From: Lutibacter oricola
GTDB lineage: Bacteria; Bacteroidota; Bacteroidia; Flavobacteriales; Flavobacteriaceae
DNA: 64,000 bases
Assembly (NCBI RefSeq): GCF_900106565.1
Contig: NZ_FNNJ01000008.1
Location: 1 to 64,000, forward strand
Direction: 5' to 3'
Positions 1 to 64,000 of this stretch are shown piece by piece (position 1 is the stretch's first letter; the number at the start of each line of letters is the position of its first letter). Made by a program: the position numbers and the translations under genes. A model generated the notes under the pieces. It searched no databases. It saw only the letters and a list, made by a program, of their open reading frames with translations, and was not told the DNA's origin.

Positions 1-627
1 TTCTTTATTGAACCAAAACCAATGGAGCCAATGAAGCACCAATACGATTTTGATTCAGCTACAGCCATAGGATTCTTAAAAGAATATGGTTTAGACAAAG
101 ATTTCAAAATGAATATTGAAGTAAACCACGCAACATTAGCGCAACATACGTTCCAACACGAATTAGAAGTTGCAGCCAAAGCAGGAATGTTAGGTAGTTT
201 AGATGCCAACCGTGGAGATTACCAAAACGGATGGGATACAGACCAGTTCCCTAACAATATTCAAGAAACTACAGAAGCAATGTTAGTATTCTTAAAAGCT
301 GGCGGATTACAAGGAGGAGGAATTAATTTTGATGCAAAAATCAGAAGAAATTCAACAGATTTAGAAGATGTTTTCTTAGCACACATTGGTGGAGCAGATA
401 CTTTTGCAAGAGCATTACTAATTGCTGATAAAATTATCACTTCATCCCCTTATGAAAAATTAAGAACAGATCGTTACGCTTCATTTGATGCAGGAAAAGG
501 AAAAGACTTTGAGAATGGAAAATTATCAATGGAAGACTTGTACAAAATAGCTCAAGAAAACGGAGAATTATCATTGAAGAGTGGTAAACAAGAATTATTT
601 GAAAACATTATTAACCAATACATATAA
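1..627 (+). CDS. xylA: Xylose isomerase, C-terminal part (5' end outside window)
   Basis: The reading frame is open from the first base, so the gene begins upstream. About 208 C-terminal residues of a roughly 440-residue enzyme are present. Xylose isomerase converts D-xylose to D-xylulose in the cytoplasm. The visible part carries the family's metal-site segments in order: FIEPKP, the [16 protein letters not shown] block (Glu and His ligands), [16 protein letters not shown] (several Asp ligands) and NFDAK. The first internal ATG at 22 is not the start, because the conserved FIEPKP motif lies before it. A sugar:H+ symporter follows after 12 bp, so the two are probably co-transcribed, and a xylulokinase gene would be expected upstream. 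Confidence 0.96.
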
Positions 628-639
628 TTTTAAAGCATT

Positions 640-2052
640 ATGGGAGCAACAAACTCTAAATATTTATTAAAGCTAACTATAGTTGCCACTCTTGGTGGAT
701 TATTGTTTGGTTATGATACTGCAGTTATTTCAGGAACTGTAAGTTCATTAGAAAGTTTTTTCGTTCTACCTTTTGGGTTGGATGAATTGGGAGCAAATGC
801 CCGTTTGGGATTTGTTGTTTCCAGTGCACTAATTGGGTGTGTTATAGGTGGAATGTCTGGTGGAATTATTAGTAAAAACTTAGGTCGTAAAAATGGATTA
901 ATTCTAGCGGCTGTATTATTTTTACTTTCTGCCATTGGATCTTCTATGCCAGAAATGTTGGTAAAACCTATTGGAGAAGGTGACCATACATTTATCTATA
1001 TTTTTATAGTTTACAGAATTATTGGTGGTATTGGAGTTGGATTGGCATCTATGCTTTCACCTTTATATATTGCTGAAATTGCACCTGCAAAAAGCAGAGG
1101 TAAATTGGTTTCTATGAACCAGTTTGCCATTATTTTTGGTATGCTAGTTGTGTATTTTGTAAATTATTTTATTGCTAGACAAGGAGACGATACTTGGTTA
1201 AACACTATAGGATGGCGTTGGATGTTTGCTTCGGAAACTATCCCAGCTACATTGTTTTTAATTATGTTATTTTTTGTGCCAGATACACCAAGATCTTTAG
1301 TGTTAAAATCTCAACCGGAAAAAGCTTTAGATGTTTTATCTAAAGTAAATGGTATTGAAGAAGGAAAAAAGATTCTTGCTGAAATTCAAAATACTGTAGA
1401 AAGTCATTCAGGAAAACTATTTTCTTTTGGAATCGCAGTAATTGTAATTGGTGTATTGCTTTCAGTTTTTCAACAATTTGTAGGTATTAATGTTGTACTT
1501 TATTATGCTCCTGAGATATTTAAGAGTATGGGCTCAGGAACTGATACTGCATTGTTACAAACTATTATTGTTGGAGCGGTTAATTTATTATTTACTGTTT
1601 TAGCAATTATGACAGTAGATAAATATGGAAGAAAACCATTAATGATAATTGGAGCAATAGGTATGGCATTTGCAATGTTTGCATTAGGGACATCGTTCTT
1701 TATGGAATCTGTAGGTATAGGAGCGTTAATATTTATGTTAATCTACGTTGCAAGTTTTGCTATGAGTTGGGGACCTGTTTGTTGGGTGCTGTTATCAGAA
1801 ATATTTCCAAATAAAATTAGAGGTCGTGCGTTAGCAGTTGCTGTTGCGGCGCAATGGATTTCTAATTATTTAGTTTCTTGGACGTTCCCAATGATGGATA
1901 AAAACACATACTTGTTAGAAACATTTAATCACGGTTTTGCCTATTGGATTTATGGTGTAATGGGAGTACTAGCAGCAATATTAGTTTGGAAATTTGTTCC
2001 TGAAACAAAAGGAAAAACATTAGAAGAAATGGAAAAAATTTGGGAGAAATAA
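640..2052 (+). CDS. xylE: MFS sugar:H+ symporter, XylE-type
   Basis: A 470-residue major facilitator of the sugar porter family with about 12 predicted membrane segments. Family signatures are visible: GYDTAVISGTV in TM1, a GRK loop near residue 85, the PDTPRSL motif before the central loop, QQFVGINVVLYYAP in TM7, and the C-terminal PETKGKTLEE motif. It probably imports D-xylose with protons across the inner membrane. The assignment to xylose rests on the 12-bp gap to xylA; the sequence alone would also allow glucose, galactose or arabinose. A strong intrinsic terminator follows, making this the last gene of the xylose operon. Confidence 0.9.
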   Translation: MGATNSKYLLKLTIVATLGGLLFGYDTAVISGTVSSLESFFVLPFGLDELGANARLGFVVSSALIGCVIGGMSGGIISKNLGRKNGLILAAVLFLLSAIGSSMPEMLVKPIGEGDHTFIYIFIVYRIIGGIGVGLASMLSPLYIAEIAPAKSRGKLVSMNQFAIIFGMLVVYFVNYFIARQGDDTWLNTIGWRWMFASETIPATLFLIMLFFVPDTPRSLVLKSQPEKALDVLSKVNGIEEGKKILAEIQNTVESHSGKLFSFGIAVIVIGVLLSVFQQFVGINVVLYYAPEIFKSMGSGTDTALLQTIIVGAVNLLFTVLAIMTVDKYGRKPLMIIGAIGMAFAMFALGTSFFMESVGIGALIFMLIYVASFAMSWGPVCWVLLSEIFPNKIRGRALAVAVAAQWISNYLVSWTFPMMDKNTYLLETFNHGFAYWIYGVMGVLAAILVWKFVPETKGKTLEEMEKIWEK

Positions 2053-2080
2053 TCATAATTTCGACTTGAAATAAATAATA

Positions 2081-2119
2081 AAAACAGCTAATTTTTTAAT
2101 AGAATTAGCTGTTTTTTAT
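2081..2119 (+). terminator. Rho-independent terminator after the xylose operon
   Basis: A 13-bp perfect stem (2081-2093 with 2103-2115, core AACAGCTAATT/AATTAGCTGTT) with a 9-nt loop is followed by a T-rich tract, 29 bp after the symporter stop codon. Confidence 0.88.
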
Positions 2120-2145
2120 TTATAAATGTAAAAAGTACATTTTAT

Positions 2146-2176
2146 TTGCTATAATTTTTAAAAACCATTAAATTTG
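2146..2176 (+). promoter_or_regulatory. Bacteroidota-type promoter of the aldose 1-epimerase gene
   Basis: TTG (2146-2148), a 20-bp spacer and TAAATTTG (2169-2176) match the -33 TTG / -7 TAnnTTTG consensus of Bacteroidota. The -7 box ends only 4 nt before the ATG at 2181, so the transcript is probably leaderless or nearly so. Confidence 0.65.
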
Positions 2177-2180
2177 TGAT

Positions 2181-3167
2181 ATGACAGAGCAAATTAAAGT
2201 AATACAACTTGTAAATTCAAAAGGATTGACTATACGAGTTTCTAATTTTGGGGCAACCTTAATTAGCGTTGAAGTTCCAACTAAAAACAATGAATTAGTA
2301 AATGTTGTAGCAGGTTTAGAAAAACCGAGTGATTATGCTGAAGATTTTTACTTAGAAAACGGCTTGTATTTAAGCAGTTCTGTTGGTAGGTATGCTGGTA
2401 GAATTTCTAAAGGTAAATTTTCTGTTGAAGGTAAGGAATATCCTGTTTTTAATGTAGATGGAGTTCATTTACATGGTGGGAAAGTTGGATTTGATAGAAA
2501 AATTTGGGCTGTAGATGAGGTTACAGAAGGAAAGAATCCTAAAGTGGTTTTATCTTGTGTAAGTAATGGTGGTGAAGAAGGATACCCAGGAAATTTAAAG
2601 GTTAAAGCTATATATGAATTAACTGAAGAAAATGAAGTTAAAATTAGCTACAAAGCAACTACAGATAAAGCAACACCTGTTAATTTAACAAATCACGCAT
2701 ATTATAACTTAAACGGAAAAGATTCAGTTTTAGATCATAAATTAATGATTAATACATCTCACTTTTTAGATGTAGATTCTCAATTAATTCCTTCGGGAAA
2801 ATTAAATGCTTCAAAAGGAACTCGATTTGATAGAAATGAATTAGAAATTTTAGGAAGAGAAGATTTTACTGGTTTTGATGATACTTTTGTTTTAGGTGAA
2901 GGAGGTTTAAAAGCAGAACTTTCTTCAGAAAAAACAGGAATTAAAATGGAGGTTTATACAAACCAACCTGCAAGTGTAGTTTACACACCAGTTCAATTAC
3001 CTAATTTACCGTATAAAAATGGAGTAACTTATAGTAAGTTTTCAGCAATTTGTTTTGAAACTCAAAACTTTCCTGATGCTCCTAATCACGATAATTTTCC
3101 AAACTCAATATTACAACCTGGCGAAGAATATAGTAACGAATCGGTATTTAAATTTAGTTTGTTGTAG
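2181..3167 (+). CDS. galM: Aldose 1-epimerase (mutarotase), GalM family
   Basis: 328 residues, the usual length for GalM-type mutarotases, which interconvert the alpha and beta anomers of aldoses. Visible family features are the N-terminal NFGATLISVEVP strand pair, SSVGRYAGRISKG (substrate-binding Arg), HLHGG, the TNHAYYNLNG block with the catalytic His, and a C-terminal CFETQNFPDAPN segment with the catalytic Glu. No signal peptide is seen, so it is cytoplasmic. It has its own promoter and lies after the terminator of the xylose operon, so it may serve general sugar uptake as well as xylose. A small membrane protein gene follows 19 bp downstream. Confidence 0.93.
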   Translation: MTEQIKVIQLVNSKGLTIRVSNFGATLISVEVPTKNNELVNVVAGLEKPSDYAEDFYLENGLYLSSSVGRYAGRISKGKFSVEGKEYPVFNVDGVHLHGGKVGFDRKIWAVDEVTEGKNPKVVLSCVSNGGEEGYPGNLKVKAIYELTEENEVKISYKATTDKATPVNLTNHAYYNLNGKDSVLDHKLMINTSHFLDVDSQLIPSGKLNASKGTRFDRNELEILGREDFTGFDDTFVLGEGGLKAELSSEKTGIKMEVYTNQPASVVYTPVQLPNLPYKNGVTYSKFSAICFETQNFPDAPNHDNFPNSILQPGEEYSNESVFKFSLL

Positions 3168-3186
3168 AAACTGATTTTTAATACTT

Positions 3187-3780
3187 ATGAAAGCTTTTTT
3201 AAGAAAAATAAAATTAATTCAAAATTATTCTTTTAAAGTCTCAGTAAGTAAAATGGATTTTATAAAGATTTTTCGCAAGAATATTGCTGAAGAAAAGGAA
3301 GGCTTTAAAATTTTATTTTTTGAAAAATTTTCGTCAGGAAAAAGACATGTTGGCACTGTTGATCTTAATGAGTTTAAGTTACGAAGAAGACGTAGGTTTT
3401 TAGAAAAAGATACTGTTTGTGTTAGGGGAAAACTTACCCAGTTGAATAAGGAATTAAAAATTGAAACCGAAATTCAAGGAGCAGCAAATTTTAATTTTAT
3501 ATTATATTTTTTGTTCCTTTTTTGTTACGGAATATTTGTTGTTATTTTTTCTCAAAATTTTTTAAATAAGGCAGAACATCCATTTTCGATAATTTTCATT
3601 TGGCTTTTACATGCAGCTTTTGTAATGGGTATACCTTATTTAGTTGTATTAAAAAGAGTTGAAAGAATGAAACGAGAGATGGAGATTGTATTTAAAAATT
3701 GGGTTATGGAAGAAACTTTTGGAATAAAACTAGATTTAAAAACAAAGAAGTTTGTGGTTAAGCCTTTAGAGAAAAATTAA
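3187..3780 (+). CDS. Uncharacterised membrane protein with two hydrophobic segments
   Basis: 197 residues, not recognised. The first ~100 residues are basic and soluble-looking (repeated Lys/Arg, RRRRR near residue 67). Two membrane segments follow, around residues 102-122 and 132-153, separated by a short loop; the C-terminal tail is again charged. This suggests two cytoplasmic domains tethered by a hairpin in the inner membrane. It starts 19 bp after galM and may be co-transcribed with it. It converges on the lacI-family gene. No catalytic motif is visible. The length and clean boundaries support a real gene. Confidence 0.6.
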   Translation: MKAFLRKIKLIQNYSFKVSVSKMDFIKIFRKNIAEEKEGFKILFFEKFSSGKRHVGTVDLNEFKLRRRRRFLEKDTVCVRGKLTQLNKELKIETEIQGAANFNFILYFLFLFCYGIFVVIFSQNFLNKAEHPFSIIFIWLLHAAFVMGIPYLVVLKRVERMKREMEIVFKNWVMEETFGIKLDLKTKKFVVKPLEKN

Positions 3781-3845
3781 TATATAAAAAAACAAGAAGC
3801 AACTTTTAGAATTATATGTGTTTAACGTTACTATTTTATTTTTAG

Positions 3846-4874
3846 TTAGAGTTTAATAGTTGATTCTCGTTCAAGAATCGTAGTTTTTACAATTTTAGTT
3901 TTAGAAGATGATACTTTATCTTCTTCTATTTCTTTAAGTTTAGCAGCCAAAAATCGCATAGCTTGTTCGCCCATAAAAACACCATGTTGGCTTACCGATG
4001 TTACTTTAGGTGTAACATGCTGTAATAACTCGCCATTGGTAAAGCCAATTAACGAAATGTTTTCAGGTATTTTATAGTGTAATTTTTTTAAAATTTCAAG
4101 GGTAGAAATAGTTGCTGTTTCCTCTAAACAAAGAAGTGCATCAACCTTTCTACTTCCCAAAACAACTTTTAATAAGGTTTCTAAATCGTCATTTTTACCA
4201 ACCCTAATAATAAGGTTTTCATCTACTAAAATGTTGTTGTTTTCTAGAGCTTTTTTATAACCTTGTATGCGTAATTTGCCAACACTTGTATGGCTAATTA
4301 TTGAAACTAGCGCAATGTTTTTTCGTTGGTTCGAAATAAAATATTCAGTTGCATCGTAAGCAGCTTTAGCATCGTTTACAATTACCTTATCACAATTTAC
4401 TTCATCGGTAACTCTGTCAATCATTACTAAGCCAACATCTTGTTTAATAGCATTTTTAAAATGACTGTAGTTTTGTAGTTTTTGAGTTTCTTCGGCAAGT
4501 GAAACAATAAAACCATCAACGGTTCCATTAACAAACATATTGGTAGCGTCTACTTCTTTTTGGTAGTTGTCGTTAGAAATACAAATAACCACGTTGTAAC
4601 CGTGTTCATTAGCAATTTTTTCAACACCACTAAAAACTTTAGCAAAATAAAGGTTAAGAATGTTGGGTAAAATTAAACCAATAGTATTTGTTTTGTTACG
4701 TTTTAAACCAAGTGCAAAAATATTGGGTTTATAGCCATTTTCTTTGGCAAATTTTTGAACTTCTTTTCGTCGTTCTTCACTTATATCATAGCTATTTTTT
4801 AATGCTTTCGAAATGGTAGCTATCGAAACATTAAAATGTTTTGCAATGGTTTTTAAAGTGAGTTTTTTCTTCAT
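3846..4874 (-). CDS. LacI-family transcriptional regulator
   Basis: 342 residues. An N-terminal helix-turn-helix and hinge (residues about 5-60; TLKTIAKHFNVSIATISKAL, then NGYKPN) is followed by a periplasmic-binding-protein-like ligand domain with the typical TNTIGLILPN start and VDGFIVSLAEE strand. Such proteins usually repress sugar catabolic operons until a sugar binds. Its position beside xylA, the symporter and galM makes xylose or a related sugar the likely effector, but this is inferred from context. It converges with the membrane-protein gene and has about 220 bp of upstream sequence shared with the divergent CYTH gene. I could not identify a clear palindromic operator. Confidence 0.93.
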   Translation of the reverse strand: MKKKLTLKTIAKHFNVSIATISKALKNSYDISEERRKEVQKFAKENGYKPNIFALGLKRNKTNTIGLILPNILNLYFAKVFSGVEKIANEHGYNVVICISNDNYQKEVDATNMFVNGTVDGFIVSLAEETQKLQNYSHFKNAIKQDVGLVMIDRVTDEVNCDKVIVNDAKAAYDATEYFISNQRKNIALVSIISHTSVGKLRIQGYKKALENNNILVDENLIIRVGKNDDLETLLKVVLGSRKVDALLCLEETATISTLEILKKLHYKIPENISLIGFTNGELLQHVTPKVTSVSQHGVFMGEQAMRFLAAKLKEIEEDKVSSSKTKIVKTTILERESTIKL

Positions 4875-5093
4875 AAAAAATTGAATACTAAAAGCACTAA
4901 ATTAATTAATAAAAACGAATTATAGTTTTTAATTTAAACGAAGTTCTAAAGGTAAATTTAACCGAAATAGGAGTTTATAAAGCTTAAGTTGTTTAATCTC
5001 CATTAAATGTTATCACTTTTAATGATTTTTTATTGTTAAAAGCTATTCTAAAAAGAATCTTATTGTAATTTGCGTGCTATAATTAAAGTTTAA

Positions 5094-5564
5094 ATGAATC
5101 AAGAAATTGAACGTAAGTTTTTAGTAAACGGAGAGTTTAAAAATTTGGCCCAAAAAAGCTATAAAATTGCACAAGGTTTTTTATCTACAGTGCCCGAACG
5201 AACCGTTAGAATTAGAATTAGAGATAATAAAGGTTTTATAACTGTAAAAGGTATTGGAAATCGATCTGGAACAACACGTTTTGAATGGGAAAAAGAAATA
5301 CCTTTAACTGAAGCTGAAACACTTTTAAAATTGTGTGAACCTATAGTTATTGAAAAAATTAGGTATATAATACCTACAAATAATCAATTGTTTTTTGAAG
5401 TAGACGAGTTTTTTGGAGTAAATAAAGGTTTATTAATTGCTGAAATAGAGTTGCCAACTGAAAATACCATTTTTACAAAGCCGAATTGGTTGGGTAATGA
5501 GGTTACTGGAGATGCTAAATATTACAATTCATCACTTTCAAAAAAACCATTTACTTTTTGGTAA
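5094..5564 (+). CDS. CYTH-domain protein (triphosphate tunnel metalloenzyme)
   Basis: 156 residues, matching single-domain CYTH proteins. The signature ExExK motif is at residues 4-8 (EIERK), followed by VRIRIRDNKGFITVKG with the alternating basic residues that line the tunnel, and FEWEKEIP and FEVDEFFG strands with acidic metal ligands. Members hydrolyse triphosphates such as inorganic triphosphate or thiamine triphosphate; the exact substrate cannot be read from sequence. An upstream GTAATTTGC at 5065-5073 resembles a -7 element with a shortened spacer. A lipoprotein gene follows 55 bp later. Confidence 0.88.
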   Translation: MNQEIERKFLVNGEFKNLAQKSYKIAQGFLSTVPERTVRIRIRDNKGFITVKGIGNRSGTTRFEWEKEIPLTEAETLLKLCEPIVIEKIRYIIPTNNQLFFEVDEFFGVNKGLLIAEIELPTENTIFTKPNWLGNEVTGDAKYYNSSLSKKPFTFW

Positions 5565-5619
5565 ATAATGGCTATATTGCAATAACTACTAGAGAAATTA
5601 ATAAATTACTTAATATATA

Positions 5620-6135
5620 ATGAAATTATATAAAATATTATTTATTGCATTATTTGTAATTTTTGTTGGATGTAAAATCGAGAATAAAGCAATTAAAGAA
5701 ACTTCAGATTTAATTCCAGAATGGGTGAAGATTACATATGAATACTCAAAAGATAGTGGAGAGTTTCAAACAGTTCATTTTTTTAAACAAGTAAACGACA
5801 CAGTAAGTTATTGTGTGTATACAAAAACTGAAGGTTTTTCTTGCGAAACATCATTTGTTTCAACTCTTATTGATAAAAAGGAGTTAACAAAGCAAAAAAT
5901 TAGTAATAAGTGCGATATTAACTATGAAGAAATTGTGAATAAATATTCTACACACTCCATGTTAAAATCGAATATAATAAAAACGGTTAGTTATACGGAG
6001 TCAATTCCAGATTCTATGTTAACTTCAACAAAAAGAATAAAAAAAGGTATTAGTTTAATTGATATTAAAAGAGAATTGGATTCTACAGTTCGATTTGTAA
6101 AAATATCTTCTAAAGGCAAGCTTGTAAAAAAATAA
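5620..6135 (+). CDS. Uncharacterised lipoprotein
   Basis: 171 residues. A hydrophobic N-terminus ends in the lipobox FVGC, placing the acylated cysteine at residue 18, so the mature protein should be anchored to a membrane facing the periplasm. The rest is hydrophilic and Lys/Ser/Thr-rich with no recognised domain. It ends 3 bp before the antiporter start codon, so the two genes are probably translated from one mRNA. Function unknown. Confidence 0.7.
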   Translation: MKLYKILFIALFVIFVGCKIENKAIKETSDLIPEWVKITYEYSKDSGEFQTVHFFKQVNDTVSYCVYTKTEGFSCETSFVSTLIDKKELTKQKISNKCDINYEEIVNKYSTHSMLKSNIIKTVSYTESIPDSMLTSTKRIKKGISLIDIKRELDSTVRFVKISSKGKLVKK

Positions 6136-6138
6136 TAT

Positions 6139-7956
6139 ATGGTAGAATTAGCAGGTATTATAATTTTAGGAATTATAGCACAATGGTTTGCTTGGAAATT
6201 TAAAATTCCAGCAATTTTACCATTAATTTTAATAGGGTTATTGGTTGGGCCAATTTCAACATTAATTTCACACGATGGTACAAAATGGTTAGAGCCAGTT
6301 TGGAATGGAAAAGAAGGACTTTTTCCTGGTGAACGACTCTTTAATTTTGTGTCGTTAGCCATTAGTATTATTCTTTTTGAAGGTGGTTTAACGTTGAAAA
6401 AAGATGAAATTTTAAATGTTGGTCCGGCAATAGGTAAATTAATAACCTTAGGGTCTGTAGTTACATTTTTTGGAGCAGGAGTTGCTGCACACTATATTTT
6501 TGAATTAAGTTGGGTAATTTCATTCTTGTTTTCAGCATTAATAATTGTAACAGGTCCAACAGTAATAGGTCCAATTTTAAGAAACATTCCATTAAAAAAA
6601 GATGTTTCTGCTGTATTAAAATGGGAGGGAATTTTAATTGATCCAATTGGAGCATTAGTTGCCGTTTTGGTGTTTGAATTTATAAGTGTTGGTGCAGGTT
6701 ATGAATATACTAGAGAAGCCTTAATTGAATTTGGTAAAATTGTAATTATCGGTATGTCAATTGGTTTTACTTCTGGATATGCAATATTTTATTCGTTGAA
6801 GTTTAAAATTATTCCTCATTATTTATTAAATGTTTTCACATTGGCAAGTGTTTTGGCAGTATTTGTATTGTCAGATTTATTTGCTCACGAGTCAGGCTTA
6901 TTATCTGTAGTAGTTATGGGTATGGTGTTAGGAAATAAAAATGTTACGGAACTAAAAGAAATACTATATTTTAAAGAGTCTATTAGTATTTTATTAATAT
7001 CAATTCTGTTTATTTTATTGGCGGCAAACATTAATATTGAAGATTTAATGTTGTTGTATAGATGGGAGTCGTTAACTCTATTTGCAGTTGTAGTATTTGT
7101 GCTAAGGCCAATTGCCGTATTTTTAAGTACTGCAGGTTCTGGATTAAAATTTAACGAAAAACTGTTTATAAGTTGGGTTGGACCTCGTGGTATTGTTGCT
7201 GCAGGTATAGCATCATTATTTGGTTTAAAATTGGTTATGAAAGGTGAACCAGGCGCTGAATATATTACACCTTTAGTATTTATGATAGTTCTTGGAACAG
7301 TAGTTTTAAATGCAACAACTGCTCGTATTTTTGCCAAAATTGTTGGGGTGTTTTTAAAATCATCTGATGGAATTATAATTGTTGGAGCAAGTAAATTTAC
7401 TAGGCTAATTGCTAATTATTTAAAAAATAATGGTAGAAGAGTAGTGCTAATTGATAGCAATGTTAACCATATTGAAAAAGCAAAAACCTTGGGCTTAGAA
7501 GCTATTCAGGGAGATATTTATTCAGATGAATTGTTGGACGATGTAGAGTTGAACGATATTGGGTATTTATTAGCGTTAACAGGTAGTGCTTCTGTAAATA
7601 ATTATGCTATTGAAAAATTTGAATCAATTTTTGGTGAAAATGGATCTTTTAGAATTATTTCTGCTGATGAGTTAAAGGATGGTGCTGAAGTTTCAAATGA
7701 AAAACTGTTTACACATAAAGATGATTATTTGAATATAAGTGAAATTGTACGAGATTTTCCAATGGTAAATGAAGTAGTTGTAAATTCTGCTGAGAATTAT
7801 AAACAATTATTGAATGATATAGAAAACGAGGGACAAGCTGTACCTATGTTTTTAAAGGATAACAAAGGTATAATTCATATAATCTCATCACTAAACGAAA
7901 CTATAGAAATAGAAAAAGGAAACGTATTAATTTACGTAGGTAAAACATTTATCTAG
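6139..7956 (+). CDS. Cation:proton antiporter (CPA family) with C-terminal TrkA-N domain
   Basis: 605 residues. Residues 1 to about 405 form a multi-span Na+/H+ exchanger domain; IIVTGPTVIGPILRN resembles the TDP-type ion-binding region, and WVGPRGIVAAGIASLFG is a conserved CPA helix. Residues about 412-530 form a Rossmann-type regulatory domain (GIIIVGASKFTRLIANYL, with DS at the end of the second strand), as in TrkA-N/RCK nucleotide sensors. The protein probably exchanges Na+ or K+ for H+ at the inner membrane under nucleotide control. NhaP/CvrA-like proteins have this architecture. Ion specificity cannot be determined from sequence. Confidence 0.88.
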   Translation: MVELAGIIILGIIAQWFAWKFKIPAILPLILIGLLVGPISTLISHDGTKWLEPVWNGKEGLFPGERLFNFVSLAISIILFEGGLTLKKDEILNVGPAIGKLITLGSVVTFFGAGVAAHYIFELSWVISFLFSALIIVTGPTVIGPILRNIPLKKDVSAVLKWEGILIDPIGALVAVLVFEFISVGAGYEYTREALIEFGKIVIIGMSIGFTSGYAIFYSLKFKIIPHYLLNVFTLASVLAVFVLSDLFAHESGLLSVVVMGMVLGNKNVTELKEILYFKESISILLISILFILLAANINIEDLMLLYRWESLTLFAVVVFVLRPIAVFLSTAGSGLKFNEKLFISWVGPRGIVAAGIASLFGLKLVMKGEPGAEYITPLVFMIVLGTVVLNATTARIFAKIVGVFLKSSDGIIIVGASKFTRLIANYLKNNGRRVVLIDSNVNHIEKAKTLGLEAIQGDIYSDELLDDVELNDIGYLLALTGSASVNNYAIEKFESIFGENGSFRIISADELKDGAEVSNEKLFTHKDDYLNISEIVRDFPMVNEVVVNSAENYKQLLNDIENEGQAVPMFLKDNKGIIHIISSLNETIEIEKGNVLIYVGKTFI

Positions 7957-7975
7957 GCTGAAAATATCTTTTATA

Positions 7976-8587
7976 ATGGATTTATTCAATACAGATATTT
8001 TTCAAAATAGATTACCTTTTGATGGTGAAGTTATAAATTACGGATTAGTTTTAAACACTAAGCAGTGTCAACAATATTTAGAGTACTTTTTAAACGCTAA
8101 TTTTTGGAAGCAAGACGAACTTATTATGTTCGGTAAGCATATTACAACTTCAAGAAAAATTGCTTGGTTTGGCGATGCTAATTTTGAATATTTTTACTCA
8201 GGAACAAAAAAAATAGCATTAGAATGGACTCCAGAAATACTAGAACTTAAACAACTAGTTCAAGAGAAAACAGGTGCTAAGTTTAACTCTTGTTTAATAA
8301 ATTTATACCACAATGGTAATGAAGGGCTTGGTTGGCATACAGATAATGAAAAAGAACTAGGCAAGAATCCTATAATCGCTTCGTTAAGCTTTGGAGCAAC
8401 TCGTAAGTTTTCTTTAAAGCATATTGCAAATAAACAAAAAGTAGATCTGCTTTTAGAAACTGGAAATTTATTGGTAATGCAAGGTTCTACCCAAGAAAAT
8501 TGGATTCATTCAGTGCCAAAAAGTAAAAAAATAATACATCCTCGTATTAATTTAACATTTAGGTATATTCGTCATAACTTACTGTAG
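7976..8587 (+). CDS. alkB: AlkB-family 2-oxoglutarate/Fe(II) dioxygenase
   Basis: 203 residues, the size of AlkB2/ALKBH2-like DNA repair dioxygenases, which remove alkyl groups from bases by oxidative demethylation. The iron triad is visible: H121 and D123 in WHTDNE and H178 in WIHSVPK. The 2-oxoglutarate-binding arginines are in the C-terminal HPRINLTFR segment (R190, R196). The SLSFGATRKFSLKH stretch is the conserved substrate-binding region. It starts 19 bp after the antiporter and may be expressed with it. No Ada or other repair gene is nearby. Confidence 0.93.
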   Translation: MDLFNTDIFQNRLPFDGEVINYGLVLNTKQCQQYLEYFLNANFWKQDELIMFGKHITTSRKIAWFGDANFEYFYSGTKKIALEWTPEILELKQLVQEKTGAKFNSCLINLYHNGNEGLGWHTDNEKELGKNPIIASLSFGATRKFSLKHIANKQKVDLLLETGNLLVMQGSTQENWIHSVPKSKKIIHPRINLTFRYIRHNLL

Positions 8588-8672
8588 TTTAATAACTTTT
8601 AAATAATAATTTCGAAACTTTTAAGCAACACTTTTATTGTTAATTGCTTTGTATTAACCATTTTAAATTATT

Positions 8673-9533
8673 TTGGGATCTAATAAAAGTAAAAGAAAAC
8701 TAGATGTAGTTGTTATTTCCGACATTCATTTAGGAACATATGGCTGCCACGCAAAGGAGTTATTAAAGTATTTAAAAAGTATCAATCCCCAAATCGTAAT
8801 TCTTAACGGAGATATTATAGACATATGGCAATTTAGTAAACGCTATTGGCCAAAATCTCATATGAAAGTGATTAAATATTTAATCGGTTGGGTTTCTCAA
8901 GGTAAAAAAGTCTACTATATAACTGGTAATCACGATGAAATGCTTCGAAAATTTGTTGGTTTTGAGTTAGGTTCACTTTTAATAAAAAATAAGGTGGTTT
9001 TAGAACTAGACGAAAAAAAAGCTTGGTTTTTTCACGGCGATGTTTTTGATGTAACAATGCAGCATTCAAAGTGGTTGGCTAAGTTGGGAGCTGTTGGTTA
9101 TGACACTTTAATTTTAATAAATAAAGCAGTTAATTATTTCAGCTCTTTAATTGGAAAAGAAAAAATTTCTTTATCAAAAAAAATAAAAGATAGTGTTAAA
9201 ACCGCAGTAAAATTTATTAATAATTTTGAAGAAACTGCTATAAAAATTGCTATAGATAATAAGTATGATTATGTGGTTTGTGGGCATATTCATCAGCCAG
9301 CATTAAAAGAAATTGAAACTAACAATGGAAGTGTGTTTTACTTAAATTCGGGAGACTGGATTGAAAATTTAACAGCTTTAGAATATTCAGAAAAAGAATG
9401 GAAATTATATAAATACAACGATAAACACTATAAAAAAGAGGAAGCTATTGAACATAAAGAGAATGACATTTTAGATAAAACATCGAAAGAGATATTTGGA
9501 GAGTTAGTGGCAGATTTTAATTTTAAGAGTTAA
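8673..9533 (+). CDS. LpxH-like metallophosphatase (UDP-2,3-diacylglucosamine diphosphatase family)
   Basis: 286 residues. The calcineurin-like metal site is complete: D17 and H19 in SDIHLG, D47 in NGDIID, N86/H87/D88 in GNHD, H121 in FFHGD and H205/H207 in CGHIHQP. The family includes LpxH, which releases lipid X in lipid A synthesis, but other phosphoesterases share the motifs. The start is TTG at 8673: an in-frame stop lies at 8664-8666, and the only codons between are ATT ATT TTG. The gene overlaps the next one by one base (TAATG), so translation is probably coupled. The partner is a glycosyltransferase, supporting an envelope or glycolipid role. Confidence 0.86.
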   Translation: MGSNKSKRKLDVVVISDIHLGTYGCHAKELLKYLKSINPQIVILNGDIIDIWQFSKRYWPKSHMKVIKYLIGWVSQGKKVYYITGNHDEMLRKFVGFELGSLLIKNKVVLELDEKKAWFFHGDVFDVTMQHSKWLAKLGAVGYDTLILINKAVNYFSSLIGKEKISLSKKIKDSVKTAVKFINNFEETAIKIAIDNKYDYVVCGHIHQPALKEIETNNGSVFYLNSGDWIENLTALEYSEKEWKLYKYNDKHYKKEEAIEHKENDILDKTSKEIFGELVADFNFKS

Positions 9534-10552
9534 TGAAAATATTATACGCAGTACAAGGTACAGGAAATGGACATTTAAGTAGGGCTAAAGAAGTTTTACC
9601 AGCACTATTAAATAGAGCTCAGGTTGATGTTTTAGTAAGCGGTAATCAGGCAGAAGTAAAGTTAGAACATGAAATAAAATACAACTATAAAGGTTTAAGT
9701 TTTTATTTTGGAAAAAACGGAGGAATAAGCTTTGGGAAAACATTAAAAAATAATGATCCAGTTAGAGTACTAAAAGAAATTTTAAAGGTTCCTGTTACGG
9801 AATATGATTTGGTTATTAACGATTTTGAACCAATTACTGCTTGGGCTTGTAAAATTCGAGGTGTAAAATGTATTTCATTAAGTCATCAAGCAGCATTGTA
9901 TACAGAAAATGTTCCAAGACCAAATTTTAAAGATGTAATAGGAAAGTTTATTATTAATAATTATGCGAAGACCAAATATAGATATGGTTTTCATTTTAAA
10001 AAATACAACGAAAACGTATATTCTCCTATTATAAGAAATGATATTCGCTTGCTAAAACGAACAAAAAAAGATCATTATACAGTTTATTTACCTGCTTATT
10101 CTGATGAAAGAATAATTTCAGTTTTATCTAAAATAAAAGGTGTAAAGTGGAAGGTGTTTTCGAAGCATACAAACAAATATTACCAAAAAAAGAATGTATA
10201 CATTAAACCAATTAACAGTAAAAAGTTTGAAAAAAGTTTAGCTTCTTGTCAAGGTATTTTGTGTGGTGCTGGATTTGAAACTCCTGCTGAAGCTATATTT
10301 CTTAAGAAGAAATTATTGGTAATTCCAATGAAAAATCAATATGAACAACATTTTAATGCTAAGGCATTGGAAGAGTTAGGTGTGCCAGTTTTAAAATCTT
10401 TAAAGAAAAAGCAAATTCAAAAAATTGAAGATTGGATACAAAGTGATTCAAAAGTATCGTTAGAATTTCCAAATGAAACACAACAAATAGTAGATCATAT
10501 TTTGTACGATTTTATTCAAATTGAAGATCCAATACATTTAATTGAAAGTTAA
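9533..10552 (+). CDS. MurG/UGT-like glycosyltransferase
   Basis: 339 residues. The N-terminus KILYAVQGTGNGHLSRAKE is the glycine-rich acceptor-domain start of GT-B glycosyltransferases related to MurG and UDP-glycosyltransferases. The C-terminal half contains CQGILCGAGFETPAEAIFL and the QYEQHFNAKALEELG segment, which resemble the nucleotide-sugar binding region. It is cytoplasmic or peripheral at the membrane; donor and acceptor are unknown. The one-base overlap with the preceding phosphatase gene points to a joint pathway, perhaps a glycolipid. Confidence 0.82.
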   Translation: MKILYAVQGTGNGHLSRAKEVLPALLNRAQVDVLVSGNQAEVKLEHEIKYNYKGLSFYFGKNGGISFGKTLKNNDPVRVLKEILKVPVTEYDLVINDFEPITAWACKIRGVKCISLSHQAALYTENVPRPNFKDVIGKFIINNYAKTKYRYGFHFKKYNENVYSPIIRNDIRLLKRTKKDHYTVYLPAYSDERIISVLSKIKGVKWKVFSKHTNKYYQKKNVYIKPINSKKFEKSLASCQGILCGAGFETPAEAIFLKKKLLVIPMKNQYEQHFNAKALEELGVPVLKSLKKKQIQKIEDWIQSDSKVSLEFPNETQQIVDHILYDFIQIEDPIHLIES

Positions 10553-10599
10553 AAGAGATTCTTAGTTTAAACTTTGTATTTTTAAATAAAATAAAAAGT

Positions 10600-11589
10600 A
10601 TGAAGAGATATTTTAATGATGGAAATATAAGATGGGGTATAATTGGCTGTGGAGATGTAACTGAAATAAAAAGCGGACCACCATATTATTCAATTGAAGA
10701 ATTTTCTTTAGAAGCAGTTATGCGACGTGATGAGCATAGGGCAAAAGATTACGCCAAAAGACATAATGTTCCAAAATATTATTCAAATGCAGATGATTTA
10801 ATTAATGATCCAAATGTAGATGCAATTTATATTGCAACACCACCAGATAGCCATAAATTTTATGGATTAAAAGTAGCTGATGCTGGAAAACCTTGTTGTA
10901 TTGAAAAACCTCTATCTCCAAGTTATAATGAAAGTTTAGCAATTGTAGAAGCTTTTAAAAAAATAAATTTACCGTTGTTTGTTGCCTATTATAGAAGAAC
11001 ACTACCTAGGTTTCTTAAAGTTAAAGAATGGATTGATTCTGGAATTATAGGTGAAATTAGGCACATAAATTCGAAGCTACATATTCCTCCAAGTAACTTG
11101 GATTTATCAGAAGAGTACAATTGGAGAACAGATATAAAAATTGCACCAGCTGGATATTTTGATGACTTGGCAAGTCACGGATTAGATCTGTTTACTTATT
11201 TTTTAGGGAATATAAAAGAAGCTCAGGGAGTTAGTTTGAATCAACAAAAGTTGTACACAGCTAAGGATGCAGTTTCAGCTAGTTGGATTCACGAAATTGG
11301 TATAACTGGTGTAGGAAGTTGGAATTTTGGAACATATGATAGAGAAGATTTGGTTGTTATTTATGGAGAAAAAGGTCAAATTGAATTTTCTGTATTTGAT
11401 GAAAATCCAATTAAATTAGTTTCAGAAAGTGAAAATTTAGAATTAAATATTGAACATCCAAAACATGTTCAATATTATCATGTTGAAGCTATGAGAGATT
11501 ATTTTTCTGAAAATGTTTCGCACCCTTCAACAGGTGAAACAGCTTTACATACAAGTTGGGTAATGGATAAAATATTAGGGAAAATATAA
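10600..11589 (+). CDS. Gfo/Idh/MocA-family NAD(P)-dependent oxidoreductase
   Basis: 329 residues. An N-terminal Rossmann fold (IRWGIIGCGDVTEIKSGP) is followed by the diagnostic EKPLSPSY motif with the catalytic-site lysine and a C-terminal alpha/beta substrate domain. Family members oxidise or reduce sugars, inositols or related polyols. The substrate is not evident. The gene stands alone, 47 bp after the glycosyltransferase, and converges on the complex I operon across a palindromic repeat that may act in transcription termination. Confidence 0.88.
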   Translation: MKRYFNDGNIRWGIIGCGDVTEIKSGPPYYSIEEFSLEAVMRRDEHRAKDYAKRHNVPKYYSNADDLINDPNVDAIYIATPPDSHKFYGLKVADAGKPCCIEKPLSPSYNESLAIVEAFKKINLPLFVAYYRRTLPRFLKVKEWIDSGIIGEIRHINSKLHIPPSNLDLSEEYNWRTDIKIAPAGYFDDLASHGLDLFTYFLGNIKEAQGVSLNQQKLYTAKDAVSASWIHEIGITGVGSWNFGTYDREDLVVIYGEKGQIEFSVFDENPIKLVSESENLELNIEHPKHVQYYHVEAMRDYFSENVSHPSTGETALHTSWVMDKILGKI

Positions 11590-11595
11590 TATTTA

Positions 11596-11675
11596 CGTCA
11601 ACCTGAACTTGTTTCAGGTTCTCATTCTGCTAAATTTCAATTATGATGTGATGCTGAACTAAATTCAGCATGACG
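11596..11675. repeat. REPIN-like palindromic repeat, copy 1 (80 bp)
   Basis: Bounded by CGTCA and TGACG. It holds two hairpins, ACCTGAACTTGTTTCAGGT and GCTGAACTAAATTCAGC, in inverted orientation with a short spacer. It lies between two convergent genes. Copies 2 and 3 have exactly the same length. Confidence 0.8.
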
Positions 11676-11695
11676 GTAGACTAATTTAAAATAAT

Positions 11696-12022
11696 TTAAT
11701 TAGCATAATTCCAATAATGCGGATTGGTATCATCTGTTTTTTGATTCCAATAATCTTGTGTTACCTTTCTGCCATCCAATGTTTTTAATTTACGTTCAAA
11801 AACCCAAATAGTTGGATTAAAAACCATATCGGTTACAGCTACTGTATATAATTGAGGATCCTCCTCAGTTTTTCGTTTTTCTTCCTGAATAACAACTTCT
11901 AAACCATTGTGTTCAAGTAATTTTTTTAAAAAGTTTTTACGATTTTCATCAATTTTCTTTTCAACAAAAGTAACTCTTGTATCTCCAATACTTCCAAAGG
12001 TATGTTTTCCTGCTAATGCCAT
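11696..12022 (-). CDS. Small uncharacterised protein encoded directly after nuoN
   Basis: 108 residues, soluble, with no membrane segment and no recognised domain. It begins 5 bp after the nuoN stop codon, so it is almost certainly the last gene of the complex I operon. The protein starts with ALAGKHTFGSIGDTRVTFVE and has a charged middle and an aromatic C-terminus (DYWNQK, PHYWNYAN). Function unknown. The tight linkage raises the possibility of an accessory or assembly role for complex I, but nothing in the sequence proves it. Confidence 0.75.
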   Translation of the reverse strand: MALAGKHTFGSIGDTRVTFVEKKIDENRKNFLKKLLEHNGLEVVIQEEKRKTEEDPQLYTVAVTDMVFNPTIWVFERKLKTLDGRKVTQDYWNQKTDDTNPHYWNYAN

Positions 12023-12027
12023 AATTC

Positions 12028-13455
12028 TTAATTTAAAAAGCTACTTAATTCGTAAATATAATCATATAATGGGCTGTATAATCCAAGAACTAAAATACCG
12101 ACAACGGTAATTAGTAAACCTAAACGCATATAAAGTTTGTTCTTGAAAAACGGAATTGGATTTTCGTTCTTTCTAATAAACATTGCTCTAATTACCAGTA
12201 AATAGTAATACAATGAGATAGTTACGTTAACAACAGCTAAAAACACCAATAAGTAATATCCTTTACTTGCAGCTGCAGTAAATAAGAAAAACTTACCAAA
12301 AAACCCTGCAACTGGAGGAATACCAGCTAATGAAAATAAGGCCAACATCATTACCAAACTTAAATTAGGATTTGTTCTATACAAGCCATTATAATCGTCC
12401 ATATTTTCTTTTCCTGTTTTTAATGAAATTGCCTGAACAACTCCAAAAGCTGCTAGGTTAGAAAATATATAAATCAATACAAAATAAACAATGGTTGCAA
12501 CTCCTAATTGAGTTCCAGTAATTAATCCTAACAAAATAAAACCAGCTTGAGCAATTGATGAGAATGCTAAAAAACGTTTCATGTTTTGCTGTCTCAATGC
12601 AAATAAGTTACCTATAAACATTGTAGCTATAGCAACCACGTAAACCATATTCTCCCAAACGTGCATTAAAGGTTTAAAAATAGTGAACATTAAAATCATT
12701 AAAATAAATACAGCTGCACCTTTTGAAATAACAGATAAATACGAAGCTACACTAATTGGTGCTCCTTCGTATACATCAGCAGTCCAAAAGTGAAATGGAA
12801 CCAATGATATTTTAAATGCCAAACCGGCAAAGAATAAGAAAAACCCTAAAACAGTTAAGTTGCTTGCTGAAATAACTTCAACAATTTCATTAAAATAGAT
12901 AGATCCTGAAGTTGCATACAGCATAGATATACCAAATAAAGATACTCCAGAAGCCAATGCTGCAGACAAAATTAATTTAATTCCTGATTCACTAGAAATT
13001 CTTTTTGAAGTCTCAAAAGCAGCTAAAGCCGCAACAGGTAAGGTTGATAATTCTAAGCCAATGTAGAACATTAAGAAATCACCCGAAGAAATCATAAAAT
13101 ACATTCCTAACAATGATGAGAATAATAAAATAAAGAATTCAGTTCCTCTATCTTGATTTACAATTTTTTCTTGTAACCACTCAGCCGATTGTAATAGTAA
13201 AATGAAGACACCAATATTCAATACATTTTTAAAGAAATGAATCATATTGTTGGTTCTAAACATTCCGCCAAACAAAGAGCTCTCTTCAATTTGTAAAAAA
13301 CCAACTGCGGTATGAATTCCAAAAAGAAATATAGCCAAGTGTACAAGACTTCCTTTCTTGTTTTTATGTATAAAAATTTCACCTACCAACAATAACAAGG
13401 TTATTGCTAACAGTAAAATTTCGTGTCTCATTAATAAAAAATTACTAAAATTCAT
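12028..13455 (-). CDS. nuoN: NADH-quinone oxidoreductase-type complex I, subunit N
   Basis: 475 residues, near the usual length. An antiporter-like proton-pumping membrane subunit of complex I with about 14 hydrophobic segments. The family-typical GLELSTLPVAALAAF (Glu of TM5) and LVPFHFWTADVYEGAP, with the key Lys preceding, are visible. It lies 19 bp after nuoM in the fixed order L-M-N. Confidence 0.95.
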   Translation of the reverse strand: MNFSNFLLMRHEILLLAITLLLLVGEIFIHKNKKGSLVHLAIFLFGIHTAVGFLQIEESSLFGGMFRTNNMIHFFKNVLNIGVFILLLQSAEWLQEKIVNQDRGTEFFILLFSSLLGMYFMISSGDFLMFYIGLELSTLPVAALAAFETSKRISSESGIKLILSAALASGVSLFGISMLYATSGSIYFNEIVEVISASNLTVLGFFLFFAGLAFKISLVPFHFWTADVYEGAPISVASYLSVISKGAAVFILMILMFTIFKPLMHVWENMVYVVAIATMFIGNLFALRQQNMKRFLAFSSIAQAGFILLGLITGTQLGVATIVYFVLIYIFSNLAAFGVVQAISLKTGKENMDDYNGLYRTNPNLSLVMMLALFSLAGIPPVAGFFGKFFLFTAAASKGYYLLVFLAVVNVTISLYYYLLVIRAMFIRKNENPIPFFKNKLYMRLGLLITVVGILVLGLYSPLYDYIYELSSFLN

Positions 13456-13474
13456 TTAGTTATCTATTTAAATA

Positions 13475-14962
13475 TTATAATACTCTTTGTATAAATGGTT
13501 GTAAACTATCTAAAATCATATCACTCAACCAAAGTGGTGCAACTCCCATTGCAACAATTGGAATTAGTAATAACAGGATTCCAGTTTTTTCATACCAAGT
13601 AACTGTTGGTAAATTTAAAAATGCTTCGTTTTTAACGGGTCCCATTAACATAATTCCAACAACACGCAAAATGTAAACGGCGGTTACTACGATTGCTGAT
13701 ACCGAAATAATAGTTGCTATTCTATAAAACATTCCTTCATTTTGAAATGCTCCTACAAAAATGTTCATTTCAGCAATAAATCCACTAAATCCTGGTAAAC
13801 CTAGAGATGCTAACCCAGCAATTACATAAATAGCGGAAATAAAAGGAATCACCTTAAGTAATCCTCCTAGTTTGGTAATATCTCTTGTGTGGGTTCTTCC
13901 GTAAATCATTCCAATTAAGGCAAAGAATAAGGCTGTCATAAATCCATGAGAAAGCGATTGTAAAATAGCTCCGTTCCAAGCAGTTTTATTTAGCATTAAT
14001 AATGCAAATAATACCATTCCTAAGTGACTTACTGAAGAATACGCGTTGATGTATTTTAAATCTTTTTGTTTTATGGCTCCAAAAGCACCGTAAATAACAC
14101 CTGTTGCAGCTAAAATTATAAAGAACCAATCCCAATGCATTGCACCTTCAGGTAATAAATACATAGCAACTCTAAATACTCCATAACCACCTAACTTCAT
14201 TAATACACCTGCGTGTAACATTGAAACGGCTGTTGGTGCTGATGCGTGACCATCTGGCGACCAAGTATGAAATGGAAATAAAGCTCCTAATACAGCAAAA
14301 CCTATAAACGTAAGTGGGAAAAATAATTTTTGAGCTTCAAATGGAATATTAACCTGAGCAATTTCAAGAATATTAAAAGTTAAAGCCCCTCCATCTGCAT
14401 TTGAGTTGAAATATATTCCTAAAACCCCAACCAATAAAACTGCTGAAGCTCCCATAAGCATCAACGTTAATTTCATTGCTGAATATTCTTTTGGACCTGT
14501 TCCCCAAATACCAATTAGCAAGTACATTGGTATTACAGCTATTTCGTAAAAAACAAACATTGTAAACAAGTCGATAGAAATAAAGAATCCATAAACTCCA
14601 GTGGATAAAACCAATAGAGAGATGAAGAATTCTTTAGGTAAGTCGGTCATTTTCCAAGAAATAAAAACTCCTGCTAAAACAACAATAGCGGTTAGTAAAA
14701 GCAAAGCAACCGAAATACCATCAACACCAATAGCGTAATGTATGTTGAATTGTTCGAACCAAACAACATTTTTGGTAAACACCATAATACTATCGTTTAT
14801 TGCTCTTTCTTTGAAGTAAGCAAAAACTAAATTTATTGCCATTCCAAGTTGAATTAAACTTCCAACCATTGAAACTATACGAGCCTGTTTTAAACCTTTG
14901 GTAAAAACCAAAGCCAAAATAGTTAAAACAGGAACGGTGACAAAAAGTGATAAAATATCCAT
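13475..14962 (-). CDS. nuoM: NADH-quinone oxidoreductase-type complex I, subunit M
   Basis: Antiporter-like membrane subunit, 495 residues from the chosen start. The open frame extends to an ATG at 15004, but those extra 14 codons are translated from the palindromic repeat at 14999-15078 and do not look like a NuoM N-terminus. ATG at 14962, giving MDILSLFVTVPVL, is the natural start. Conserved features include VFYEIAVIPMYLLIGIWG (TM5 Glu) and FPFHTWSPDGHASAPTAVSM. Confidence 0.95.
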   Translation of the reverse strand: MDILSLFVTVPVLTILALVFTKGLKQARIVSMVGSLIQLGMAINLVFAYFKERAINDSIMVFTKNVVWFEQFNIHYAIGVDGISVALLLLTAIVVLAGVFISWKMTDLPKEFFISLLVLSTGVYGFFISIDLFTMFVFYEIAVIPMYLLIGIWGTGPKEYSAMKLTLMLMGASAVLLVGVLGIYFNSNADGGALTFNILEIAQVNIPFEAQKLFFPLTFIGFAVLGALFPFHTWSPDGHASAPTAVSMLHAGVLMKLGGYGVFRVAMYLLPEGAMHWDWFFIILAATGVIYGAFGAIKQKDLKYINAYSSVSHLGMVLFALLMLNKTAWNGAILQSLSHGFMTALFFALIGMIYGRTHTRDITKLGGLLKVIPFISAIYVIAGLASLGLPGFSGFIAEMNIFVGAFQNEGMFYRIATIISVSAIVVTAVYILRVVGIMLMGPVKNEAFLNLPTVTWYEKTGILLLLIPIVAMGVAPLWLSDMILDSLQPFIQRVL

Positions 14963-14998
14963 ATTTTTTATTCTAAATACTTTTGAAATTACAAAAAA

Positions 14999-15078
14999 TG
15001 TCATTCTGAACTTGTTTCAGAATCTCATCATATTGCTCTTCAATTGTTATGTGAACCTGAACCAAGTTCAGGTTGACG
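14999..15078. repeat. REPIN-like palindromic repeat, copy 2 (80 bp)
   Basis: Two opposed hairpins, TTCTGAACTTGTTTCAGAA and ACCTGAACCAAGTTCAGGT, with outer ends TGTCA/TGACG. It fills most of the nuoL-nuoM junction inside the operon, upstream of the corrected nuoM start. Confidence 0.82.
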
Positions 15079-15105
15079 ATCGTTTTATTTTTTAAATTCT
15101 TCATT

Positions 15106-17025
15106 TTAATTACCCAACATGTAAATAAATACCAAAGCAATTATTACCACTCCAGCAATAAATGCAAATGCATAATCTTGTACTTTACCAGATTGCATTC
15201 TTTTTATTTTTTCTGAAACCACAACGGTTTTATTTCCAATACCTTCCATAGTGCCATCTACAATCTTCTTGTCGAATTTGGCAATGTTTTCAGCAACACT
15301 GTTAAATAAAATCTTTTTAGTTACAAACATGTAAATCTCATCAAAATAAAACTTGTCCCTAGCCCATTTATATAAAGGTCCAAAAGCCTTCGCAAATTTA
15401 TCTGATAGGTCATTTTCTTTTTTGTAGAAAATAGTTGCCAGTACAATTCCTGAAACAGCTACAAATGAAGACAACAAAGCTACCGGATAATTGATATGAG
15501 TTTCGAAACCAATTTTATCAGCAGATATAAATTCACTAAAAGGAATAAACCCTGAAAAAACAGTAATCAATGCCAATACTATTAAAGGAAATGTCATTGA
15601 TAAAGGTGATTCATGCGGTGCGTGTTTGTATTGTGTATTTTTTCCCCAGAAAATTCCGAAGTACAATCTAAACATATAAAAAGCCGTTAAACCTGCTACA
15701 AAAACGCCAACACCATAAATTAGTTTATTGTGCTCAAAAGCAGCAACCAAAATTTCATCTTTACTCCAAAAACCTGAAAGTGGAAAAACCCCTGAAATGG
15801 CTAATGCAGCAATTAAAAATGTAGCATTTGTAATTGGCATATACTTTCGTAAACCGCCCATATCTTTTAGATAATTACTATGTACAGCGTGAATTACAGA
15901 ACCTGCACCTAGGAATAATAATGCTTTAAACATTGCGTGTGTAAACAAATGGAACATAGAAGCCATATACCCAACACCTTCGTGTCCATCGTATCCAGAA
16001 ACTCCTAAAGCCAACATCATATATCCTAATTGCGACATTGTAGAAAATGCTAGAACACGTTTAATATCGGTTTGTGTAATAGCAATAATCGCAGCGAATA
16101 ATGAGGAAAATGCTCCTACATAAGCTACAATGTTTAAGGCGAATCCATCTTCAACAAAATAATACATTGGAAATAGTCGGGCTACTAAATAAACACCTGC
16201 AACAACCATTGTAGCTGCATGAATTAATGCTGAAACTGGTGTTGGTCCTTCCATTGCATCTGGTAACCAAATGTGTAAAGGAAACATGGCGGATTTTCCT
16301 GCACCTCCAATAAATATTAAAATTAATGCCCAAGTAATAACCGATAAGCCCATGAATGAAGTAGATGCCCAATTTAAAATGGCACTTCCTTCAGGATTAT
16401 TCAGCGTTTCAAAATCAAAAGTTCCTGTGTAATATCCAACCATTAAAATTCCTATTAAGAAACCTAAATCAGCAAAACGAGTAACAATAAAAGCTTTTTT
16501 TGCAGCAGCAACAGCTGAGTTTTTTGTATAATAATATCCAATTAATAAATAGGATGAAACTCCAACCAATTCCCAGAAAATATAAATTTGAAATAAATTG
16601 GCAGCTAAAACCAATCCGAACATAGAGAATGAAAAGAGAGATAAAAAAGCAAAAAATCTTGTATACCCTTCATCACCTTTCATATAACCTCTACTATAAA
16701 TGTGTACCATTAATGATATAATGGAAACTACAATTAACATCATTATTGAAATTGGATCTACTAAAACCCCCATGTCAATTGCAAGCGTATCAGTAAAATT
16801 CATCCAAGTTGTTTTATGAACAAGTGTTTGATAAACTCCATTAACTTTTCCGTGAACAAAAAAGTATTGATACGCAGTATAGAATGATAGTAAAGTTGAG
16901 GTTGATAAACCTGTAACACCAATATAGCCAGAAACTGCAGGTTTAATTTTTTTGTTATAAATTCCTAATAGTAAAAAAACTACAAAAGGAATTAACGGAA
17001 TTAATATTATATAAGTAAAATTCAT
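15106..17025 (-). CDS. nuoL: NADH-quinone oxidoreductase-type complex I, subunit L
   Basis: 639 residues. The largest antiporter-like membrane subunit, with the C-terminal lateral helix region that links the proton channels. Visible motifs are FWELVGVSSYLLIGYYY (TM5 Glu), SAMFPLHIWLPDAMEGPTPV and SALIHAATMVVAGVY, all classic NuoL/ND5 sequences. It is separated from nuoK by a palindromic repeat and from nuoM by another, so both flanking junctions are unusually long for this operon. Confidence 0.96.
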   Translation of the reverse strand: MNFTYIILIPLIPFVVFLLLGIYNKKIKPAVSGYIGVTGLSTSTLLSFYTAYQYFFVHGKVNGVYQTLVHKTTWMNFTDTLAIDMGVLVDPISIMMLIVVSIISLMVHIYSRGYMKGDEGYTRFFAFLSLFSFSMFGLVLAANLFQIYIFWELVGVSSYLLIGYYYTKNSAVAAAKKAFIVTRFADLGFLIGILMVGYYTGTFDFETLNNPEGSAILNWASTSFMGLSVITWALILIFIGGAGKSAMFPLHIWLPDAMEGPTPVSALIHAATMVVAGVYLVARLFPMYYFVEDGFALNIVAYVGAFSSLFAAIIAITQTDIKRVLAFSTMSQLGYMMLALGVSGYDGHEGVGYMASMFHLFTHAMFKALLFLGAGSVIHAVHSNYLKDMGGLRKYMPITNATFLIAALAISGVFPLSGFWSKDEILVAAFEHNKLIYGVGVFVAGLTAFYMFRLYFGIFWGKNTQYKHAPHESPLSMTFPLIVLALITVFSGFIPFSEFISADKIGFETHINYPVALLSSFVAVSGIVLATIFYKKENDLSDKFAKAFGPLYKWARDKFYFDEIYMFVTKKILFNSVAENIAKFDKKIVDGTMEGIGNKTVVVSEKIKRMQSGKVQDYAFAFIAGVVIIALVFIYMLGN

Positions 17026-17067
17026 AATTTAATAAGTTTAGAGTGAACTATTAGAAATTAATGTTCT

Positions 17068-17147
17068 CGTCATTCTGAACTTGTTTCAGAATCTCATCAG
17101 AGTGATTGAAAATTTGAGTGAGAACCTGAAACAAGTTCAGGTTGACG
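17068..17147. repeat. REPIN-like palindromic repeat, copy 3 (80 bp)
   Basis: CGTCATTCTGAACTTG at one end mirrors CAAGTTCAGGTTGACG at the other; each half is itself a hairpin. It is located between nuoK and nuoL. Confidence 0.84.
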
Positions 17148-17185
17148 ATTTTGTTTAAATTCATTGTGTTCCTTTTTACTTTATT

Positions 17186-17503
17186 CTAATACTTCATAAT
17201 TTCAGTATCTTTAATTTCAACAGAGGCAATTTGCCTATATAAGTTAATAATAATGGCAACTGCCAGAGCTGTTTCAGCAGCGGCAACGGCTATAATAAAT
17301 ATGGAGAAAACTACTCCTTGTAACATATCCGGATATAAATATTTGTTGATAACAACAAAGTTTATAACAGATGCATTCAATATCAATTCGATTGACATTA
17401 ATATTGAAATCAAATTTTTTCGTGTTAAAAAACCATAAACTCCAATAAAAAATAGAATTGAGGTTACGGTTAGTATTTCGTAAATGCTAATTCCAGCTAT
17501 CAT
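17186..17503 (-). CDS. nuoK: NADH-quinone oxidoreductase-type complex I, subunit K
   Basis: 105 residues from ATG at 17503 (MIAGISIYEIL), the normal size for NuoK. The open frame reaches ATG 17545, but the extra 14 residues (SSGFRLRTSNFKN) are translated from the repeat flanking the upstream S23-type gene, so the shorter start is preferred. Three membrane segments, with the conserved SIELILNASVINFV helix containing the proton-path Glu and AAAETALAVAI in the third. Confidence 0.93.
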   Translation of the reverse strand: MIAGISIYEILTVTSILFFIGVYGFLTRKNLISILMSIELILNASVINFVVINKYLYPDMLQGVVFSIFIIAVAAAETALAVAIIINLYRQIASVEIKDTEIMKY

Positions 17504-17516
17504 ATTTTTAAAGTTT

Positions 17517-17534
17517 GAAGTCCGAAGTCTGAAG
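17517..17534. repeat. 18-bp repeat flanking the S23-type gene, nuoK side
   Basis: GAAGTCCGAAGTCTGAAG. It matches the reverse complement of 17951-17968 at 15 of 18 positions, so the two copies form an inverted pair around the four-helix-bundle gene. Confidence 0.7.
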
Positions 17535-17573
17535 CCTGAGGACAAAAGAAAGAAGACTGAAGTTGATTTTTCA

Positions 17574-17927
17574 TTATTTTATATTTTTTCTAAAAGCAAT
17601 CATCATATTCATTAGATTAAATGATGCTTCATAATATTTATTAAATTCTTGTTCTGTAATATATTCTCTTCTATAAGCTTTGTGTAAACATGTTACAACT
17701 TCAGCTAAAGATCTTATGGAATAACCCATAAAACGTTTGAATTCAGGATTTGTTTGTCCTATTGAGCCTTCAGAAATATTTAATGCTATAGAATCTACAG
17801 CTCTTCTAATTTGAGATGAAAGATTGTATATTTCTTTATTAGGAAATTTTTCTGACAATAAATTAATGTCTTCTCCAATTTCCATAGCTTTCTGCCAAAT
17901 CAATAAGTTTTCAAATTTGAATTTCAT
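17574..17927 (-). CDS. Four-helix-bundle protein, S23/23S rRNA intervening-sequence family
   Basis: 117 residues. The N-terminus FENLLIWQKAMEIGEDI and the central SSQIRRAVDSIALNISEG are the hallmark of the S23 four-helix-bundle family (TIGR02436-type), first found in 23S rRNA intervening sequences; a related fold occurs as the accessory protein of diversity-generating retroelements. Biochemical role is unknown. It is not a complex I subunit, yet it sits in-strand between nuoJ (stop 3 bp upstream) and nuoK. Inverted repeats at 17517-17534 and 17951-17968 bracket it, which suggests insertion as a cassette. It must be transcribed with nuo. Confidence 0.88.
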   Translation of the reverse strand: MKFKFENLLIWQKAMEIGEDINLLSEKFPNKEIYNLSSQIRRAVDSIALNISEGSIGQTNPEFKRFMGYSIRSLAEVVTCLHKAYRREYITEQEFNKYYEASFNLMNMMIAFRKNIK

Positions 17928-17930
17928 AAT

Positions 17931-18473
17931 TTATTTATCTTCATTTAAAACTTCCGACTTTGGTCTTCCATCTTCCATCTTTTTCCCTTTCGCAATTACT
18001 ATGGCTCCAATCATTGCAGCTAATAATAAAACACTTATTACTTCAAATGGTAAAATAAAGCCACCATCTTCATAACTCAATAACTTTAAACCAATTTGTT
18101 CTGTAGTAACAGAATTATAATTTTCAACCACATTAAATTGATGTGAATAAATAGTGGTTAAGAAAACCCCTAGACCAATTGCACAAGCCAAACCAACAAT
18201 TATTTTTTTAGAGAGTTTAGCAACTTCTAATTCCATTTCAATGTGATGGATTAGAACTACAGAAAATATGATTAACACAATAATTCCACCGGCATAAACA
18301 GTAAGTTGAATGGCGGCTAAAAAGTTGTAATCAATTAAAAAATAGATTCCTGCAATTCCACAAAGTGTAAATAATAAATAAATAACAGAGCGCAACATTT
18401 TTTTGCTTGAAACAGATGCAATTGCCGAAACAATTAATATCACTGCTAAAATGTAAAATATAAATCTTTCCAT
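17931..18473 (-). CDS. nuoJ: NADH-quinone oxidoreductase-type complex I, subunit J
   Basis: 180 residues with five membrane segments; the YAGGIIVLIIFSVVLIHH helix is the conserved NuoJ TM3 pi-bulge region. The last ~15 residues (MEDGRPKSEVLNEDK) are hydrophilic and are encoded by sequence that includes the flanking repeat of the adjacent S23-type gene. The C-terminal tail therefore looks replaced or extended by that insertion rather than ancestral. It lies 4 bp after nuoI. Confidence 0.94.
   Translation of the reverse strand: MERFIFYILAVILIVSAIASVSSKKMLRSVIYLLFTLCGIAGIYFLIDYNFLAAIQLTVYAGGIIVLIIFSVVLIHHIEMELEVAKLSKKIIVGLACAIGLGVFLTTIYSHQFNVVENYNSVTTEQIGLKLLSYEDGGFILPFEVISVLLLAAMIGAIVIAKGKKMEDGRPKSEVLNEDK
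17951..17968. repeat. 18-bp repeat flanking the S23-type gene, inside the nuoJ 3' end
   Basis: CTTCCGACTTTGGTCTTC on the plus strand (GAAGACCAAAGTCGGAAG on the coding strand). It is the inverted partner of 17517-17534. Confidence 0.7.
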
Positions 18474-18477
18474 ATGT

Positions 18478-18954
18478 TTAGTCTTCTACACCAGGCATAA
18501 TTTTAGATCCTGGTTGATTTAAAACTTTTGTCAGTTTTGTTCTGTCGTAAACTGAATTTTCGTAATTCTGCGCCCATAAAATAGCATCCGTAGGGCAAGC
18601 TTCTATGCATAAACCACACATTGTACACATTCCTAAATGGTAAATATGTTTGTCTATCATTTTTTTCTTTTTCCCACTTTCAGGGTCAATTTGTCTGTCC
18701 CAAATAATTTCAATAGAACCATTTGGACATGCAATTTCACATTTCTGACAACCAGTACACGTATGTTCATTTTTTTCATTGTGAGGCATTACTACTTCAC
18801 CACGAAAACGGTTAAACATTTTTAAGGTTTCTCTATTGTCAGGGTATTGTTGAGTAATGGAATTGTTCTTATTATTTAAAAACACCTTTCCGGTAACACT
18901 CATACCCGTGAGTAGTGTTTTTATTCCTTTATATATATCTCCAAAATAACTCAT
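18478..18954 (-). CDS. nuoI: NADH-quinone oxidoreductase-type complex I, subunit I (2[4Fe-4S])
   Basis: 158 residues. Two ferredoxin-type motifs are present, CTGCQKCEIACP and CTMCGLCIEACP, which bind the N6a and N6b clusters that carry electrons toward the quinone site. The position between nuoH and nuoJ is standard. In an enzyme without NuoE, NuoF and NuoG, this subunit is the most exposed cluster carrier and the expected docking point for an external electron donor. Confidence 0.96.
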   Translation of the reverse strand: MSYFGDIYKGIKTLLTGMSVTGKVFLNNKNNSITQQYPDNRETLKMFNRFRGEVVMPHNEKNEHTCTGCQKCEIACPNGSIEIIWDRQIDPESGKKKKMIDKHIYHLGMCTMCGLCIEACPTDAILWAQNYENSVYDRTKLTKVLNQPGSKIMPGVED

Positions 18955-18957
18955 AAT

Positions 18958-19980
18958 CTATATTTGAATTGTTAAACCTAGCCAAACTATTAATGCCATA
19001 AGCACTATATTTAGTAAGTTAAGTGGTAACAAATACTTCCACTCTAATGTTAATAATTGGTCAACTCTTAACCTTGGGAATGTCCATCTAAACCACATCA
19101 TTAAAAATACTAAGGCAAATGTTTTTCCTAGAAACCAGAAAATACCTAACCAAGGAATTGATTCTGTAATTCCAAATGGTGATAACCAACCACCAAAAAA
19201 TACTGTTGTTCCAATTGCTGCAATAATGAACATATTTATAAATTCGGCTAAAAAGAAATAGGCGAATTTCATTCCTGAATATTCTGTATGAAAACCAGCT
19301 CCTAATTCACTTTCAGCTTCAACCATATCAAAAGGCGCTCTATTTGTTTCAGCAGTACCGGCAATCATATAAATCATAAATGCAATAATGGCAGGAATAT
19401 GACCTTGAACAATTAACCAACCGCTTTTTTGAACTTCAATTATTTCTGAAAGTTGTAAAGTACCAGTTAGTAGAACCATAGTTACTAATGATAAACCTAC
19501 GGAAAGCTCATAACTTATAGTTTGAACTCCACTACGCATAGCACCAATTAAGGCGAATTTATTGTTACTTGCCCAACCTCCTAATAAAATTCCAATAACA
19601 CCAATTGATGAAATTGCAATTAAAAAGAAGATACCAATATTTATGTCAAATGCTTGAAATTCTTGTGTAAAAGGAAAAACAGCTAACGCCATTAAACTTG
19701 AAATAATTACAAAATAAGGTGCTAAATTGTATAAGAATTTATCAGCTTTAATGGTCCCAGTTAATTCTTTTGAAACTAGTTTTAATGCATCGGCCATAGT
19801 TTGCAATAATCCCCAAGGCCCAACTCTATTTGGACCTAAGCGCAATTGAAACCAAGCTGCTACTTTACGTTCTAATAACACTAAAAATAATCCCGCAACA
19901 GAAAATATTCCTAAATAGATCGCTGCAATTAGGAGCATATTAAAAATGTCATTTTCTACAATGTTTATACTTAAAATCAT
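18958..19980 (-). CDS. nuoH: NADH-quinone oxidoreductase-type complex I, subunit H
   Basis: 340 residues, standard for NuoH/ND1. The family signatures [40 protein letters not shown] and [14 protein letters not shown] are present; these form the quinone chamber. It begins only 6 bp after nuoD, so the nuoE, nuoF and nuoG genes that usually stand here are missing. Confidence 0.97.
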
Positions 19981-19986
19981 AATTCT

Positions 19987-21108
19987 TTATCTATCTATAT
20001 CAGGAATTACTAAATCTAGTGTGGCCATTGACGCTACTAAATCTCCAATTTTACCACCAACTGCAATATGATTTAACAGTGATAAATTTGAAAATCCTGG
20101 AGAACGAAACTTCAATCTATAAGGATTTTTAGTTCCTGTGCTATTTATAAAAACACCTAATTCACCTCTAGCAGTTTCAACCTTTTGGTAAAACTCTCCT
20201 TTAGGTAATTTAATAACTGCTTTTGTGGCAACTTTATAATCACCTTCAGGAATATTATCAATTAGTTGTTCAATAATTGAAAGCGATTCCCACATTTCTT
20301 GAATTCTAACTTCGTAACGTGCTAAACTATCACCATCTGTTTTTAAGGCTTCATTAAAAGTTACTTTATCCAAAGCACTATATGGATAATATTTTCTAAC
20401 ATCGCAAGAATAACCAGAACCACGTGCTACTGGACCAGAAGCTCCAAAAGAAATAGCATCTTCTTTACTTAAAATTCCAACTCCTTTCATTCTTTTCTGA
20501 AAAATAACATTACCTGTTAGTAACTTATCATATTCCGGGATTTTTGTTTTAAAATGCGCTACAAATTCCTTTGTTCTTTTCACAAAATTTGGATGAATAT
20601 CGAACATTAAACCTCCTGGTATATTGTAGTTCATGGTTAAACGAGCACCACAAGTTTCTTCAAAAATATCGTTTATCATTTCACGATCTCTAAAACCATA
20701 AAAATAGGTGGTAAGTGCACCAACATCCATTCCCATAACTCCCCACCATAAACAATGAGAGGCAATTCTTGTTAATTCACCAATAATGGTTCTAATTACC
20801 TTTACACGTTCAGGAACTTCTATTTCTAGAGCATTTTCAACTGTTAAACAAACAGCTTCATTATTAATATGTGAAGACAAATAGTCCATTCTATCAGTTA
20901 AATGAACAATTTGTTGGTAACTATCTCGCTCGCTCATTTTTTCAATGGAACGGTGAATGTATCCTAAATCTGGTTCAACTTTTTTAATTATTTCACCATC
21001 TATGGTTAATAATAAACGCAAAACACCGTGAGTTGCAGGGTGTTGAGGTCCCATATTAATAAAATAATCTTCAGATTTTAAGTTGCTATTTGCAATGTTT
21101 GTATCCAT
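19987..21108 (-). CDS. nuoD: NADH-quinone oxidoreductase-type complex I, subunit D
   Basis: 373 residues. The 49-kDa-type subunit that forms the quinone-binding cavity with NuoB. The NMGPQHPATHGVLRL start (quinone-site His) and DLGYIHRSIEKM are visible, as is the C-terminal GDLVASMATLDLVIPDIDR. nuoC and nuoD are separate genes, 6 bp apart. Nothing is fused at the C-terminus. Confidence 0.97.
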   Translation of the reverse strand: MDTNIANSNLKSEDYFINMGPQHPATHGVLRLLLTIDGEIIKKVEPDLGYIHRSIEKMSERDSYQQIVHLTDRMDYLSSHINNEAVCLTVENALEIEVPERVKVIRTIIGELTRIASHCLWWGVMGMDVGALTTYFYGFRDREMINDIFEETCGARLTMNYNIPGGLMFDIHPNFVKRTKEFVAHFKTKIPEYDKLLTGNVIFQKRMKGVGILSKEDAISFGASGPVARGSGYSCDVRKYYPYSALDKVTFNEALKTDGDSLARYEVRIQEMWESLSIIEQLIDNIPEGDYKVATKAVIKLPKGEFYQKVETARGELGVFINSTGTKNPYRLKFRSPGFSNLSLLNHIAVGGKIGDLVASMATLDLVIPDIDR

Positions 21109-21114
21109 TGTTAT

Positions 21115-21576
21115 TTATTTAATAACCATATTAACTTCATCTACATAATCCTTTCTAAGTGGAAAACCTTCCCATTCATCAGTTAAAAATAAGCGCTCCA
21201 TATTAGGATGGTTGTTGAATTTTATTCCGAAGAAATCAAAAACTTCACGTTCGTGAAATTCTGCTGTTTTCCATATATCAGAAACCGTATCAAACGTTGG
21301 ATTTTCTCTATCTTCAGTCTTCACTTTAACAACAATTATATGTCTGTGAGTTGTAGATTCTAAATGATAAATTACACCTAAATCCTTACCCCAATCCATT
21401 CCGGTAACACAAAATAAGTAATCAAAATTTGTTTCAGAATTACTTTTTAGTTGCTCCATTAGTTGGTGAAAATGTTCAGGTTTTACTGAAATGTTTAAAA
21501 ACTGAGAGCCTTCTTCAGTGAATTCCAATAGAGGAATCCAACCGTTTATTAAGTTTTGTAATGCTTCGTTAGTCAT
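21115..21576 (-). CDS. nuoC: NADH-quinone oxidoreductase-type complex I, subunit C
   Basis: 153 residues. The 30-kDa-type subunit; the signature EREVFDFFGIKFNNHPNMER and GFPLRKDYV at the C-terminus are diagnostic. It is peripheral in the cytoplasmic arm, with no cofactor. Confidence 0.95.
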   Translation of the reverse strand: MTNEALQNLINGWIPLLEFTEEGSQFLNISVKPEHFHQLMEQLKSNSETNFDYLFCVTGMDWGKDLGVIYHLESTTHRHIIVVKVKTEDRENPTFDTVSDIWKTAEFHEREVFDFFGIKFNNHPNMERLFLTDEWEGFPLRKDYVDEVNMVIK

Positions 21577-21587
21577 ATAATTCAGTT

Positions 21588-22184
21588 TTATTTACCTTCA
21601 TCAAACCCATCAATAGGATTTTCTTTATGTTTTAAACTTTCTGTTCTAATTTTATCTTGAAGCATTAACATACCTTCTAATAAAGCTTCAGGGCGTGGCG
21701 GACAACCAGGAACATAAACATCTACAGGAATTACGTGGTCTGCACCTTTTACTACTGAATAGGTGTTGTAAAAAAATGGTCCTCCGGAAATAGCACAAGC
21801 TCCCATAGCAATTACATACTTTGGCTCGGCCATTTGGTCGTATAATCTTCTTAGAACTGGAGCCATTTTGTTAACAATGGTACCAGCAATAATAATTAAA
21901 TCTGCTTGACGTGGAGAAGGTCGTGCAACTTCAAATCCAAATCTTGAATAATCGTGTTTTGCAGCACCAGTTTGCATCATTTCAATGGCACAACAACTTG
22001 TACCAAAATATAAAGACCATAATGAATTTGATCGCCCCCAATTTATTATTTCATCTAATGAAGTGACAATCATATTAGCTCCATTTCCAGCAGGAATTAC
22101 TTTTCCTGGAAAGTCTTTAGGAATTACAGGAGTTCTTCCATCATCTCCTAATTCACTTATAAATCGTTTTTTATCTACACCCAT
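21588..22184 (-). CDS. nuoB: NADH-quinone oxidoreductase-type complex I, subunit B
   Basis: The subunit carrying the terminal cluster N2 next to quinone. The tandem cysteines are in [11 protein letters not shown], with a further ligand in [15 protein letters not shown]. The frame opens at an ATG at 22205, but ATG at 22184 (MGVDKKRF) is preferred: it overlaps the last 10 bases of nuoA, and AAAGGAG lies 7 nt before it, an unusually good Shine-Dalgarno sequence for this genome. That start gives 198 residues. Confidence 0.95.
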
Positions 22185-22525
22185 TTTAACGCTCCTTTTT
22201 TCCATGCATACAACAATCCTAGTCCTAAAATTATTAGAAACACTAATATTTCAATAAAGGCTACGGCACCAATATCCTTAAAAACAACCGCCCAAGGAAT
22301 TAAAAATGCTACTTCAACATCAAATATTAAAAATAGAATGGCGAATAAATAATAACCAACTTTAAATTGTACCCAAGTAGGGCCAACTGTGGTCATTCCA
22401 CTCTCATAAGGTTCTCGTTTTTGAGGATTGTCTGACTTATGCGAAATTAAATTCGATAAAAAATTTGCGCCAGCAACTAAAACGATGCCGGCTAACAGAA
22501 AAACAATAATTGCTTCTGAGCCCAT
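22175..22525 (-). CDS. nuoA: NADH-quinone oxidoreductase-type complex I, subunit A
   Basis: 116 residues, three membrane segments, with the conserved [26 protein letters not shown] loop region (shown in part: [10 protein letters not shown]) and [13 protein letters not shown] in TM2. It is the first gene of the operon, with a likely -7 box 26 bp upstream. Confidence 0.95.
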
Positions 22526-22551
22526 TTTTACTTGATTTTTTTATTAGTCTA

Positions 22552-22559
22552 CAAAAGTA
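22552..22559 (-). promoter_or_regulatory. -7 promoter element of the nuo operon
   Basis: The minus strand reads TACTTTTG, an exact TAnnTTTG match, 26 bp before nuoA, inside a small imperfect palindrome. No TTG was found at the expected -33 spacing. Confidence 0.45.
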
Positions 22560-22640
22560 GTAGATTAATCGGATTAATAGCTAAGTTTCAAAACTTATTT
22601 TATTTAGACTGAATAAAAATACGGCATTTACAATATTAGT

Positions 22641-22699
22641 ACTTAAAAAATTAAGAAAGCTTATAATTATTAATTAACAATTATAAGCTTTCTAATTTT
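22641..22699 (-). terminator. Intrinsic terminator of the 2-oxoacid:ferredoxin oxidoreductase operon
   Basis: A 14-bp perfect stem GAAAGCTTATAATT / AATTATAAGCTTTC (22655-22668 with 22679-22692) extends with one bulge into an A/T tract. On the minus strand it is followed by TTAATTTTTT. It separates the kor genes from the downstream nuo operon as distinct transcription units. Confidence 0.85.
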
Positions 22700-22718
22700 A
22701 GTATGGTATATATTTTAT

Positions 22719-23732
22719 TTATTCTACCTCGTAAGTTTCACCTGAAAAGAAAAGGTCGTCCGTTTTTTTGAAATTTGAATTTACTTTAACTTCAGCAGTT
22801 AGTGCATCCATACGCTCTTCAAGAGTTATGTCGTCTACTGCTCTAATTATTCCGGTAGCAATAGGGTAGGATAACCTAACAAGCATTTGGTGTAGTGTTG
22901 GGTCTTTTTCTTTGGCATCATGTATAAGAATATCTTTTTCGGTAATACCATTTTCACCAATTGTTACTACTTCAAGTTTTAACCCGTTAAGAACAATACC
23001 TTTGTTTTTTTCTTTTCCAAAAATCATAGGTTCTCCGTGAGTTAAATAAAGTTGTTTATCTTCTCTAACAGCTTTGTCTGTTACGTTTTTAAAACATCCA
23101 TCATTAAAAATTACACAATTTTGTAATACTTCTATTAATGAAGTTCCTTTAAAATTATGTGATTCTATAAATATTTTAGACATTTCTTTTGGACTGTTTC
23201 CGCCAATTCGCGCAAAAAATCTAGCTTGTGCACCAATTGCTAATTCACCAGGTTGAAATGGTTGCTGAATATTTCCGTAAGGAGATGATTTTGTTTTTTG
23301 ACCAACTAATGATGTTGGAGAGAATTGGCCTTTTGTTAAGCCATAAATTTCATTATTGAACAAAATAATATTTAAATCAATATTTCTTCTAAGTACATGA
23401 ATAAAATGATTTCCTCCAATAGCCATTGCATCTCCATCACCAGTAATTATCCAAACGCTTAAATCTGGGTTAGCCAATTTAACACCCGAAGCAATTCCTG
23501 GAGCTCTACCGTGAATACTGTGCATACCGTAGGTATTCATATAATATGGAAAACGAGATGAACACCCAATTCCTGAAATAAATACCACGTCTTCTTTTTT
23601 AACTCCCATATCTGGAAGTGCTTTTTGCATAGATCGTAAAATAACATAATCGTCACAACCAGGACACCATCTTACTTCTTGATCACTCGCAAAATCTTTA
23701 AATGTATATTTTTTTTCTGCTGTTGTTGCCAT
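22719..23732 (-). CDS. korB: 2-oxoacid (probably 2-oxoglutarate):ferredoxin oxidoreductase, beta subunit
   Basis: 337 residues. The thiamine-diphosphate-binding subunit: WCPGCDDYVILRSMQKALPD at the N-terminus, SGIGCSSRFP, and the TPP/Mg2+ motif ITGDGDAMAIGGNH with NNEIYGLTKGQ are visible. With the alpha/gamma subunit it oxidatively decarboxylates a 2-oxoacid to an acyl-CoA and reduces ferredoxin. 2-oxoglutarate is the usual substrate for this two-subunit type, but pyruvate cannot be excluded by eye. It begins 2 bp after the alpha-subunit stop codon. Confidence 0.9.
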   Translation of the reverse strand: MATTAEKKYTFKDFASDQEVRWCPGCDDYVILRSMQKALPDMGVKKEDVVFISGIGCSSRFPYYMNTYGMHSIHGRAPGIASGVKLANPDLSVWIITGDGDAMAIGGNHFIHVLRRNIDLNIILFNNEIYGLTKGQFSPTSLVGQKTKSSPYGNIQQPFQPGELAIGAQARFFARIGGNSPKEMSKIFIESHNFKGTSLIEVLQNCVIFNDGCFKNVTDKAVREDKQLYLTHGEPMIFGKEKNKGIVLNGLKLEVVTIGENGITEKDILIHDAKEKDPTLHQMLVRLSYPIATGIIRAVDDITLEERMDALTAEVKVNSNFKKTDDLFFSGETYEVE

Positions 23733-23734
23733 AA

Positions 23735-25594
23735 TTATTTTACTAATAATTGATTAAACTTTTGAATTAATTCTTGATTGCCAAATGGTAAACCTTGAAT
23801 TTTATTAAACTGAGTTATTTCAAAACCATTAAAATTGATTTTTAAGATTTTAGCAAATTGACCATTGTTTAATTCACATACTAAAATTTTTCTAAATTTA
23901 GCCAATACCTCTTTTGTGTTTTTTGGTAAAGGGTTTATATAATTGAAATGAGCAAAACCAATTTTTTTATTACCATTATCTCTCATGTTTTTAACGGCAG
24001 AATGTAAAGAGCCATAAGTTCCTCCCCAACCTATAACCAGTAAATCACCAGTTTCGGCAAATTCAGTTTCTAAATTTGGAATGTAATTTTGAACACGACG
24101 AATTTTTTCAGCTCTAATATGTGTCATATATTCATGATTTTCTGGAACATAAGAAACATTTCCAGTAACACGGTCTTTTTCTAAACCACCAATTCTATGT
24201 TCTAAGCCTTCGGTACCTGGTACTGGCCAATTTCTAGCTAAAGTATCTTCGTCTCTATCATACGCATGCCAGTTTTCGGTTGGTTTTTTAACAATACGAT
24301 TTTTAATTTCTGGCATATCATTTACAGAATGAATTTTCCAAGGTGCAGAACCGTTGGCAATATATCCATCTGTTAATAAAATTACCGGTGTCATATGCTC
24401 TAGAGTTAATTTTGCTGCTTGATATGCAAAATCAAAACAATTGGCAGGTGTACTAGCCGCTAATACAATAACTGGACTTTCTCCATTTCTACCATACATT
24501 GCTTGCAATAAATCCGATTGCTCAGTTTTTGTTGGTAAACCTGTTGAAGGTCCACCACGTTGTACATTAACAACAACTAGTGGTAATTCAACCATCATAG
24601 CCAAACCTAAAGCTTCGCCTTTTAAAGCTAAACCAGGCCCAGATGTTGTTGTAATGGCTAAATCTCCAGCAAATGAAGCGCCAATAGCAGAAGCAATTCC
24701 GGCAATTTCGTCTTCAGCCTGAAAAGCTTTTACTCCAAAATGTTTGTGTTTTACCAGTTCGTGTAAAATATCTGTTGCAGGTGTAATAGGGTATGAGCCT
24801 AAAAATAACTCTAAACCAGATTTTTCTGCAGCAGCTAAAAATCCCCAAGCTGTAGCGGTATTACCCATAATAATTCTATAGGTGCCTGGATCCATTTTTG
24901 CAGGTGAAATTGTGTACGCCGTTGGAATTAATTCTAACGTATTTGCATAATTAAAACCAGCTTTTAAAACTTTTTTATTGGCTTCAATAACATTTGGTTT
25001 CGATTTAAACTTTTTATTGAAGAAAGCTTCTGTATGTTCTGTAGATCTATCATACATCCAATAAACCATTCCTAAAGCAAACATGTTTTTGCTTCGTGTA
25101 ATTGTTTTATTATCTAAACCTTCAACTCCTTTTAAAGATTCTTTAGTTAAAGAGGTCATTGCAACTTCAATAACTCTATAGTTTTCTAAACTATTGTCTT
25201 CTAAAGGGTTTGACTCATACTGAGCTTTTTCAAGATTTTTTTTGGTGAAAGAATCCGTATCAACAATTATAGTGTGTCCAGGTTTTACGGCATGTAAATT
25301 TGTTTTTAATCCTGCAGGATTCATGGCGACTAATAAATCAACATTATCACCAGGAGTGCTAATTTCTACGCTACCTATATGAACTTGAAATCCAGAAACA
25401 CCATATAAGCTACCTTGCGGTGCCCTTATTTCTGAAGGGTAATTTGGAAAAGTTGCTATGTCATTTCCAAACATTGCGGAAGTGTCTGAGAATTGAGTTC
25501 CAGTCAATTGCATTCCGTCTCCTGAATCTCCTACAAAGCGTATTACTACTGCTTCGAGAACTTCAGGTTGATGATTATTTTTAGGTGTAATCAT
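23735..25594 (-). CDS. korA: 2-oxoacid (probably 2-oxoglutarate):ferredoxin oxidoreductase, fused gamma-alpha subunit
   Basis: 619 residues. An N-terminal gamma domain of about 190 residues (VIRFVGDSGDGMQLTGTQFS, FPNYPSEIRAPQGSLYGVSG) is fused to the alpha chain (LFLGSYPITPATDILHELVK, FQAEDEIAGIASAIGASFAG, TTTSGPGLALKGEALGLAMM). This is the typical two-gene KOR arrangement. The enzyme is oxygen-sensitive in many anaerobes, but related forms work in aerobes. The product, reduced ferredoxin, would be the natural donor for the neighbouring Nuo complex that lacks its NADH module. Confidence 0.92.
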   Translation of the reverse strand: MITPKNNHQPEVLEAVVIRFVGDSGDGMQLTGTQFSDTSAMFGNDIATFPNYPSEIRAPQGSLYGVSGFQVHIGSVEISTPGDNVDLLVAMNPAGLKTNLHAVKPGHTIIVDTDSFTKKNLEKAQYESNPLEDNSLENYRVIEVAMTSLTKESLKGVEGLDNKTITRSKNMFALGMVYWMYDRSTEHTEAFFNKKFKSKPNVIEANKKVLKAGFNYANTLELIPTAYTISPAKMDPGTYRIIMGNTATAWGFLAAAEKSGLELFLGSYPITPATDILHELVKHKHFGVKAFQAEDEIAGIASAIGASFAGDLAITTTSGPGLALKGEALGLAMMVELPLVVVNVQRGGPSTGLPTKTEQSDLLQAMYGRNGESPVIVLAASTPANCFDFAYQAAKLTLEHMTPVILLTDGYIANGSAPWKIHSVNDMPEIKNRIVKKPTENWHAYDRDEDTLARNWPVPGTEGLEHRIGGLEKDRVTGNVSYVPENHEYMTHIRAEKIRRVQNYIPNLETEFAETGDLLVIGWGGTYGSLHSAVKNMRDNGNKKIGFAHFNYINPLPKNTKEVLAKFRKILVCELNNGQFAKILKINFNGFEITQFNKIQGLPFGNQELIQKFNQLLVK

Positions 25595-25723
25595 AATTTA
25601 TGTTAATTAGAAAATTTTATTTAAATTTATACAAAATATTTAACTTAAATATTTAAAGTAAAATTAAAGTTAGTTTTTATATAGGTTGATGACTTTTGTC
25701 ACACTCACTTATATAAATTTATA

Positions 25724-25731
25724 TAAATTTG
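25724..25731 (+). promoter_or_regulatory. -7 promoter element of the ferredoxin gene
   Basis: TAAATTTG, an exact TAnnTTTG match, 30 bp before the ferredoxin ATG, next to a direct repeat of ATATAAATTT (25711-25730). No well-spaced -33 TTG was found. Confidence 0.5.
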
Positions 25732-25761
25732 TAATTATTAAAATTTAAAAAATTAGAAATC

Positions 25762-26112
25762 ATGGCTATTAAAATAACTGATGAATGTATTAATTGCGAC
25801 GCTTGTGTTTCAGAATGTCCAAACAATGCAATTTACGAACCGGATACAGAGTGGGCGTATGCAGATGAAACTGCGTTAAGTGGAGATGTAACTTTACCAA
25901 GTGGTGGAACTGCAGATGCTGATGAAATGAACGAAGCTATTTCAGATGAGTTTTATTTTATTGTAACTGATAAGTGTACTGAGTGTAAAGGTTTCCACGA
26001 TGAGCCTCAATGTGCTTCTGTATGTCCTGTAGATTGTTGTGTTCCAGACGAGGATCATGAAGAGTCTGAAGAGCAATTATTAGCAAAAAAAGCTTGGTTA
26101 CACGACGAATAG
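25762..26112 (+). CDS. 2[4Fe-4S] ferredoxin, Allochromatium type with a long insertion
   Basis: 116 residues. Cluster 1 ligands are C9, C12, C15 and C19 (CINCDACVSECP). Cluster 2 is C72-x2-C75-x8-C84-x3-C88, the spacing characteristic of Allochromatium vinosum-type ferredoxins, whose second cluster has a very low potential. An acidic insertion of about 45 residues separates the clusters, and the C-terminus is Glu/Asp-rich. It is a soluble cytoplasmic electron carrier. It is divergent from korAB, about 170 bp away, and so is a plausible acceptor for KOR and donor to Nuo. Confidence 0.93.
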   Translation: MAIKITDECINCDACVSECPNNAIYEPDTEWAYADETALSGDVTLPSGGTADADEMNEAISDEFYFIVTDKCTECKGFHDEPQCASVCPVDCCVPDEDHEESEEQLLAKKAWLHDE

Positions 26113-26131
26113 TATTCAAAAATGTAATTAT

Positions 26132-26168
26132 AAAAAAGCCCTTGAAATTTTCAAGGGCTTTTTTATTG
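26132..26168. terminator. Bidirectional terminator between ferredoxin and lepA
   Basis: A 15-bp stem AAAAAAGCCCTTGAA / TTCAAGGGCTTTTTT with a 3-nt loop lies between convergent genes. The outer A/T tracts give a U-run in both directions. Confidence 0.92.
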
Positions 26169-26181
26169 TTTATATAATGGC

Positions 26182-27978
26182 TTAATCATTCAATTTTAAA
26201 ACAGCCATAAATGCTTCTTGTGGAATTTCTACATTACCAACTTGACGCATTCGTTTTTTTCCTTTTTTCTGTTTTTCTAATAATTTACGTTTACGAGAAA
26301 TATCTCCACCATAACATTTTGCAGTTACATCTTTACGTAATGCTTTTACAGTTTCACGAGAAATAATTTTAGCTCCAATTGCAGCTTGTATTGGAATATC
26401 AAATTGTTGACGTGGAATTAACTGACGTAATTTTTCGCACATTTTTTTTCCAATTCCATAGGCATTGTCTGCATGAATTAATGCCGAAAGTGCATCAACA
26501 GATTGTCCGTTTAATAAAACATCAACTTTAACAAGTTTTGAAGCTTGCATTCCAATTGGATGATAATCGAATGAAGCATATCCTTTTGAAACAGTTTTTA
26601 AACGATCGTAAAAATCGAAAACAATTTCAGCTAACGGCATATCAAAAGTTAATTCAACTCGTTCTGGGGTTAAATAAGTTTGGTTTGTAATTTGTCCACG
26701 TTTTTCAATACATAAACTCATTACTGGTCCAACAAAGTCAGATTTTGTAATTATTGTTGCTTTAATAAAAGGCTCTTCAACTCTATTTAATTTTGAAGGC
26801 TCTGGTAAATCAGATGGATTGTTTACTAATAAAACTTCATCTGGGTTTTTATTTGTAAATGCGTGGTAGCTAACGTTAGGTACTGTAGTAATTACAGTCA
26901 TATCAAACTCACGTTCTAAACGTTCTTGTATAATTTCTAAATGCAACATTCCTAAAAATCCACATCTAAATCCAAAACCTAAGGCAGCAGAACTTTCTGG
27001 AGCAAATACTAATGAAGCGTCATTGAGTTGTAATTTCTCCATTGAGTTACGAAGCTCCTCATAATCTTCAGTATCTACAGGGTAAATACCTGCAAATACC
27101 ATTGGTTTTACATCTTCAAAACCATCAATAATATTTTGAGTTGGTTGTGCAGCATCAGTAATTGTATCTCCAACTTTTACTTCACTAGCAGTTTTAATAC
27201 CAGTAATTAAATAACCAACATCACCGGCTTTAATACTTTGTTTTGGTGCTTGTGTTAATTTTAATGTACCAACTTCATCAGCAAAATACTCATTGTCGGT
27301 AGCCATAAATTTAATACGTTGTCCTTTTTTTATTTCACCATTTAATACTCTAAAATAAGTTTCAACTCCTCGATATGAGTTGTAAACAGAGTCAAAAATT
27401 AAGGCTTGTAAAGGTTCATCAACATTTCCTTCAGGAGCAGGAACACGTTCTATAATAGCTTTTAATATATTTTCTACTCCAAAACCTGTTTTACCACTTG
27501 CATGAATAACTTCTTCAGCTTCGCAACCTAAAAGATCTACAATATCATCAGTAACTTCTTCTGGGTTTGCACCTGGTAAATCAACTTTATTTAACACAGG
27601 AATAATTTCTAAATCATTTTCAAGAGCTAAATATAAGTTCGAAATTGTTTGCGCTTGAATACTTTGAGCCGCATCTACAATAAGTAGCGCTCCTTCACAA
27701 GCAGCAATAGAACGAGAAACTTCATAAGAAAAATCTACGTGACCTGGAGTGTCAATTAAGTTTAACACGTATTTTTCACCTTCATAAATATAATCCATTT
27801 GAATAGCGTGACTTTTAATGGTAATACCACGTTCACGTTCTAAATCCATATTATCTAACAGTTGTGCTTGTTCTTCACGAGCAGTAACAGTACCGGTGTG
27901 ACCTAATAATCTATCGGCCAAGGTGCTTTTACCGTGATCAATATGTGCTATAATGCAAAAGTTTCTAATGTTTTTCAT
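26182..27978 (-). CDS. lepA: Elongation factor 4 (LepA)
   Basis: 598 residues, the standard length. The GTPase motifs [16 protein letters not shown] (G1), RGITIK (G2), [12 protein letters not shown] (G3) and NKVDLPGA (G4) are visible, followed by the LepA-specific C-terminal domain ending [20 protein letters not shown]. It is a ribosome-associated GTPase that acts on stalled or mispositioned ribosomes. It is transcribed alone, with a TATCTTTG -7 box upstream. Confidence 0.98.
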
Positions 27979-28007
27979 ACTTCGTATTCCTGTCTCTTTA
28001 TTTGGCG

Positions 28008-28015
28008 CAAAGATA
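28008..28015 (-). promoter_or_regulatory. -7 promoter element of lepA
   Basis: The minus strand reads TATCTTTG, an exact consensus match followed by CGCC, the same 12 bases (TATCTTTGCGCC) as in the meaB promoter at 47764. The leader is about 25 nt. Confidence 0.6.
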
Positions 28016-28048
28016 ACTAATTATTTATTCAAAAAGTTAAAATAAAAT

Positions 28049-29026
28049 CTAGTCGTGTTTTGGATATGTAATATTTGCTTTTTTTCTGATTTTATCAAGT
28101 GTTCTTATTAGGTTTAAACTAACGGTATTTGTTAAAACAGGACTTTCAATTAAGTTGTTGTCCAAACATTCCATTACGTGAATAGCTTCAAACTGATAAC
28201 CCATATTTGGACCAGGATTAAATGTGATTTTTTCTAAAGTTTCATTTTGAATTAATTCAATAGAATCATTTGAAAAACGCTCGTATTTAATAGTTCCATT
28301 TTCAAAAATAAGTTCAACATCGTTTTTGTAATTAGATGTAACACTTGAATTTAAAACAGCATTTGAACCGTTTTTATAGCCAAAAAGCATAGAAATACTT
28401 TCTTCGGAACCAGAAGGGCTAAAGTGTGGTATTGTTTCAATTTTATCAGGAATTCCTAATAACATTAAAGCGGTAAATACTGGGTAAATACCTATATCTA
28501 ATAAAGATCCTCCGCCCAAGTCTAAATTGTATAACCTGCTATTAGAATCAAAAGGTTGGTTAAACATAAAGTCGGATTTAACAAACTTTAGTTTTCCAAG
28601 TTTTCTAGTGTTTATAAGTTCAAGTACTTTATTAAATTTAGGTCTAAAAATAACCCAAAAAGCTTCCATTAAAAAGGTGTTGTATTCTTTTGAAGCCAAA
28701 ATCATTTGTTCAACTTCTTTGGTGTTTATAGCAAATGCTTTTTCGCATAGAACAGCTTTTTTAAAATTTAAGCAAAGTAAAGTATGCTCTTTATGAAAAC
28801 TGTGAGGAGTTGCAATGTAAACGATATCAACTTTAGGGTCGTTTACCATCTCTAGGTAAGAGCCATAAGCTTTTTCAAAATTAAATTCTGAAGCAAAATT
28901 AGTTGCTGTATCAATGTTTCTTGATGCTGTAGCGTATAAATTAGCGTTTGGTAAGTCCTTTAATTCAAGGGTGAATTTTTTAGCAATACTACCGCATCCT
29001 AAAATGGCCCAATTATAAGTTTTCAT
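28049..29026 (-). CDS. Gfo/Idh/MocA-family oxidoreductase
   Basis: 325 residues. The Rossmann start NWAILGCGSIAKKFTLEL is followed by DIVYIATPHSFHKEH and the active-site segment CEKAFAINTKEVEQ, in which EKA replaces the usual EKP; this variant is common in the dihydrodiol dehydrogenase-like branch. The C-terminal substrate domain contains DLGGGSLLDIGIYP. The substrate is unknown. It is only about 30% similar by eye to the other Gfo/Idh protein at 10600 and is not a recent duplicate. A single-gene unit with its own -7 box. Confidence 0.87.
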   Translation of the reverse strand: MKTYNWAILGCGSIAKKFTLELKDLPNANLYATASRNIDTATNFASEFNFEKAYGSYLEMVNDPKVDIVYIATPHSFHKEHTLLCLNFKKAVLCEKAFAINTKEVEQMILASKEYNTFLMEAFWVIFRPKFNKVLELINTRKLGKLKFVKSDFMFNQPFDSNSRLYNLDLGGGSLLDIGIYPVFTALMLLGIPDKIETIPHFSPSGSEESISMLFGYKNGSNAVLNSSVTSNYKNDVELIFENGTIKYERFSNDSIELIQNETLEKITFNPGPNMGYQFEAIHVMECLDNNLIESPVLTNTVSLNLIRTLDKIRKKANITYPKHD

Positions 29027-29044
29027 AAGTGTAATGTTTCAAAT

Positions 29045-29052
29045 TCAAATTT
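29045..29052 (-). promoter_or_regulatory. -7 promoter element of the Gfo/Idh gene
   Basis: The minus strand reads TAAATTTG, an exact consensus match 18 bp before the ATG at 29026. Confidence 0.45.
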
Positions 29053-29106
29053 ATGTTATAGAATTTAAATAATACACTACACTTATAAAAACATTTTTAA
29101 ATAGTA

Positions 29107-29718
29107 TTAATGAAATTCAACTAAACCAGTAGTAACATCATAAGAAGCTCCTACAATTTCAATTTCTCCATTTTTTTCCATTTCAGCTAAAATTGGACTT
29201 TCTTTTCTTATTCTATCAATAGATACATTTACGTTTTCAAAACTAACTTCTTCTATTTGCTCTTGAGTTAGTTCTCCATCTCCTTTACGTATAGAATTTA
29301 CAGCAGGTTTAATTTTTTCTAGTAAAGGTGTAATGTTACCAAGCTCCACATTTTTACAAGCAGATGTTACAGCACCACATTTTGTGTGGCCCATTACAAC
29401 TAAAATTTTTGAACCAGCAACTTTACAAGCATATTCCATTGAGCCTAGCACATCTTCATTTACTACGTTTCCAGCAACTCTAACGCTAAAAACATCGCCA
29501 ATTCCTTGGTCAAAAACTAATTCAGCAGGAACTCTAGAATCAATACAACTAAGTATTACTGCAAAAGGATATTGTCCTTTACTAGTTTCAAATACTTGAT
29601 CTTTTAAATTTCTTTGTGCTTTTAAGTTTTCAACAAATCTTTTGTTTCCTTCTACCAAAATAGTATGTGCTAATTTTGGTGTTAAATTTTGTTGTGTTTC
29701 TTTAGTTTGTGTTCTCAT
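29107..29718 (-). CDS. Beta-class carbonic anhydrase (copy 1)
   Basis: 203 residues. The zinc ligands and catalytic dyad are visible: C58 and D60 in SCIDSRVPAE, and H111 and C114 in GHTKCGAV. The enzyme interconverts CO2 and bicarbonate in the cytoplasm. It is 11 bp downstream of a SulP transporter and in the same unit as tetR, which suggests a role coupled to bicarbonate transport. A second, clearly related enzyme lies at 35474 beside another SulP gene, with identical spacing of the four key residues. Confidence 0.95.
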   Translation of the reverse strand: MRTQTKETQQNLTPKLAHTILVEGNKRFVENLKAQRNLKDQVFETSKGQYPFAVILSCIDSRVPAELVFDQGIGDVFSVRVAGNVVNEDVLGSMEYACKVAGSKILVVMGHTKCGAVTSACKNVELGNITPLLEKIKPAVNSIRKGDGELTQEQIEEVSFENVNVSIDRIRKESPILAEMEKNGEIEIVGASYDVTTGLVEFH

Positions 29719-29729
29719 TTTTATTTTTT

Positions 29730-31589
29730 TTAGTTATGTTTTTCTTTAATCCAAGCTATAGACTCATCAAATGTTTCGAAAATTTGATCTTCCGGTACTA
29801 AATCTGGAATGATATCAATTCGTTCCATTAGATATCTAGGTTGTTCTAATAAATCTACAAATAATACTGTAATATCGTGAGCTTGTAACTCCTGTAAAGC
29901 ATCTTCCATTGCATATAAACCAGATTGATCCATATATTGCATTCGCCCTAAACGAATAATAACTTTTGAAGCTGTTTTTGGTATTTGTTGTGCTAATTGT
30001 TGAAAATCACTTGTAGAACCAAAAAATAATGGTCCTTTAATATGTTTAATAAATACCTCTTCTTTATATTCTTCAGGAAAATCAATTTCATCTTTCCAAG
30101 ATTCTTCTTTTAACGTTTTAACATCAGAACGTTTAGCAGTTAAATCTCCAATCTTTTTCATAAACATTAGCGAAGCAAATACTAATCCAATACCAACAGC
30201 ATAAACTAAGTTCCAGAAAGTTGACAAACCTAATACAGTAAGCATTATTAGTACTTCCATACTGAATTTTATAGGCCCTATCTTAACATCTTTTGGTAAA
30301 TAAGGAATTGCTTTTAATCCTTTATAATCCATAACCCCAATACCAACTGTAATTAGTATTCCGGCTAAAACGGCTGCTGGAATTTTAGATGCTAATGGTG
30401 CTAATACTAATAAAACAATAAATAACAAAACACCAGCAACCATACCAGAAAGTCTAGTTTTACCACCAGAATTAATGTTTACAACTGTACGGATTGTTGC
30501 TCCTGCACCTGGAATACCTCCAAATAATGAAGCAATACTGTTTCCAATTCCTTGACCAATTAATTCTTTATTTGGTTTGTGTTTGGTTTTAGTCATATTA
30601 TCGGCAACAACACTTGTTAGTAAAGAGTCTATAGCTCCTAAAAGTGCTAGAGTTAGAGCCGTAAAAATATATGGTGTTAAACCGTCTAGATTAAAATCTG
30701 TAAATATGCCGCTTTGGAATTGTGGTAACCCTTGCGGAATTTCAGGTATTGGTCGGTAATCTAAGTTGGCAAGCATTGCAATTGCAGACATTACTACTAG
30801 GGCAACCAAAGTACTTGGAACTTTTGTTGTTATTCGTTTAAATCCATAGATAATAATAATTGTTCCTAAAGCTAAAATTAATTCTAACCAATTTATATTT
30901 TTTATAGCTCTAGGTAATATTTTTAACGCTCCTAAAACACCTGAAGCTTCTTTGCCTGCTAATGTTTTAGATTCTTTTAAAATATCATCTTGAGTAACTT
31001 TGTTTGCGCGATTAATGGTTTCTTTAAAGTCTTCAATTACAAGTATACCTTCTCCTGCTTCATCTTTTAAAATATTTTCAAGAATTAATTCTTCTGCTTG
31101 TGGTTTAAACTGAGTTACATATTCAGTATCTTCTTTTGGATAGTAACCAATAGATGGTAAAATTTGAGTAACTAAAATTATAACTCCAATAGCTGTCATA
31201 AACCCAGAGACAACAGGGTAAGGAATATAACGAATGTATTTTCCTAGTCCAATAACCCCTAAACCAATTTGCATTAGTCCTGCCAACAAGAAAACCATTA
31301 AAATAATTGGTAATGCTTTAGTTACATCACCATCATTAGTAGCAATTATTCCTGCAATTACAACCATACTTACGGCTGTCATTGGTGCTGTTGGACCAGA
31401 AATTTGCGTGTTAGTTCCTCCAAAAAGAGCTGCAAAAAAACTGATAAAAATAGCTCCATAAAGTCCAGCACTTGGGCCTAACCCTGAGCTAACCCCAAAT
31501 GCTAATGCTAAAGGAAGAGCTACAATACCTGCAGTTATTCCTCCAAATAAATCACCGCGAAAGTGTTTAAAGTCAAATAATTTTTTCAT
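29730..31589 (-). CDS. SulP-family anion transporter with STAS domain (copy 1)
   Basis: 619 residues. About 14 membrane segments (FRGDLFGGITAGIVALPLAL at the N-terminus, GPTAPMTAVSMVV, GAIDSLLTSVVADNMT) are followed by a C-terminal STAS domain (KVIIRLGRMQYMDQSGLYAM). A hydrophilic insertion of about 60 residues occurs near residues 150-215. SulP proteins carry sulfate, bicarbonate or other anions. The adjacent carbonic anhydrase makes bicarbonate the likely substrate here. It lies 20 bp after tetR. Confidence 0.92.
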   Translation of the reverse strand: MKKLFDFKHFRGDLFGGITAGIVALPLALAFGVSSGLGPSAGLYGAIFISFFAALFGGTNTQISGPTAPMTAVSMVVIAGIIATNDGDVTKALPIILMVFLLAGLMQIGLGVIGLGKYIRYIPYPVVSGFMTAIGVIILVTQILPSIGYYPKEDTEYVTQFKPQAEELILENILKDEAGEGILVIEDFKETINRANKVTQDDILKESKTLAGKEASGVLGALKILPRAIKNINWLELILALGTIIIIYGFKRITTKVPSTLVALVVMSAIAMLANLDYRPIPEIPQGLPQFQSGIFTDFNLDGLTPYIFTALTLALLGAIDSLLTSVVADNMTKTKHKPNKELIGQGIGNSIASLFGGIPGAGATIRTVVNINSGGKTRLSGMVAGVLLFIVLLVLAPLASKIPAAVLAGILITVGIGVMDYKGLKAIPYLPKDVKIGPIKFSMEVLIMLTVLGLSTFWNLVYAVGIGLVFASLMFMKKIGDLTAKRSDVKTLKEESWKDEIDFPEEYKEEVFIKHIKGPLFFGSTSDFQQLAQQIPKTASKVIIRLGRMQYMDQSGLYAMEDALQELQAHDITVLFVDLLEQPRYLMERIDIIPDLVPEDQIFETFDESIAWIKEKHN

Positions 31590-31609
31590 TTTTTAAATTA
31601 GTTTAAATA

Positions 31610-32278
31610 TTAGATAGTGAAATTTATAACCATTTCTGTATAAAATTTTTCAATGGAATTGTTTTCTTTATTAATGTCGGTTAAAGAAGGTAAATGTTCA
31701 GCAAAATATTTTTGATGATGTGCACCTTCAATTATTGTTGAAACTAGCATATGTGGATATTGAAAATCAGGTTTAAGTTCTAATAAAATATCACTTACAC
31801 GTTGTACTACTATTTTATAAGCTTTAAAAAAACCTTTCTTATTTTCGGCATCTACATCTTTTGTGTGATAAGATTTTATAGATTCAGAAATAATAATATT
31901 ACTTAATAAAGTTTCATTTATATATGGAATTAATGTTGACTCCATAACTGGTTTTGTAAGAATGCTAATAGATTTTAATAAACGTTCTTTTGGAGACTCA
32001 ACGTTGGTCGTAGCAAAAACAATTTGATATTCAATCCACCTCCAATACCAACTAGTTAAGTAAACTAGCAACATGTGTTTATTTTTAAAGTAGCGGTAAA
32101 TTGAACTTTCTGGGGAATTAATTTCTTCACCTAATTTTTTAAATGTAAAAGCCTCAAAACCAATTTTATCAATTAATTCAATACTTTTTGAAAGTATTTT
32201 TTTACCTAATTCAGATGAGTCAGGTTTTTTACAATATAGCTCTTTATTTACGTCAAAATTTATGTTTAAATTATTCAT
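31610..32278 (-). CDS. TetR-family transcriptional regulator
   Basis: 222 residues. The N-terminal helix-turn-helix is FTFKKLGEEINSPESSIYRY (about residues 43-62), followed by an all-helical ligand domain. It is the first gene of the tetR-SulP-carbonic anhydrase unit and divergent from the second SulP cluster, so it probably controls both. The 10-mer AGTATTACTA occurs just upstream of its own start (32309-32318) and again as half of a perfect inverted repeat over the opposing promoter, a credible operator. The effector is unknown. Confidence 0.9.
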   Translation of the reverse strand: MNNLNINFDVNKELYCKKPDSSELGKKILSKSIELIDKIGFEAFTFKKLGEEINSPESSIYRYFKNKHMLLVYLTSWYWRWIEYQIVFATTNVESPKERLLKSISILTKPVMESTLIPYINETLLSNIIISESIKSYHTKDVDAENKKGFFKAYKIVVQRVSDILLELKPDFQYPHMLVSTIIEGAHHQKYFAEHLPSLTDINKENNSIEKFYTEMVINFTI

Positions 32279-32308
32279 AAATTACTAAGTATTTATTGTA
32301 AATATAAG

Positions 32309-32318
32309 AGTATTACTA
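32309..32318. promoter_or_regulatory. Candidate TetR operator half-site upstream of tetR
   Basis: AGTATTACTA, identical to the half-sites at 32601-32632, and immediately upstream of a near-consensus -7 box TATATTTA read toward tetR. Confidence 0.45.
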
Positions 32319-32600
32319 GTTAAAAAGAAATTATTGCGCTTATTAATTTAAATAATTAATATAATAAGTAAGCGTTAGTTGGTTGCTAAAGTTGATTTGG
32401 TTTTTTGAAAGGCTACTTTTTTTACTTAGAATCAATTACTTTCATAGTGCTATTAGTAATTAAGTAGACCAGCTAACCCTAATACCAATTAATTGTAGTA
32501 AGAAATAATTGTTTAATTTATTCAGTTAATTTCTTAGAAATAAGCACCTCAAAAAAAGAAATTTACAATGAGTATATAAAAGCTTAACACTTTTTTATGA

Positions 32601-32632
32601 TAGTAATACTATTATTTTTAAAAGTATTACTA
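32601..32632. promoter_or_regulatory. Candidate TetR operator: perfect 10-bp inverted repeat
   Basis: TAGTAATACT (32601-32610) and AGTATTACTA (32623-32632) are exact reverse complements with a 12-bp spacer. The right arm overlaps the first two bases of the -7 box TATATTTG (32631-32638), so binding would block the plus-strand promoter. Confidence 0.5.
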
Positions 32633-32638
32633 TATTTG
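32631..32638 (+). promoter_or_regulatory. -7 promoter element of the small exported protein / SulP unit
   Basis: TATATTTG followed by C, an exact consensus match 23 bp before the ATG at 32662. Confidence 0.55.
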
Positions 32639-32661
32639 CCGTCGATAAAAACAAAAATGAA

Positions 32662-32958
32662 ATGAAAAAAAGAGGGATTTCTTTATTTTTCTCGGTACTT
32701 TTTCTGCTATTTATAGGCTTACCAACTATTCTTACAATGGTTGATAGTACTATTGATATTTCATTAGTTATTACTACTCCTGATGATGAAGAAAGCGAAA
32801 AGAATTTGGAATTTCAGGTTGTGTTTCCTCAAGTAAAATCAAATAATTCAGGTATTTCAGTATCGTATTTAAAAATTAATTTACTGTATTTCAGTAAAAA
32901 ATATGGTAAACCGTATCTAGATATTATTTCTCCTCCCCCCGATTATCATATTTCATAA
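32662..32958 (+). CDS. Small uncharacterised exported or membrane-anchored protein
   Basis: 98 residues. A basic start (MKKRG) and a hydrophobic segment at about 6-26 form a signal peptide or anchor. An acidic patch (DDEESEKN) follows, and the C-terminus has SPPPDYHIS. No domain is recognised. Translation starts at ATG 32662; the ATG 5 bp earlier runs into a stop after two codons. It has a clear promoter under apparent TetR control and precedes the SulP gene by 84 bp. Possibly a small partner of the transport module; function unknown. Confidence 0.6.
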   Translation: MKKRGISLFFSVLFLLFIGLPTILTMVDSTIDISLVITTPDDEESEKNLEFQVVFPQVKSNNSGISVSYLKINLLYFSKKYGKPYLDIISPPPDYHIS

Positions 32959-33042
32959 GTCGGTTCAATATATTAATTAGAAATAATCATTAAAATTTAT
33001 CAAGTTTTAGTTTTGAGTAACTAAAATAAAACTATTTATAGT

Positions 33043-34635
33043 ATGTTAAAAAGTATTAAAAGTGACTTGCCAGCGAGTATAGTCGTGTTTTTTGTTGCAT
33101 TACCATTATGTTTAGGTATTGCATTAGCTAGTGGTGCTCCTCTTTTTTCAGGTTTAATTTCTGGAATTGTTGGAGGTGTAGTAGTAGGGTCTTTAAGTGG
33201 CTCTAAAATTGGAGTTAGTGGTCCGGCTGCAGGATTGGCAGCCATAGTTTTAACAGCAATTGGAACTTTAGGAAGTTATGAAAATTTCTTGGTAGCTGTT
33301 GTTTTAGGTGGAATTATTCAATTAATTTTTGGCTTTTTAAAAGCAGGAATTATTGGGTATTATTTTCCTTCTTCAGTAATTAAAGGAATGTTAACAGGAA
33401 TTGGAATTATTATTATTCTTAAGCAAATTCCACATTTTTTTGGATACGATTCAGATCCAGAAGGTGACTTTGCTTTTTTTCAAGTTGATGGAGAAAATAC
33501 ATTTTCTGAAATTTTTATGGCTCTAAATAATATTAGCCTAGGTTCTACTATTATTGGTCTTATCGGTTTAGGTATTTTATTACTTTGGAGTAATGTTCTA
33601 TCAAACAAAGGAAAAATATTTCAATTAATACAAGGGCCATTAGTGGCTGTTGTTGCAGGTATTATTTACTTTCTAATAACAGGATCTAATTCAAAGTTTG
33701 GTATTAGTCCTTCTCATTTAGTAAGTGTTCCTGTACCAGAAAGTTTAGATTCTTTTTTAGGGCAATTTAGTTTTCCAAATTTCTCTCAAATTACAAACCC
33801 AGAAGTTTGGATTGTTGCATTTACAATAGCATTAGTAGCTAGTTTAGAAACTTTATTATGTGTAGAGGCTACAGATAAGTTAGATCCACATAAAAATGTT
33901 ACTCCAACAAATAGAGAGTTATTAGCACAAGGAACTGGTAATATAGTTTCTGGATTAATTGGAGGTTTACCAATAACACAAGTAATTGTAAGAAGTTCTG
34001 CTAACATTCAATCTGGAGGAAGAACTAAAATGTCGGCAATTATTCATGGTCTTTTACTACTTACTGCAGTAATTCTTATTCCTAGACTTATTAATAAAAT
34101 TCCTCTTTCGGTATTAGCAGCCATCCTTTTTATTGTGGGGTATAAATTAGCTAAACCAGCACTATTTAAAAAAATGTACAAATTAGGTTGGAAACAATCT
34201 GTACCGTTTTTTGTTACTGTAATTGGAATTGTATTTACGGATTTATTAGTAGGTATTGGATTAGGTTTATTAGTTGGTATAGTTGTTATTTTATTAAAAA
34301 GTTATCAAAACTCTCACTTTCTACATATTGAAGATAAGAGCAACGGAAAACATAAAATTAAAATGGAACTTGCTGAGGAGGTAACCTTCTTTAACAAAGG
34401 TGCTATTTTAAAAGAATTAGATAGTTTACCTATAGATACTTACTTAGAATTTGATGTTACTAAAACCAGGTATTTGGACTATGATATTATAGAAATTTTA
34501 GAGGATTTTGCATTTAAAGCCAAAGAAAGAAATATTGATATTAAGTTAATTTCAAAAAGAGGTATTGTTGAAAATCCATCTAGTTTTATTGAGTTTTTTC
34601 AATTGAGACCTAAGTCTAACATAAGTTTAAGTTAG
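33043..34635 (+). CDS. SulP-family anion (probable bicarbonate) transporter (copy 2)
   Basis: 530 residues. The membrane domain starts LPASIVVFFVALPLCLGIAL, with GVSGPAAGLAAIVLTAI and ETLLCVEATDKLDPHKN as conserved SulP segments. The C-terminal ~90 residues contain EVTFFNKGAILKELDSLP and a STAS-like DVTKTRYLDYDIIEIL strand-helix, shorter than in copy 1. It is clearly of a different SulP branch from copy 1. UspA and carbonic anhydrase genes follow at 6 and 25 bp, as in known SulP-carbonic anhydrase bicarbonate modules. A possible -7 box TAGTTTTG lies at 33008. Confidence 0.92.
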   Translation: MLKSIKSDLPASIVVFFVALPLCLGIALASGAPLFSGLISGIVGGVVVGSLSGSKIGVSGPAAGLAAIVLTAIGTLGSYENFLVAVVLGGIIQLIFGFLKAGIIGYYFPSSVIKGMLTGIGIIIILKQIPHFFGYDSDPEGDFAFFQVDGENTFSEIFMALNNISLGSTIIGLIGLGILLLWSNVLSNKGKIFQLIQGPLVAVVAGIIYFLITGSNSKFGISPSHLVSVPVPESLDSFLGQFSFPNFSQITNPEVWIVAFTIALVASLETLLCVEATDKLDPHKNVTPTNRELLAQGTGNIVSGLIGGLPITQVIVRSSANIQSGGRTKMSAIIHGLLLLTAVILIPRLINKIPLSVLAAILFIVGYKLAKPALFKKMYKLGWKQSVPFFVTVIGIVFTDLLVGIGLGLLVGIVVILLKSYQNSHFLHIEDKSNGKHKIKMELAEEVTFFNKGAILKELDSLPIDTYLEFDVTKTRYLDYDIIEILEDFAFKAKERNIDIKLISKRGIVENPSSFIEFFQLRPKSNISLS

Positions 34636-34641
34636 TAAGAC

Positions 34642-35448
34642 ATGAGAAATTTTAAATATAAAATACTCGTACTTTCAGACTTAAAAAAAACAGCAAATTC
34701 AACATTAAAAAGTAGTGTAAGTTTAGCTAAGATGATTGGTGCGGAAATAACATTATTTCATGTTAAAGAATACATAGATATTGTAGATAGAGACAACCAA
34801 TTAACTACAATGCGAACTTTAAATGAAGAGCATAAGAAAACCAAAAAGAAAATAAATGACATTGTTAATAGCTTTTCAAAAGAATACGATGTAAAAATCA
34901 ATGGTAATTATGCATTTGGAAAAGTGAAAGAAGAAATTCAAAAACAAATAGAAGCTTACAATCCAGATATTATTGTTTTAGGCCATCGAAAGGCGGCTCC
35001 TTTTAAATTAATTGGAGATAGCATTACACGCTTTGTACTAAAAAAGTTTAATGGAGTTATAATGATTTCTTCAAATGAAAACGCATTATCACCCAACGAA
35101 AAAATGTCCTTAGGAGTATTAAATGGTTCTAATAAAATTATGAAAACTGAGCTTTCTAACGATTTAATGCCGCATACAAAAGCGCCATTAAAATCTTTTA
35201 GAATTCTTAATAGTCAAGATGCAACTAAAGACACATCAAAATTAAACGAAGAAAAAATGGTAGAATATGTATTTGAGCAAAACGCGAATGCTATGAAAAC
35301 ACTTTCTTCGTATTTACAAAAAAACAACATTAATTTATTATGTGTAGATAGAGATAAAAATAACGGAAATAACACTGTAAATGCAGAGACATCATTAAAA
35401 GAGGTAGTAAGCAAGTTAAACGTTTCGTTATTAGTTTCTGAAGCATAA
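34642..35448 (+). CDS. Universal stress protein (UspA) family
   Basis: 268 residues, about twice the minimal Usp length. The N-terminal domain (residues 1 to about 145) has KILVLSDLKKTANSTLKSSV and the nucleotide-binding loop VLGHRKAAPFKLIGDSITRF. The second half is degenerate and lacks a clear binding loop. It lies between a SulP transporter and a carbonic anhydrase, 6 and 25 bp apart, so it probably modulates or senses the state of the transport unit. Cytoplasmic. Confidence 0.85.
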   Translation: MRNFKYKILVLSDLKKTANSTLKSSVSLAKMIGAEITLFHVKEYIDIVDRDNQLTTMRTLNEEHKKTKKKINDIVNSFSKEYDVKINGNYAFGKVKEEIQKQIEAYNPDIIVLGHRKAAPFKLIGDSITRFVLKKFNGVIMISSNENALSPNEKMSLGVLNGSNKIMKTELSNDLMPHTKAPLKSFRILNSQDATKDTSKLNEEKMVEYVFEQNANAMKTLSSYLQKNNINLLCVDRDKNNGNNTVNAETSLKEVVSKLNVSLLVSEA

Positions 35449-35473
35449 TTTATTTAAAAAAAACAAAACACAT

Positions 35474-36106
35474 ATGAAAGCACATACAAGAGAAACACAA
35501 GCAACTATGACTCCAGAGAAGTCATTACAATATTTAATTGAAGGAAATAAAAGATTTCAGGATAACTTAAAAGCAAACCGTAACTTATTAGAACAAGTAA
35601 ATGATACAAGTGAAGGGCAATTTCCATTTGCAACAATTTTAAGTTGTATAGATTCTAGGGTATCTGCAGAATTGGTTTTTGACCAAGGTTTAGGAGACAT
35701 TTTTAGTGTACGTATTGCGGGTAATTTTGTAAATGATGATATTTTAGGAAGCATGGAGTTTGCATGTAAATTGGCAGGAACTAAGCTTATTGTGGTTTTA
35801 GGTCATACTGCATGTGGAGCTGTAAAAGGAGCGTGTGACGATGCTAAATTGGGAAAGCTTACCGGAATGTTGTCAAAAATTAAACCAGCCGTTAATGCAG
35901 TAACTTCACCTGAAGACTCTAGTTTAAGAAACTCTGGAAATATAGAGTTTGTAAACAATGTAGCTGAACAAAACGTAATGTTAACTATCGATAAAATTTT
36001 AAAGGATAGCGAAGTTTTGGCTGAAATGCAAAGCAAAGGTGAAATCAAGATTGTTGGAGCAATGTATGATATTCATTCAGGAGCAGTAAAGTTCTATGAG
36101 CAATAA
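35474..36106 (+). CDS. Beta-class carbonic anhydrase (copy 2)
   Basis: 210 residues. Active-site C58 and D60 (SCIDSRVSAE) with H111 and C114 (GHTACGAV), at exactly the same positions as in copy 1 at 29107. The two proteins are plainly paralogues (shared EGNKRF, NRNL/QRNL and QGLGDIFSVR-type blocks). Last gene of the plus-strand SulP-UspA-CA unit. Cytoplasmic CO2/bicarbonate interconversion. Confidence 0.95.
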   Translation: MKAHTRETQATMTPEKSLQYLIEGNKRFQDNLKANRNLLEQVNDTSEGQFPFATILSCIDSRVSAELVFDQGLGDIFSVRIAGNFVNDDILGSMEFACKLAGTKLIVVLGHTACGAVKGACDDAKLGKLTGMLSKIKPAVNAVTSPEDSSLRNSGNIEFVNNVAEQNVMLTIDKILKDSEVLAEMQSKGEIKIVGAMYDIHSGAVKFYEQ

Positions 36107-36423
36107 AATAAAAGAATAAATAAAGAAAATTAAAAAATAAGCTTAACAGATTTAAACCCTGTTAGGTTTATTTTTTTTTGAATAAAAATACAGCTTAATA
36201 AGTATCTCAATTGCTACTAATAAACTTGTATTATAAATAAGTAAAAGATAACTCAGCTAAGTATTAATTTTTAAAAGAAGGTGTAAGTTATGCCTTATTC
36301 AATCAACTTTTGTTTGAGAAAATAGGAGATCGTAGAAGTTAAAATAAGTATTAATGTTGAAGTTGAATTTTATGGTAAAGGATATTTAAAAATTTACGTA
36401 ATTTGCAACCTTAAATTTAGATT
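36107..36423. other. Gene-free stretch between carbonic anhydrase and dus (317 bp)
   Basis: Contains a terminator-like hairpin at 36153-36179, the 12-mer TGCTACTAATAA (36212), which weakly resembles the shared noncoding element at 40760, and GTAATTTGC (36398-36406), which resembles a -7 box for dus. No reading frame or RNA gene is recognised. Confidence 0.5.
36153..36179 (+). terminator. Probable terminator after the SulP-UspA-CA unit
   Basis: TAAACC / GGTTTA stem with a 6-nt loop, followed directly by nine T residues. The stem is short; an alternative pairing AACAG/CTGTT overlaps it. Confidence 0.6.
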
Positions 36424-37404
36424 TTGGTAAAAATAGGAGACATAGAGTTAAATGATTTTCCGTTGTTGTTAGCACCAATGGAAGATGTGAGTGACCCACC
36501 GTTTAGAGCATTATGCAAAGAACAAGGTGCAGATGTGGTTTATACAGAGTTTATTTCTTCGGAAGGACTAATTCGTGACGCAGCAAAAAGTAAGAAGAAG
36601 TTAGATATTTATGAAAAAGAACGCCCGGTTGGTATTCAAATTTTTGGAGCCAATTTGGATTCTATGCTTCGTACAGTTGAAATTGTAGAGCAATCTAAAC
36701 CAGATATTATTGATATTAACTTTGGTTGCCCGGTTAAAAAAGTGGTAAGTAAAGGAGCTGGAGCCGGTATCTTAAAAGATATCGACTTAATGGTAAAGTT
36801 AACCGATGCTATGGTAAAACACACCGATTTGCCTATTACGGTTAAAACTCGTTTAGGTTGGGATACCGATTCTATAAAAATTGTTGAGGTTGCAGAGCGT
36901 TTGCAAGATGTTGGTTGTGCCGCAATTTCTATTCACGGTAGAACCAGAGCTCAAATGTATAAAGGTGAAGCAGATTGGAAACCTATTGCTGAAGTGAAAA
37001 ACAACTCACGTATGCATATTCCGGTGTTTGGAAATGGAGATGTAAATACACCAGAACGAGCAGTTGAAATGCGAGATGAATATGGTTTAGATGGTGCAAT
37101 GATTGGTAGAGCAAGTATTGGAAATCCTTGGTTTTTTAAGCAAGTAAAACACTTTATTGAAACCGGTGAGCATTTACCAGAAATTACAATTGCAGATCGT
37201 GTAGAAATGGCTAAACGTCATTTACAAATGGAAATAGATTGGAAAGAAAGTGAAATAGTTGGTGTTATGGAAACTCGCAGACATTATACAAACTATTTTA
37301 AAGGAATTCCTCATTTTAAAGAATACCGTTTAAAAATGGTTACTTCTGATTCTGCACAAGATGTTTTTAATACTTTTGATGAGGTGCTTCAGAAATTTGC
37401 ATAA
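36424..37404 (+). CDS. dus: tRNA-dihydrouridine synthase
   Basis: 326 residues. The FMN-dependent TIM barrel starts LLLAPMEDVSDPPFRALCKE; the catalytic cysteine is in DINFGCPVKKVVSKGAGAGI, and IHGRTRAQMYKGEADW and FGNGDVNTPE are the conserved flavin-binding segments. It reduces uridine to dihydrouridine in the tRNA D-loop. The sequence looks DusB-like. The start is TTG at 36424: a TAG stop lies 6 bases upstream and only an ATT intervenes. A lipoprotein gene follows 9 bp downstream. Confidence 0.94.
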   Translation: MVKIGDIELNDFPLLLAPMEDVSDPPFRALCKEQGADVVYTEFISSEGLIRDAAKSKKKLDIYEKERPVGIQIFGANLDSMLRTVEIVEQSKPDIIDINFGCPVKKVVSKGAGAGILKDIDLMVKLTDAMVKHTDLPITVKTRLGWDTDSIKIVEVAERLQDVGCAAISIHGRTRAQMYKGEADWKPIAEVKNNSRMHIPVFGNGDVNTPERAVEMRDEYGLDGAMIGRASIGNPWFFKQVKHFIETGEHLPEITIADRVEMAKRHLQMEIDWKESEIVGVMETRRHYTNYFKGIPHFKEYRLKMVTSDSAQDVFNTFDEVLQKFA

Positions 37405-37413
37405 CTTTATGCT

Positions 37414-38133
37414 ATGCTAAGAATTATTTTTACTTGTTTCTATTCAATAATTATTACTGGTTGTATTTCAAACACAAATTCTCAAACTAATTTAAAACTT
37501 GAAAAAGTTTATAAATTAAATATTTCTGAACCTTCAGGAATAACATTCTACAATAATCACCTATATATTGTAAGTGATTCTAAAAAAAGAGTTTATAAAA
37601 CAAATTTACAAGGCAAAACTATACAGAAAATTAAAACCTACGTTGCAGATAATGAAGGGGTTTGTTTTAATGATGAAGGAAATTTAGTTGTAGCAAACGA
37701 ATCTAAAAGAAGGCTTATAGAAATTGATTTAGAAGGTAAAGTTCAGCGTTCAATAAAAATAAAGGGAAAGCAGAAAAATAAAAATAGTGGGCTAGAAGGT
37801 GTTTGTTTTGTGTCTTCAGAAAAAGCTTATTTTTTATTGAATGAAAAATCTCCTAAACAGTTATTAAAAATTTCTTCAAAAGGGAAAATAAAAGAAGAAA
37901 TAAAGATTAATTTTTGCGATGATTTATCTGGAATTTGCTTTGATGAAAAATCAAATTCATTATGGATTGTAAGTGATGAATCTCAAGTATTAATGAATAT
38001 TTCTTTAAAAGGAAAACTTATTAAAAAACATAAAATTCCAGTTTTAAAAGCTGAAGGCGTTACTGTTGTTAAAAATAAAATTTATATTGTAAGTGATGCC
38101 GAAGGGAAAATGTATGTTTTTAATAAACAATAA
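37414..38133 (+). CDS. SdiA-regulated-like beta-propeller lipoprotein
   Basis: 239 residues. Signal peptide with lipobox ITGC (acylated C17). The mature part shows repeated blade motifs: PSGITFYNNHLYIVSD, EGVCFNDEGNLVV, LEGVCFVSSEKAYFL, SGICFDEKSNSLWIVSD and EGVTVVKNKIYIVSD, typical of six-bladed propellers of the SdiA-regulated / SMP-30-like group. A periplasmic or outer-membrane facing role is expected; ligand unknown. It is 9 bp after dus and probably co-transcribed with it. Confidence 0.8.
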   Translation: MLRIIFTCFYSIIITGCISNTNSQTNLKLEKVYKLNISEPSGITFYNNHLYIVSDSKKRVYKTNLQGKTIQKIKTYVADNEGVCFNDEGNLVVANESKRRLIEIDLEGKVQRSIKIKGKQKNKNSGLEGVCFVSSEKAYFLLNEKSPKQLLKISSKGKIKEEIKINFCDDLSGICFDEKSNSLWIVSDESQVLMNISLKGKLIKKHKIPVLKAEGVTVVKNKIYIVSDAEGKMYVFNKQ

Positions 38134-38169
38134 AAAGCAGCTTGAATTTACTCCAAACTGCTTTTCAAA
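38133..38169. terminator. Bidirectional terminator between the propeller lipoprotein and katG
   Basis: AAAAGCAG (38133-38140) pairs with CTGCTTTT (38158-38165), extended by TTG/CAA after one mismatch. On the minus strand the stem is followed by TTTTTATTG, so it mainly serves katG. Confidence 0.75.
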
Positions 38170-38188
38170 TATATAAAGGACTAATTTT

Positions 38189-40781
<2,593 letters not shown>

Positions 40782-41984
40782 TTACTCTACCAATTTTTTA
40801 GAAATTCTGCTACTTGCTATTTTTGAAGCTATAAAACCTAAAACTAATATAGTAGCAATTACAATGCTAATATTAAATAATGTTAGTTTTACAGGGTAAG
40901 CAAGGTGAGGGGTAATCATAAATAATTGGAATTTTTGTTGAAGAATAACTAAAATTATTCCAATTGAAATACCAACAAGTAAACCAAAGGCAGAAAGTAA
41001 AAACCCTTGAAATACAAATACTCGTTTAATATCTTTTATGGTTGCTCCCAAACTATATAAAGTTTTTAGATTGTCTTTTTTATCTAAAATCATCATAATA
41101 ATGGCACCAATAACATTGAATAGGGCAATTATTAAAATAAGAGTAAACACTAAATAAGAAACCAAATTTTCAGTATTCAACATTTTATAAAAAACGGCAT
41201 TTAATTGCTCTCTTGTTTCAACTTTTAATTGGTTTCCAAATTTGTTTTGAAGATTATTAACTATTGTTTTTCTTTCGTTTAAATCAATAACTTTTAATTC
41301 AATGGCCGAAATTTGATTTTTGTCATAGTTTAATAGCTCTTGAGCCATTTCGATATTTAAAAAAGTATATTTTTTGTCAATATCTTCGGTGAGCATAAAT
41401 ACGCCAATAGGTTGCGTTTTTATTAAGTTAAACGCATTTTTTGGACTAGAAATGTAACCTTTCCCAGGTTTTGGAACATAAATTTTTAAAGGTTCAGCAA
41501 AACTGTACAAGCCTATAGATAATACGTCTGAAATTCCATTACCAACTACTACGCCGTTAGGAATTTTTGTATCCAACCAAGTTCCAACATAAACTGTTGT
41601 ATCCATATTGTTTACAAGGTTATAATTACTGTCTACACCTTTTATGTATGCGATATGAGTTTTTTCGTTGAAACTAAAAAAAGCACGTTCTTCAATTACT
41701 TTAGAGTACGAAGCAATTCCTTTTTCGTTTTCAAGAGTTTGCTGTATTGTTGAATTAAAATTAAAATACTTTCCTTTTGTTGAAGTAATTTTTACATCTG
41801 GATCTGATGTTTTTAAGAAACCGATACTAAATTCTCGTAGTCCAGAAAAACCAGACAATACAATAAATAAAGCTAGAGTACCCACAATTACACCTAAAGT
41901 AGCAATAAGTGTAATTATGTTTATAGTGCTGTTACTGCTTTTTGAAAATAAATAACGTCTAGCTATGTAAAGCGAAAAATTCAA
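40782..41984 (-). CDS. LolC/LolE-type ABC transporter permease
   Basis: 400 residues. One N-terminal membrane segment (NIITLIATLGVIVGTLALFI), a large periplasmic MacB-like domain (about 45-265) and three C-terminal membrane segments with the FtsX-type DKKDNLKTLYSLGATIKDIK coupling segment. This fits lipoprotein-releasing LolC/E permeases, which extract lipoproteins from the inner membrane with the LolD ATPase. The ATPase gene is not adjacent. It starts 1 bp after rbfA ends, so both are in one unit. Confidence 0.85.
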   Translation of the reverse strand: MNFSLYIARRYLFSKSSNSTINIITLIATLGVIVGTLALFIVLSGFSGLREFSIGFLKTSDPDVKITSTKGKYFNFNSTIQQTLENEKGIASYSKVIEERAFFSFNEKTHIAYIKGVDSNYNLVNNMDTTVYVGTWLDTKIPNGVVVGNGISDVLSIGLYSFAEPLKIYVPKPGKGYISSPKNAFNLIKTQPIGVFMLTEDIDKKYTFLNIEMAQELLNYDKNQISAIELKVIDLNERKTIVNNLQNKFGNQLKVETREQLNAVFYKMLNTENLVSYLVFTLILIIALFNVIGAIIMMILDKKDNLKTLYSLGATIKDIKRVFVFQGFLLSAFGLLVGISIGIILVILQQKFQLFMITPHLAYPVKLTLFNISIVIATILVLGFIASKIASSRISKKLVE

Positions 41985-41985
41985 A

Positions 41986-42372
41986 TTAGCTTTTTTTGTT
42001 TAAAATATCAGGGTTTTTAATAGGGTTTCCTTTATTTCCTTTTAAAGCGTCATCAATATCTTCAATATAATCTAAACTATCATCAATATAAAAATCCAAT
42101 TCGGGCATACGTCTCAATTGATCGCGAGTACGTTTTGCCATTTCATATCTAATAGATGGTGCATTTTCTTGAACACCTTTTAATATAATATCTCTTTTTA
42201 ATTGAGGAAAAACACTTAAATAAACCTTTGCTTGTCCTAAATCTGATGTAACTTGTACTTTAGTAACAGATATTATTACTCCCTTCATTCCATTACGTGC
42301 CGCATTTTGTAAAACCTCTGCTAGATCTTTTTGTAATACACCTGCAATTTTTTTCTGTCTGTTTGTTTCCAT
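41986..42372 (-). CDS. rbfA: 30S ribosome-binding factor RbfA
   Basis: 128 residues, the usual size. The KH-like fold features are visible: RQKKIAGVLQKDLAEVLQ at the N-terminus, VTKVQVTSDLGQAKVYLSVF, and MAKRTRDQLRRMPELDFYID-type C-terminal segments. It assists 16S rRNA maturation in the small subunit, notably in the cold. The -7 box lies 4 nt before the ATG. Linked by 1 bp to the LolC/E-type permease gene. Confidence 0.95.
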   Translation of the reverse strand: METNRQKKIAGVLQKDLAEVLQNAARNGMKGVIISVTKVQVTSDLGQAKVYLSVFPQLKRDIILKGVQENAPSIRYEMAKRTRDQLRRMPELDFYIDDSLDYIEDIDDALKGNKGNPIKNPDILNKKS

Positions 42373-42376
42373 AATG

Positions 42377-42384
42377 CAAAGATA
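42377..42384 (-). promoter_or_regulatory. -7 promoter element of rbfA
   Basis: The minus strand reads TATCTTTG, an exact consensus match ending 4 nt before the ATG, the same geometry as at galM and araC. Confidence 0.6.
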
Positions 42385-42560
42385 ATAGTTAATATTTCAA
42401 AAATTAGACTTTAATATTTTTATAACATAATTAGTTAATTAATATAAGTAAAATAAATGCTTTTTAACTGCGTTTTAAACATTTAAACTATTAAATGCTT
42501 CAACAATAAAAAAACAAACAACAATTTGTATATTGCAAACTCTTTTAAAAATGATGATAA

Positions 42561-43439
42561 TTGAATAATTCTTTCGAAAAATATCAAAAAAGAAGACTTA
42601 GATCCTCTTATTTTTCAGTAATAGTAAGCATTGCTTTGGTATTGTTTTTAGTTGGGCTTTTAGGTTTAATTATGATTAAAACAAATAGCATAGCTAAGCA
42701 TTTTAAAGAGCAAGTTGCTATTTCAATTTTCTTAAAAGACAATGCAAAAAAGGCGGATATTGAAATTTTACAGGCTGAACTTAAAAAAGCTGAATACACA
42801 AAAACTGTAACCTATATTTCAAAAAAAGAAGCTGCAGAAAGTTATAGTAAAGATTTAGGAGAGAATTTTTTAGAATTTTTAGGGGAAAATCCTCTTAAAA
42901 ACGCCATTGATGTTACCTTAAAATCAGAATTTGTAACACCAGAAAAAATGGCTCAAATTGAAAAAAACCTTTTGATAAGAAGTATCGTAAAAGATGTGGT
43001 TTTTGATAAGCCATTGATAGAGTTATTAACTAAAAATATAAATCGTTTAAGTTTTTGGATGCTTATTTTTAGTGGTGTTTTTGCAATTATAGCAGTAGTT
43101 TTAATCAATAGTTCAATTCGATTGTCGGTATATTCAAAAAGATTTACGTTAAAAACTATGCAAATGGTTGGGGCAACAAAAAAGTTTATTCGTAGACCAT
43201 TTATTTGGCAAAGTATAAAATTAGGTATATTTGGTAGTGTTGTAGCAATAGTAGCTTTAGCTGCATTTGTATTTTATTTAAATGAAACTATTCCAGAATT
43301 AGAATTATTGGTAGACTATAAATTATATGGAATTTTAGCTGCAGGAATTATTCTTTTAGGAGTTTTTATAACTTGGTTAAGCACATTTTTTGCTACAAAA
43401 AGATTCTTAAATTTAAGAACAGACGAACTTTATTATTAA
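42561..43439 (+). CDS. ftsX: Cell division protein FtsX
   Basis: 292 residues with four membrane segments and the FtsX extracellular domain (KEQVAISIFLKDNAKKADIE). The MQMVGATKKFIRRPFIWQSI segment is the ABC-permease coupling helix. With FtsE it couples ATP hydrolysis to cell-wall hydrolase activation at the septum; ftsE is not adjacent here. The start is TTG at 42561, immediately after an in-frame TAA, so no upstream start is possible in this frame. First gene of a tight ftsX-DUF3098-uppP-truB cluster. Confidence 0.92.
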   Translation: MNNSFEKYQKRRLRSSYFSVIVSIALVLFLVGLLGLIMIKTNSIAKHFKEQVAISIFLKDNAKKADIEILQAELKKAEYTKTVTYISKKEAAESYSKDLGENFLEFLGENPLKNAIDVTLKSEFVTPEKMAQIEKNLLIRSIVKDVVFDKPLIELLTKNINRLSFWMLIFSGVFAIIAVVLINSSIRLSVYSKRFTLKTMQMVGATKKFIRRPFIWQSIKLGIFGSVVAIVALAAFVFYLNETIPELELLVDYKLYGILAAGIILLGVFITWLSTFFATKRFLNLRTDELYY

Positions 43440-43442
43440 AAA

Positions 43443-43691
43443 ATGAAACAGAAAGAAACAGAAAATAAAAGTGAATTTTTATTTCAGAAAAAAAATTATA
43501 TGCTAATGTTGGTTGGCGTTGCTGTTATTGCATTAGGCTTTATTTTAATGGCCGGTGGTGGTAGTGACGACCCAAATGTTTTTAATGAAGAAATTTATAG
43601 TTTTAGAAGAATTCGTTTAGCGCCAACCTTAGTTTTACTAGGTTTAGGAATTGAAATTTATGCAATTATGGCAAAATCTAAAAAAGCGTAA
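43443..43691 (+). CDS. DUF3098 family membrane protein
   Basis: 82 residues with two membrane segments (YMLMLVGVAVIALGFILMAG and RLAPTLVLLGLGIEIYAIMA) joined by a short loop containing GGGSDDPNVFNEEIYSFRR. This matches the small Bacteroidota-specific DUF3098 family that accompanies ftsX and uppP. Function unknown; the context suggests the cell envelope. It starts 3 bp after ftsX and abuts uppP directly. Confidence 0.88.
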   Translation: MKQKETENKSEFLFQKKNYMLMLVGVAVIALGFILMAGGGSDDPNVFNEEIYSFRRIRLAPTLVLLGLGIEIYAIMAKSKKA

Positions 43692-44486
43692 ATGAGTTAT
43701 ATTGAAGCAATAATTTTAGGAATAGTTCAAGGTTTAACTGAGTTTTTACCAGTATCGTCAAGTGGTCATTTAGAAATTGCAAAAGCGATTTTAGGAGATA
43801 ATTCATTACCCGAAGAAAGTTTAACCTTTACCGTTGTGCTTCACTTTGCAACAGCTTTAAGTACCTTAGTTATTTTTAGAAAAGAAATTGTTGAAATATT
43901 TAAAGGTTTATTCCAATTTAAATGGAATGAAGAATTGCAGTTTTCTTTAAAAATAATATTATCTATGTTGCCAGCGGTAGCCATAGGTTTATATTTTGAA
44001 GAGGAAATAGAATCGTTTTTTGGAGGTCAAATTTTATTAGTTGGTTTTATGTTAATAATAACGGCTTTGCTTTTATTATTTGCAGATAAAGCTAAAAATA
44101 CTACTAAAAAAGTAACTTTTTTTAGTGCCTTTGTAATTGGGGTTTCACAAGCGTTGGCAATGATGCCTGGAATTTCTAGATCTGGAGCAACTATTTCTAC
44201 TTCGGTTTTATTAGGTGTAGATAGAACAAAAGCTGCGCGTTTCTCATTTTTAATGGTTGTACCATTAATTTTTGGAAAAATAGCAAAAGATTTAATGGGT
44301 GGTTCAATTTCTTTTGAAAGTAATCAAATAGGTGCGCTAAGTGTTGGTTTTATTGCTGCTTTTGTTGCTGGTTTATTTGCTTGTAAATGGATGATATCTT
44401 TAGTAAAGAAAAGTAAACTTTCGTATTTTTCGATATACTGTTTTATAGTAGGTGTAATTGCAATTTCAGTAACTTTATTAGGCTAA
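43692..44486 (+). CDS. uppP: Undecaprenyl-diphosphate phosphatase (BacA/UppP)
   Basis: 264 residues, about eight membrane segments. The two family motifs are present: GLTEFLPVSSSGHLEIAK near the N-terminus and MPGISRSGATISTSVLLG in the middle. It dephosphorylates undecaprenyl diphosphate to recycle the lipid carrier for peptidoglycan and O-antigen synthesis. It starts at the base after the DUF3098 stop codon. Confidence 0.96.
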   Translation: MSYIEAIILGIVQGLTEFLPVSSSGHLEIAKAILGDNSLPEESLTFTVVLHFATALSTLVIFRKEIVEIFKGLFQFKWNEELQFSLKIILSMLPAVAIGLYFEEEIESFFGGQILLVGFMLIITALLLLFADKAKNTTKKVTFFSAFVIGVSQALAMMPGISRSGATISTSVLLGVDRTKAARFSFLMVVPLIFGKIAKDLMGGSISFESNQIGALSVGFIAAFVAGLFACKWMISLVKKSKLSYFSIYCFIVGVIAISVTLLG

Positions 44487-44492
44487 AAAGTA

Positions 44493-45179
44493 GTGAAAAC
44501 TTTAGAGGATTTTAAAAACGGACAAGTTTTATTAATTGATAAACCTTTAACATGGACTTCGTTTCAGGTGGTTAATAAATTACGTTGGCACATTAAACAA
44601 AAGTTTAAAATTAAAAATATAAAAGTTGGTCATGCGGGTACTTTAGACCCTTTGGCTACAGGTTTATTAATACTTTGTACTGGTAAATTCACTAAAAAAA
44701 TAGAAACCTACCAAGCTCAAATTAAAGAGTATACTGGCGAAATTACGTTGGGAGCAACAACACCAAGTTACGATTTAGAAACTGAAATAAATGAAACATT
44801 TTCTACGGGCCATATTACTGAAGAAATAATTAAAAAGACTACCGAGAAATTTAAAGGTGAAATAAATCAAAAACCACCAATTTTTTCGGCAATTAAAAAA
44901 GAAGGTAAGCGCTTGTACGAGCTTGCTAGAGCTGGTGAAACTACCGAAATTAAAACAAGAAAAGTTACAATTTCTGAGTTTGAAATAACAAAAATTGATT
45001 TTCCTAAAGTTGAATTTAGAGTAGTTTGTAGCAAAGGAACTTATATTAGATCTCTAGCCTATGATTTTGGTTTAGCTTTAAATTCTGGAGCACATTTATC
45101 TAAGTTAAGAAGAACTAAAATAGGAGATTTTGATGTTAATAATGGTATGGAAATTGATGAGTTTATAGCTAGTTTATAA
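44493..45179 (+). CDS. truB: tRNA pseudouridine(55) synthase TruB
   Basis: 228 residues, a short TruB without the long C-terminal PUA extension. The catalytic aspartate is in GHAGTLDPLATGLLIL; KINQKPP-like and SAIKKEGKRLYELAR segments and CSKGTYIRSLAYDFG are typical. It isomerises U55 of tRNA. The start is GTG at 44493, 6 bp after uppP. Confidence 0.95.
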   Translation: MKTLEDFKNGQVLLIDKPLTWTSFQVVNKLRWHIKQKFKIKNIKVGHAGTLDPLATGLLILCTGKFTKKIETYQAQIKEYTGEITLGATTPSYDLETEINETFSTGHITEEIIKKTTEKFKGEINQKPPIFSAIKKEGKRLYELARAGETTEIKTRKVTISEFEITKIDFPKVEFRVVCSKGTYIRSLAYDFGLALNSGAHLSKLRRTKIGDFDVNNGMEIDEFIASL

Positions 45180-45191
45180 GTTATAAATTCT

Positions 45192-45713
45192 ATGAAAAAA
45201 ATTGTTCTTGTTTCTATATTACTATGTTGTAGTTTTTTATCCTTTTCTCAGCGTCAAATAAATTACAATGTTAGTTTAAGCGCCACTTTAATGTTAAATA
45301 AAGATTTTGGTGATTACGAAGACGAAACTCTTTTTGTACCCAATGCTTTAATGGTTAGAAATGGTGTTGATGTTAAGCTAAATAATCGACTTTCTGCAGG
45401 TTTAAATATTGGTTTAGATTGGCATCCAGAAATTAGCATATTGGCTGTGCCTTACTTTGCAGATGCTAAATTTAACATAGCAAAAAATGACGATGATCGG
45501 TTTTATGCCGTTGCAGGTTATGGTAAATTATTAAAACTAGGCAATGGTTTTGAAAGAGGAAACTACCATAAATTTGGTTTAGGTGTTGAAGTTAGCTCTA
45601 GCGACAAAATTGGCTTTCAAATAGGTTTAGATTTTCATCAAAAAACAATTGCTAATTATAAAAACGGCAAACTAAATAGTTTATCTTTTGGATTAGGAGT
45701 GTTCTTTTTATAA
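45192..45713 (+). CDS. Uncharacterised exported beta-rich protein
   Basis: 173 residues. Signal peptide (about 1-19, cut near SFSQ). The remainder alternates in a beta-barrel-like pattern (RQINYNVSLSATLMLNKDFG, GLNIGLDWHPEIS, KFGLGVEVSSSDKIGFQIGL) and ends in a phenylalanine-rich FGLGVFFL, typical of outer membrane beta-barrels. No family assigned. It is 12 bp after truB and its 3' end overlaps the convergent gene by 6 bp. Confidence 0.72.
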   Translation: MKKIVLVSILLCCSFLSFSQRQINYNVSLSATLMLNKDFGDYEDETLFVPNALMVRNGVDVKLNNRLSAGLNIGLDWHPEISILAVPYFADAKFNIAKNDDDRFYAVAGYGKLLKLGNGFERGNYHKFGLGVEVSSSDKIGFQIGLDFHQKTIANYKNGKLNSLSFGLGVFFL

Positions 45714-46190
45714 AAATCTACCCAGCCAACTATCCATTATATTTATTTCCCAATCATGTCTAAATTCTCCAACGGTAGTAACTAAATTATTAAAAACCGT
45801 AGTTTTTTTAGAAACACCTTTGTTTTTCATCATTTTTTTAAACTCCTTTAAATCTTTGTATTGAACAAATTCTCCTTGTTTATAACAAACATTTATTTTG
45901 TCTAGTAGCATTATTTCGTAACTTTTTTCAAGTTCTAAAATAAAGGCGGCCAACTCGTCATGAGCTTTTAACGATAAAGTAATTTCAGAATCATCTGCAG
46001 CAATAGCAATAAAACGATCGTACTTAAATTTGTACCAACAGTTTATAGATTGTCCTTCATTAGTCCAATTATTTAAGAAATTTTCAATTTTTTCTTTTAA
46101 AGCTTCAATTTCTTGAGGGTAAAACTTTCTACTAGAAGGAAAAACCCATAATTTACACCAAGCAGGTATTTTTTTATAATCTACAATCAT
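45708..46190 (-). CDS. Conserved Bacteroidota protein of unknown function
   Basis: 160 residues, soluble. Conserved-looking blocks are IPAWCKLWVFPSSRKF, WYKFKYDRFIAIAADD and KGVSKKTTVFNNLVTTVGEF, with a C-terminal WLGRFL. Close relatives in Flavobacteriia are often labelled 'ABC transporter ATPase', but no Walker A, Walker B or signature motif is present, so that name is not justified. Function unknown. It stands alone and converges on the beta-barrel gene. Confidence 0.72.
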   Translation of the reverse strand: MIVDYKKIPAWCKLWVFPSSRKFYPQEIEALKEKIENFLNNWTNEGQSINCWYKFKYDRFIAIAADDSEITLSLKAHDELAAFILELEKSYEIMLLDKINVCYKQGEFVQYKDLKEFKKMMKNKGVSKKTTVFNNLVTTVGEFRHDWEINIMDSWLGRFL

Positions 46191-46238
46191 TACTTATTGT
46201 TTAAGCGGCAAAGGTATGTCAATAAGTTTAATAATGGC

Positions 46239-46835
46239 TTATAAAGCCTTTAATAACTCAACAATGTCTTTTTCGGTATTAGCACCTTTGTCTTTATTGT
46301 ACCAAAGTTGTAGATTTTTCTTGAATTCAGCATCTAAACTACCGTGTTCATTTTTATAATCTGCTACCATTTTTGTAGCTGTAGAAGGTCTTGGACCAAA
46401 TGAGTCAATAACATTGTTTTCTTCATCAATAACAATTATTTTTGGAATAGCTTGTCCGCCATTTGTTAAAAATCGATTCATTAAAGCTTCGTTTTCATCT
46501 CTTAAAACAAGTTTAAGGCTAATGTTTGTAGAGGTTTCCGCAATTTTGTTAACCATAGGTAAAACTTGAGCAGCATCTCCACACCAACCTTCAGCAATAG
46601 TTAAAAAGGTTACATTTTTTTTAAGATTTTTTGTAACCAGAACTGTTTCTTCTGAAATTTTTAATTTTTTATCAAGCCTATCCATTCGCTTATCATTAAG
46701 CAAACTATAGTTTAACATATCGTCATTTTGTATATTTCCGGTAGATTTTTCTTCAGCAAGTAAATCCTTTATTAGCTTTCTATATGCATTATATGAAATT
46801 CCTTTTTCTATGCTATCTTTAAGTAATTTATTCAT
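46239..46835 (-). CDS. Thioredoxin-fold protein (Thioredoxin_9 type)
   Basis: 198 residues. The central thioredoxin-like segment is VTFLTIAEGWCGDAAQVLPM followed by KLVLRDENEALMNRFLTNGG and the cis-proline QAIPKIIVID. Only one cysteine stands at the active site (WCGDA), so a normal dithiol redox cycle is unlikely. No signal peptide, so cytoplasmic. Function unknown; a thiol-peroxidase-assisting or bacilliredoxin-like role is possible. Confidence 0.83.
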   Translation of the reverse strand: MNKLLKDSIEKGISYNAYRKLIKDLLAEEKSTGNIQNDDMLNYSLLNDKRMDRLDKKLKISEETVLVTKNLKKNVTFLTIAEGWCGDAAQVLPMVNKIAETSTNISLKLVLRDENEALMNRFLTNGGQAIPKIIVIDEENNVIDSFGPRPSTATKMVADYKNEHGSLDAEFKKNLQLWYNKDKGANTEKDIVELLKAL

Positions 46836-46951
46836 TATTGTATTGTTTTAATTCTTTGACGAGAATAGTAGTTGTTACTTACAATACAATTTTATTTATT
46901 TTTTTTGAATTATTTAAGAACAAAACTCGTAATTAAGTGAATAGATATATT

Positions 46952-46959
46952 TATTTTTG
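46952..46959 (+). promoter_or_regulatory. -7 promoter element of the BI-1 gene
   Basis: TATTTTTG, an exact consensus match 27 bp before the ATG at 46987. No -33 TTG at the right distance. Confidence 0.4.
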
Positions 46960-46986
46960 TTAGAAATAAAAATTAAGTAGTACACT

Positions 46987-47700
46987 ATGGAAAATAATTT
47001 TCAAACACCAGATTTTGGACAAAAACAATTAGATGTAAGTCATAATATTTCGGTTTACCTAACAAAGGTTTATAACTGGATGGCAATTGCATTGCTAATA
47101 ACAGGTGTTGCGGCATATTTTACTGCAGGATCTGAACAGTTTATGCAGCTAATTTTTGGAAACAAAATATTATTCTACGCACTTATATTTGGAGAACTAG
47201 GATTGGTAATGTATTTATCTGCTAGAATTAATAAATTAAGCACAAGTATGGCTGTAACACTCTATATAGTTTACGCTATTTTAAACGGATTAACAATGTC
47301 GTTTATTTTTATGGCTTATACATCGGCATCTATAACTTCAACATTTATAATTACAGCAGGTACTTTTGGAGCTATGAGTTTATATGGTTATTATACTAAA
47401 AGAGACTTAACAAAAATAGGAAACATAGCCTTTATGGCTTTAATAGGTATAATTATAGCTTCAATTGTAAATATATTTATGCAAAGCACTATGATGTATT
47501 GGATAATTACTTATTTAGGTGTTTTAATATTTGTAGGCTTAGTAGCATATGATACTCAAAAACTGAAGAAAATTGCTGTAAATGGTTTTCAAAATGACGA
47601 TAGTATGGAGAAAAGTGCCATTTTAGGAGCCTTATCTTTATATCTAGATTTTATTAACTTGTTCTTGTTTTTACTAAGAATATTTGGAAGTAGAAAATAG
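46987..47700 (+). CDS. Bax inhibitor-1/YccA family membrane protein
   Basis: 237 residues, seven membrane segments. The N-terminal FLTKVYNWMAIALLITGVAA-type start (here YLTKVYNWMAIALL) and the C-terminal YDTQKLKKIA and GALSLYLDFINLFLFLLRIF segments define the BI-1 family, with the conserved aspartates of the proton/calcium site. Bacterial members are proton-sensitive ion leak channels or protease regulators (YccA/YbhL). Monocistronic. Confidence 0.93.
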   Translation: MENNFQTPDFGQKQLDVSHNISVYLTKVYNWMAIALLITGVAAYFTAGSEQFMQLIFGNKILFYALIFGELGLVMYLSARINKLSTSMAVTLYIVYAILNGLTMSFIFMAYTSASITSTFIITAGTFGAMSLYGYYTKRDLTKIGNIAFMALIGIIIASIVNIFMQSTMMYWIITYLGVLIFVGLVAYDTQKLKKIAVNGFQNDDSMEKSAILGALSLYLDFINLFLFLLRIFGSRK

Positions 47701-47740
47701 GTTTACACTATCTTTTAATGTGAAACAAAAACGCTAAAAG

Positions 47741-47771
47741 TTGAAGCTTTTTGCGAATAAGTGTATCTTTG
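47741..47771 (+). promoter_or_regulatory. Bacteroidota-type promoter of meaB
   Basis: TTG (47741-47743), a 20-bp spacer and TATCTTTG (47764-47771) match both consensus boxes exactly. The ATG follows 59 bp later. Confidence 0.72.
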
Positions 47772-47830
47772 CGCCAGTTAATAAAAGATAATATTAGCCA
47801 AATTAAAATGGCTTTCACAACATAAAATTA

Positions 47831-48835
47831 ATGAAAAATTACAAACCAAAAGGTAGGTTAGAACCATCTGCATATATAGACGGGATTTTAAAAGGAGATA
47901 GAGTATTACTTTCTCGTGCTATTACCATTATTGAAAGTAATTTGGAAAGCGATAAACTACTTGCTAAAGAAATTATACAAGCTATATTACCAAATTCAGG
48001 TAAATCTATTAGAATTGGTATTACAGGAGTTCCTGGTGTTGGTAAAAGCACCTTTATAGAAGCTTTTGGAAAGCATTTGGTGGCGGAAGGTAAAAGAGTG
48101 GCTATATTGTCTATTGATCCAAGTAGTCAGCGTTCTAAAGGAAGTATTTTAGGTGATAAAACTAGAATGGAAGAATTGGCAAATATGCAAGAAGCATATA
48201 TTCGTCCATCGGCATCTGGAGATACTTTAGGAGGTGTTGCTAATAAAACTGGCGAAACAATGTTGTTGTGTGAAGCTGCCGGTTACGATGTTATTTTAAT
48301 TGAAACTGTAGGAGTAGGGCAGTCTGAAACTGCGGTACATGGTATGACAGATTTCTTTTTGTTATTAATGCTTGCTGGTGCTGGAGATGAGTTGCAAGGA
48401 ATTAAGAAAGGAATTATGGAAATGGCAGATATGGTTGTTATTAATAAAGCTGATGGTGATAATGTTACTATGAGTAAAATGGCAAAGCGTCAATATCAAA
48501 ATGCTTTACACATTTTCCCTTTAGCTGATTCTGGTTGGAGCCCTGTTGTAAGCACAGCTTCAGCAATTAAAGGAATTGGCATTGATAAAGTTTGGGATGA
48601 AGTTGGAAAATTTAAAGAGTTGGTTGATGAAAATGGTTACTTTTTAAAGAATAGAAATCATCAACAAATAGATTGGATGTACAATAACATAAATGAAGAA
48701 TTGAAACATCTGTTCTATGGTTCAGAAGCTATTTCAACCCAATTAAAAACTTTAGAAAAGGATATTGTTTCTGCAAAAATATCACCTGTAAAAGCAGCTC
48801 AAAATATATTGGAAGAATTTAAAAAAACTATATAG
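47831..48835 (+). CDS. meaB: MeaB/ArgK-type G3E GTPase (methylmalonyl-CoA mutase chaperone)
   Basis: 334 residues. P-loop GVPGVGKSTFIEA, the SIDPSSQRSKGSILGDKTRM segment, IETVGVGQSE (switch) and VINKADGD (NKxD) are all present. MeaB protects and reactivates adenosylcobalamin-dependent methylmalonyl-CoA mutase. The mutase genes are not in the window. It was formerly annotated as the ArgK transport ATPase, now considered incorrect for this family. It ends before a hairpin repeat shared with the convergent HAD gene. Confidence 0.95.
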   Translation: MKNYKPKGRLEPSAYIDGILKGDRVLLSRAITIIESNLESDKLLAKEIIQAILPNSGKSIRIGITGVPGVGKSTFIEAFGKHLVAEGKRVAILSIDPSSQRSKGSILGDKTRMEELANMQEAYIRPSASGDTLGGVANKTGETMLLCEAAGYDVILIETVGVGQSETAVHGMTDFFLLLMLAGAGDELQGIKKGIMEMADMVVINKADGDNVTMSKMAKRQYQNALHIFPLADSGWSPVVSTASAIKGIGIDKVWDEVGKFKELVDENGYFLKNRNHQQIDWMYNNINEELKHLFYGSEAISTQLKTLEKDIVSAKISPVKAAQNILEEFKKTI

Positions 48836-48844
48836 TTTAAAAAT

Positions 48845-48950
48845 ATCATTCTGAATTTATTTCAGAATCTTAAAGCTAAATAGATTCCTGCCTACGCAGG
48901 AATGACAGAAAACAACCAATACTATGTCATACCTGCGAAGGCAGGTATCC
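48845..48950. repeat. REPIN-like palindromic repeat, copy 4 (variant with three hairpins)
   Basis: Hairpins TTCTGAATTTATTTCAGAA, TTCCTGCCTACGCAGGAA and ATACCTGCGAAGGCAGGTAT, with TGTCA/TGACA bounds. It lies between the convergent meaB and HAD genes and may also stop transcription. Confidence 0.78.
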
Positions 48951-48962
48951 AAAAAATTAAAC

Positions 48963-49772
48963 TTATTCTCTTGAATTTATTACCTGTTCAAGAATATATT
49001 CAACGCCATTTTCATCATTTGTTTTTGTTTGATAATTAGAAACCTCTTTAACCTTTGGATGTGCATTTTCCATTGCGTAACTAAAGTCTGCTAATTCCAG
49101 CATTTTTAGGTCGTTATTATAATCTCCAAAAACCATAGTTTCTTCTTTAGAAATTTTTAATTGCTTCTGAAGAATATTTAAAGCAAAGCCTTTGTTTGCG
49201 TTAGAATGAGAAATGTCTAGCCAATTTTTTCCAGAAACAATTACTTGCAAATCATTTTCTAAATGTTGTACAGCAGGATAAATGTTAGTTTCAGAACAAT
49301 CAAAATTATAAGCTGCAATTTTAAAAAAGGTGTCATCAGTTACTGCAGTTATATCATCTACAATTTCATAAGACGAATAGTAGTTTTTAAACATATTAAT
49401 AAATTTCTCATCTTTAGTTTCAATATAAGCAGCTTTTTTACCACAAAGAACAATGTAAACATGCTCTAATTTACGTAGTGTATTAATGCAGTTTGTAATG
49501 TATTCTGTTGGTAAATTAGAAGTGAATAATTCTTTATCTCCTTCCATTGCAAAAGCACCGTTTTCAGCAACTATTGTAATTTCATTTTGAATGCTTTCAT
49601 CAAATCTATCTATGATACTAAAGTATTGTCTTCCGCTTGCCGCAATAAATTTAATGTCGTGTTTTTTTAAATTGTTGTATATGCTTAAAAAATTACTGCT
49701 AATCTCACTTTTTGAGTTTAACAGAGTTCCATCCATATCCGTAACTACTAATTTTACTTTTGAAAAATCCAT
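48963..49772 (-). CDS. Cof-type HAD-IIB phosphatase
   Basis: 269 residues. Motif I DMDGTLLNS (nucleophile Asp), motif II AASGR, the C2B cap domain, motif III Lys and motif IV GDYNNDLKML are complete. These enzymes dephosphorylate sugar phosphates, FMN or pyridoxal phosphate; the substrate cannot be told from sequence. It lies directly downstream of the fucosidase gene on the same strand, with about 60 bp between, but a -7 box TATTTTTG at 49789 suggests its own promoter. Confidence 0.92.
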   Translation of the reverse strand: MDFSKVKLVVTDMDGTLLNSKSEISSNFLSIYNNLKKHDIKFIAASGRQYFSIIDRFDESIQNEITIVAENGAFAMEGDKELFTSNLPTEYITNCINTLRKLEHVYIVLCGKKAAYIETKDEKFINMFKNYYSSYEIVDDITAVTDDTFFKIAAYNFDCSETNIYPAVQHLENDLQVIVSGKNWLDISHSNANKGFALNILQKQLKISKEETMVFGDYNNDLKMLELADFSYAMENAHPKVKEVSNYQTKTNDENGVEYILEQVINSRE

Positions 49773-49788
49773 ATCTAATATTGAAGTG

Positions 49789-49796
49789 CAAAAATA
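49789..49796 (-). promoter_or_regulatory. -7 promoter element of the Cof-type phosphatase gene
   Basis: The minus strand reads TATTTTTG, an exact consensus match, 16 bp before the ATG at 49772 and inside the gap after the fucosidase gene. Confidence 0.45.
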
Positions 49797-49832
49797 GAAT
49801 TAATCTTAACATTTGTTTTTAAATCAGTATTA

Positions 49833-51350
49833 TTAAATAAATAATTTTTTTATTTTAAACACCCAAGCATAATCTAAATTAACATTTTTAGGAAAATTAA
49901 TTGTTAAATTTTCTTCTGATTGAGAGAATTCAACTTTTCCTTTATAACCAAGTAATTCAATAGTCTTTACCTTTATTTTTGAAGTGTTTAGGTACTTAAT
50001 TTTTATGTCTTCTGTTGGTGGAACCAAAACCGTAGCATATAAATTATTGTTATTAGTTGTAAAACGAATATCCTCCTGAGTAAATCCTTTATTTTTTCCT
50101 TCAGAAAGATGTCCGGTTTCGGTTTTTGTTGGACCTTCGCCATATACATCGTAGTATTTTGAACCGTAAATAGCTTCTCCGTTTACTTTTAACCATTTAC
50201 CCATATCTAACAATGTTTTTTTCTGGTCATCAGGAATAATTCCATCTTTTCTAGGACCAATATTCAATAATAAACAGCCGTTTTTACTTACAATATCAAC
50301 TAAATCTGCAATTAAACTTTCGGCAGATTTTGGTTGCCAATCTTCAACATAATACCACGAGTTTTTTCCAATGGAAGTATCCGTTTGCCAATAAGCGGTT
50401 CTTAACGAATCCATTTTACTTCGTTCTAAATCCAGCATATGAGTTCCGGCTTTGTACGACTCGTAGTTTAGATTTTTTGTTTGTAAAACCACATCTTTAT
50501 CTCTTTTTAATCCTGAATTGTAATAGTACGAAGCTAACTTTTTATGATACGGAGCAAATTCTGGTCGGTCTAAATAAAAATCGAACCAAAAAACATCTGG
50601 TTGGTATTTGTCAATAATTTCTTTGGTACGTGGCCACCAAGTATCAGCAAGCCATTCTTTACTTGCAGGAGTATTTGCTGGGTGTTGAGGTGCATAAAGG
50701 TCTGCGTATTTTGGATTTCCTGTATCAAAATATTCCTGTTGATTGTAAAAATTCCAGTTGAATGCCAAGTGAGAACTTGCACCAAAAATTAATCCTTGAT
50801 TTTTAATTTCATCAGCTAATTCTTTAAAAACGTCTCTTTTTGGCCCCATAGTAACCGCGTTGTACGGTGTAATACTAGATTCGTAAATTGCATACCCATC
50901 GTGGTGTTCAGCAACAGGAATTACGTATTGCGCTCCGGCTTCTTTAAATAAACTCACCCAATCTTTTGGATTGAAGTTTTCCATTGTCCACATTGGAATA
51001 ATGTCCTTGTATCCAACTTTGCTGTGCTCACCAAATTTTTCAATATGATGTAGGTAGGCTTTGTGTGGTTTTGTTCCTTTTACTTCACCAGTAATATGGT
51101 CTATATGACCTTTATCGTGATACATCCATCTTGAATACCAATCGGAGTTCATTTCAGCTACAGAATGTGGTCCCCAGTGAATAAAAATTCCGAATTTGGC
51201 ATCTTTCATCCATTGTGGAATTTTATAGTTTTTTAGACTCTCCCAATTCTCTTCATACGTAAATGATTCTTGTTTTACGCTTTTTTCTTTTTTACTATTA
51301 CAACCAAAAGTTAGAAATATTAATAGCAGTAGAATACTAATTTTTTTCAT
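49833..51350 (-). CDS. Alpha-L-fucosidase, glycoside hydrolase family 29 (lipoprotein)
   Basis: 505 residues. Lipobox LTFGC (C17) predicts a membrane-anchored, probably periplasmic or surface enzyme. The GH29 barrel is clear: AKFGIFIHWGPHSV near the start, AEHHDGYAIYESS, and PDVFWFDFYL with the likely nucleophile D257, then VSKNGCLLLNIGPRKDG. A C-terminal beta-sandwich follows. It releases terminal alpha-L-fucose. It is 4 bp after a sulfatase gene, so it probably acts on desulfated fucose ends. Last gene of the fucose operon. Confidence 0.95.
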   Translation of the reverse strand: MKKISILLLLIFLTFGCNSKKEKSVKQESFTYEENWESLKNYKIPQWMKDAKFGIFIHWGPHSVAEMNSDWYSRWMYHDKGHIDHITGEVKGTKPHKAYLHHIEKFGEHSKVGYKDIIPMWTMENFNPKDWVSLFKEAGAQYVIPVAEHHDGYAIYESSITPYNAVTMGPKRDVFKELADEIKNQGLIFGASSHLAFNWNFYNQQEYFDTGNPKYADLYAPQHPANTPASKEWLADTWWPRTKEIIDKYQPDVFWFDFYLDRPEFAPYHKKLASYYYNSGLKRDKDVVLQTKNLNYESYKAGTHMLDLERSKMDSLRTAYWQTDTSIGKNSWYYVEDWQPKSAESLIADLVDIVSKNGCLLLNIGPRKDGIIPDDQKKTLLDMGKWLKVNGEAIYGSKYYDVYGEGPTKTETGHLSEGKNKGFTQEDIRFTTNNNNLYATVLVPPTEDIKIKYLNTSKIKVKTIELLGYKGKVEFSQSEENLTINFPKNVNLDYAWVFKIKKLFI

Positions 51351-51354
51351 TGTT

Positions 51355-53151
51355 TTAAATTTTTGTTAAGTACACGTAATAAGCACCTGCAATAACATTT
51401 TTCTGCTTATCCAAAAGTGTTCCTTTTACGGTGTTAAATCCTTTTTTAAGTTTTATATCGAATGTAATTTGTGTATCCGTTTCGGTTATATTTTTTATTG
51501 CTGAAAACTCTCCAACTTCAAGTTTTGCAAATGCTACAGGTAAAGATTTCATTTCATTCCCGTAGATAAGTTTTTCAATTTTACCTGTTGAATCAAACGC
51601 ATCCACTTTTTTATTTTTGAAGGAAGGAATTCCCAGAAAGGTAGTATTAGCTTCACGTGGCCATCTTCTAATTTCAAAATTATACATTCCTTCTGAAGCG
51701 ACTTCAATTTCCCAACTTCCAGAAAGCGGACTTCCTTTCGCAATTTGAGCGTGATTCCACGGAACTTTTGGTAAATACCAGTCTGAAGAAGAAAGAAATA
51801 ATTCGTTTGAAACTGAATTTCCAATTATTGGTCGTGGTTTTTCTCTATCGTTTGGAGTTACCAGTTTCCAATATTTTGAATGTGCTTTTTGAATTTTTTT
51901 AACAACTTTCGGATACTTTTCAATCACATTATTTTTTTGAGAAAAATCTGTTGATAAATCATACAATTCCTTATTGTCAATCAATCTCCAATTATCCATC
52001 ATTCCGACAGTTTGCCACCAAGATTGCGCTTTAAAAGTACGTTGATTTTCTACAAATAAAATTCGTTTTGAAAGTGTTTTTTCTGGTTTAAATAACTGTT
52101 TTTTAAAACTTCTACCATCAAAACTTACGTCTTTAGGCTTATTTAAATTACAAACATCAATTAATGTTGGAAGCAAATCAATATGAGCGGTTACATCTTT
52201 TACTTCAGAATTTTGAGCAATATTTCCATTTGGCCAATGCACAAAAAACAGAACTCTATGACCACCTTCGTAAACTTGTGTTTTTTGTCCACGCATTCCG
52301 GCATTGTAAAGTTTTACGCCTGCTGTTCCACCATTGTCAGACATAAAAATAAGAATAGTGTTATTAGCTTTTCCAGATGCTTCTAAAGCCTTTCTTAACT
52401 TTCCAATATTTTGATCAACACGATCAATTCCGGCGAAGAAATAGGCAACCCAATCAGAAATTTTCCCTTTGTATTTATCAATCATTGATGCATTTGGAAC
52501 AGTATGCGGATGATGCGGTAAATAGGTAGCCAGATACACAAAAAATGGTTTTTCATCTTCTGAATTTGTTATAAAATCAATGGCGGAATCAAAAAATACA
52601 TCTGGAGCGTAACCTTCTCTGTATTCACGCTTTCCATTGTGTATATAATAATCATTTACTCTGTCGTTATAGAAATAATCATCAGTTGTTCCGGTTCCGC
52701 CGTCTCCGTGACCTAACCATTCGTCAAAACCTCTGTCCATTGGTCTGTACGGATAATTTGCTCCTAAATGCCATTTTCCAAATAAACTGGTTTTGTAACC
52801 TGAGTTTTTAAATACATCTGCCATTGTCACTTCGGAAGCTCTTAAATGATTTCCGCCACATACGGTATGCCAAACACCAACGTTATGTGAATATTTTCCA
52901 GTTAATAAAGCAGAACGAGTAGGAGCGCAGGTTGGATCTACGTGAAAGTTTGTGAAACGTACAGATTCTGAATATAACTTATCCATATTTGGAGTTTTTA
53001 TAACCGGATTTCCGTGACAACTTAAATCACCGTACCCTTGATCATCTGTAAGAATTACAATTATATTTGGACGATTTTGAGCATTCCCTAAAACAGAAAA
53101 TAATAACAGTATTAAAAGACTGAATGTTCTTGATTGTATGTTTAAGTTCAC
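51355..53151 (-). CDS. Type I sulfatase (formylglycine-dependent)
   Basis: 598 residues with an N-terminal signal peptide ending near GNAQ. The sulfatase core begins NIIVILTDDQGYGDLSCHG, with metal-binding DDQG at residues 36-39. The C75-A-P-T-R79 motif is the site converted to formylglycine; GKWHLG and the DNGG segment are also seen. A C-terminal ~130-residue region resembles a sulfatase-associated sandwich domain (WPREANTTF). Exported; it removes sulfate esters, by context from a fucose-containing glycan. Positional specificity is unknown. Confidence 0.94.
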   Translation of the reverse strand: MNLNIQSRTFSLLILLLFSVLGNAQNRPNIIVILTDDQGYGDLSCHGNPVIKTPNMDKLYSESVRFTNFHVDPTCAPTRSALLTGKYSHNVGVWHTVCGGNHLRASEVTMADVFKNSGYKTSLFGKWHLGANYPYRPMDRGFDEWLGHGDGGTGTTDDYFYNDRVNDYYIHNGKREYREGYAPDVFFDSAIDFITNSEDEKPFFVYLATYLPHHPHTVPNASMIDKYKGKISDWVAYFFAGIDRVDQNIGKLRKALEASGKANNTILIFMSDNGGTAGVKLYNAGMRGQKTQVYEGGHRVLFFVHWPNGNIAQNSEVKDVTAHIDLLPTLIDVCNLNKPKDVSFDGRSFKKQLFKPEKTLSKRILFVENQRTFKAQSWWQTVGMMDNWRLIDNKELYDLSTDFSQKNNVIEKYPKVVKKIQKAHSKYWKLVTPNDREKPRPIIGNSVSNELFLSSSDWYLPKVPWNHAQIAKGSPLSGSWEIEVASEGMYNFEIRRWPREANTTFLGIPSFKNKKVDAFDSTGKIEKLIYGNEMKSLPVAFAKLEVGEFSAIKNITETDTQITFDIKLKKGFNTVKGTLLDKQKNVIAGAYYVYLTKI

Positions 53152-53167
53152 TTTATTAAGATTTGAA

Positions 53168-53863
53168 TTAAACCGGAAGCATATCCTGCCATTTTTCTTG
53201 AATAGAACTATTTGGGTTTGTTCGCTGAAATTTAGCTACATAAGTTTGCCACTCTTCTTCCCTTGGTAGTTTTTGCCATTTTGGACCAATTTCTTCTAAA
53301 TTGAAATCAGGAATGGTATCCATTATTAAGATAGCTTGTGTTCCGGATAAGTAAATTTCCATATCCTTAACACCAACTTGTTTCATGTTATTTGTAATCT
53401 CTGGCCACGCTTGTCCCATACTGTGAACTCTTTTGTATTCAGCCATTAATTCAGGGTTTTCTTCTAGCAATAAGGTCCAAACGAAACGTTTTTTAGCACC
53501 AATATCTGTTTTTAATTGTCCTTCTTTGGAATTATAAACCTTCTTTTGTTCAAATTTATAAATTCGTTCTAATGGTGAATTTTCAAATGAAAATGATAGA
53601 TTTTCTTTCTGAAAAACGTGTTGAAAATCTATATCTGAATTGATGCTTTTTAATGCACTATTCATACTTAAACTATGCAGTGTTGGTACAGTATCTATGA
53701 GTAAAAAGAAGTCGTTTTCCTTTTTATAAACTTCAAACGAAAGAATCCCAACTTCTTTCAATTTTTGTTGAATTTCTTCAGAATTTAATTGTTCTAATAC
53801 TTCAGAAAAAGAATTGTTTTCAGAAGTGATTAAATACGTAAATCTTCGGAACTGATTTTTCAT
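53168..53863 (-). CDS. Two-domain L-fucose/L-rhamnose mutarotase (RhaM-like)
   Basis: 231 residues, about twice the ~105 residues of normal RhaM/FucU-type mutarotases of this fold. The C-terminal half is a clear RhaM domain (KKRFVWTLLLEENPELMAEY, HSMGQAWPEITNNMKQVGV, MEIYLSGTQAILIMDTIPDF). The N-terminal half has weaker similarity (RRFTYLITSENNSFSEVLEQ, FEVYKKENDFFLLIDTVPTL) and lacks the catalytic His seen in the second. It probably interconverts fucose anomers in the cytoplasm. Between fucP and a sulfatase, 4 and 16 bp apart. Confidence 0.82.
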   Translation of the reverse strand: MKNQFRRFTYLITSENNSFSEVLEQLNSEEIQQKLKEVGILSFEVYKKENDFFLLIDTVPTLHSLSMNSALKSINSDIDFQHVFQKENLSFSFENSPLERIYKFEQKKVYNSKEGQLKTDIGAKKRFVWTLLLEENPELMAEYKRVHSMGQAWPEITNNMKQVGVKDMEIYLSGTQAILIMDTIPDFNLEEIGPKWQKLPREEEWQTYVAKFQRTNPNSSIQEKWQDMLPV

Positions 53864-53867
53864 TTGG

Positions 53868-55127
53868 CTATGCTTTAATGTTTACCTTGTATCCTTTTAT
53901 TCCGAAGAATAATAGATATACGTAACAGATTAGTGGGATAATGAATGAATATTTAATTCCAGCAGTATCAGAGATGTATCCCATTAGTGGTGGTACAATT
54001 GCTCCACCAACAATTCCTAATAAGAAAACTGAAGAACCTGTTTTTGTATATTCTTTTAAATCTTTCATACTTAAACTGAAAATGATAGGGTAGATGATAG
54101 ATGTAAAGAATCCAACAATTGATAAGCAAGCTAAAGAAAAATGACCGTTTGTTCCAATAGCTAAACTTACCATTGCAAAGGCACTTATACTACAAAATAC
54201 CAATACGTGTTGAGGTTTAAATCTTTTTAAAATATAAACACCTAACAGTCTTCCAACTAAAACCAAAGCCATAAAAGCTGTAATGTATTGTGCTGATTTT
54301 TGTTCAGTTAATTCTGGTAAATTAAACCATTTTGCATAACGAATAATAAAACTTACAATACCAACTTCGGCACCTACATAAAAGAATTCAGCACCAACTC
54401 CGTATAGCGTATGTTTGAATTTAAAAATATCTTTTAAAGATTTTTTATCTCCACCTTCTTCTTCTTTAATTACAGGCAATTTTGTAAAAACTACTATCAA
54501 AGCTATAACAACCAAAATAGCACCAAGAATTATATAAGGAGGTTTTACTAAATCCGCCTCTCCTGATAGAAATGTATTCAATTCAGTAGGAGAAAAAGCA
54601 TCGATGGTTGATTGAGGCACATCTACTTCGTGTAAAAGAAGCACTGCTGCCAATGAAGGTGCAATAGTAGCTCCTAAAGAACCAATTGCAGCAGCCATAC
54701 TTAAACGGCTTGAAGCTCCTTCAGGATCTCCAAGTTTGGTAATGTATGGAGATGCTGTTACTTCTAAAATGGCAAAACCAGCTGCCATAACAAATAATGC
54801 TGCTAGAAAAAATGAATATACACGAGTTTCAGCAGCCGGGTAAAACATAAAAGCTCCTACAGCTGCAATTGCTAATCCTGTAATCATTCCCATTTTGTAA
54901 CCTTTTTTCTGAATATACCACCCTGCAGGTAAAGCCATAACAAAATAAGCACCAAAAAATGCAGATTGAACTAATGATGATTGAAAGTCGGTTAATTGAC
55001 AAGCTCTTTTTAAATGTGGTATTAAAACATCGTTAATATTTCTACTTAAATTCCAGAAAAACATTAATGCCATTACGATGATTAACGGCACTAAATATTG
55101 TGAATAATTTGCTTTTTTTTCTTGCAT
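53868..55127 (-). CDS. fucP: L-fucose:H+ symporter (FucP family MFS)
   Basis: 419 residues, 12 membrane segments. Characteristic FucP stretches are MALMFFWNLSRNINDVLIPH, SSLVQSAFFGAYFVMALPAG and EVTASPYITKLGDPEGASSR. It imports L-fucose (or related 6-deoxy sugars) with protons at the inner membrane. The operon context with a fucosidase and fucose-oxidising enzymes makes fucose the likely substrate. It is separated from the alcohol dehydrogenase gene by a palindromic repeat but is otherwise co-directional. Confidence 0.93.
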   Translation of the reverse strand: MQEKKANYSQYLVPLIIVMALMFFWNLSRNINDVLIPHLKRACQLTDFQSSLVQSAFFGAYFVMALPAGWYIQKKGYKMGMITGLAIAAVGAFMFYPAAETRVYSFFLAALFVMAAGFAILEVTASPYITKLGDPEGASSRLSMAAAIGSLGATIAPSLAAVLLLHEVDVPQSTIDAFSPTELNTFLSGEADLVKPPYIILGAILVVIALIVVFTKLPVIKEEEGGDKKSLKDIFKFKHTLYGVGAEFFYVGAEVGIVSFIIRYAKWFNLPELTEQKSAQYITAFMALVLVGRLLGVYILKRFKPQHVLVFCSISAFAMVSLAIGTNGHFSLACLSIVGFFTSIIYPIIFSLSMKDLKEYTKTGSSVFLLGIVGGAIVPPLMGYISDTAGIKYSFIIPLICYVYLLFFGIKGYKVNIKA

Positions 55128-55161
55128 TGGTATTGTTTTAGGTAACTTTTTAAGTCTGTTT

Positions 55162-55233
55162 CGTCACTCTGAACTTGTTTCCGAGTCTTAATTTTTATTA
55201 ATGATGAGATGCTGAAACGAGTTCAGCATGACG
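55162..55233. repeat. REPIN-like palindromic repeat, copy 5 (72 bp)
   Basis: CGTCACTCTGAACTTG at one end and GAGTTCAGCATGACG at the other, with hairpins TCTGAACTTG-type and TGCTGAAACGAGTTCAGCA. It is located within the fucose operon between the Zn-dehydrogenase and fucP. Confidence 0.78.
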
Positions 55234-55241
55234 AGTTACTG

Positions 55242-56261
55242 TTAATTAATTTCTATAATCGCTTTGATTAAATCTTTTTCTGAATATAATTTTTCGAATT
55301 CGGTTGTAACGTCATCAAAATTTATTCTATGAGTAATGAATGATGTAGCATCAATTTTTCCGGCTTCAATTAATCTAATGATTCTTCCGAAATCTTCTCC
55401 CATTGCGGCTCTACTTGCTTTTAATGTCAATTCTTTTTTATGAAAACTTGGATCGTGGAAAACAACATCACCCATAAAAAGTCCAATAAAAACAATAGTT
55501 CCACCAGCAGCTGCATATTTAAAGGTATTCATCATTGAAGTTGAATTTCCTGTGGCATCTAAAATTACCGTAGGTAAATCTCCGTTTAAAAGAGTTTTTA
55601 ATTCTTCTTCAACATTACTTGAGGCATTGATAGTATCTTTTACTTTGGTAATCTCTTGACAACTTTTCAATTTTGCATCATCAATATCCATTGCAATAAC
55701 TCTTGCGCCTTTTAATTGCACAAATTGAATAGTTCCCAAACCAATTGGTCCACAACCAATTACCAAAACAATATCATTTTCGTCAATATCAGCTCTATCA
55801 ACAGCATGACAACCTATTGCCAATGGTTCAATCATTGCTAATTGATCATCAGTTAATGAGTTAGTTGCGTGCAAAAATTTAGCAGGATACACAAAATACT
55901 CTTGCATTCCGCCGTCAACGTGTACACCTAAAACTCTTAAATTATCGCCACAATTTGGTTTGCCGTTTCGAACTGCTTGATTTACTCCTTCGTTATAATA
56001 AGGTTCAACCGAACAACGGTCTCCAATTTTTACATTGGTAACATCATCTGCTACTGCAACAACTTCAACAGCCAATTCGTGCCCTAAAATTTTAGGATAG
56101 CTAAAAAATGGTTGTTGTCCTTTAAAAGCGTGTAAATCTGTTCCACAAACACCAATTTTATTCACTTTTAATAACACATTTCCCGAAGCTAATTCTTCAT
56201 TTGGTTGTTCAATATCTAGTTTTTCCCAGATTCCTGGTTCTTTTAATCGTACTACTTTCAT
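55242..56261 (-). CDS. Zinc-dependent medium-chain alcohol/polyol dehydrogenase
   Basis: 339 residues. The catalytic zinc motif is in KIGVCGTDLHAFKG and ILGHELAVEVV, and a Rossmann motif VLVIGCGPIGLGTIQFVQLK with DID after the second strand suggests NAD. The structural zinc cysteines are mostly absent (only one in PNCGDN). It is related to threonine/sorbitol dehydrogenases. In this operon it probably oxidises a fucose pathway intermediate; substrate inferred from context only. It is 1 bp after the aldo-keto reductase gene. Confidence 0.88.
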   Translation of the reverse strand: MKVVRLKEPGIWEKLDIEQPNEELASGNVLLKVNKIGVCGTDLHAFKGQQPFFSYPKILGHELAVEVVAVADDVTNVKIGDRCSVEPYYNEGVNQAVRNGKPNCGDNLRVLGVHVDGGMQEYFVYPAKFLHATNSLTDDQLAMIEPLAIGCHAVDRADIDENDIVLVIGCGPIGLGTIQFVQLKGARVIAMDIDDAKLKSCQEITKVKDTINASSNVEEELKTLLNGDLPTVILDATGNSTSMMNTFKYAAAGGTIVFIGLFMGDVVFHDPSFHKKELTLKASRAAMGEDFGRIIRLIEAGKIDATSFITHRINFDDVTTEFEKLYSEKDLIKAIIEIN

Positions 56262-56262
56262 T

Positions 56263-57204
56263 TTAATTTGATTTAATGCAAGCTGTTACTTCGTTAAACA
56301 ATTCTTCTGTTAATTTTCCGGCATTCCAATCGTCAATAGTTGCTTTTATTTGCGCTGGAGTTCTTGCTCCCATAACAACTCTATCTGCCTCTTTTATTGA
56401 AAATAAATAGCGTTGCGATAAGGTAGCTAGCGACATTCCATATTTATCGGCAACCGCTTTTACTCTAATAGCATTTTCTAAATCTAACTGTGTAATCCAT
56501 TCTCCATCAACACCTTCTTTTTTGTATTGTTCAAAGCGATTTCCTAATAATGAAAAGTGTAGGGCAGAAGCTGCGTAATAAGCAATTCCCTCATTGTGAT
56601 ATTTTTGAATTTCGCCATTAAATGCAGATAAATTACAAGCATCCATATGTAAAAAACCAGAAACAACATCAAAGTTTTCTTTGGTAACGAAAGGCATAAA
56701 TTCTTGAGAAGGATTCCCGCCAACACCAATTGATTTTACTAATCCTTCAGACTTAAAACCTTTTAAAGTTGTTAGAATTTCATCAATATTTTTTAAAGGA
56801 ACTAGTTGAGGTTCGTGTAAGAAAAGTAAATCTATAACATCAAGATTTAAAGTTTTTAAACTATTTTCTAAACTACGTTTTAAACCATCTGCACTGTAAT
56901 CTAATTTGGTTTCAAAGGCATCTTTTCCTTTTAATCGCCCAATTTTTGTGCTTACAAAAGGCTTTTTACCTTGCCACTCTTTTAGTGCCATTCCTACATA
57001 ATATTCTGCATTGGCATAAGATGGAGCAGTATCTAAAGCCTCAATTCCATTTTCAAAAGCATAAAGCAATGCATCAATAGAATCTCTTTGGTCTACTTTA
57101 CCCCAAACACCACCTAAACCTGAAGTTCCGTAAACGAGTCTACTTTCGTTATTAAAAGCAGGACTTTTTGAATGATCACCTGTTATATATGTTGGTTTTT
57201 TCAT
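56263..57204 (-). CDS. Aldo-keto reductase, probable L-fucose (aldose) 1-dehydrogenase
   Basis: 313 residues. The catalytic tetrad is visible: D58 and Y63 (ALDTAPSYANAE), K87 (VSTKIGR) and H130 (LLFLHEP). The family includes D-threo-aldose/L-fucose dehydrogenases that oxidise the sugar to its 1,5-lactone with NAD(P). The neighbouring enolase-superfamily and SDR genes match the next steps. The N-terminal ~22 residues precede the usual LGFGTSGLGG-type start and could be an extension. It lies 10 bp after the SDR gene. Confidence 0.86.
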   Translation of the reverse strand: MKKPTYITGDHSKSPAFNNESRLVYGTSGLGGVWGKVDQRDSIDALLYAFENGIEALDTAPSYANAEYYVGMALKEWQGKKPFVSTKIGRLKGKDAFETKLDYSADGLKRSLENSLKTLNLDVIDLLFLHEPQLVPLKNIDEILTTLKGFKSEGLVKSIGVGGNPSQEFMPFVTKENFDVVSGFLHMDACNLSAFNGEIQKYHNEGIAYYAASALHFSLLGNRFEQYKKEGVDGEWITQLDLENAIRVKAVADKYGMSLATLSQRYLFSIKEADRVVMGARTPAQIKATIDDWNAGKLTEELFNEVTACIKSN

Positions 57205-57214
57205 TGTTTTTAAT

Positions 57215-57976
57215 TTAAAAGTTTACAGTTGCACCACCATCTACTGGAAGTACAACACCTGTAATATATTTTGCAGCTTCAGAACTTAAAAACACAGCTG
57301 CATTACCAATATCGCTTGTTTGTCCAAAATGGTCCATTGCAATTCGGTTAGTAATTTGCTGTTTTCTCTGCGGATCATTATTGATTGCATTTAAAAACAT
57401 ATTAGATTCTATCCATCCTGGTGCAATTGCATTTACACGTACATTGCTTGTAGAATATTCTGTAACTAAAGCATTTACTAATCCTGTTAGTGCAGTTTTT
57501 GAAGTTCCGTAAGCTACTACTTTATCAATACCAAATAATCCTGCCATAGAACCAATCATAATAATTGATCCTTTTTTCCTTTTCAACATATATTTTGCAC
57601 ATTCTCTAGTTAAAGAAAATACACTAATTACATTGGTTTGTAGAATCTTTTCAAAATCTTCATCAGCAGTTTCTTGCGCCATTCCTTTATAATGAATTCC
57701 AGCATTGTTAACCAAAATTTCAATAGGTCCAATATTAGTTTCAATATTTTTTACCAAGTTTGGAATTTCCTTTTTATTGGTAATATCATTTACTCGATAA
57801 TGTGCATTTTTTCCTAATTCAGCAACTGCTTCTTTTAAAACTTCTTCTCTTCTTCCGGTTAAAACTACTGTAGCACCTGCTTCAACGTATGCTTTTGCAA
57901 TACCAAGTCCAATTCCTGTTCCACCACCGGTAATTAATGCAATTTTATTCTCTAATGAAAAAACTTCTAATCCCAT
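57215..57976 (-). CDS. SDR-family dehydrogenase, probable 2-keto-3-deoxy-L-fuconate dehydrogenase
   Basis: 253 residues. Classical SDR: TGGGTGIG (16-23), NNAG (90-93), the catalytic S143, Y156 and K160. These NAD(P)-dependent enzymes oxidise secondary alcohols. In the oxidative fucose pathway an SDR converts 2-keto-3-deoxy-L-fuconate to the 2,4-diketo acid; the adjacency to the dehydratase supports this, but it is an inference. It begins 1 bp after the dehydratase stop codon. Confidence 0.9.
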   Translation of the reverse strand: MGLEVFSLENKIALITGGGTGIGLGIAKAYVEAGATVVLTGRREEVLKEAVAELGKNAHYRVNDITNKKEIPNLVKNIETNIGPIEILVNNAGIHYKGMAQETADEDFEKILQTNVISVFSLTRECAKYMLKRKKGSIIMIGSMAGLFGIDKVVAYGTSKTALTGLVNALVTEYSTSNVRVNAIAPGWIESNMFLNAINNDPQRKQQITNRIAMDHFGQTSDIGNAAVFLSSEAAKYITGVVLPVDGGATVNF

Positions 57977-57977
57977 A

Positions 57978-59060
57978 TTATTTTATTTCAGTTAAACAAT
58001 CATCTATAAAATTGAATCCCCAACCAGGTAAATCGTGTGGTTGTGCACAACCATCTTTAAGCACCATTGGATTGTCAATTAATGGATCTACCCAATCGAA
58101 CGATTCTGCACCAACTCCGTTTGGGATTGTACATAATAACGGTACATCATAATCTTTGTAATAATGAGGTAATACTGGTAAGTTGAAACTTTGTGCCAAT
58201 GCTGCACTTTCTCTCCATTTTTCAACACCACCAATTCTTAAAATATCTGGTTGCCAAATATCTAACGCATTTCTGCTAGCTAATTCTCTTAAAGGTAAAG
58301 TGTCAAATTCACGCTCTCCCATTGCTAAAGAAATTCCTGCTTGATTTTTCAAAATTTCAAAAGCTTGGAAATTTTGATGATTAACTGGCTCTTCAAACCA
58401 ATTAATATTTAATTCTTTTGCTTGACGTGACAACTTCATTGCAGATGGTAAATCCATACCTTGATTAGCATCCATCATAATATCAACCTTATCACCAACT
58501 GCTTCACGTACCAAACGTAAACGCTCTACATCTGTACTTACTTTTGGTGAACCAACTTTAATTTTTACTGCTTTAAATCCTCTATTGGCGTAATCTGTAA
58601 CTTCTTCGATAAGTTCGTCAATAGAATAAGAAATCCAACCTCCACTGCCATAAATAGATACTTTTTCTTTACAAACACCCAAAATTTTATGAACAGGTTG
58701 GTTTAAAGTTTTCCCCCAAGCATCCCACATTGCAATATTTACCGCAGCTTGAGCCCATCTATTAATACCTTGATTACCAAAATATTCTCCTAAATGATCT
58801 AATTTGTCATATACGATTCCCATCTCATTGGTTTTATGTCCAATAATATGCGGAATAACATCTTTCAAAGCTCCAACAATAGCATTTGGCGAATACTGAA
58901 ATGATAATAAATAAGACTCTCCCACTACACCATTTTCTAGTTGAATTCGAAGTATTAAAAACGAAATTTCTGTTAGCGTATGGGTAGCATCAGATATTGG
59001 TTTTTTTAAATTGGTTACTGCTTTGTAAATTTTTACATCTCTAATTTCTAAATCTTTCAT
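57978..59060 (-). CDS. Enolase-superfamily acid-sugar dehydratase, probable L-fuconate dehydratase
   Basis: 360 residues, mandelate racemase-like. Catalytic K166-x-K168 (VKIKVG), metal ligands D197 (MMDANQG), E223 (WFEEPV) and E249 (GERE), and the base H299 (LPHYYKD) are all present. Such enzymes dehydrate aldonates to 2-keto-3-deoxy acids. L-fuconate is suggested by the operon, although the sequence alone would also allow galactonate or rhamnonate. It is 30 bp downstream of the GH43 gene. Confidence 0.88.
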   Translation of the reverse strand: MKDLEIRDVKIYKAVTNLKKPISDATHTLTEISFLILRIQLENGVVGESYLLSFQYSPNAIVGALKDVIPHIIGHKTNEMGIVYDKLDHLGEYFGNQGINRWAQAAVNIAMWDAWGKTLNQPVHKILGVCKEKVSIYGSGGWISYSIDELIEEVTDYANRGFKAVKIKVGSPKVSTDVERLRLVREAVGDKVDIMMDANQGMDLPSAMKLSRQAKELNINWFEEPVNHQNFQAFEILKNQAGISLAMGEREFDTLPLRELASRNALDIWQPDILRIGGVEKWRESAALAQSFNLPVLPHYYKDYDVPLLCTIPNGVGAESFDWVDPLIDNPMVLKDGCAQPHDLPGWGFNFIDDCLTEIK

Positions 59061-59090
59061 TTTAATGCTTTATTAAATAGCTTTATAATT

Positions 59091-60446
59091 TTATTTAAAT
59101 TTTATCCAGTCCAGTTCAACAGAATTTTCAACATCGCTTTTAAAAACGCACACAATATTGACAATACCTTTAGGACTATATTTGATTTTTTTTCTAATTG
59201 ATACCCATTTATTTTGAGTATTATTAATAGAAATTTTTGCAATTAACTTTCCATTAATTGAATTCTCTCGAATTTCAATAATCGGTTTATCAGAATTGCT
59301 TTTAACATTTAATTGTATACTTTTTATTTTAGTGTCGAAGTTTACTGCATTGTAACTAACCCAAGCGTTTGGTTTTACATTGGTTATTTTCCATTCTGGA
59401 ATTCCTGCTTTTTTAGTAAAATCTACTTTTGCATTTTCAATTTTACTATATCTATCTATTTCAATTTTTTTAAGAGCAGGATGAATTCCAACACCTCTCA
59501 ATGTTGGTTTTACTTTTTTGATAGTTCCATCATTATTGAAGAATAAGCTATCTACACAGGTTGAACGTAGGTTGCCAGCCTTTGAAATATGATTGTAATG
59601 ATAAAAGAAATACCATTGTCTTTTATAGTTAACTATAGAATGGTGATTGGTCCATTGATCTTTAAATCTATCCATTATTGTTCCCTTAAACTCAAAAGGC
59701 CCTAATGGATTATTACTAATTGCATACGCAATTTCTTCTGTACTGTTTTTAGTATCGTAGTTTAGAGGAAAGGTTAGGTAATAGGTTTCATTTCTTTTAA
59801 AAACAAAAGGTCCTTCTTTGTATTCTTGAGGTAAACCCTTTATAGCTATAGTTTCACCTTCAATAGATTTCATAGCATCAGAAAGTTTTACAACTTTTAA
59901 CGAATTTCCTTTTCCTCCTCCCCAATACATATAAGCTTGGCCATCATCGTCTATAAATGGATTTGGATCTATTCCTTTTAAGCCTTTTATATAATTTGGT
60001 TCTATTGTAAATGGACCTTCTGGATTTTTTGCTGTAGCAAGTCCCGTTTGACGAAAACCACTTTTGTCAGCTGGTGTGTTAGGGAAATAGTAATAGTAAG
60101 TCCCATTCTTGTAGGTAATACAAGGCGCCCACATACCATACCCGTTTTTTAAACCCCAAGGCACATCATTTTGTGCAACAATAACTCCGTGATCTGTGTA
60201 ATTAACCAAATCTGTTGTAGAGAAAGCGTGATAATCGGTCATTACATGACCGTGATTCTCTTTTTTAGCTCCCAATTTTTCCCATTCAGGATTCCATTGA
60301 ACATCATGAGATGGATATATATATAATTTATTATTATAAACTCTTGCAGTAGGGTCTGCAGTATAAATATTTGTAATAATTGGGTTTTGTGCCCAACTCT
60401 GGATTGAGAAGCTTAAAAAACTAATGAATACTATAAGTTGTTTCAT
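59091..60446 (-). CDS. Glycoside hydrolase family 43 enzyme with C-terminal sandwich domain
   Basis: 451 residues with a signal peptide (about 1-19, cut near SWAQ), so periplasmic or secreted. The five-bladed propeller begins NIYTADPTARVYNNKLYIYP, with the likely base D31; GMWAPCITYKNGTYYYYFP and DPNPFIDDDGQAYMYWGGG are GH43 blade motifs, and KEGPF carries the likely acid Glu. Residues ~320-451 resemble a CBM6-type beta-sandwich (NKWVSIRKKI). Family 43 cleaves arabinosides, xylosides or galactosides; substrate uncertain. First gene of the minus-strand operon. Confidence 0.9.
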   Translation of the reverse strand: MKQLIVFISFLSFSIQSWAQNPIITNIYTADPTARVYNNKLYIYPSHDVQWNPEWEKLGAKKENHGHVMTDYHAFSTTDLVNYTDHGVIVAQNDVPWGLKNGYGMWAPCITYKNGTYYYYFPNTPADKSGFRQTGLATAKNPEGPFTIEPNYIKGLKGIDPNPFIDDDGQAYMYWGGGKGNSLKVVKLSDAMKSIEGETIAIKGLPQEYKEGPFVFKRNETYYLTFPLNYDTKNSTEEIAYAISNNPLGPFEFKGTIMDRFKDQWTNHHSIVNYKRQWYFFYHYNHISKAGNLRSTCVDSLFFNNDGTIKKVKPTLRGVGIHPALKKIEIDRYSKIENAKVDFTKKAGIPEWKITNVKPNAWVSYNAVNFDTKIKSIQLNVKSNSDKPIIEIRENSINGKLIAKISINNTQNKWVSIRKKIKYSPKGIVNIVCVFKSDVENSVELDWIKFK

Positions 60447-60579
60447 ACTGAATTATTGATGTTACAAATATCTCTATTTTGAAGGATGAAATTATATATC
60501 ATTTTACAGTAGTTGTGCACTATATTGATTATATTAGGTATCAAATAGTTTATTTAATCAATATGATGTTCTTTTTTGC

Positions 60580-60587
60580 TAATTTTG
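60580..60587 (+). promoter_or_regulatory. -7 promoter element of the araC-family gene
   Basis: TAATTTTG, an exact TAnnTTTG match ending 4 nt before the ATG at 60592. No -33 TTG is seen, compatible with regulated transcription. Confidence 0.55.
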
Positions 60588-60591
60588 TTTT

Positions 60592-61443
60592 ATGAAAGCT
60601 CAACTAAAACAAGTTACAACATCTCCAGATAATTCATTCAGGGTTAAGCTTTTTGAAGAAAAAGAATTTAAGGCCGAATGGCATTTCCACCCACAATATG
60701 AACTCACTTTTATGATTCAAAGCTCAGGAATAAGATATGTTGGAGATTCTATGCAGCAATTTAATAGGGGAGATTTGGTTTTAGTAGGTAAAAATGTTCC
60801 GCATTCTTGGAAAACTATTGATGCTAAAAATAAGCCTGTTAAATGCGTAATAATACAATGGGATGATTCATTATTGAACAATTGGCTTGATAAACCTGAA
60901 TTTACAAGTATTAAAAAACTCTTATCAAAATCGAGTTACGGTATTTGGTTTGATGAGAAAACGGCTCTTTCTTTTGAGAATTTATTTAGTGTTATTTATG
61001 AACAAACTCCATTTGAACGAATTTTAACTTTTTTAAAAATATTAGATGTTTTAGCAACAAAGGCAAAAATAAAATTGTTAGCAGGTCCTAGTTTTGGTAA
61101 AGACCTTTCGTTAAAAGAAAGTACTAGAGTAAACATAATTAATAGTTATATAAAAGATAATTATCAAAATGAACCTTCGTTAACCGAATTATCAAATAAG
61201 TTATCTCTAAGTAAAGAAGCTTTTTGCCGCTTTTTTAAAAAAACTTTTGATAAAACATATTCAAGTTATGTTAATGAATATAAAATAACCATTGCTAGTA
61301 AAATGCTAATAGAAACAGATTTGTCTGTATCACAAATAGGGTATGCTTCAGGGTTTAACAATTTATCTTTTTTTTATAGGCAGTTTAAAAAGTACAAGCA
61401 AAAATCTCCTAGCTCTTATAGGCAATTATATCAACGAATTTAA
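60592..61443 (+). CDS. AraC-family transcriptional regulator with cupin sensor
   Basis: 283 residues. The N-terminal cupin (residues about 10-100; EWHFHPQYELTFMI with the two His, GDLVLVGKNVPHSW) is followed by a C-terminal two-helix-turn-helix domain (LTELSNKLSLSKEAFCRFF and LSVSQIGYASGFNNLSFFYR). It is divergent from the minus-strand fucose operon and upstream of a sulfatase, so it is the likely local activator responding to a sugar such as L-fucose. Effector unproven. Confidence 0.93.
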   Translation: MKAQLKQVTTSPDNSFRVKLFEEKEFKAEWHFHPQYELTFMIQSSGIRYVGDSMQQFNRGDLVLVGKNVPHSWKTIDAKNKPVKCVIIQWDDSLLNNWLDKPEFTSIKKLLSKSSYGIWFDEKTALSFENLFSVIYEQTPFERILTFLKILDVLATKAKIKLLAGPSFGKDLSLKESTRVNIINSYIKDNYQNEPSLTELSNKLSLSKEAFCRFFKKTFDKTYSSYVNEYKITIASKMLIETDLSVSQIGYASGFNNLSFFYRQFKKYKQKSPSSYRQLYQRI

Positions 61444-61565
61444 CATAGTCATGAAGTTTAATTTGCCATTTTTAATTAGAAGTTTGAAGAAGATGTTTTA
61501 TAAAACACGATAAATATATTGAAAAAACTAAATTTTAAAATGAAATTATTAATACCATTTGAATA

Positions 61566-63017
61566 ATGAAAATCTTTAAACTTACAATTCTATTATTACT
61601 ACAATTCTTTTTGACTTATGGTCAACAAGAGAAAAAACCAAACATCATTTTTTTGATGATAGATGATTGCAGCGCTGTTGAATTCTCTTGTTATGCAACA
61701 TCAAAACACCCTTCTGGAAATAAAACTCCAGTAATTGATGCTTTGGCTAAAGAAGGTGTGCAATTTACTACATGTTGGGCATCTCCATTGTGTATGCCAG
61801 CAAGAGCCATGTTAATGTCCGGTAAATACGGTTCAAAAACAGGGGTATTTGGCAATAAGTTGAGTAACCATAATCCAAATTTTGCAAAAAAACATAAACC
61901 AATGTCTAAAGTTTTAAAAGATGAAGGATATGAAACAGCTATTTCAGGAAAATGGCATTTACCTGGTAATGCAGGGCAAGAAGAGTATGGATTCGATGAA
62001 TATTCCCTATTAGGAGGCTATTTTAATCCTTTTGAAAGTAAAGTAGTTTGGGATGGGCTTTGGTTTTCTTGGTCTAAACCTTCTGAAACTTTTAAGGATA
62101 AGGCAATAATAGGAAGTGAAAAAGGACAATATCCTGCACTCTATTGGAACGGATGTGTAATAAATAATGGTGAATTACAACCTAGTAATGCTAACACTTT
62201 TGCGCCAGATATTTGTCAAAAATTTGCATTAGATTTTATTAAAAAAGAACGAGATAAACCTTTCTTTTTATATTATCCAATGGTTTTACCACACGATCCT
62301 TGGTTTGAAACGCCGATTGGAAGTAATACTAATAAAAGATCTAAACCTGGTTTTAGTTCTCAAATTAAGCGATTGGAATATTACGTAGATGAGTTAGTAC
62401 AAACATTAAAAGATGCAAATGTTTATGATAATACAATTATATTTTTTACTGCAGATAATGCAACCTTAGCCAATGGAAAAGGATCTTGTTCAGAACTTGG
62501 AGTTCGGGTGCCGCTTATTGTTTTTGGAGGTGCACTTAAAAATAAAGGAGTAAGTGATGTAATGGTTGATTTTACCGATATGTATCCAACAGTTTTGGAA
62601 GTTGGAGGAATTGATACATCAGGCATAAAAGAATTAGATGGTGTAAGTTTTAAACCTGTTCTTGAAAACAAACCGTTTAAGGAAAAACCTTATGTATTTA
62701 GCTTTTTAGACTTGGAACGTACCGTTAGAACAAAAAATTATATGATGGATGGTCACGGGGGTATATGGAAATGTGCAACATCTGGAAATTTATTAGATTA
62801 TATTCCTTTGGAGGAAAGTAAAAAAACTCAACAAATTAGGATAGAACTCACCCAGATTATCGAGTCTTTTAAACTACCATCTATTGAAATGTTTGGCGAA
62901 GAGAGAATTGAAAAAGCTCGTGGTAACTATAATTGGCCTTCTTTTCATTCAGCCACTTTAGCAGCCTATAAAAATGGTGATAATTGGATGTTTAATAAAC
63001 GAAGATTAAGAGAATAA
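61566..63017 (+). CDS. Type I sulfatase (second, distinct from the one at 51355)
   Basis: 483 residues with an N-terminal signal peptide (about 1-20). Metal-binding DD is in FLMIDDCSAVEF, where the usual DDQG is DDCS. The formylglycine motif is C76-M-P-A-R80, followed by GKYGSKTGVF, SGKWHLPGNAG, PHDPW and FFTADNAT. It is shorter than the other sulfatase and lacks its C-terminal domain. Exported. It starts 122 bp after araC and 35 bp before the beta-helix gene, with which it is probably co-transcribed. Confidence 0.93.
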   Translation: MKIFKLTILLLLQFFLTYGQQEKKPNIIFLMIDDCSAVEFSCYATSKHPSGNKTPVIDALAKEGVQFTTCWASPLCMPARAMLMSGKYGSKTGVFGNKLSNHNPNFAKKHKPMSKVLKDEGYETAISGKWHLPGNAGQEEYGFDEYSLLGGYFNPFESKVVWDGLWFSWSKPSETFKDKAIIGSEKGQYPALYWNGCVINNGELQPSNANTFAPDICQKFALDFIKKERDKPFFLYYPMVLPHDPWFETPIGSNTNKRSKPGFSSQIKRLEYYVDELVQTLKDANVYDNTIIFFTADNATLANGKGSCSELGVRVPLIVFGGALKNKGVSDVMVDFTDMYPTVLEVGGIDTSGIKELDGVSFKPVLENKPFKEKPYVFSFLDLERTVRTKNYMMDGHGGIWKCATSGNLLDYIPLEESKKTQQIRIELTQIIESFKLPSIEMFGEERIEKARGNYNWPSFHSATLAAYKNGDNWMFNKRRLRE

Positions 63018-63052
63018 TAGCTAAGGTAGTCAAGTAAATAAAAAAAGAAACT

Positions 63053-64000
63053 ATGAGATTAACTCCAATTTATACTTTATTAATTTTTTCACTACTAGTA
63101 TTTACAGTTTCAAGCTGTAAAGAAACTAATAATATGCAATATAATGTTAGCATAAAAGGAAGCGATGCTAATGATGGTTCCGTTGATTCACCATTTAAAT
63201 CAATAAAACGAGCTATAATTGAAACAAGAAAAAACAATGGAGAGAAAACTATTCTTATTCATCCTGGAAAATACTATGATGTAAATATAAAATTGACTGA
63301 TAAAGATAATGGCTTAGTTATAAAAGCTGGGAGTGAAGAAGCACCTACTTTATTTGGAGGTGTTAAATTAACAGATTTTAAAACTGAGGATAAATTTATT
63401 TATGCTGAAGTGCTCAATACAAGAAATAGAGAATGGGATTTTAGAATAATTCAAGTTAATGGTGATTATAAAGAAAGAGCTCGATTTCCAGAAAAAGGTG
63501 CGTTTACTCATTTAAATGTTTTTGATGTAAAATGGTTGTCTTCTGAAGCTGGTGGCTGGGAAAGAAAACCAACGCAAATAGAAAAAACAACACTAAAATA
63601 TATTCCTGAAGATTTAAATCCTCAAATAGATGTCAATAATGCTGAATTAACTATTTATCACGAATGGGACGAAACACTTGTTGGACTTAAAGGTCATGAT
63701 AAGGAGAATAATATCCTAAAATTTGACAATGAAAGTCAGCATCCTCCAGGAGCTTTTGCAAAAAGAAATAAAAATGCACAAACTTATGTGGTTTGGAATA
63801 CCAAAGAAGGTATGCTAAAACCTGGGCAGTGGTATTTAGATAGAACTCGTGAACGATTGTATTATTGGCCTGAAGAAGGTGAAGATGTGTCTAATATTGA
63901 AGTAGTTGTGCCAAAACATCAAAATATAATTTTTTTAGAACCCAACACAAAAAATATAACTATTGAAGGTTTAAATTTATCTTCTACAACAACAAAGTTG
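63053..64000 (+). CDS. Right-handed beta-helix lipoprotein, GH141-like (3' end outside window)
   Basis: ATG at 63053; the frame is open to the window end (316 residues seen). Signal peptide with lipobox TVSSC (C22). The SIKGSDANDGSVDSPFKSIK start and KTILIHPGKYY are typical of pectate-lyase-like beta-helix enzymes. The GQWYLDRTRERLYYWPEEGE segment is the kind seen in family 141 and related glycoside hydrolases, which include alpha-L-fucosidases and xylanases. Beta-helix coils begin near NITIEGLNL. The family call is tentative because the catalytic region is not included. Confidence 0.75.
   Translation, partial: MRLTPIYTLLIFSLLVFTVSSCKETNNMQYNVSIKGSDANDGSVDSPFKSIKRAIIETRKNNGEKTILIHPGKYYDVNIKLTDKDNGLVIKAGSEEAPTLFGGVKLTDFKTEDKFIYAEVLNTRNREWDFRIIQVNGDYKERARFPEKGAFTHLNVFDVKWLSSEAGGWERKPTQIEKTTLKYIPEDLNPQIDVNNAELTIYHEWDETLVGLKGHDKENNILKFDNESQHPPGAFAKRNKNAQTYVVWNTKEGMLKPGQWYLDRTRERLYYWPEEGEDVSNIEVVVPKHQNIIFLEPNTKNITIEGLNLSSTTTKL

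Follow-up and report, generated by a model that had tools for sequence, protein, structure and literature searches.

Putative operators of a local TetR-family repressor shared by two divergent SulP transporter and carbonic anhydrase units

The TetR/TetA system of Tn10 has palindromic intergenic operators, through which TetR controls its own gene and a divergent transporter. CcmR of cyanobacteria is a LysR-type protein, not a TetR, and comes from another phylum. An excerpt of a published study (PMC3401165) describes it as a transcription factor of inorganic-carbon uptake genes, and the locus reported here is similar in this respect. The regulator of our locus, TetR1, shares with the Tn10 system the TetR_N domain, the palindromic intergenic operators, and the combination of own gene and divergent transporter. 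It differs in that its own operon also carries putative targets, the operator is another one, and there is no link to tetracycline. The match to Tn10-class TetR chains was weak and confined to the helix-turn-helix (profile residues 27-72 at most, plain class B chains). QacR, which binds DNA as a cooperative pair (PDB 1jt0), has the TetR fold (Foldseek rank 33, TM 0.58) and is a possible parallel for paired dimers; in contrast, the locus has two separate 13-bp palindromes 21 bp apart, on which cooperativity is putative. FadR of Bacillus halodurans (PDB 5gp9) was the best sequence match among solved structures (E 1.6e-7), but this match is weak and covers profile residues 27-138 only, and the targets differ. 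TetR1 (222 aa) has an N-terminal TetR_N helix-turn-helix (PF00440, E 1.2e-7, 31.8 bits against a cut-off of 24), and its predicted monomer model was TetR-like and all-helical, with ten helices (pLDDT 92.7), in agreement with the family's fold, which includes a C-terminal ligand/dimer domain. Most of the listed Foldseek matches of this model were named TetR-family or transcriptional regulators, with a TM by query of 0.46-0.63; they were too weak to name any ligand from structure. The recognition-helix region was nearly invariant across 26 aligned sequences.

The window (the whole stretch of DNA that was analysed, 64 kb) belongs to a genome of 4.1 Mb (G000), in which TetR1 was the only family member found. 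Two units at 29.1-36.1 kb diverge from an intergenic region of 383 bp. The leftward unit, on the minus strand, consists of tetR (31610-32278), the anion transporter SulP1 with a STAS domain (29730-31589; PF00916, PF01740), located 20 bp behind tetR, and, after a gap of 11 bp, the beta-carbonic anhydrase CA1 (29107-29718; PF00484). The rightward unit, on the plus strand, consists of a 98-aa ORF (ORF98, 32662-32958), the anion transporter SulP2 (33043-34635; PF00916), a universal stress protein (Usp, 34642-35448; PF00582), and a second beta-carbonic anhydrase, CA2 (35474-36106; PF00484). Both carbonic anhydrases scored above the cut-off of NF011765. Against the BicA equivalog NF050096 (cut-off 880), SulP1 reached 414.5 bits and SulP2 163.2 bits. 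SulP1 is BicA-like, below the equivalog cut-off; both transporters are of the SulP family by PF00916, and their substrate is putative. Bicarbonate uptake is the probable role of both gene sets. ORF98 has an N-terminal hydrophobic stretch and a PPPD tail, gave no Pfam or NCBIfam match, and belongs to a TetR-linked group. Similar small proteins with a hydrophobic N-terminus, an acidic middle, and a PPPE/PPPD tail were seen near tetR in SulP/CA and ABC contexts (L035 9826-10155, L036 7147-7479, L164, L166, L169, L170, L172, L175, L177, L179, and L354, among others), and the four members of the group that were tested had no Pfam match above cut-off. A simple scan without control windows found a PPP[ED]-tailed ORF in 20 of 163 other loci, at most 3.5 kb from tetR.

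The preliminary description had placed the 10-mer AGTATTACTA upstream of tetR and in the opposite promoter. The copies were located as claimed, at 32309-32318 (+), 32601-32610 (-), and 32623-32632 (+). All three lie within the intergenic region and are the sole exact copies in 64 kb, against 0.27 expected; none of 100 shuffles reached three. Each copy is a near-palindrome AGTA-W-TACT, and the palindromic core AGTAWTACT occurs once in the tetR promoter (centre 32313) and twice in the opposite promoter (centres 32606 and 32627). The inverted repeat formed by the latter two was indeed perfect, over 11 bp (32600-32610 with 32623-32633, 12 nt between the arms). Reading it as one operator with two arms is less apt: as either copy is nearly palindromic on its own, the region is better described as a pair of complete operators whose centres are 21 bp (two helical turns) apart. 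The putative left operator of the ORF98-SulP2-Usp-CA2 unit (32600-32612, +) is palindromic over 13 bp with a single base in the middle, ATAGTAATACTAT, and is centred at about -37. The putative right operator (32621-32633, +) has the core AGTATTACT at 32623-32631 and is centred at about -16. The putative operator of the tetR-SulP1-CA1 unit (32305-32321, -) has the core AGTATTACT at 32309-32317, an exact core at the same place as in the family promoters. A degenerate and doubtful second site, AGTATTTAT (32288-32296, -), was noted from the 31-nt repeat D1 and from the twin pattern with 2 mismatches; its centre is 21 bp from that of the tetR operator, the same spacing as in the ORF98 promoter. The exact twin pattern occurred once in the window. 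With up to 2 mismatches there were 2 matches, compared with a mean of 0.00 in 100 shuffles, and the second match (2 mismatches) was 32288-32317 in the tetR promoter. The exact twin was also present in the closest relative, G010, and in no genome other than G000 and G010 among the matches listed for 60 genomes. The left core was kept in G010, G024, G025, and G038; the right operator was exact in G010, and G024, G025, and G038 had AGTATTATT at equal spacing.

According to an excerpt of a study of Flavobacterium psychrophilum (PMC9723704), the sigma-A box TAnnTTTG spans -12 to -5. By this consensus, the ORF98-SulP2 promoter has a predicted -7 box TATATTTG at 32631-32638 (+), which the right operator overlaps; an overlap of the repeat with the -7 box of the opposite unit had been proposed before and was found again here. 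The tetR promoter has a -7-like box TATATTTA at 32299-32306 (-), where the family consensus is TATATTTG. When the transcription start was predicted from the -7 box, the operator centre was near -19 in the tetR promoters, including that at 32313, and near -16 and -37 in the rightward promoter of the window. The consensus of 62 family sites, T-R-A-T-AGTAWTACT-A-T-T-A-T-A-T-T-T-G-C, is TRATAGTAWTACTATTATATTTG running into the sigma-A -7 box. Since it runs into TATATTTG, the palindrome touches the -7 box. The tetR promoters of the family have a single short palindrome at one distance from this box, and that of the window is a poor example, with TATATTTA for TATATTTG and C for the usual A beside the core.

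A total of 60 genomes (own and 59 relatives) were searched for TetR1 orthologues, which were found in 19 other genomes at E below 1e-45, with one copy in the own genome. The exact core was present upstream of 20 of 26 near TetR genes, the window's included (200 bp, counted by eye); ten loci of other TetRs, with a match at E 1e-4 to 1e-3, had it nowhere. The preliminary description had asked for a motif search upstream of orthologous clusters, and the motif passed it in two larger sets. The named set comprised the best 80 loci from the 26-row TetR alignment, from which L187 and L207 were dropped for too little upstream DNA. The exact core lay within 250 bp upstream in 62 of its 78 loci (one mismatch in 7, more mismatches in 9), compared with 7 of 1391 control windows taken from these loci and 0 of 78 for the reversed pattern. 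The phylum sample contained 395 genomes, 56 with a TetR match at E 1e-30; its 63 listed matches gave 60 loci after G000 and the G040 and G053 matches, already covered before, were left out. Here the exact core was found in 34 of 60 (one mismatch in 14, more mismatches in 12), compared with 2 of 984 control windows and 1 of 60 for the reversed pattern. Many of these loci are related, and the two sets may share species. No exact core was thus present within 250 bp in 16 of 78 named and 26 of 60 phylum loci, and 5 of the 16 are explained by gene order. Covariation between the arms was weak among 140 sites, with related loci counted separately: both arms were changed yet complementary in 3, 3, and 12 sites at offsets 5, 6, and 7 (expected 0.62, 0.18, and 9.45), and in none at offsets 1-4. 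A palindromic operator overlapping the own promoter is a TetR-family trait, and the conservation of the site agrees with it. Because the same site stands at the same place before many Bacteroidota TetR relatives, the three sites are very likely docking sites of TetR.

The five loci explained by gene order (L162, L173, L209, L224, and L233), scored as misses among the 78, have the site before the first gene of the row. In L162, L173, L224, and L233, SulP and/or CA precede tetR, and the core is located before the first of these genes; in L162, roughly 600 bp separate it from SulP, and a PPPE-tailed ORF lies in this gap. In L209, the core is 46 bp before a TerC gene preceding tetR. By its position in these rows, the site follows the first gene and not the tetR start codon. 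The search for SulP2 relatives listed 18 (weakest E 1.9e-145, the window's own included), of which 17 were examined, the second G024 gene having no locus. All 9 beside this TetR have the core, 7 in the shared region and 2 before the tetR of the row (G011 and G059). In genomes without this TetR (G037, G048, G052, and G055), the core was absent from the 900 bp before all 4 relatives, which also fits the proposed repression of both arms by TetR. In 4 relatives far from this TetR, which their genomes encode elsewhere (G039, G040, G042, and G053), the exact site was found in 0 of 4 within 900 bp. Control in trans of distant SulP2 relatives was rejected on this basis, and TetR control looks local only.

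We consider it highly probable that the three sites are operators of the local TetR repressor, which would control both units. Site conservation, contact with the -7 box, and placement before the first gene together indicate that TetR probably represses both tetR-SulP-CA and ORF98-SulP-Usp-CA, and to this extent the earlier proposal was borne out. In this reading, TRATAGTAWTACTATTA is the palindrome that a TetR dimer would bind. The copy at tetR occupies the DNA directly upstream of the -7 box and makes contact with it; TetR bound there should obstruct RNA polymerase and hold expression of tetR-SulP1-CA1 down. On the ORF98 side, a pair of dimers 21 bp apart could cover the -33 and -7 regions of ORF98-SulP2-Usp-CA2. 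An inducer, whose signal is probably the inorganic-carbon, pH, or ion state, would free the DNA of TetR, and the two transporters and the two carbonic anhydrases would then be turned on at once. The mechanism is very likely ordinary, that of an autoregulated TetR repressor, and judged by the site counts the operator reading holds more widely than had been claimed.

On this view, the opposite promoter would originally have been that of another repressor gene, tetR2, which has since decayed, and the remaining TetR would have kept control of the operator. In G024, the gene order is SulP1-tetR1-tetR2-ORF98-SulP2. The intergenic DNA of the window is collinear with this locus: it corresponds to the tetR1 and ORF98 promoters at its two ends and, at 32419-32575 (-), to the interior of tetR2. 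In blastn against a very small database, this relic matched the intact tetR2 of G024 at L032 8954-9044 (70% over 91 positions, 7e-8) and at L032 9083-9151 (71% over 70, 1e-4). In tblastn, G024 TetR2 matched the minus strand of the relic with 31.2 bits (best of 200 shuffles 25.0). Other TetR2-type proteins gave 21.6 (L042) and 23.1 bits (L046) in the window, compared with 23.5 in shuffles, and 21.9 bits (L050), compared with 21.2. In G010's copy of the region, L042, L046, and L050 gave 30.4, 27.7, and 22.7 bits (shuffles from window DNA only). Three TetR1 proteins stayed below their shuffles, made from window DNA, in the relic region of both the window and G010. TetR1 and TetR2 fall into distinct clades (98 and 99% SH-aLRT). 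From the collinear relic and the TetR2 matches, tetR2 was most likely lost by decay in the lineage that includes G000 and G010, and from the place of the relic the surviving TetR appears to have inherited the operator of the lost gene. A further TetR, of the ABC branch, is present in G010. In G024, the CA2 match was split over two frames (residues 1-50 and 48-207; L032 12204-12823), a frameshift or an assembly error.

The same relic, together with the single TetR of the family in the own genome, can be read differently: TetR would act on its own promoter only, and the twin would be an unregulated leftover of tetR2. We regard this as unlikely. Both twin cores are intact in G000 and G010, two genomes with 88% overall identity in this intergenic DNA. 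These two carry AGTATTACT as the right core, versus AGTATTATT in G024, G025, and G038, which have tetR2-type genes, and this one substitution is towards the consensus, not towards decay. It points to continued use of the twin operator but is not proof.

The site could also belong to a more global DNA-binding protein, with tetR as a mere passenger, which we judge to be improbable. The exact 13-mer was present in 18 of 20 genomes with this TetR and also in 14 of 40 without it (Fisher p 7e-5, kinship ignored). The copies in genomes without it are, however, at background, with 16 sites versus 19 for the reversed control, compared with 32 versus 13 in genomes that have it. Outside the locus, the own genome has two more exact 13-mers, both within reading frames (L055 1471-1914 and L056 849-1622), which speaks against a global protein, and a wider regulon in the own genome was rejected for the same reason. 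Moreover, the site follows TetR across SulP/CA, alpha-CA-NhaA, and ABC-HlyD-TolC neighbours. Operator regulation by the local TetR remains our preferred reading, and there may be a few further TetR targets in the own genome: with up to one mismatch, the 13-mer gave 41 sites versus 19 for the reversed control, and 15 loci were inspected. The operator plus -7 box and the twin, each with 2 mismatches, were discarded as evidence, as their counts were near controls in many genomes.

A link to peroxide defence had been suggested from a similar 10-mer upstream of katG, ATATTACTAG, which is present at 40542-40551 (+). Control of katG by TetR through this site is very improbable, and the link was dropped. 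The 10-mer is shared in part and a 13-mer with one mismatch lies at 40617-40629, but one copy against 0.35 expected is a chance number, and at least one copy turned up in 32 of 100 shuffles. In 31 genomes that were searched, 13 katG relatives were found (14 less the window's own), and the 10-mer or the exact core occurred in the 420 bp upstream of none of them. The best were one-mismatch matches, to the core in 6 of 13 and to the 10-mer in 2 of 13 (L250 and L251); L250 is counted in both groups, and its genome, G003, gave no match to TetR1. We judged the 10-mer at katG to be a chance match and rejected the gene as a TetR target. The inverted repeat, with its perfect 11-bp arms and 12 nt between them, might instead form an RNA hairpin, as an attenuator or terminator; this is still less probable, since the repeat overlaps the -7 box and should lie upstream of the transcript, and the tetR promoters keep only the single short palindrome. 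Chance repeats in AT-rich DNA (28% GC in the 2-kb block around the site, and 23 copies of AGTATTACTA with up to one mismatch in the window versus 8.95 expected) have a negligible probability, being contradicted by the conservation in both locus sets and by the shuffles of AGTATTACTA and of the twin.

For 103 TetR loci, 80 of them named and 23 taken from relatives, the neighbouring genes were recorded from -3.5 to +6.5 kb. SulP was found near TetR in 37, beta-CA in 34, alpha-CA in 2, ABC with HlyD in 54, DUF2490 in 15, Nha antiporter in 5, TerC in 2, and Usp in 3; SulP, CA, and ABC were all absent in 7. In the phylum sample, 45 of 60 loci had ABC, 7 SulP/CA, and 8 neither. The carbon and ABC contexts formed clusters on a quick tree of 104 TetRs, with 13 changes between them, and shuffled labels needed far more; many branches are weak, and the supported branches alone force only 3 changes for the carbon label. 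Judging from the SulP/CA, alpha-CA, and NhaA neighbours, a role of the carbon branch in inorganic-carbon, pH, or sodium balance is plausible. As a tentative proposal, which we think possible and do not favour, this would be a phylum-wide TetR regulator with one operator and two programmes, inorganic-carbon/ion homeostasis and an ABC-HlyD-TolC exporter, under one shared cue (bicarbonate, pH, or a linked metabolite). If true, one of two paralogous repressors was lost in this lineage and the other took over its operator, fusing two carbon modules into one regulon. The shared operator ties the exporter to the same regulator family and is a lead to its function. Among the listed titles and abstract openings of open-licence literature, we found no description of this operator or regulator family and, for Bacteroidota, no circuit that controls SulP transporters and carbonic anhydrases; a text search for four forms of the site in such sources gave only a yeast and a Streptococcus paper, judged unrelated. 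The locus offers a testable circuit of this kind and, next to an operator that another repressor seems to have taken over, still retains the remains of a former repressor gene.

Some further loci were noted. In L174 (7001-10641), tetR with the operator, alpha-CA (PF00194), DUF2490, and NhaA (PF06965) stand in one row, a case of dissimilar genes behind one site. A TerC-family gene precedes tetR-ABC-HlyD-TolC in L209 (6225-12175) and in L332 (about 3590-8691, turned to tetR +), and in L332 the core is about 700 bp before this gene. The TetR of this Bacteroidota type was also found on MAG contigs labelled Lysobacterales, Alcanivoracaceae, Kangiellaceae, and Bifidobacterium breve (L158, L159, L165, and L229), owing to misbinning or transfer; all four have the exact 13-bp palindrome upstream.
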